IMG/VR virus record: IMGVR_UViG_3300018481_000088
Location: 1 to 20,586 of that record
DNA from: a virus
Direction: 5' to 3' (one strand)
Length of the DNA stretch: 20,586 nucleotides
Part shown: positions 1 through 20,586 of the stretch, piece by piece
Layout: every line of letters starts with the position of its first letter
How positions within the stretch are numbered: the first letter of the stretch is position 1
The notes under the pieces: model-generated
Seen by the model: only the letters and a program-made list of their open reading frames with translations
Databases searched by the model: none
Told to the model about the DNA's origin: nothing
Position numbers and translations under genes: made by a program

Positions 1-2
1 CC

Positions 3-1646
3 GACAAACGTGAGCGCGCCAAGTTCTGGGAGATCTGGGACCAGACCAGCGAGCGCTGCATCTGGGTCGCGCAGGGATGCGAGTTCGTGCTCGACGAGGC
101 CGAACCTCATCTTGAGCTACGAAACTTCTTTCCCTGCCCGGAACCGGCTTACGGCACAAACCAACGCGGCAGCCTCGTCCCCGTACCTGATGTCCTGCAA
201 TACCGAGATCAGTTGGAAGAACTCAATCTTCTCACGGGACGTATACATGCGCTATCAGACGCGCTGGAGGTGAAGGGCTTCTATCCTAGCGGTGGCGCCG
301 AGATCGCCGAGGCGGTGCAGGCCGCCATCATGACCAAGACGCCCGGCCGGTTGCTGGTGCCGATCTCCAACTGGGCCGCGTTCGGTGGCTCGAAAGAGGT
401 GATCATATGGCTACCGATCGATCAGATAGCGACGACGATACAAGCGCTGGTGATGCTACGAAAACAAGTCATCGAGGACATCTACCAGATCATGGGTATC
501 AGCGACATTATGCGCGGAGCCACGGACCCCAGCGAGACCCTTGGCGCCCAACAGCTGAAAACGCAGAATGGCTCTACGCGTACACGGGACAAGCAGCAGG
601 AGCTGGTTCGGTTTGCGCGGGACCTGGTCGAGATCACGCTGGAGATTATTACGCAGCATTTCGACGACGTCACGATGATCGAGATGTCGCAGACGCAACT
701 GCCGACCGACAACATGCAGAAGCAGGCGGCGCAGCAGATCTTCAGCCAGCTGCAGCAGCTGCAGCAGGCGCAGGCGCAGATGGCGCAGCAGCAGATCGCG
801 CCGCCCCAGGCCGACCCCTCGAAGCCCCCGCCGGCACCTGGGCAGGATCCGCAGTCGCAACAATTGCAGCAATTGAACGCTCAGATGCAGGACCTCGGCC
901 GGCAGCTGCAGAAACTGCGTGAGCAACCGACGATCGAGCAGGTGCTGCTGTTCCTCAAGGACAACCGCGCCAAGTCGTTCGTGCTCGACATCGAGACCGA
1001 CAGCACCATCCTGGCCGACGAGCAGGCCGAGAAGCAGGCCCGCACCGAGTTCGTCGGCGTGCTCGGGCAGCTGTTGCCGCAGCTGTCGGCAATGATCACC
1101 GCGGAGCCGCAGACCGCCGACTTCTGCGGCGAGCTGTTGAAGTTCGCCACCGCGCCGTTCCGCGCCGGCCGCAGCCTCGATGGCGCGATCGACGAGCTGG
1201 TTGAGCAGATGAAGGCGAAGGCAGTGCAGCCGAGTGCTGATCCCAATGCCGGACTGACGCAGGTCGAGCAGATCAAGCAGCAGACCGCGCGCGAGAAGCT
1301 GGCGCAGGACAAGGAGCTGGCGACGGCTGAGATGGCGCAGAAGGACCGTCACAAGACCTGGGAGCTGAATAACGCCAAGGAGATCGAGCGCATCAAGCTG
1401 CAGGGCAAGGCCGGCGATAACGAGATCAAGGCGCAGGTGCAGAACCAGAAGGCGATGCAGGACCGCGAGAGCCACCAGATGCACGTGCTGGAGAACGTGC
1501 AGAAGATACAGATCGATCGTGAGAAGGCCGCGCAGGCGGCAACGACGCACCAGTTCAAGCAGGCCGATAGTGCCAACCGCGCCAACGAACGCCAGCAGCT
1601 GAACCAGCAGAGGATGCAGCAGCCCTTCGGAGGGAGGCCGAGATAG
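3..1646 (+). CDS. Portal protein, P22-like, 5' end cut by window edge
   Basis: The reading frame is open from the first bases, so the true start lies outside the window; 547 residues are visible. The portal is the dodecameric ring at the DNA-packaging vertex through which the terminase pumps DNA and to which the tail attaches. The visible N-terminal part (FWEIWDQTSERCIWVAQG, then RDQLEELNLLTGRIHAL) and the block around nt 480-600 (IMGISDIMRGATDPSETLG, then RTRDKQQELVRFARDLVEI) match the wing/stem region of portals from P22-like podophages as I know them. A Gln/Pro-rich linker (nt about 715-860) precedes a long charged helical tail (nt about 1250-1640) that resembles the coiled-coil barrel of large portals. 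It is followed at once by a repeat-protein gene, not by scaffold and coat as in P22. Recognition is from memory of the family, without a search. Confidence 0.85.
   Translation, partial: DKRERAKFWEIWDQTSERCIWVAQGCEFVLDEAEPHLELRNFFPCPEPAYGTNQRGSLVPVPDVLQYRDQLEELNLLTGRIHALSDALEVKGFYPSGGAEIAEAVQAAIMTKTPGRLLVPISNWAAFGGSKEVIIWLPIDQIATTIQALVMLRKQVIEDIYQIMGISDIMRGATDPSETLGAQQLKTQNGSTRTRDKQQELVRFARDLVEITLEIITQHFDDVTMIEMSQTQLPTDNMQKQAAQQIFSQLQQLQQAQAQMAQQQIAPPQADPSKPPPAPGQDPQSQQLQQLNAQMQDLGRQLQKLREQPTIEQVLLFLKDNRAKSFVLDIETDSTILADEQAEKQARTEFVGVLGQLLPQLSAMITAEPQTADFCGELLKFATAPFRAGRSLDGAIDELVEQMKAKAVQPSADPNAGLTQVEQIKQQTAREKLAQDKELATAEMAQKDRHKTWELNNAKEIERIKLQGKAGDNEIKAQVQNQKAMQDRESHQMHVLENVQKIQIDREKAAQAATTHQFKQADSANRANERQQLNQQRMQQPFGGRPR
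1629..1637 (+). promoter_or_regulatory. Strong Shine-Dalgarno that points to an out-of-frame GTG
   Basis: GGAGGGAGG lies in the last codons of the portal gene. Eight bases later is a GTG (1646-1648) that overlaps the portal stop as TAGTG, the usual geometry for translational coupling. That GTG opens the frame 1646-2485, whose product is Arg/Gly/Cys-rich and looks like a shadow. The repeat protein is read in another frame, whose first possible start is the GTG at 1659, 21 bases from this site. The site probably serves the repeat gene by re-initiation, but the mismatch is real. Confidence 0.5.
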
Positions 1647-1658
1647 TGAGCAACGCCA

Positions 1659-2480
1659 GTGGTCAGCAACTCATGGGACAGTGGACTATGGGACACAGCG
1701 ATATGGGACGCGCTGGATGGCGTGGTGCTGGCGAGCGAGGTGAAGGATACCGCACTCGTCAACGGCGCGGTGCGGTGGCAGGCGACGCTGGCGGCGAGCG
1801 AGGCCAAGGATACGGCACTGGTATCCGGTGTCATAACTTCCGGCCCAGAGGTCGCCGGCTCGCTGAACCTGCTGGAAGCAGCGGACACGGTTGGCATCAG
1901 CGCCACGGTGTCGGGTGTCGTTGCGGCACTGGGTGCGATCGAAGCGTCGGACATCCTGACCATTGTCGCTGCGGCACGGTGGCCGGCGGCGCTATCTGCG
2001 AACGAGGCATCGGACACGGCATCGTTCAACGGCGCGGTACGGTGGTCGGCCTCGCTTGGCGCGTTCGAGGCGCCGGACACCGCGCTGATCAATGGGATAT
2101 CGCGTCACCTAGTGACGTTCGCCGCGGGCGAGGCACCGGATACGGCGCTGGTACAAGGCTCGGTCTTCACGATCGGCGAGATCGCCGGCTCGCTGGTCGG
2201 CCTGGAGGCGCCGGACAGTGTAGGCATCAGCGGCATGGTGTCTGGCACCGTCGGCACGCTGGTTCTTACCGAGGCGTCGGATGCGGTTGCGATCTCGGGT
2301 GCAGTGATCACGGCAGGCACGATCTCCGGCGTAGTGACGGCGACCGAGACGTCGGACACGGCGCGCGTTCTGGGGCTGCTGGAGCTGCCGGAGGCGCCGA
2401 TCGACATCGTCGGGCCGATGAGTTTCGGGCGCAAGCAACGCTATCTGTTGGGACCGTGGCAGGTCCCGGTGAGGTGGTGA
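1659..2480 (+). CDS. Repeat protein A: WD-rich N-terminus and ten EAPDTALING-type repeats
   Basis: 273 residues. The frame is chosen because it carries the same repeat as the protein at 5687-7249. GTG 1659 is the first possible start, since TAG and TGA stand just upstream in this frame. Residues 6-17 read WDSGLWDTAIWD, a motif also found near the C-terminus of the tail hub (14641-14676). Residues 18-242 hold ten diverged units of about 19-25 residues, consensus LAASEAPDTALINGAVRW. Units 2-4 and 7-9 match each other (VAGSLNLLEAADTVGIS and IAGSLVGLEAPDSVGIS), suggesting a larger five-unit repeat. The C-terminus (SFGRKQRYLLGPWQVPVRW) resembles that of the other repeat protein (VFGRTVVINRW). There is no signal peptide or membrane segment. 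A virion surface or fibre-like role is inferred from context; no enzyme motif is seen. Confidence 0.75.
   Translation: MVSNSWDSGLWDTAIWDALDGVVLASEVKDTALVNGAVRWQATLAASEAKDTALVSGVITSGPEVAGSLNLLEAADTVGISATVSGVVAALGAIEASDILTIVAAARWPAALSANEASDTASFNGAVRWSASLGAFEAPDTALINGISRHLVTFAAGEAPDTALVQGSVFTIGEIAGSLVGLEAPDSVGISGMVSGTVGTLVLTEASDAVAISGAVITAGTISGVVTATETSDTARVLGLLELPEAPIDIVGPMSFGRKQRYLLGPWQVPVRW
1710..2384 (+). repeat. Ten-copy diverged coding repeat (array A)
   Basis: Tandem units of about 57-75 bases encode E(A/V)xDTAL(I/V)xG cores joined by either a short RW linker or a longer linker ending in (V/I)(A/S)G. Copies are much more diverged from each other than those in the array at 6254-7177, so this array looks older or less homogenised. 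Confidence 0.75.
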
Positions 2481-2481
2481 C

Positions 2482-4809
2482 ATGAGCGACAGGTTTGGAG
2501 AATTAGCGGCGCTCGACGCCCTGCCTGATGTCGGTGCGCCACTAGTGGGAAATGGCGGGCAGTTTTCATCGGGATTGCCTGCCGTCAACCGCGTCGCCGA
2601 GCGGCTACCGAGCGCGATGCTCGGCGGCATCCTGCAGATGGCGCAGACGCCAGGCGCGCTGATGAAGGAGAACCCTTACGAGCCTGGATCCGAAATGGCG
2701 ACCTGGTACGACGCCCAGAAGAACCAGGTAGCCACCGAATGGGCGCCGAGCATGGCAACAAACATGATCGGCACCGGCATGCCGTTCGCGCAGCGTGGCG
2801 CGTTGGGCACGTCCGGCGGCAGGCCAGGGATCGGGCACAACAACCCGCCGGCAGAGATGCAGATGGGCGAGATCGCCGCCACGGCGCCGCCACCGCGGAC
2901 CTGGGCGCAGGATCTGCCAAGGCCCAAGCCCGCCGCGGCCGCCACCGAGATCCCTGACATCCGTGGCCTGTCGGTGCGGGATGCGATCGCGGAAGCGCGG
3001 CTGCAGCAGCATTTGATCGAAGCCGGCGGCACTTCCGAAAGCAAGTACGTTGGCGGCCCGCGCACGGTGCAGTCCAAGCAAGGCCTCAACAAACTGCGAA
3101 AAGACTTCGACGAGTACATTGGCGCCGATCCACGCGGCGGCGACTGGTACGATCGCTACCGTGGCGGCGTCTCATCCGTCACCGGCAACGATCCGATACA
3201 CAACAAGTGGATGGCCAATCAGGAAGGCCAGTGGTCGGCCGGCGTCGACCCCGGCAGCGAGCTGCATTTCGCGCTGAAGGAGAACAACGCTGCAATCGCC
3301 GGCATGCCTGTCAAGGCGGCGCGCCCGGCGCAGCACGAGGCACATATGCGCGCGGTCGCCGCCAAGGATCCGGACCTGTATCAGCTCGGTGACAAGACCG
3401 GCGAATACGCGCAGTTGGTCAACCCCGACGTGGTCAACACCCGTCCGCCTGGCGCGACTGGCGTCAATGACTTCAGGCATGCGCGCAACTGGGGTTACAC
3501 CGAAGCCAGCGGCGCGGCGCAGCGGGACGCGCTAACCAGCGCGCAGCATGGCTTCCTGGATTACGAGACCGCGTTGGCGGTCGACCGCGCCAACCAGACC
3601 AACCTCGGCGGCCGCAGTAACTGGACCGGCGAGCAGCTGCAGGCTGCGCCATGGGTGCGGCAGAAGGCGCTCGACATCCAGTCGCGCAACCCGAAGCTAA
3701 GCTACGACGAGGCCTTTGCGCGCGCCAACACCACGATCGCCGATTACTTCCCGCGGCATACCGCCTACGCGACGTTCGAGGCGCAGCCAGGCAGCGTCTC
3801 AGGGCACTTGCCAGGCTCCATGGCGGCCGCAGACGCGGAGAAGGCAGCGTTTGCTGCGGACCCGCGATCGACCTGGGCGACCGCGCCAGGCGGTCGTGAT
3901 GCCATTTATTCAGGGCTCGGGGTCGAGGGCACTGGCAACTACATGCGGGTGCGGCCTTCGGAGCAGATGACCGGCTTCTATAAGAACCCCGCCGGCGTCG
4001 TCGAGACCAACCCAGGCGAAGTGGCACGCCCCCTGGTGACGTTCAACACGGCCAAGGTGCCGGACAAAAACTTCATCGGCCCCTCGCAGCCTGAACCGTT
4101 CAAGACGCTGACGCCGCACGATCGCGCGCTCCTGGACGCGGGCGAGGCCTTCCGCGGCTATGTCGACGCGCAGAACGCCTCCGCCTATCACAAGAACTGG
4201 ACCGGCGGCCCGCAGAGCGAGATGAACTCGCTGTACTTCCCGCGGGAAGGCAAGGCCACCATGGGCGAGCTCGCGTCGCTGCAGGGTAAGGCCGAACCCT
4301 ACGGCCTGAATGACGTGGTTGACACCGGCAGCGGCATCACTTCGAGCAGTTTCTACCCCGGCACTTCACCCGAGATCGGCCAGGCGATCGGCAAGGCCGT
4401 CAAGAAGGGTGAGTTCAAGCAGTTCGGCGAGCCGGTGCGGGTGCGCACCGAGGGCGGCTACATTGACTACACCGACAAGTGGCCAGCTGGCGTCGGGTCC
4501 GGCGAGGCGACTACGCACATGCTGCAATACGTCAACAAGACGCCGGAGATCCGGGCTGCCTTCAACAACAATCCGTACATTGCCGAACGCGCCCTGGCGA
4601 AGCTCGAACGGGATAACGCCTGGGCGGATAAATGGGGCGCGACGAGGCCTGACATACAAAACGCCCGGCGCATCCTTTCGGAGGGACCGGGCGGCATTGA
4701 TCGGCTCGAAGCCGCACTAAAGAAGGGCGCTATTTCTCTTCCGGTTCTTGGCGCGATCCTGGCGGGCGGGACGGCGGCTTTGAAGGGCGGGGACCATGAA
4801 GGACTGTAA
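2482..4809 (+). CDS. Large protein of unknown function, likely virion-associated
   Basis: 775 residues, starting one base after the stop of repeat protein A. I do not recognise an enzyme domain. The N-terminus (residues 1-110) is Gly/Ala/Pro/Met-rich and is followed by RPGIGHNNPP (about 114-123), a motif I associate with alphaproteobacterial and phage proteins. The middle is soluble-looking, with many Trp and Tyr and phrases such as TGVNDFRHARNWGYTEASG and NWTGEQLQAAPWVRQKALD. The last 25 residues (ISLPVLGAILAGGTAALKGG and on) form a Gly/Ala-rich hydrophobic segment that could be a membrane-insertion or glycine-zipper helix. Length, position beside the portal and this tail would fit a protein packed in the head and ejected with DNA, but that is inference. 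Its 3' end overlaps the opposite-strand gene 4730-4915 by 80 bases. Confidence 0.8.
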   Translation: MSDRFGELAALDALPDVGAPLVGNGGQFSSGLPAVNRVAERLPSAMLGGILQMAQTPGALMKENPYEPGSEMATWYDAQKNQVATEWAPSMATNMIGTGMPFAQRGALGTSGGRPGIGHNNPPAEMQMGEIAATAPPPRTWAQDLPRPKPAAAATEIPDIRGLSVRDAIAEARLQQHLIEAGGTSESKYVGGPRTVQSKQGLNKLRKDFDEYIGADPRGGDWYDRYRGGVSSVTGNDPIHNKWMANQEGQWSAGVDPGSELHFALKENNAAIAGMPVKAARPAQHEAHMRAVAAKDPDLYQLGDKTGEYAQLVNPDVVNTRPPGATGVNDFRHARNWGYTEASGAAQRDALTSAQHGFLDYETALAVDRANQTNLGGRSNWTGEQLQAAPWVRQKALDIQSRNPKLSYDEAFARANTTIADYFPRHTAYATFEAQPGSVSGHLPGSMAAADAEKAAFAADPRSTWATAPGGRDAIYSGLGVEGTGNYMRVRPSEQMTGFYKNPAGVVETNPGEVARPLVTFNTAKVPDKNFIGPSQPEPFKTLTPHDRALLDAGEAFRGYVDAQNASAYHKNWTGGPQSEMNSLYFPREGKATMGELASLQGKAEPYGLNDVVDTGSGITSSSFYPGTSPEIGQAIGKAVKKGEFKQFGEPVRVRTEGGYIDYTDKWPAGVGSGEATTHMLQYVNKTPEIRAAFNNNPYIAERALAKLERDNAWADKWGATRPDIQNARRILSEGPGGIDRLEAALKKGAISLPVLGAILAGGTAALKGGDHEGL

Positions 4810-4915
4810 CCGGGCCATCGATGTCCATGCCCTTGTAGATCGCCATCTCCTCCTCCCAGGAGTACGGGGGCTCGTGATAGTAATGGATGCCGTCGTCGCA
4901 CATCTTTCTAGTCAT
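4730..4915 (-). CDS. Small opposite-strand protein of unknown function
   Basis: 61 residues, the only gene I can support on the minus strand. The start is backed by TAGGAG (complement of 4922-4927), 6 bases before the ATG. It fills most of the 160-base gap between two plus-strand genes and overlaps the end of the 775-residue gene tail to tail. The product looks like a folded small protein followed by a tail and not like a shadow frame: the first half (MTRKMCDDGIHYYHEPPYSW, then EEEMAIYKGMDIDG) is rich in His, Tyr, Trp and acids with few Arg, and the second half is Pro/Ser/Arg-rich. There is no membrane segment or known domain. It could be an expressed small regulator, a passenger (moron-like) gene, or a relic of gene insertion; its promoter is not evident. 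Confidence 0.6.
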   Translation of the reverse strand: MTRKMCDDGIHYYHEPPYSWEEEMAIYKGMDIDGPVTVLHGPRPSKPPSRPPGSRQEPEEK

Positions 4916-4969
4916 GATCCGCTCCTATGTTCCAAACGATTGTTTTAGTCCCATCAGGAGGAGAACGCA

Positions 4970-5374
4970 ATGGCCGTCAACTATATCGCCGCGCTGAAGA
5001 CCAACCGCATGCAGGACGTCGCCGACGTCATCAACGCCAAGACGATTGCCGCCGCAACTGGCGGCGGCACCATCCCGAAGCTGGTGATCGGCACCTCGGC
5101 GCTGTCGGGCGCCACCGGCGTGCTGTCTACGCACACGCTGTCCAACCCGGTCGGCACGGTGTCGGGCTCGGTGCTCACCATCACGTTGCCGACCGCGGTC
5201 AATGCCTCCGCGACTGGCACCGCAGCCCTGGCCGAGATCCGCACTGCGGCCGACGTCGTAATCGTCAGCGGTCTGGTCTGTGGCGTTGGCAGCGGCGAGG
5301 TGCAACTCAACTCGCTGTCGATCACGTCGGGTCAGAGCGTCAACATCACCGCCGCCAGCATCACGCATTCATAA
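4970..5374 (+). CDS. Small phage structural protein, beta-rich, function unknown
   Basis: 134 residues from ATG 4970, with a strong AGGAGGAG at 4957-4964. It belongs, as I recognise it, to a widespread family of small phage proteins. These begin with a short helix (here ALKTNRMQDVADVINAKT), followed by strand-rich repeats of the type LxIGTSxLSG, SNPVGTVSGSVLTI, NASATGTAALAEI, VIVSGLVCGVGSGEV, and end in SLSITSGQSVNITAASITHS. Members are usually annotated as hypothetical or virion proteins, and a head-decoration or tail-accessory role is plausible but unproven. No signal peptide, membrane segment or catalytic motif is seen. It begins a run of small genes leading to the SPRY/repeat protein. Confidence 0.8.
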   Translation: MAVNYIAALKTNRMQDVADVINAKTIAAATGGGTIPKLVIGTSALSGATGVLSTHTLSNPVGTVSGSVLTITLPTAVNASATGTAALAEIRTAADVVIVSGLVCGVGSGEVQLNSLSITSGQSVNITAASITHS

Positions 5375-5386
5375 GGAGCGACGGGA

Positions 5387-5680
5387 ATGGCAAGTGATTT
5401 TATCCAGATCAACACCAGTAACCCGGCGGTGGCGTCGCAGGCGGCGTATCTCAAACAATACGTTTCGATCCTGCGGTCGGCCTACGAACTCGGCACCCGC
5501 GTGCGCGCCAATATGCTGCACATGCACGACGGCACCACCTTCACCGAACTGGAGAGGCAGTTCGGCGTCCCGACGGGCAAAGGCAACGCCATATTCGATC
5601 TCGTCAACGGCAGCATTGGCGCGATGGAAGGCACCTTTCAAAACGACGACTGCAAACAAATTACCGAGCAGGTTGGGTAA
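5387..5680 (+). CDS. Small conserved-type phage protein, function unknown
   Basis: 97 residues, ATG 5387 with AAGGAG 15 to 10 bases upstream. The protein is mostly helical with a mixed composition (residues 18-47 AAYLKQYVSILRSAYELGTR and on; then HMHDGTTFTELERQFGVPTG). It has no low-complexity region, membrane segment or catalytic motif. It sits directly between the beta-rich 134-residue protein and the SPRY/repeat protein, and is probably co-expressed with them as a minor virion or assembly factor. That role is inferred from position only. Its stop overlaps an ATG (TAATG at 5678-5682) that opens only a 15-codon frame; the next real start is GTG 5687. Confidence 0.75.
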   Translation: MASDFIQINTSNPAVASQAAYLKQYVSILRSAYELGTRVRANMLHMHDGTTFTELERQFGVPTGKGNAIFDLVNGSIGAMEGTFQNDDCKQITEQVG

Positions 5681-5686
5681 TGTTCC

Positions 5687-7249
5687 GTGACAACATGGAA
5701 CCCATCGGACAAATCTTCACAGGTTAATCTTACTGGTAGCGATCTCATCGCTACCATCGGCAGTTCGACGTTTTACGAATACTGCCGCACGACCACCTCG
5801 AAAAACAGCGGCAAGGTGGTTTTTGAAGTTCACTGCAACGCCGACCAGGCGGTCGGCCTGACGCAGGCCGGCGTCATCCCTAGCTATGGGCAAGACGGCG
5901 CGAAGGAAGAATACTGCTTTGTGCCGCAAGGCGGCTACACGCTGCTGCGCTACAAGGGCAGCGGGCCCGGCTTCGAAAACACCAACCCGACGCCGTCGAG
6001 CGATTGGTACCTGCGCTGGTACCTCGACTTCACCGCAGGTGTTCAATACTTCGAAGTTAAAATCGGATCTGGCGGCAGCTGGACAAAGTTTTTTGGCGGT
6101 GATGCTGCCGCCGGTACGGGCGGCTTGGCACTCACCGCCGGATCCTGGTTTCCGTGCGTCGAGGCCTACGGCGGCGGTCACGCCACCACGCTTAATCCAA
6201 GCCCCACTAGCCTGCATTCGGGCTGGACGGCATGGGATGCCGCACCGACCGGCATCACCGGCACGCTGGGGGCCACCGAGGCGCCTGATACGGCGCTGAT
6301 CACAGGCACGGTGGCGACGGCCGGCATCAGCGGCACACTCGGCGCCATCGAAGCGCCCGACACCGCGCTGATTAATGGCGCCACGCGCTGGAACGCCACC
6401 CTGGCGGCAAGCGAGGCGCCTGACACTGCGCTGATCAATGGCGCTACACGCTGGAATGCTGCGCTAGCTGCTACTGAAGCGCCCGACACCGCACTGATCA
6501 ATGGCGCCGTCCGCTGGAATGCTGCGCTAGCTGCCACCGAAGCTCCTGACACCGCGCTGATCAATGGTATGACGCGCTGGAATGCTGCGCTGGCGGCTAC
6601 CGAGGCGCCAGACACTGCGTTGATCAACGGTACGACGCGCTGGAACGCCGCTCTGGTGGCCACTGAAGCGTCCGATACCGCGCTGATACAGGGCACCGTC
6701 ACCACGGCAGGCCAGATCTCCGGCTCGCTGGTAGGGCTTGAGGCCCCAGACACCGCACTCATCAACGGAGCGGTTACCGGCACCGCTGGCATACTGACCG
6801 CGACCGAGATCCCTGACACCGCGTCCATCAATGGCGCCGTGCGGTGGAACGCAGCCCTGGCGGCAAGCGAGGCGACAGACACCGCACTGATCAATGGCAC
6901 GGTGCGCTGGAACGCCCTCCTGGCCGCGGTCGAGGCCAGCGACATCGCGCTGATACAAGGCACGGTTAGTGCGCCGGCCACCATCACCGGCACGCTGAAC
7001 GCTCAGGAAGCGCCCGACACGGCGTTGATAACAGGCACGCTGGGTCTGCTCCAGGTTACCGGCACGCTGAACGCCCAGGAGGCCCCGGACACCGCGTTAA
7101 TCGTCGGGAACCTTGTTCTGCCCCAGCTTACTGGTATTCTGGCCGCGACCGAAGCTCCCGACACGGCGCGCATCAACGTCTTCTCGGAGCCTAAAGGGCT
7201 CCCCGGCGTTTTGGTTTTTGGAAGAACCGTCGTCATCAACCGCTGGTAA
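5687..7249 (+). CDS. SPRY-like domain fused to fourteen EAPDTALING repeats
   Basis: 520 residues from GTG 5687. The start is supported because TTWNPSDKSSQVNLTGSDL is the usual opening of phage SPRY-like domains. Residues 2-170 form that domain (SGKVVFEVHC, AVGLTQAG, YGQDG, LRWYLDFTAGVQYFEVKIG, GTGGLALTAGSWFPCVEAYG), a beta-sandwich that often binds protein or glycan partners. Residues 190-497 hold 14 repeat units, and the last 23 residues end VFGRTVVINRW, like repeat protein A. Such an architecture fits a rod with a terminal binding domain on the virion, perhaps a receptor-binding or capsid-surface fibre; this is inference. The first 120 bases look more A+T-rich than neighbouring genes and contain a perfect 10-bp hairpin. 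Units 3-6 are almost identical in protein and DNA, a sign of recent duplication or homogenisation. Confidence 0.85.
   Translation: MTTWNPSDKSSQVNLTGSDLIATIGSSTFYEYCRTTTSKNSGKVVFEVHCNADQAVGLTQAGVIPSYGQDGAKEEYCFVPQGGYTLLRYKGSGPGFENTNPTPSSDWYLRWYLDFTAGVQYFEVKIGSGGSWTKFFGGDAAAGTGGLALTAGSWFPCVEAYGGGHATTLNPSPTSLHSGWTAWDAAPTGITGTLGATEAPDTALITGTVATAGISGTLGAIEAPDTALINGATRWNATLAASEAPDTALINGATRWNAALAATEAPDTALINGAVRWNAALAATEAPDTALINGMTRWNAALAATEAPDTALINGTTRWNAALVATEASDTALIQGTVTTAGQISGSLVGLEAPDTALINGAVTGTAGILTATEIPDTASINGAVRWNAALAASEATDTALINGTVRWNALLAAVEASDIALIQGTVSAPATITGTLNAQEAPDTALITGTLGLLQVTGTLNAQEAPDTALIVGNLVLPQLTGILAATEAPDTARINVFSEPKGLPGVLVFGRTVVINRW
5734..5756. other. Perfect 10-bp hairpin near the start of the SPRY/repeat gene
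   Basis: The arms TGGTAGCGAT (5734-5743) and ATCGCTACCA (5747-5756) are exact reverse complements around a 3-base loop CTC. It lies 47 bases inside the reading frame and encodes SGSDLIATI-like sequence, with no T-run after it. It could affect early elongation or mRNA stability, be a protein-binding palindrome, or be chance. Confidence 0.6.
6254..7177 (+). repeat. Fourteen-copy coding repeat (array B)
   Basis: Tandem units of about 57-75 bases with protein consensus LAATEAPDTALINGAVRWNA. Units 2-6, 9 and 10 use a short RW-NA linker; units 1, 7, 11, 12 and 13 use a longer linker ending (I/V/L)(S/T)G. Units between about 6380 and 6660 are highly similar at DNA level, so recombination or slippage could change copy number. 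Confidence 0.85.
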
Positions 7250-7258
7250 GGAGCCAAC

Positions 7259-7984
7259 ATGGCACAAAATCCGCTGACCGTTACGGCCGCGAACCCGACG
7301 CCGCCGACCAACCTGATCTATGTCGGCAATACGCCGTCGCTGGACTGGGCGCAGCCATATGCCGACGACGGCATCGCGAGGCCGTTGCCGGATGCGACGC
7401 TGGCTGGGGACGTCAAGAGCACCATCAACGAGGCTGCCGGCGCAACCTATCCGGTCGGCATCACGTTTGCGACCTCGACCGCGGCGACCAATACTGCCTC
7501 CGCCAGTTCCGGCTCCGCCATCAACGGCGGGCAGGGCATCAGCAACACCCACGAGGCGCGCGGCACCGAGACCTCGTCGACGGCGACCAGCAGCAACCCG
7601 TCCGCACTCGGCCAGCTCAAGATGGTCGGTGTCGGCCCGACGCTGACGGCGGCGATCATTGCGGCCGGCCCGAATGCCGCGCACGCCTCCAGCTTTACGC
7701 CGATCACGACGCTGACGCCGACGACATCGGCTGCCAGTGGCGTCAACAACTCCGCTGCTTCGACAGCGCCTACGGTGTTGACGGTGACCGGGACCAACTT
7801 CAACCGCATGAGCGTCGTCCGTATCGACGGTGTGCGGCAGACGACCCAGTATGTCAGCACTACTTCGCTGACGGTGACCAATGCGGTCAAGCGCACGACC
7901 GCAGGCAACATGGCGATAACGGTCGTCAATGATAATTCCGGCATCACCTCGACGCCCGCCACCAACTGGGTAATCGGAGCATAG
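7259..7984 (+). CDS. Ser/Thr/Ala-rich protein with C-terminal IPT/TIG-like domain
   Basis: 241 residues from ATG 7259, AAGGAG at 7248-7253. Residues 1-145 are Ala/Ser/Thr/Asn-rich (for example ATSTAATNTASASSGSAING) and probably beta-rich or extended. Residues 149-231 read like an IPT/TIG immunoglobulin-fold domain: FTPITTLTPTT, LTVTGTNFNRMSVVRIDG, TTSLTVTNAVKRTTAGNMAI, TVVNDNSG. In phages such domains decorate capsids and tails and can bind carbohydrate on the host surface. No signal peptide or membrane segment is seen. The next gene carries a second IPT/TIG-like domain, so the two may act together on the virion surface. The role is inferred; the fold assignment rests on the GTNF..ASVVRIDG-type pattern. 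Confidence 0.8.
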   Translation: MAQNPLTVTAANPTPPTNLIYVGNTPSLDWAQPYADDGIARPLPDATLAGDVKSTINEAAGATYPVGITFATSTAATNTASASSGSAINGGQGISNTHEARGTETSSTATSSNPSALGQLKMVGVGPTLTAAIIAAGPNAAHASSFTPITTLTPTTSAASGVNNSAASTAPTVLTVTGTNFNRMSVVRIDGVRQTTQYVSTTSLTVTNAVKRTTAGNMAITVVNDNSGITSTPATNWVIGA

Positions 7985-7988
7985 GCAC

Positions 7989-8642
7989 ATGGGCAAAGAA
8001 ACAGCCAAGCGCGATGAGCGCGACGAGCTCGACCAGCGTGACGCGGCCGATAAAGAAACGGCAGAGACCGGCATCACCCGGAAGGGCGAGCACCACGGCC
8101 TGTCGCTGAGGCAGATCAAGAAGATCGAGGACGCGCGCCACGACGATACCGACGTGCCGCCGCCTCTGACCCTGCCCTCAGGGGATCCGCCGATAGTCGA
8201 GAGCATCAGCCCCAACACCGCTGTCATCGGCGACCCTGACATCACCATGACGGTGTCGGGGATCGGCTTCACCGAGGCCAGCGTCATCAGCTTCAATGGC
8301 GGTGAGGAGCCGACGACCTTTGTCGATGGCGGCCGGCTGACGACCATCGTCAAGCCGTCGACGGCCACCACGCCGGGCAGCTATCCGGTGACTGTCGCCA
8401 ATGGCGACAAGGTAAGCGGGGCGGCTAGCTTTACGTTCACAGAGGCCGGCGCTTTCGCCGCAATGAACCCCGTCAGTGAGACTGTGCAGCCAGCCGACGA
8501 GCGCGGCGGGACCTGGGGTATCGCCAGGACAGATCCTGATGTGGATCCGGCGGACCCCGACGAGCTGGAGGACGAGATCGAGCAGGCCAAGGCAGAGGGT
8601 GAGTTCAAGTCGGCGCCTCCCAAGACCAAGACCAAGCGGTGA
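7989..8642 (+). CDS. Charged N-terminus plus IPT/TIG-like domain and acidic-basic tail
   Basis: 217 residues from ATG 7989, with GGAG at 7976-7979, four bases after the previous stop. Residues 1-55 are highly charged and helical (ETAKRDERDELDQRDAADKE). Residues 69-151 form an IPT/TIG-like sandwich: VESISPNTAVIGDPDITMTV, SGIGFTEASVISFNGGEE, TTIVKPSTATTPGSYPVTV, ANGDKVSGAASFTF. The C-terminus is acidic (DPDVDPADPDELEDEIEQAK) and ends in a Lys-rich KTKTKR. It looks like a capsid- or tail-attached decoration protein whose charged ends could be the anchors; that is inference. It pairs with the preceding IPT/TIG gene, and the sequences are too different to be a simple recent duplication. Confidence 0.8.
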   Translation: MGKETAKRDERDELDQRDAADKETAETGITRKGEHHGLSLRQIKKIEDARHDDTDVPPPLTLPSGDPPIVESISPNTAVIGDPDITMTVSGIGFTEASVISFNGGEEPTTFVDGGRLTTIVKPSTATTPGSYPVTVANGDKVSGAASFTFTEAGAFAAMNPVSETVQPADERGGTWGIARTDPDVDPADPDELEDEIEQAKAEGEFKSAPPKTKTKR

Positions 8643-8645
8643 AGC

Positions 8646-8882
8646 ATGAGCGACCTTGTGTCCATCAACGAGCCTTGGGCGACCGCGATCACGACGCCCC
8701 AGGCTGCGTCTCCGAAGCAGCAGCCTGATCCTGACCCCGCCGAGCGCGCACGGCTGATCCGGGAAAAGACGCCGGACTATATCGAGCGGACCAAGCCGGA
8801 GGATCCAAGCGGGCGGGCAGGCCAGCTGACGCGCGATAACGTCACGCCTCATATCCCCAGCGTCAGGCGGGACGGCGGCTGA
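8646..8882 (+). CDS. Small Pro-rich hydrophilic protein, unknown
   Basis: 78 residues from ATG 8646, three bases after the previous stop; only a weak GGTGAAG precedes it, so coupling is likely. The protein is hydrophilic and probably mostly disordered (ITTPQAASPKQQPDPDPAER, then RLIREKTPDYIERTKPEDPS), with no domain I recognise. Its stop overlaps the next start (TGATG at 8880-8884). Position before the scaffold gene suggests a head-assembly or decoration accessory, without direct evidence. Confidence 0.65.
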   Translation: MSDLVSINEPWATAITTPQAASPKQQPDPDPAERARLIREKTPDYIERTKPEDPSGRAGQLTRDNVTPHIPSVRRDGG

Positions 8883-9208
8883 TGGCGCGGCTGTACATAC
8901 AGACCGGGCCAACCAGCTGGGCCTTTGTCACCCAGGCCGAACCACCGAAGCGGGGCGATTTGCCCCTGCCCTACGTCATCTCTGACGCCATGGAACCGAC
9001 GGAACAGGTTGACGGCAAGTTTTACACCTCTAAACGACAATTTCGGGCAGTCGGCCGCTCCCTCGGTCTGACCGAAGTAGGGACGGAGAAGCTGAAGCCG
9101 AAGACGACGCGTGCCAGCAGCGACCGCCAGGTCAAACAGGCACGGCGGCAATCAATCAAGATCGCGATCGAGAAGTACAAGGCTGGCCACCGGCCAGCAC
9201 GTCCGTAA
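8882..9208 (+). CDS. Small basic phage protein, unknown
   Basis: 108 residues from ATG 8882, coupled to the preceding gene by TGATG. The N-terminal half (residues 1-40) looks like a small beta domain (MARLYIQTGPTSWAFVTQAE). The middle has FYTSKRQFRAVGRSLGLTEV followed by GTEKLKP, a pattern I associate with small phage proteins encoded just before scaffold or coat genes. The C-terminal 30 residues are strongly basic (RASSDRQVKQARRQSIKIAI). No zinc ligands, membrane segment or catalytic motif are seen. The last codons form a 7-bp hairpin (9182-9198), the first of three before the scaffold gene. Its function is unknown. Confidence 0.75.
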   Translation: MARLYIQTGPTSWAFVTQAEPPKRGDLPLPYVISDAMEPTEQVDGKFYTSKRQFRAVGRSLGLTEVGTEKLKPKTTRASSDRQVKQARRQSIKIAIEKYKAGHRPARP

Positions 9209-9263
9209 CGGGTATCTCTGTTTCCGGTCCAGTAGACCGGTAACCCAGCCGGTTCAGACCGGC
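9182..9263 (+). promoter_or_regulatory. Three GC-rich hairpins in a row before the scaffold gene
   Basis: Hairpin 1: GCTGGCC/GGCCAGC (9182-9198, 3-base loop). Hairpin 2: CCGGTC/GACCGG (9224-9240, 5-base loop). Hairpin 3: GCCGGT/ACCGGC (9248-9263, 4-base loop). Hairpins 2 and 3 share arm sequence. None is followed by a T-run, so they do not look like simple terminators. They end 13 bases before the scaffold start and could act in mRNA processing, stability or attenuation. Confidence 0.45.
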
Positions 9264-9276
9264 CACGGAGACCGTT

Positions 9277-10545
9277 ATGACCGATACTTCCGCTCCAGTA
9301 GCGCCGCCGAATGTACAAAATGTACAAACCGAAGTCCCCATCAATACAGATCAGACGTCCGGCCCCAACCCGATTAGCAACCAGGCGCCCGATAAGCCGC
9401 CGCCGACCCGGCGCGAGGCGATCCAGGCGGCCTTTGATCGCGCTAACAAGCCGCGGGATAATGCGCGGGAGATGCGCGGGAAACCCGCGGATAATACGCC
9501 GCCGCCTAAAGCCGCCGAGGCCAAGGCCGGCCACAACCAGCCGCCAGAACCTACTGAAAAGATTGACTTAAAGAAGCGTCCCGACGACCAGCCGCGCGAC
9601 AGGGGGCGATTTGCGCCGCGTCAAGTGGCAAACGAGGCAAACGCGTCAAACGCGTCACCTGACGCCGATGCCACGAAGGGTATGAACGAAACCCGGCCGG
9701 CGACGCCGCATCCTACCCTTCCCGAAAACACCCCGTTCCGAGAGCCGCCGCAGCGCATGGCCGACCACGCCAAGGCGGCCTGGGCGGCAACACCGGAGCC
9801 GGTGCGCGGCGAGATCCACCGCATGCACCAGGAGTTCGGCAACGCCTACAACCAGCTGAAGCCGGTCGCCGACGCCTTCCAGCCGATCGCACGCTTCCAC
9901 CAGATGGCGCGAGAGCACGGCACCACGCTGGAGCGGGCGCTGACCAATTACACTTCGATGGAGCAGAAGCTGCGCGCCGATGTGGTCGGCGGCCTCGACG
10001 TCATCGTCAATAATCTGGGCCTGAAGGCGCCCGACGGCTCGCGCATCGGGCTTCGCGACATCGCCTATCACGTCCTCAGCCAGTCGCCGGAGCAGCTCAA
10101 GCAGCTCCAGATGGGCAACACCCAGAACGCCGCCAGCCAACAGATCGGCGCCCTGCATCATGAGATTGCGGGCTTGAAACAAGCCTTGAACCAGATGCAT
10201 ACTCAGCAGCAATTCGCGTACACGCGTTCCCAGGTCGATCAATTCGCGGACAGTCACCCGCGCTTCGACGAACTGGGTGCCCTGATCAAGAACGAGCTAG
10301 ATCTCGGATTTGATCTGGAGACCGCGTATCGAAGGGCCGAGCTGTTAGCACCGGCCACCCAAGCGGCTCAGACCCGCGGCAATTCCCCATCGGCTCAGAC
10401 CCGACCCGCTGACAGGTCCATCTCCGGCTCGCCGGGTGGCGTTGCATCACAAGCCGCAGCTTCATCAAGGCGCAATTCAGAGAAACCCGTCGGTCGACGT
10501 GAGGCCATTGAGAACGCCGTCAAACGCGTTCGCGGTGGCGCTTAA
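9277..10545 (+). CDS. Probable scaffolding protein
   Basis: 422 residues from ATG 9277, with GGAG about 8 bases upstream, placed directly before the coat gene as scaffolds usually are. Scaffolds co-assemble with coat protein into the procapsid and then leave or are degraded. The first 160 residues are Pro/Asn/Ala-rich and disordered-looking. From about 165 the protein is helical: FREPPQRMADHAKAAWAATP, then GEIHRMHQEFGNAYNQLKPV, FARFHQM-like and LERALTNYTSMEQKLRADVV segments, as in P22-like scaffolds of proteobacterial phages. A motif occurs at both ends, TRREAIQAAFDRA (44-56) and GRREAIENAVKRV (406-418). The basic C-terminus (AVKRVRGGA) would fit the coat-binding helix known for P22-type scaffolds. 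The assignment rests on position and composition more than on an exact motif. Confidence 0.8.
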   Translation: MTDTSAPVAPPNVQNVQTEVPINTDQTSGPNPISNQAPDKPPPTRREAIQAAFDRANKPRDNAREMRGKPADNTPPPKAAEAKAGHNQPPEPTEKIDLKKRPDDQPRDRGRFAPRQVANEANASNASPDADATKGMNETRPATPHPTLPENTPFREPPQRMADHAKAAWAATPEPVRGEIHRMHQEFGNAYNQLKPVADAFQPIARFHQMAREHGTTLERALTNYTSMEQKLRADVVGGLDVIVNNLGLKAPDGSRIGLRDIAYHVLSQSPEQLKQLQMGNTQNAASQQIGALHHEIAGLKQALNQMHTQQQFAYTRSQVDQFADSHPRFDELGALIKNELDLGFDLETAYRRAELLAPATQAAQTRGNSPSAQTRPADRSISGSPGGVASQAAASSRRNSEKPVGRREAIENAVKRVRGGA

Positions 10546-10576
10546 ACTCTGAACCCTTTTTGATGGAGAGGCCGCC

Positions 10577-11608
10577 GTGCCCAACATAGCCACCACTGCG
10601 CCATATCAGCAGATGCTTTCTATGGCGCTCGAAGATCGATCGCCATCCTATCAGGACCTCGTCAGCAACAATAACGCGTTGCTCGCGGTGATGAAGCGCA
10701 AAGGCCTTTGGCAGACCTATTCCGGTCCCCGGATCCGCCAGACGCTGCAAGTCTCCAAGAACGTCGCGCAGTGGTACAACGGCTTCGATCAGCTGCTGAA
10801 CCCGGCAATCGACCTGTTTAACGACGCGTTCTTCGACCCCAAGCAGGTCGTGGTGCCGATCGTGCTCTCGATGCAGGAAATCCTGAACAACCAGGGCGAC
10901 AGCCAGCTGATGGATGTGTTCGACAGCTACATGGAAGCTGCCGAGCGTGCGCTTGAAGACGCCATGGATGCGGCCCTCTATGGCGACGGCTCCGCCAACG
11001 GCGGCAAGCAGCTGACCGGTCTCGGCACTGCGGTGCCGATCGCAAACACCACCGGCGTCTATGGCGGCATCGATCGCGTCAATGCGATCTGGCAGACCAA
11101 GCTCTACAACATTCACACCAGCCTCACCGGCGCGATCGTTCCAGCCATAACGCAGCTGACGAAAGACAATATTCGTCAGGTCCTCAATGTCGTCATGACC
11201 AAGTCAAGCCGCGGCAAGGATTACGCGGACCTCCTGATCATGTCGCCGGAGCACTACGCGTTCTACGACGCCGCAACCGTCGCCATCCAGCGCCAGACCA
11301 ACGAGACCAGCATGGGCAAGCTCGGCTTCTCGGCGCTGGAATATATCGGTGGCGGCAAGCGCGCTGAGATCGTGCTCGATGGCGGCATCGGCAGTAATAT
11401 GCCGCCGGATACAACGTTCGGCCTCAACACCGATAGTTTCCGCCTGCGCTACAACCCCTCCAGAAACTTCGATAAATTATTCGATGGCGACGGCCAGATG
11501 CCGATCGACAAGGACGCCATCGCGCAATTTATTGGCTGGATGGGCGAGCTGACGATGACCAATCCGCTGTTTAATTGGCGGATGTACGACCCGACACCGG
11601 CGTCCTGA
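10577..11608 (+). CDS. Major capsid (coat) protein
   Basis: 343 residues from GTG 10577, with GGAGAGG about 6 bases upstream. It forms the icosahedral shell, presumably with the HK97-like fold. The sequence fits a known phage coat type: an N-terminal helical arm (YQQMLSMALEDRSPSYQDLV), a strand-rich early region (PRIRQTLQVSKNVAQWYNGF), the spine-helix region (DSYMEAAERALEDAMDAALY), then GDGSANGGKQLTGLGTAVP and TTGVYGGIDRVNAIW, a stretch typical of such coats, and later LLIMSPEHYAFYDAATV. Composition is balanced, without low complexity. It follows the scaffold gene by 31 bases and is followed by a terminator-like hairpin at 11646-11683, as is common after highly expressed coat genes. No decoration domain is visible within it. 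Confidence 0.9.
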   Translation: MPNIATTAPYQQMLSMALEDRSPSYQDLVSNNNALLAVMKRKGLWQTYSGPRIRQTLQVSKNVAQWYNGFDQLLNPAIDLFNDAFFDPKQVVVPIVLSMQEILNNQGDSQLMDVFDSYMEAAERALEDAMDAALYGDGSANGGKQLTGLGTAVPIANTTGVYGGIDRVNAIWQTKLYNIHTSLTGAIVPAITQLTKDNIRQVLNVVMTKSSRGKDYADLLIMSPEHYAFYDAATVAIQRQTNETSMGKLGFSALEYIGGGKRAEIVLDGGIGSNMPPDTTFGLNTDSFRLRYNPSRNFDKLFDGDGQMPIDKDAIAQFIGWMGELTMTNPLFNWRMYDPTPAS

Positions 11609-11645
11609 TTTCGGCGGGTGGATTAGATACCCGACCTGTCGAAAA

Positions 11646-11683
11646 ACCGGAGCCGTTGTTGTGGGAGCGGCGGCGGCTCCGGT
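11646..11683 (+). terminator. Terminator-like hairpin after the coat gene
   Basis: The 98-base gap 11609-11706 holds perfect 10-bp arms ACCGGAGCCG (11646-11655) and CGGCTCCGGT (11674-11683), with an 18-base loop that can pair further through G-T wobbles. A run of A precedes it (11642-11646), but the following bases TCCCTT are a poor T-run on the plus strand; read on the minus strand it does have a T-run. It could be a partial terminator that lowers expression of downstream genes relative to coat. No gene is seen in this gap. Confidence 0.55.
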
Positions 11684-11706
11684 CCCTTAAACCAGAGGAA
11701 CAATCT

Positions 11707-12420
11707 ATGTCCACTAAAGACCCTGACGACAGCATCGTCGCCATTTTCAAAGAGTTGGCTGTTAAGGACGAGGTTGCGTCCCTTGCGGCCGGCCGCCCGG
11801 TTTACACCGACACGGAGATCGTCGAGCTGCACTATCCGGGATCCAAGAACTGGAGTGCGCATCCTGCGACCTCGTTCTCGCACTGGGTCACGGATCCGAT
11901 GACCGGCGAGCAGGTCAGGGTGACCTACGCCGAGCGTTTTCGGCGCCAGTACAATCAATTCAAATCGCACGCCACCCAGACCAAGACCGGCACGCCGCTG
12001 ACCTACGCCGCGTTCCTGACCGAGGCGCGACGAGCCGAGCTGCGGGCGCAAAACATCTACACGGTTGAGGCGCTGGCGCACATCGACGGCCAGGAGCTGA
12101 AGAACCTCGGCCAGGGCGGTCGCGACATGAAAAACGCCGCCATGGAATATATCCAGGAAAGCCAGAGGGGCGCCGTCAGCGCCCAGGTGCAGGCCGAACT
12201 GGAGGCACTGCGCGCCAAGAACCAGGTCATGGAAGAGGATCTCGCCGCGCTGAAGGCAAGGGTACCTGGCCCGAACGACGAGTTCGACGAGATGGATCTG
12301 CCGCAACTGCGCGAGTACATTACATCCAACACCGGACAGGCTCCGCTCGGCTCGCTCAACCGCAAGAACCTGTTGCGGCTGGCGCGTGACGCGGCACCTG
12401 AGAAAGCCAGCGCAGCGTGA
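11707..12420 (+). CDS. Post-capsid protein with C-terminal HeH/LEM-like segment
   Basis: 237 residues from ATG 11707. The frame is open further upstream to an ATG at 11575 inside the coat gene, but AGAGGA at 11694-11699 supports 11707. The N-terminal half is a mixed fold (GRPVYTDTEIVELHYPGSKN, then MTGEQVRVTYAERFRRQYNQ). The segment LTEARRAELRAQNIYTVEAL, followed by GQELKNLGQGGRDMKNAAMEY, is a helical-hairpin pattern I have seen in phage proteins near coat genes. A coiled coil (QAELEALRAKNQVMEEDLAA) follows. The C-terminus (LPQLREYITSNTGQAPLGSL, NRKNLLRLARDA) resembles a helix-extended-loop-helix (HeH/LEM-like) domain, common in phage head proteins. The role is probably head completion or vertex-associated, by position. 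Its stop overlaps the next start as GTGA. Confidence 0.8.
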   Translation: MSTKDPDDSIVAIFKELAVKDEVASLAAGRPVYTDTEIVELHYPGSKNWSAHPATSFSHWVTDPMTGEQVRVTYAERFRRQYNQFKSHATQTKTGTPLTYAAFLTEARRAELRAQNIYTVEALAHIDGQELKNLGQGGRDMKNAAMEYIQESQRGAVSAQVQAELEALRAKNQVMEEDLAALKARVPGPNDEFDEMDLPQLREYITSNTGQAPLGSLNRKNLLRLARDAAPEKASAA

Positions 12421-12512
12421 ACCTGTGGCAGACACGCCCACGTAACACCATCGAGGTCGCGTTGATTATGGCGCTGGTGTTCGCGATCGCCATCCTGGGG
12501 GTGCTGTCATGA
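12417..12512 (+). CDS. 31-residue single-membrane-segment microprotein
   Basis: The frame GTG 12417 to TGA 12512 encodes 31 residues. It overlaps the previous gene by GTGA and the next by ATGA (12509-12512), and so exactly bridges the gap between them. The N-terminus is polar with two Arg (NLWQTRPRNT), followed by a hydrophobic stretch VALIMALVFAIAILGVL, about the length of one membrane helix. It has no signal-peptidase site of note. The exact four-base overlaps at both ends and the membrane-helix composition argue for a real gene. No clear Shine-Dalgarno is present, so translation would depend on coupling. Its role could be in membrane interaction during infection, lysis control, or as a translational bridge; none is shown. 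Confidence 0.6.
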   Translation: MNLWQTRPRNTIEVALIMALVFAIAILGVLS

Positions 12513-13210
12513 CGATCCTGTCGGTGGTGAAGGATGTCTGCCTCGCGGCCGGTGTCACCGTGCCGCCAAGCGTGTTCACCAACATCACCGGCAACAGAAC
12601 GATGCAGGAGATGCTGTCTCTCGCCAACGAGATGGCGCAGCGCATCTCCTATGATTTTCGCGACTGGACGAAGCTCAGAAAGACGGTGACCTTTGTCGGC
12701 GATGGCGTCGCTACCGGCTTCGACCTGCCGGCCGACTACAAGCGCATGCTGCTGACGTCGAACGTCTGGCGATCGACATCGGACCAGAGCCCGATGACGT
12801 TCATCCCCGACACCGACCAGTGGCTCAATCGCCGTTCGCAGGGCTGGGTCGACCAGCCCTGGGGTGAGTGGACGATGTTTGGCGGTCAGATACTGATCGC
12901 GCCAACCCTGACGCCCGGCACCACCGCCTATTTCGCCTACATGCACAAGAACTGCGTGGCGCTGGCGTCAGGCGGTGTCGGCGACAGCTTCCAGGCCGAT
13001 GGCGACAGCTTCGCGCTCGATGAGCGGCTCTTGAAGCTCGGGATGATTTGGCAATGGAAAGCCAACAAGGGTGCTGCCTACGCCGAGGACATGGGCACCT
13101 ATGGCGACGCGCTCAACACGATTGCCGGACGTGATGGACCGGCCCCGATCATTATCGGCCGCCGACCGTTGGCGGCTGTTGTGCAAGTCTCTTACCCGTA
13201 CCCGATGTAG
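12509..13210 (+). CDS. Head-completion adaptor, P22 gp4-like / podovirus tail adaptor
   Basis: 233 residues from ATG 12509. Proteins of this type bind under the portal ring after packaging, close the head and connect to the tail hub. Features fit: a helical N-terminus (MTILSVVKDVCLAAGVTVPP, then RTMQEMLSLANEMAQRISYD), followed by FRDWTKLRKTVTFVGDG, FDLPADYKRML, a central strand-rich part with GGQILIAPTLTPGTTAYFAY, and a C-terminal helix region (LDERLLKLGMIWQWKANKGA). The helix-plus-DLPADYKRM pattern recurs in podophage adaptor proteins. It overlaps the membrane microprotein by four bases and is followed after two bases by the hub gene, the same order as gp4 then gp10 in P22-like phages. Confidence 0.75.
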   Translation: MTILSVVKDVCLAAGVTVPPSVFTNITGNRTMQEMLSLANEMAQRISYDFRDWTKLRKTVTFVGDGVATGFDLPADYKRMLLTSNVWRSTSDQSPMTFIPDTDQWLNRRSQGWVDQPWGEWTMFGGQILIAPTLTPGTTAYFAYMHKNCVALASGGVGDSFQADGDSFALDERLLKLGMIWQWKANKGAAYAEDMGTYGDALNTIAGRDGPAPIIIGRRPLAAVVQVSYPYPM

Positions 13211-13212
13211 CC

Positions 13213-14847
13213 ATGAGCCAGCATCAATCATTCCGCCGCGTGGCTGTACAACAGCAAGTTGCCACCAGACAGGAGACGGTGACGTTTCCGGCGCCGACGC
13301 GCGGACTGATCCTGAGCGAGAACGAAAGCTACATGCAGCCTGGTGCTGCGCTGATCATGGACAACTGGAAGCCGACGCTGAAGGGCGCCGCCATCCGCGG
13401 CGGTCACATATTGTGGGCGACACTTCCAGAAGCGACACCAATCATCTCGGCCTTCAGCTACGCCAGCGGCACCACCAATCGCCGGATGTACGTCGCCAAC
13501 GACGCCAAGGTCTACGACGTCACCACCACTACGCCGGTGCTAATCAAGAGCGGGCAACTCAACGGCAATTACTCGGCCTCGCAGCTCGCCAACCAGGGCG
13601 GCGACTTCCTGATCGCGGTCAACGACGCCGGCGATTTCCCGATCCGGTTCGACGGCACGACGTGGACGACGTTGAGCGCCAGCGAGATCAACGCCAGCCT
13701 GGTGACGTACCCTGGCAACAACGTCTCTATCGGCAAGAACCTGACGCACGTCTGCAAGTACCGCAACCGCTGGTTTTTTATCGAGGCCAACTCGATGAAC
13801 GCCTGGTACCTGCCGCTCAACGCCATCCAGGGCACGCTGTTGCAGATCCCGCTGTCCGGCGCAGCGACCAAGGGCGGCAAGCTGCTGTACTGCGCGACAT
13901 GGTCGATCGACGCCGGCGACGGCATCGACGACAAGATTGTATTCGGCACCGACCTCGGCGAAATCATCGTGTTCACCGGCAGCGACCCGTCCTCTGCGGC
14001 CAACTGGAAGCAGGAAGGTCGCTACGACATGAGCCCACCCATGGGCAAGAACGCCACGCTTTCGGTCGGCGGCGATCTTCTTGTCGCCTGCGTCGAAGGC
14101 ATACTCCCCACAAGCGGGGCGATCACAAAAGACCGTGCCGAACTCGAACTATCCGCCGTCACCAAGAACATCCGGCCGATGTGGCGCGAGGAAGTGCTCG
14201 CCAAGCGCCAGTGGGCCTGGACGATGTGCAAGTGGGACGCCTATGGCGGCATCTTCGTCACCTGGCCTGGCGGTGCGCCAGGGCAGCAGCGGTGTGCCGT
14301 CGTCAACAGCTCCACCGGTGCCTGGGGGCGTTTCACCGGCTGGGACTGCACCTGCTTCATCAGGCAAAACGACGATATGTTTTTCGGCACCCAGACCGGC
14401 CAGGTGATGCAGGCCGATCGCACCGGCTACGATAACGGCTTGCCCTACACCTGCACGATCGTTGGTGGCTGGGAGGTTTTCAAGAGCCCGGCGCAGACGA
14501 TTACCTGGAAGCAGGCCCGCGCCTCGTTCCTGGCGCGCGCCGGCGAGACCTTCGTGCCGCAACTCGCCGGCACCACGGATTATGTGATCACGGTGCCGAC
14601 ACCGCCATTGCCCGGTATCGACCCTGGCGTGCTTGACCTTTGGGACAGTGGCCTTTGGGACGTTGCCCTTTGGGACAGTGGCGTGGCCGTGGCGCCAGTC
14701 GTGCGCAACACGGGCTGGGTCTCGATCGGCGTTACCGGTTTTTCCCATGCGCCGATCGTCCAGGTTACGATGGCGCAGCAGGCCAAGCCGGACATTGAAT
14801 TGATCTCAGTCGCGGGCGTGTTCGAACGCCTCGCTGTCACCGTGTAG
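13213..14847 (+). CDS. Tail hub / DNA-stabilisation protein, P22 gp10-like
   Basis: 544 residues from ATG 13213, two bases after the previous stop and without a clear Shine-Dalgarno, so probably coupled. Proteins of this type form the tail hub below the gp4-like ring and help hold packaged DNA. The N-terminus (TFPAPTRGLILSENESYMQP, GAALIMDNWKPTLKGAAIRG) is the characteristic opening of such podophage hubs. It is followed by a beta-propeller-like series of strands (GTTNRRMYVANDAKVYDVTT, FLIAVNDAGDFPIRFDGTTW, GKNLTHVCKYRNRWFFIEAN, KIVFGTDLGEIIVFTG). Near the C-terminus, residues 476-490 read LWDSGLWDVALWDSG, shared with repeat protein A. That motif may be an added docking element. No catalytic residues are apparent. 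Confidence 0.8.
   Translation: MSQHQSFRRVAVQQQVATRQETVTFPAPTRGLILSENESYMQPGAALIMDNWKPTLKGAAIRGGHILWATLPEATPIISAFSYASGTTNRRMYVANDAKVYDVTTTTPVLIKSGQLNGNYSASQLANQGGDFLIAVNDAGDFPIRFDGTTWTTLSASEINASLVTYPGNNVSIGKNLTHVCKYRNRWFFIEANSMNAWYLPLNAIQGTLLQIPLSGAATKGGKLLYCATWSIDAGDGIDDKIVFGTDLGEIIVFTGSDPSSAANWKQEGRYDMSPPMGKNATLSVGGDLLVACVEGILPTSGAITKDRAELELSAVTKNIRPMWREEVLAKRQWAWTMCKWDAYGGIFVTWPGGAPGQQRCAVVNSSTGAWGRFTGWDCTCFIRQNDDMFFGTQTGQVMQADRTGYDNGLPYTCTIVGGWEVFKSPAQTITWKQARASFLARAGETFVPQLAGTTDYVITVPTPPLPGIDPGVLDLWDSGLWDVALWDSGVAVAPVVRNTGWVSIGVTGFSHAPIVQVTMAQQAKPDIELISVAGVFERLAVTV
14641..14676 (+). repeat. WDSGLWD motif shared with repeat protein A
   Basis: These 36 bases encode WDSGLWDVALWD in the hub gene. 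The 36 bases at 1674-1709 encode WDSGLWDTAIWD, and about 28 of 36 bases agree by eye. Inside the motif, TTTGGGAC recurs with a spacing of 15 bases. Confidence 0.75.
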
Positions 14848-14856
14848 GAGCGCGCC

Positions 14857-16152
14857 ATGACCGACGTGAGCGGCATTCCCAATATGGGCTTCGGCGGTGG
14901 CGGCTATTTCGGCGGCAGTCCGAACCAGCAGCCGGCGATGAGCGCGGGGCAAATTAATCAGGCTATGTGGGGCAACTACTCGCCGCAGCAAGCGCAGTCC
15001 GTGATTGACAACCTGTACCCTGGCGGCTTCGGCTCGCAGACCGCTTACTACGCCGCGCTCGCCGCCGCCTACGGTCGCGCGACCGGCGGTTATGGCGGTT
15101 ATGGCGGCCAAAACGATCCTTTGACCCCGGTTACGGATGAGCAGCGCGCTGCGGCCTACGCGCGCAACCCCGCCCTGATGGGCCCCGGCGCCGCGCCGGC
15201 TGGTGGCGGTGGCGATCCAAATGCAGCGCGGGCGGCGGCCTACGCCAGCAACCCCGCCCTGATGGGGCCGAGCGTGTTCGATACCGGCACAACGCCGTTC
15301 AACGATTACGACGGCGGCGCTAACCCCGGTAATTTCAGCCCAGGGCCGATCCCGCCGATCAACGCCCCGGTCGGCGGCGTCTTCGACCCCAATGCGGAGC
15401 GGGCGGCAGCGTATGCCAGAAACCCCGCCCTGATGGGTCCGGCGGCGCCATTCAATAATTACAACGGCGGCGCCAACCCCGGTAATTTCAGCCCTAACCC
15501 GACCAATTCCACACCACCGCCTGTGCAGGCGCAACTACCACCCAGCAGCCCGCCGCAAGGGTTCGACCCCAATGCGGAGCGGGCGGCAGCGTATGCCAGA
15601 AACCCCGCCCTGATGGGCCCTGGAGGGGTGTCGAGCCATCCGCAGGGGGCACAGCCGTCGGCGCAGTCGGCACCGTTTGACCCTGACGCGGCCCGCGCAG
15701 CCGCATACGCCGCTAACCCGAGCTTGAGGGGCCCGGCAATGGGTTCGACGTTCGATCAGTCCACCTACACGCCCAACCCATACGCTGGGATGATCCTCGG
15801 CCCCCAAGGCAACCCCGAATATTTCAATCCTGGCGCCTACGCCGGCGACCAGGGCAACTACGGCATCCCGTACCAGGGCGCGCGCCTGCCCGGCGACATC
15901 GGGTTCAACGGCCAGCAGCAGACGCCGAACCTTGGCTACAATCCCGGCATGCAGAACTGGTTCGCGCCGCAGCAAGGCCCCAACGCCTACGCGCCGCTGG
16001 GTGGCGCGCTGCAGTACCCCAACAGCGGCTCGCCGAGCCAGTACGACCCGAGCGGCCAGATGCCGCCCGGCTTCGCTGGCGAGTACAGTTTTGACAATCA
16101 GGGTGGCTATTTGCCGTTCGGCGCCACCGGAGGCTACCAGCCGGGAGGATAA
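14857..16152 (+). CDS. Low-complexity Gly/Pro/Asn-rich protein with five NPALMGP repeats
   Basis: 431 residues from ATG 14857, with TAGGAG overlapping the previous stop. After a Gly-rich N-terminus and a helical stretch (INQAMWGNYSPQQAQSVIDN), residues 94-293 hold five copies of a unit with consensus DPNAERAAAYARNPALMGP, separated by Pro/Gly/Asn-rich linkers. Two linkers share GGANPGNFSP. The rest is Pro/Gly/Tyr/Asn-rich (NPGAYAGDQGNYGIPYQGAR) and probably disordered. No membrane segment or catalytic motif is seen. Its position after the hub gene suggests a tail-associated or internal virion protein, perhaps flexible enough to pass the portal channel. It could also be a multivalent binding platform, each NPALMGP unit docking one partner. 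Function is not recognised. Confidence 0.75.
   Translation: MTDVSGIPNMGFGGGGYFGGSPNQQPAMSAGQINQAMWGNYSPQQAQSVIDNLYPGGFGSQTAYYAALAAAYGRATGGYGGYGGQNDPLTPVTDEQRAAAYARNPALMGPGAAPAGGGGDPNAARAAAYASNPALMGPSVFDTGTTPFNDYDGGANPGNFSPGPIPPINAPVGGVFDPNAERAAAYARNPALMGPAAPFNNYNGGANPGNFSPNPTNSTPPPVQAQLPPSSPPQGFDPNAERAAAYARNPALMGPGGVSSHPQGAQPSAQSAPFDPDAARAAAYAANPSLRGPAMGSTFDQSTYTPNPYAGMILGPQGNPEYFNPGAYAGDQGNYGIPYQGARLPGDIGFNGQQQTPNLGYNPGMQNWFAPQQGPNAYAPLGGALQYPNSGSPSQYDPSGQMPPGFAGEYSFDNQGGYLPFGATGGYQPGG
15136..15735 (+). repeat. Five-copy (A/E)RAAAYARNPALMGP coding repeat
   Basis: Copies encode residues 94-110, 120-138, 177-195, 237-255 and 275-293. Copies 3 and 4 are identical over 56 bases (15382-15437 and 15562-15617), exactly 180 bases apart, while copies 1, 2 and 5 are diverged. 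This points to a recent duplication or gene conversion of a 60-residue unit. Confidence 0.85.
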
Positions 16153-16155
16153 CGC

Positions 16156-16641
16156 ATGAGCCTCGGGTACGTGTACGGGCATGATGGGGTGGTGTCGGCC
16201 TTCGTGGCGCGACTGATCCCGCATTGCCACCGCGGCTTCGGGTTCAACATCAAGACCATCGGCATCATCGACCAGGGCGACCTGGTCGCCGGCATCGTGT
16301 TCCACAACTGGGATCCCGATGCCGGCATTATCGAGATCTCGGGCGCGGCGCTGCCGGGCGAGCCGTGGCTTTCACGTGAAACACTCAAGCGGATGTTCCA
16401 GTACCCGTTTCACGAATGCGGCTGTCAGATGGTGGTGCAACGCACGCCGCGGGATGACGAGAAGCTACTCGGGGTGCTGGCCAAGTACGGCTACGACTTC
16501 GTGCACGTGCCCCGGCTGTTCGGCCGTGACCGTGATGGCGTGATCTGCCTGCTGACGGCGGAAGCCTGGGCGAGCAACAAGTTCAACCGACGGTTCGGCC
16601 ACCATCTGAGGCTGGATCCTGTCAGAGAGGCCGCAGAATGA
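16156..16641 (+). CDS. GNAT-like acetyltransferase fold protein
   Basis: 161 residues from ATG 16156, GGGAGGA at 16143-16149. The pattern KTIGIIDQGDLVAGIVFHNW, PDAGIIEISGAA, PWLSRETLKRMFQYPFHECG, CQMVVQRTPRDDEKLLGVLA, KYGYDFVHVPRLFGRDRDG matches a GNAT-like family often encoded among phage virion genes. GNAT enzymes move an acetyl group from acetyl-CoA to an amine. The usual acetyl-CoA loop (Q/RxxGxG/A) is not clear here, so activity is uncertain; the fold may serve as a binding module. It lies between a repeat protein and a Pro-rich protein and overlaps the latter as ATGA. Its substrate could be host or virion protein; nothing in the sequence decides. Confidence 0.75.
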   Translation: MSLGYVYGHDGVVSAFVARLIPHCHRGFGFNIKTIGIIDQGDLVAGIVFHNWDPDAGIIEISGAALPGEPWLSRETLKRMFQYPFHECGCQMVVQRTPRDDEKLLGVLAKYGYDFVHVPRLFGRDRDGVICLLTAEAWASNKFNRRFGHHLRLDPVREAAE

Positions 16642-16964
16642 GCATGCCAGGAGCTCCACAGAACGACCAGCGCAACGCCATCACGATGGCGCTGATGGGC
16701 ATCGCTAATCCGCCGGGCAAGGGACAGCTGCCGCAGATGCCTCAGATGCCGCCGCAGAGTGTTGGCCAAGGCATGACCGCGATCGGCAACGCCATAGGCG
16801 GCATGGGGCAGCCGCCCCAGCAGCCTGGCCCGCCGATGTCACTAACGCCGCCTCCGCAGCAGCCACCGCCAGGACTACCGCCGCAGGCGCAGCCGATGGC
16901 GCCGCAAGGGGCGCCGGTCGGCGCCGCGCCCATGCCGCCCCAAGGTCCGCAAGGCCTCTACTAG
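16638..16964 (+). CDS. Small Pro/Gln/Met-rich protein with motif shared by gene 18374-20194
   Basis: 108 residues from ATG 16638, overlapping the GNAT-like gene by ATGA. The N-terminal half contains QRNAITMALMGIANPPGKGQ and then VGQGMTAIGNAIGGMG, which aligns with the N-terminus of the protein at 18374-20194 (KIALAMLMQKRKAP, then FGEGLSAIGDSLGDIG). The remainder is Pro/Gln/Gly-rich and surely disordered (PQQPGPPMSLTPPPQQPPPG). No known domain. The shared motif suggests that both proteins are handled by the same partner, for example packed in the head or bound at the tail; this is inference. Confidence 0.7.
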   Translation: MSMPGAPQNDQRNAITMALMGIANPPGKGQLPQMPQMPPQSVGQGMTAIGNAIGGMGQPPQQPGPPMSLTPPPQQPPPGLPPQAQPMAPQGAPVGAAPMPPQGPQGLY

Positions 16965-16973
16965 GAGAGCACG

Positions 16974-18374
16974 ATGGGCAAGCCAGATCCTCCGACCCCG
17001 CCCAATCCGTATCAGACCGCGGCGGCGCAGACCGGCACCAACGTCTCGACGGGGGTGGCGAACGCATTTCTGAACAACACCAATCAGATCACGCCGGAAG
17101 GCTCAATATCTTACGACGTGACGGGAAATTATAACTGGACCGACCCGTCCACCAACCAGACCTATTCGATCCCGCGCTTTACCGCGACGCAGACGCTGTC
17201 GCCATCGCAACAGGCGCTGAAGGGCCAGAACGACCAGACCCAGCTCAACTTGGCGACGATGGGCAACCAGCAGTCACAGCGGGTGGGTGGGCTGTTGTCG
17301 CAGCCGTTCGATCCTAACACCGGCGCGCCGACCGGCGGCGACGCCCAGAACATCCTCGGCGTCGGCCAGGCCAGGACCTCGTTCGATCCTGGCGGCCAGG
17401 TGCAGACCGGCTTCGGCGATGCCGGTGACATCACGCGCAGCTACGGTGCTGGTGACTTCAGCCAGGACCGCCAGAACGTCGAGGACGCGCTGATGGCGCG
17501 GATGAACCCGCAGCTGGCGCGGGAGCGGGCCAACATCGAGCAACGGCTGGCCGACCAGGGCATCCGCTACGGCAGCCAAGCCTACACCTCGGCGATGGAC
17601 GACTATAACCGGCAAGCGACTGATACCCGGTTTGGCGCCATCAGCCAGGCGGGGCAAGAGCAGCAGCGCATGATGGACATGGCGGCGCAACGCGCCGGCT
17701 TCCAGAACAGCGCGCAGCAGCAGGCCTATGACCAGGCCCAGGGCCGCGCCGCCTTCGGCAATGCGGCGGTCGGCCAGCAGTTCAACCAGAACGCCCAGAT
17801 GGCCGGCTTTGAAAATGCCGGCCTGGCGCAACAGCTGGCGCAGCAGCAGAGTGGCTTCAACGCGCAGCAGACGCAGCGCAATCAGTACATGCAGGAGGCT
17901 TACCAGCAGCGCAATCAGCCGCTGAACGAGATCAGCGCGCTGATGAGCGGCGGGCAGGTGCAGCAGCCGAACTGGCTCAACACGCCTAATTCGCAGATCG
18001 CCACCACCGATTTCGCCGGCATCATGAACCAGAATTTTGCCCAGCAGCAGGCCAACTATCAGACCCAGAACCAGAACTGGCAGAGCATGATGGGCGGCGT
18101 TCTCGGTCTCGGTGCCGGTGCCATGAAGCTGTCCGACGAGCGCGAGAAGAAGAATATCGATCGCGTCGGCACCGTGTTCGCCTTCAATGAGGACGCCGAA
18201 CGCGAGAAGCTGCCGGTCTACGAATACGAGTATAAGCGCGGTGATGGCTCGCGCCACGTCGGGCCGATGGCGCAGGACGTCGAGAAGATCGATCGCGGCG
18301 CCGTGCATGACATCGGCGGGCGGAAGGCGATCGATACGCGTCGCGTGATGGGCAACATTCTGAGGGCCGCGTGA
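16974..18374 (+). CDS. Gln/Asn-rich virion protein with C-terminal S74 chaperone domain
   Basis: 466 residues from ATG 16974, TAGGAGAG overlapping the previous stop. Residues 1-380 are Gln/Asn/Ala-rich. They include a helical region with a repeated AGFxNxxxxQ pattern (QRAGFQNSAQQQAYDQAQGR, MAGFENAGLAQQLAQQQSGF) and RNQPLNEISALMSGGQVQQP, a phrase typical of a widespread phage protein. Residues 386-466 form a Peptidase_S74-type intramolecular chaperone: SDEREKKNI, then LPVYEYEYKRGDGSRHVGPM, AQDVEKIDRGAVHDIGGRKA. The Ser and Lys of SDxRxK (387, 392) are present, so self-cleavage is possible. S74 domains usually trimerise fibre proteins and then cleave off. The body here does not look like a classic beta-fibre, so a tail-tip or internal protein is also possible. 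Confidence 0.8.
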   Translation: MGKPDPPTPPNPYQTAAAQTGTNVSTGVANAFLNNTNQITPEGSISYDVTGNYNWTDPSTNQTYSIPRFTATQTLSPSQQALKGQNDQTQLNLATMGNQQSQRVGGLLSQPFDPNTGAPTGGDAQNILGVGQARTSFDPGGQVQTGFGDAGDITRSYGAGDFSQDRQNVEDALMARMNPQLARERANIEQRLADQGIRYGSQAYTSAMDDYNRQATDTRFGAISQAGQEQQRMMDMAAQRAGFQNSAQQQAYDQAQGRAAFGNAAVGQQFNQNAQMAGFENAGLAQQLAQQQSGFNAQQTQRNQYMQEAYQQRNQPLNEISALMSGGQVQQPNWLNTPNSQIATTDFAGIMNQNFAQQQANYQTQNQNWQSMMGGVLGLGAGAMKLSDEREKKNIDRVGTVFAFNEDAEREKLPVYEYEYKRGDGSRHVGPMAQDVEKIDRGAVHDIGGRKAIDTRRVMGNILRAA

Positions 18375-20194
18375 TGTCAGATCTCCTCAGCGCATTCGGA
18401 CCTAGCATGTTCTTCGCCGGTGCCGGCAACGCCAACACGCCGCAGGCGCTGCGCCAGAAGATCGCGCTGGCGATGCTGATGCAGAAGCGCAAGGCACCTT
18501 CAACCTTCGGCGAGGGCCTGAGCGCGATCGGCGACAGCCTCGGCGATATCGGCATGATGCGGCGCATCGAGAGCGAGGCTGCTGCCGCCGAGCAGGCCGC
18601 CACCGGCGCGGAGAGCCGCATCCTGGGCGGTGGTGGAGCGCCGCAAGCGGTTGCGCCGGGAAGTCCACCTCCAGTGCAGGCCGCGGCGATGTCGGCGCCA
18701 AGCTCGCTCTATTCGCCTTCCCCGAGCCCGACAGACCAGACACCGGTGCCCGGTGGCGTGCAGGAGGGTGGACCGCCTCAAGGCATGGCGTTTCGTCCTG
18801 GCATCCGCACGGCGGCCGCAGCGCCATTGCCGCCGGCAGCTCCTGCGGTGCCGACGCCGCCTGACCAGCAGCAGTCCTATGCACCAGGCGCGCCGGTGCG
18901 GATGTCGAGCGATGCGCAGCTCGCCGATTTTCGCGCACAGAACCCGCTACCGCCAGGGTTGCCACCGGTACCGCAGGGGCCGCCGGCTGCTCCGCAGCAG
19001 CCTGGCGGGGCGCGGCCGACCGTGGCTGACTTTGGCCAGAAGCCGGTGCTGGCGCCAACGCCGCCGGTCGTGGCCCAGGGTGCGGAAGGCGAGGATCCAC
19101 GTCGCGCCATCGCGCTAGCGATGCTGCGGCAGGGCCAGACCGGCCAGCCGCAGGGCCAGGCCTTTGCGCCGGCTGCGGCGCCGCCGCCACCACCACCACC
19201 ACCGCCCGCGCCACCGCCTGACCAAGGCATTGCGCCAGCCCCGCCCCCGCCGCCGCCGCGTCAGGTGGCGCGGGCGCAGCCGGCACTGGTCCCGGACATC
19301 GGGCCAGAACCGACCCCGCCGGCCTTAACGACGCCGCGAATGCAGCAGATCCGGAACGTGGTCAGCAACACGCCGCCGGCGTACCGCGACACGGTGAAGG
19401 AAAAGCTGGCGCCGATTTACGCGCAAGAAGAGGCCACAGTTAAGCTGGCGCACGAGGCCCATAAGGAGAAGCTGGCGGCGTGGCGGCAAAAGGACGTCGA
19501 GCAGTACAAGCGAACCGCCGACGCGCCCAAAACCCAGGCCGATATCGACAAGATCCGGCACGACATTGCCGCCGGCAAGATTATCCAGAGCGAGGGTCGC
19601 ATCTTCCGGGTTGAGGGTGACGGCGTCAAAGACATCACGCCCGGCCAGACCGGCGACGGACCGCCGCAGATCAAGATGACGCAAGATCAGTCCGACACCC
19701 TGAAATTCTATCGTATGGGGCTGACGGCGGCCTCTCAGCTGGAGGGTAAGGAGCGGCTGCTCGCCGAGGGTCTCAAAGAAGAGCTGGCGGGCAAGGTGCC
19801 GTTCGTCGGTAACAAGCTGCTGAGTTCACAGTACCGTGCCGCCAAGAACGCCGCGGGCCTGTTGGTGCAGGCCGACTTGCGCGACACCTCCGGCGCCACG
19901 ATCGGCACCCAAGAGTTCAAGGACCGTTTTGATCTGCTGGTGCCGCGGCCAGGCGACGACGAGCGGGCGATGCGCAATAAGGCCGAGGCGCGCCGGGCGG
20001 TGCTGGAGGGCCAGCGGCTGGCGCTCGGCACCGCGCGGCCAATGGCCGATTACGTCGACAAGGAGCACGCCAAGGGCCGCGCGGAGAAAATCAGCACCCT
20101 CAACCGTGAGATGGAGGGTAAGGACCGCGGCAAGACCTACGAGAAAAACGGCGTTTTCCGCAGATGGAACGGCACCGCCTGGGAGGAATACTGA
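18374..20194 (+). CDS. Probable internal/ejection virion protein, Pro-rich centre
   Basis: 606 residues from ATG 18374, chosen over GTG 18371 because GAGGG lies about 7 bases before the ATG and the previous stop overlaps it as TGATG. Residues about 20-60 hold KIALAMLMQKRKAPSTFGEG and then LSAIGDSLGDIG, shared with the protein at 16638-16964; a second copy of the core, RRAIALAMLRQGQ, is encoded at about 19100-19135. Residues about 80-320 are Pro-rich, with nine Pro in a row (19181-19207). The C-terminal part is helical. It includes PFVGNKLLSSQYRAAKNAAG, then LVQADLRDTSGATIGTQEFK and LLVPRPGDDERAMRNKAEAR, a domain I recognise from phage structural and ejection-type proteins, often next to lytic enzymes. 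No lysozyme motif is seen here. The role as an ejected protein is inferred. Confidence 0.75.
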   Translation: MSDLLSAFGPSMFFAGAGNANTPQALRQKIALAMLMQKRKAPSTFGEGLSAIGDSLGDIGMMRRIESEAAAAEQAATGAESRILGGGGAPQAVAPGSPPPVQAAAMSAPSSLYSPSPSPTDQTPVPGGVQEGGPPQGMAFRPGIRTAAAAPLPPAAPAVPTPPDQQQSYAPGAPVRMSSDAQLADFRAQNPLPPGLPPVPQGPPAAPQQPGGARPTVADFGQKPVLAPTPPVVAQGAEGEDPRRAIALAMLRQGQTGQPQGQAFAPAAAPPPPPPPPPAPPPDQGIAPAPPPPPPRQVARAQPALVPDIGPEPTPPALTTPRMQQIRNVVSNTPPAYRDTVKEKLAPIYAQEEATVKLAHEAHKEKLAAWRQKDVEQYKRTADAPKTQADIDKIRHDIAAGKIIQSEGRIFRVEGDGVKDITPGQTGDGPPQIKMTQDQSDTLKFYRMGLTAASQLEGKERLLAEGLKEELAGKVPFVGNKLLSSQYRAAKNAAGLLVQADLRDTSGATIGTQEFKDRFDLLVPRPGDDERAMRNKAEARRAVLEGQRLALGTARPMADYVDKEHAKGRAEKISTLNREMEGKDRGKTYEKNGVFRRWNGTAWEEY

Positions 20195-20586
20195 TGGCCT
20201 CCGACGACTGGACACCTGTGGGAGACGACGCAGCGTCGTCCGGCTGGCTGGACACCGCCAATGATTTCGGCCGTGCCGTCAGCAACGCTGCGACCTTTGG
20301 CATGGCCAACCGCCTCAAGGGCCTGATCTCCGGCACCGGCACTGACGAGCAGGCACGGCTATCAGAGGTCGCGCGTGAGCGCAGCCCCATCACTTCGGCT
20401 GTCGGCGACGTCTACGGCGCGTTTGCAATTCCGTCGCTCGGCGCCGCCAGGGCCGCTGCCGCGATGGGCGGCACCGCCCTGGCCCGAGCGGCTGCCTATG
20501 GCGGCACTGGCGCCATCACCGGCGCGGCGCAGGGCGCCGGCAACACCTACACCGGCAACCCGAGGGACTACGTCGAAAACGCCGCG
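20194..20586 (+). CDS. Probable internal virion protein, 3' end cut by window edge
   Basis: The first 131 residues are visible from ATG 20194, which overlaps the previous stop as TGATG; no stop occurs before the window ends. The start (MASDDWTPVGDDAASSGWLD) is followed by FGRAVSNAATFGMANRLKGL, RERSPITSAVGDVYGAFAIP, and an Ala/Gly-rich stretch (AARAAAAMGGTALARAAAYG) ending GAAQGAGNTYTGNPRDY. I recognise this N-terminus, with its NAATFGMA and GAGNTYTGN phrases, from phage proteins encoded at the end of structural modules. The Gly/Ala-rich helices resemble glycine-zipper membrane-inserting segments, which would suit an ejected channel-forming protein. The full length is unknown. Confidence 0.75.
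   Translation, partial: MASDDWTPVGDDAASSGWLDTANDFGRAVSNAATFGMANRLKGLISGTGTDEQARLSEVARERSPITSAVGDVYGAFAIPSLGAARAAAAMGGTALARAAAYGGTGAITGAAQGAGNTYTGNPRDYVENAA

Follow-up and report, generated by a model that had tools for sequence, protein, structure and literature searches.

The DNA analysed here (the window, meaning the whole stretch of 20,586 bases) is virus DNA with a podovirus late region. The late genes follow the order portal, scaffold, MCP, adaptor (SU10-type), tail, GNAT, small, S74, large and next, and the ejection-type genes lie in the late cluster downstream of the head-tail genes, adjoining other ejection genes. The features on which the analysis centers are the following:

9277..10545, + strand: scaffold; its extreme C-terminus, GRREAIENAVKRVRGGA, is a degenerate helix-1 match
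16638..16964, + strand: small Pro-rich protein of 108 aa with both module halves
16668..16697, + strand: helix-1 motif QRNAITMALM of the small protein (regex R..[IVLM][AT]..[LMIV][MLI])
16752..16808, + strand: helix-2 half of the small protein, PQSVGQGMTAIGNAIGGMG (domain E 6e-3; 1.9e-3 in a second profile search)
16974..18374, + strand: S74-domain virion protein between the two module genes, without the motif; candidate partner
18371..20194, + strand: large putative ejection (internal virion) protein, placed after the S74 gene; 606 aa from the ATG at 18374
18443..18493, + strand: helix 1 of the large-protein module, QALRQKIALAMLMQKRK (AlphaFold helix 25-37)
18497..18565, + strand: helix 2 of the large-protein module, PSTFGEGLSAIGDSLGDIGMMRR (AlphaFold helix 46-85)
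19100..19138, + strand: internal helix-1 repeat, RRAIALAMLRQGQ, in a disordered Pro-rich linker of the large protein
20194..20586, + strand: start of the next gene, the rest of which is cut off by the window end; in relatives it carries helix 1 near the C-terminus

Relatives were collected by the S74 gene. Fourteen named records were obtained (Rhizobium, Sulfitobacter, Microcystis, EBPR and Bradyrhizobium phages), and viral contigs scanned for S74 yielded 187 relatives, 80 of which were retained. In phiGT1, RHph_N2, pCB2047-C and EBPR podovirus 2 the late order is that of the window minus the small gene. The scaffold was named by its place before the coat gene and by the annotation of that place in phiGT1 and NYA-2014a; a family search of this protein, which covered NCBIfam, gave no match. 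The S74 protein matches phrog_6121 (E 1.7e-115), phrog_4287 (DNA ejection protein) and Peptidase_S74, and the phiGT1 counterpart of the next gene is annotated as an injection protein, weakly P22 gp16-like.

Architecture of the small and the large protein

The first-pass annotation had proposed that the small protein and the 606-residue protein carry the same helical module, with the core repeated inside the larger one. All sequences on which this was based were located: QRNAITMALMGIANPP and PPQSVGQGMTAIGNAIGGMG belong to the small protein of 108 aa (16638-16964), LRQKIALAMLMQKRKAPSTFGEGLSAIGDSLGDIG belongs to the large one (18371-20194), and the repeat of the core runs from 19100 onwards.

For the small protein, AlphaFold2 predicts a single helix at residues 8-23, corresponding to the helix-1 motif, with the remaining chain unstructured (mean pLDDT 57) and no helix over the helix-2 half. 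Searches of Pfam, NCBIfam and PHROGs revealed no known domain in it. When either window protein was used as direct query against the named phages, zero matches were obtained, and the module alone gave a single unconvincing match.

The large protein is predicted to begin with a helix (25-37), a turn and a long helix (46-85), followed by a chain that is unstructured to about residue 320 and a folded C-terminal part (mean pLDDT 67.9, pTM 0.38; module blocks about 65-88). The internal repeat of helix 1 corresponds to a short predicted helix (245-250) within a stretch whose pLDDT is mostly below 50. The description of both proteins as otherwise unrelated and Pro-rich thus holds for the small protein and for the middle of the large one, but not for the C-terminal third of the latter, which is a predicted folded helical domain. 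A PDB fold search with the large-protein model (pTM 0.38) returned nothing at E ≤0.001.

In large proteins the module reads as an R-x-x-I-A-x-A-M/L-M helix followed by P-K-T/N-x-G-E-G-L-x-x-I/L-G-x-x-I/L-G. An alignment of 43 large proteins shows no exchange at R28, G47, G49 and G54, and A32, P43, K44 and E48 are kept in at least 90%. Most of the invariant or near-invariant non-proline columns fall within the module, the remaining ones outside it being M2, scattered prolines and one glycine. The domain behind the module varies (Phage_lysozyme2 in 9/43, Peptidase_M15_3 in 3/43, Peptidase_M15_2 in 3/43); the large protein of the window has no Pfam match, so that a murein hydrolase domain is seen in the family only. 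The module is the conserved end of the large protein, and the middle and C-terminus vary and swap murein hydrolases. Matches to phrog_2534 ('released from the phage upon host infection') were obtained for ten of the 43 family members, and in phiGT1 the product of the gene at the same place is annotated as a putative internal virion/injection protein that has a FlgJ-like domain. Synteny and these family matches identify the 606-residue product as the probable large ejection (internal virion) protein, and the same two lines of evidence underlie the reading that its product would be ejected in this phage.

Recurrence of the module in relatives and across gene slots

In a direct BLASTP comparison of the two window proteins, only the second half of the module was aligned, with 8 of 23 residues identical and an E of 3e-4 for this single comparison. 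When the small protein was shuffled, this score was equaled in 31 of 2000 trials if only the first 120 residues of the large protein served as target, and in 115 of 500 if its full length did, because both proteins are Pro-rich. The window pair alone is therefore weak and near chance, and it is the relatives that make the case.

A profile of the large-protein N-terminus matched the second half of the module in small proteins, with domain E values of 6e-3 for the window and 2.8e-4 for L002/L005, and weakly in the small protein of L011 (8.8e-2). In a prophage of Ensifer sp. LC163, an 87-aa protein encoded between the S74 and the large gene carries the module; its alignment to the large protein of the same prophage spans 55 columns and the whole module (score 77) and was equaled in 0/2000 shuffles. 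The profile and the Ensifer pair confirm that the module is common to small and large proteins: the profile does not stop at full-length homologues of one gene, and a match between the two genes was found. Recurrence at the N-termini of late virion proteins that differ in architecture was likewise borne out, by the varying hydrolase domains behind the module and by the small proteins.

The distribution of helix 1 over gene slots was counted with the regular expression given above. In the first set, it was found in 37/43 small proteins encoded before S74 (0.2 expected) and in 46/60 large proteins (1.2 expected). Further matches were obtained in 24/71 products of tail-to-S74 genes, two of which (L020, L060) are the small protein assigned there by distance, in 3/3 proteins between S74 and large, in 12/22 next-gene proteins and in 10/19 proteins of the first slot after the large gene (after-large-1). 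No match was observed in MCP (41 proteins), adaptor (85), tail (60), S74 (63), GNAT (42), scaffold (29), other upstream proteins (93) or the 65 proteins of the remaining slots after the large gene, and 2/183 opposite-strand frames matched. By this expression helix 1 is missing from 14/60 large proteins, 6/43 small proteins and many next-gene proteins.

As the expression had been picked after the sequences had been seen, the count was repeated on held-out loci, namely 51 non-redundant loci without long overlap with the first set, drawn from 122 new ones. Here, helix 1 was present in 28/30 small and 34/41 large proteins, two rows that are biased since the loci were fetched with module queries, and, in rows not so chosen, in 18/65 tail-to-S74 proteins, 10/10 between S74 and large, 21/30 next-gene proteins and 7/18 unplaced ones. 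Zero matches were obtained for tail (23), S74 (45), GNAT (42), adaptor (9), after-next (28) and opposite-strand frames (31). In eight near-complete contigs 20 matches occurred among 377 genes, compared with 7.9 by shuffling, and 18 of the 20 lie in the late cluster as assigned by reading gene positions. With a strict regular expression applied to eight named relatives, the next-gene proteins of RHph_N2 and pCB2047-C matched near their C-termini and Microcystis phage Mwe-JY13 matched in its large protein, the remaining proteins examined being without a match. Chance or composition as a full explanation of the shared motif is ruled out by the zero counts in neighboring conserved families together with the held-out loci.

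Helix 1 is N-terminal in the small and large proteins, as originally proposed for the module, but elsewhere it lies in Pro-rich linkers or near the C-terminus of the next-gene protein, and some of the proteins that carry it have no helix 2. Taken together, helix 1 recurs in five late-protein slots and is confined to the late cluster, and the module is shared more widely than by the two proteins of the window.

For the window pair taken alone, chance or composition is retained as a possible account.

Pairing of helix 2 within phages

Genomes were also searched with a profile (E 0.01), which matched in 23/394 genomes at the level of the Ensifer family, 10/397 at the level of the order and 9/385 at the level of the class, in samples that overlap; only one of the nine class-level matches (G017) was strong. 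The regions around 20 places were fetched for further analysis. Small proteins with helix 2 are encoded before S74 (window, L005, L011, L135, L178), between S74 and large (L232, L270, L271, L284, L286) or after the next gene (L273, L275, L282), and thus occur in at least seven lineages and three gene positions. When small frames near the large gene were scanned in the 20 regions, nine gave a clear helix-2 partner. The other 11 lacked a clear small partner, one of them (L285) being borderline (28 against a null maximum of 27) and the rest giving none (in L289 the anchor was misplaced), and the small protein is therefore not essential to the scheme.

The 24 helix-2 residues of small and large proteins were then compared without gaps across seven lineages. 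Of the related L232, L270 and L271 only L232 was taken in, and L276 and L283 were left out as a truncated or decayed copy and an isolated relic. The scores of the true pairs sum to 420 against a mean of 260, and the true pairing alone of 5040 reaches this sum, all seven small proteins scoring highest with the large protein of their own phage. The matching persisted when any one lineage was dropped, when the G-x-G columns were removed and when identity scoring was used (6/7 rows best); in a test extended to L285 and L135, the true sum was equaled or exceeded by 9 of 362,880 pairings and the diagonal is best in 6/9 rows. Helix 1 shows no such matching, as 1854/5040 permutations reach its true sum. 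After masking of the module, a weak within-phage excess was left in the remaining sequence (305 vs 263, 69/5040), indicating that composition contributes something to the matching.

Matching within a phage might arise by copying between the genes. In nine pairs (L270 and L271 included), the DNA of the two members is identical at 36-44 of 72 positions, and at sites with a shared residue both members have the same codon in 47/104 cases compared with 39.2 expected, the latter a rough figure since codon usage was drawn from all long frames of one strand. The codon test gives little sign of recent duplication or conversion. With the low DNA identity it makes selection for one interface likelier than recent copying as the source of the helix-2 matching, and an older gene conversion may lie behind it.

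These data bear on the possibility that the module is a role-less duplicated segment, spread by repeated local duplications among ejection genes and kept by drift and by a Pro/Ala/Gly-rich composition. The low complexity of the proteins, the near-chance score of the window pair and the weak within-phage similarity beyond the module would fit this. The module is, however, conserved where other parts of the large proteins have diverged, neighboring conserved families give zero matches, and the pairs share little nucleotide identity without a clear excess of same codons, for which reasons we regard this explanation as very unlikely.

A second alternative is homotypic assembly, in which helix 2 of the small and of the large protein would pack together and build an ejected conduit or inner core. 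That helix 2 matches within each phage, like two halves of one interface, would be expected from such packing, and the predicted two-helix module with its long helix 46-85 is compatible with it. On the other hand, about half of the scanned regions encode a large protein without a clear small partner, and helix 1 alone is present in proteins that lack helix 2. On this sequence and model evidence homotypic assembly appears possible but doubtful.

Third, the module might act after ejection as an amphipathic helix that binds membrane or envelope and anchors the ejected proteins in the periplasm or inner membrane of the host. The abundance of A, L, I and M in helix 1, the murein hydrolases of the large family and the matches to families named as released on infection speak for such a role. 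A generic membrane helix would not predict the within-phage matching, though, and the R of the motif, like the conservation of the G-x-G and AIG columns, points to an interface that is specific, which leaves membrane anchoring an unlikely function.

A putative docking role, candidate partners and known systems

The interpretation that we put forward, and hold to be about evenly balanced between right and wrong, is that the module serves for docking, and that ejected (internal virion) proteins are placed by it in the head during assembly. Such a role fits because the module is N-terminal in an enzyme-bearing protein, is conserved, occurs on small disordered proteins and is confined to the cluster. 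Helix 1 (R-x-x-I-A-x-A-L/M-M) would be a short linear helical motif, sometimes repeated, in the disordered chains of cluster proteins, and helix 2 (G-E-G-L-x-A-I-G-x-x-I/L-G), after a proline turn, the predicted second helix of the large protein. Both might bind one site on a procapsid component or on one of the portal/tail core. By means of the module, the large protein would carry in an exchangeable wall-degrading or conduit domain, and small disordered proteins would gain entry through the same tag. The S74 protein and the scaffold/coat are candidate docking partners.

Covariation was examined for these and other late proteins. Among 34 phages, module divergence tracks that of S74 (r 0.58, partial 0.46, p 0.003), which may partly reflect linkage since the 3' end of the S74 gene adjoins the module. 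The tail protein is tracked more weakly in these 34 phages (partial 0.18, p 0.007), and in smaller sets of 13 and 7 phages it equals or beats S74. There was no relation to the last 180 residues of the large protein itself (r 0.05, n=34), and neither the portal (n=16) nor the scaffold (n=7) covaried with the module.

In addition, a profile of the cluster motif, built without the large N-termini, had its top scaffold match at the extreme C-terminus in 26/29 scaffolds; as the scaffolds are homologous, this counts as about one observation. Among 10,919 sequence windows from 37 families, the cluster families ranked first, followed by the scaffold C-terminus and by the stretch DRQNVEDALMARM of S74, with scores outside the cluster of 4.9 and 4.1 for the scaffold (present twice) and 2.7 for S74 as the next. 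The last helix of the scaffold reads R-R/D-E/D-A-I-x-x-A-I-K/R-R-V. It is conceivable, albeit improbable, that scaffold mimicry gives ejected proteins entry to the procapsid, with helix 1 copying this last helix, so that scaffold and cargo would occupy equivalent sites on the coat or scaffold dome. Were this true, any protein gaining helix 1 would become virion cargo.

At title and abstract level, the module is not described in the literature searched, which is no proof of absence (PMC10386132, PMC8954989, PMC3012670, PMC8402733, PMC12005531, PMC10783043). It is compact, has clear invariant residues and occurs in separate proteins and gene slots, which makes it a defined target for deletion, grafting or fusion. 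It also offers recognition, by sequence only, of unknown virion cargo genes in environmental phages.

A second form was seen in large proteins of the Rhizobium phage RHph_I3_18 type (xTSPVQHWSQGAARVxxAL), inspected in six contigs, which consists of a hydrophobic helix with R, a proline, QG, a second helix and R. As in the GEGL layout of the window, it is N-terminal, comes after S74 and has Phage_lysozyme2 behind it. Sequence likeness between the two forms is below detection (domain E 1.8 or worse), and kinship between them is a lead only.

The closest comparison by gene order is phiGT1, whose S74, large and next genes are syntenic with those of the window. The N-terminus of its large protein matches a module profile built without phiGT1 (E 2.2e-4). 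Unlike the window, phiGT1 does not encode a small module protein in the interval from GNAT to S74. The phiGT1 literature, in the parts covered, calls the lineage distantly P22-like, and no such module is discussed in the corresponding parts of the phiGT1 paper.

In P22, gp7, gp16 and gp20 are podoviral ejection proteins, as the bearers of the module would be. According to excerpts of the published accounts, gp7 and gp20 are incorporated into procapsids via their N-terminal portions and the scaffold is required (PMC8402733), and in a procapsid structure the scaffold columns are assigned a site at which ejection proteins dock (PMC12005531). The way in which podovirus heads select their ejection proteins is called poorly understood (PMC8402733). 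A motif shared among the P22 ejection proteins is not described in the portions of the literature covered, and the likeness of the large protein to gp7 and gp20 is limited to a list of predicted folds in which one entry is a 'DNA transfer protein'.

In T4, the capsid targeting sequence is processed by the prohead protease. Like the window module, it is a short sequence common to otherwise unrelated internal proteins. Excerpts of two papers describe it as a short N-terminal targeting sequence on the otherwise diverse internal proteins IPI-IPIII that is required for head uptake (PMC3012670, PMC8402733), with the first ten residues of IpIII sufficing for targeting (PMC8402733). T4 differs in being a myovirus, and the window module differs in having two parts and in being repeated in linkers and present near C-termini, so that the two are likened by role and not by sequence. 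By this analogy, the best reading of the module is that it may work like the capsid targeting sequence of T4 or the N-terminal parts of the P22 proteins, with no claim to membership of the T4 family.

Repeated motifs in the scaffold and a Gly-rich protein

The motif RREAI-xx-A-(F/V)-x-R was present twice in the scaffold, named from its place before the coat gene, and many relatives retained both copies in the scaffold comparison. In a Gly-rich protein, for which no family match was obtained, (E/A)RAAAYAxNPxLxGP occurred in several copies that were spaced apart: four were recovered by pattern search and a fifth, a variant, was visible in the sequence.

9277-10545: scaffold; copy 1, TRREAIQAAFDRAN, close to the N-terminus; copy 2, GRREAIENAVKRVRGGA, at the extreme C-terminus
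14857-16152: Gly-rich protein, 431 residues

A tryptophan-aspartate string and tandem repeats

The tail protein (13213-14847) contains the tryptophan-aspartate string WDxGLWDxAxWD, which was also obtained in tail proteins of relatives (38 by pattern search). The frame at 1659-2480 begins with WDSGLWDTAIWD, which resembles this string, and judged by sequence the two may represent a further shared motif. Repeats in the same frame are related to the units of ~20 residues (EAPDTALINGAVRWNAALAA) that form a long tandem run at 5687-7249.

Additional and alternative N-terminal modules

Some phages encode an extra Q-rich protein starting with the motif of helix 1, the first half of the module in the 606-residue large protein, a putative ejection protein. 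In L036, L061 and L070 its gene was placed between those of the S74-domain virion protein and the large protein. In other phages the syntenic large protein starts with a second form of N-terminal module.

Loci of related phages L036, L061, L070, L163, L164, L209: Q-rich protein, 80-110 residues, with RKxxAxQxMAQ
L088:12351-14330; L290-L295: second form, xTSPVQHWSQGAARxxxAL

The layout of this second form, helix, proline, QG and helix, is that of the window-type module.
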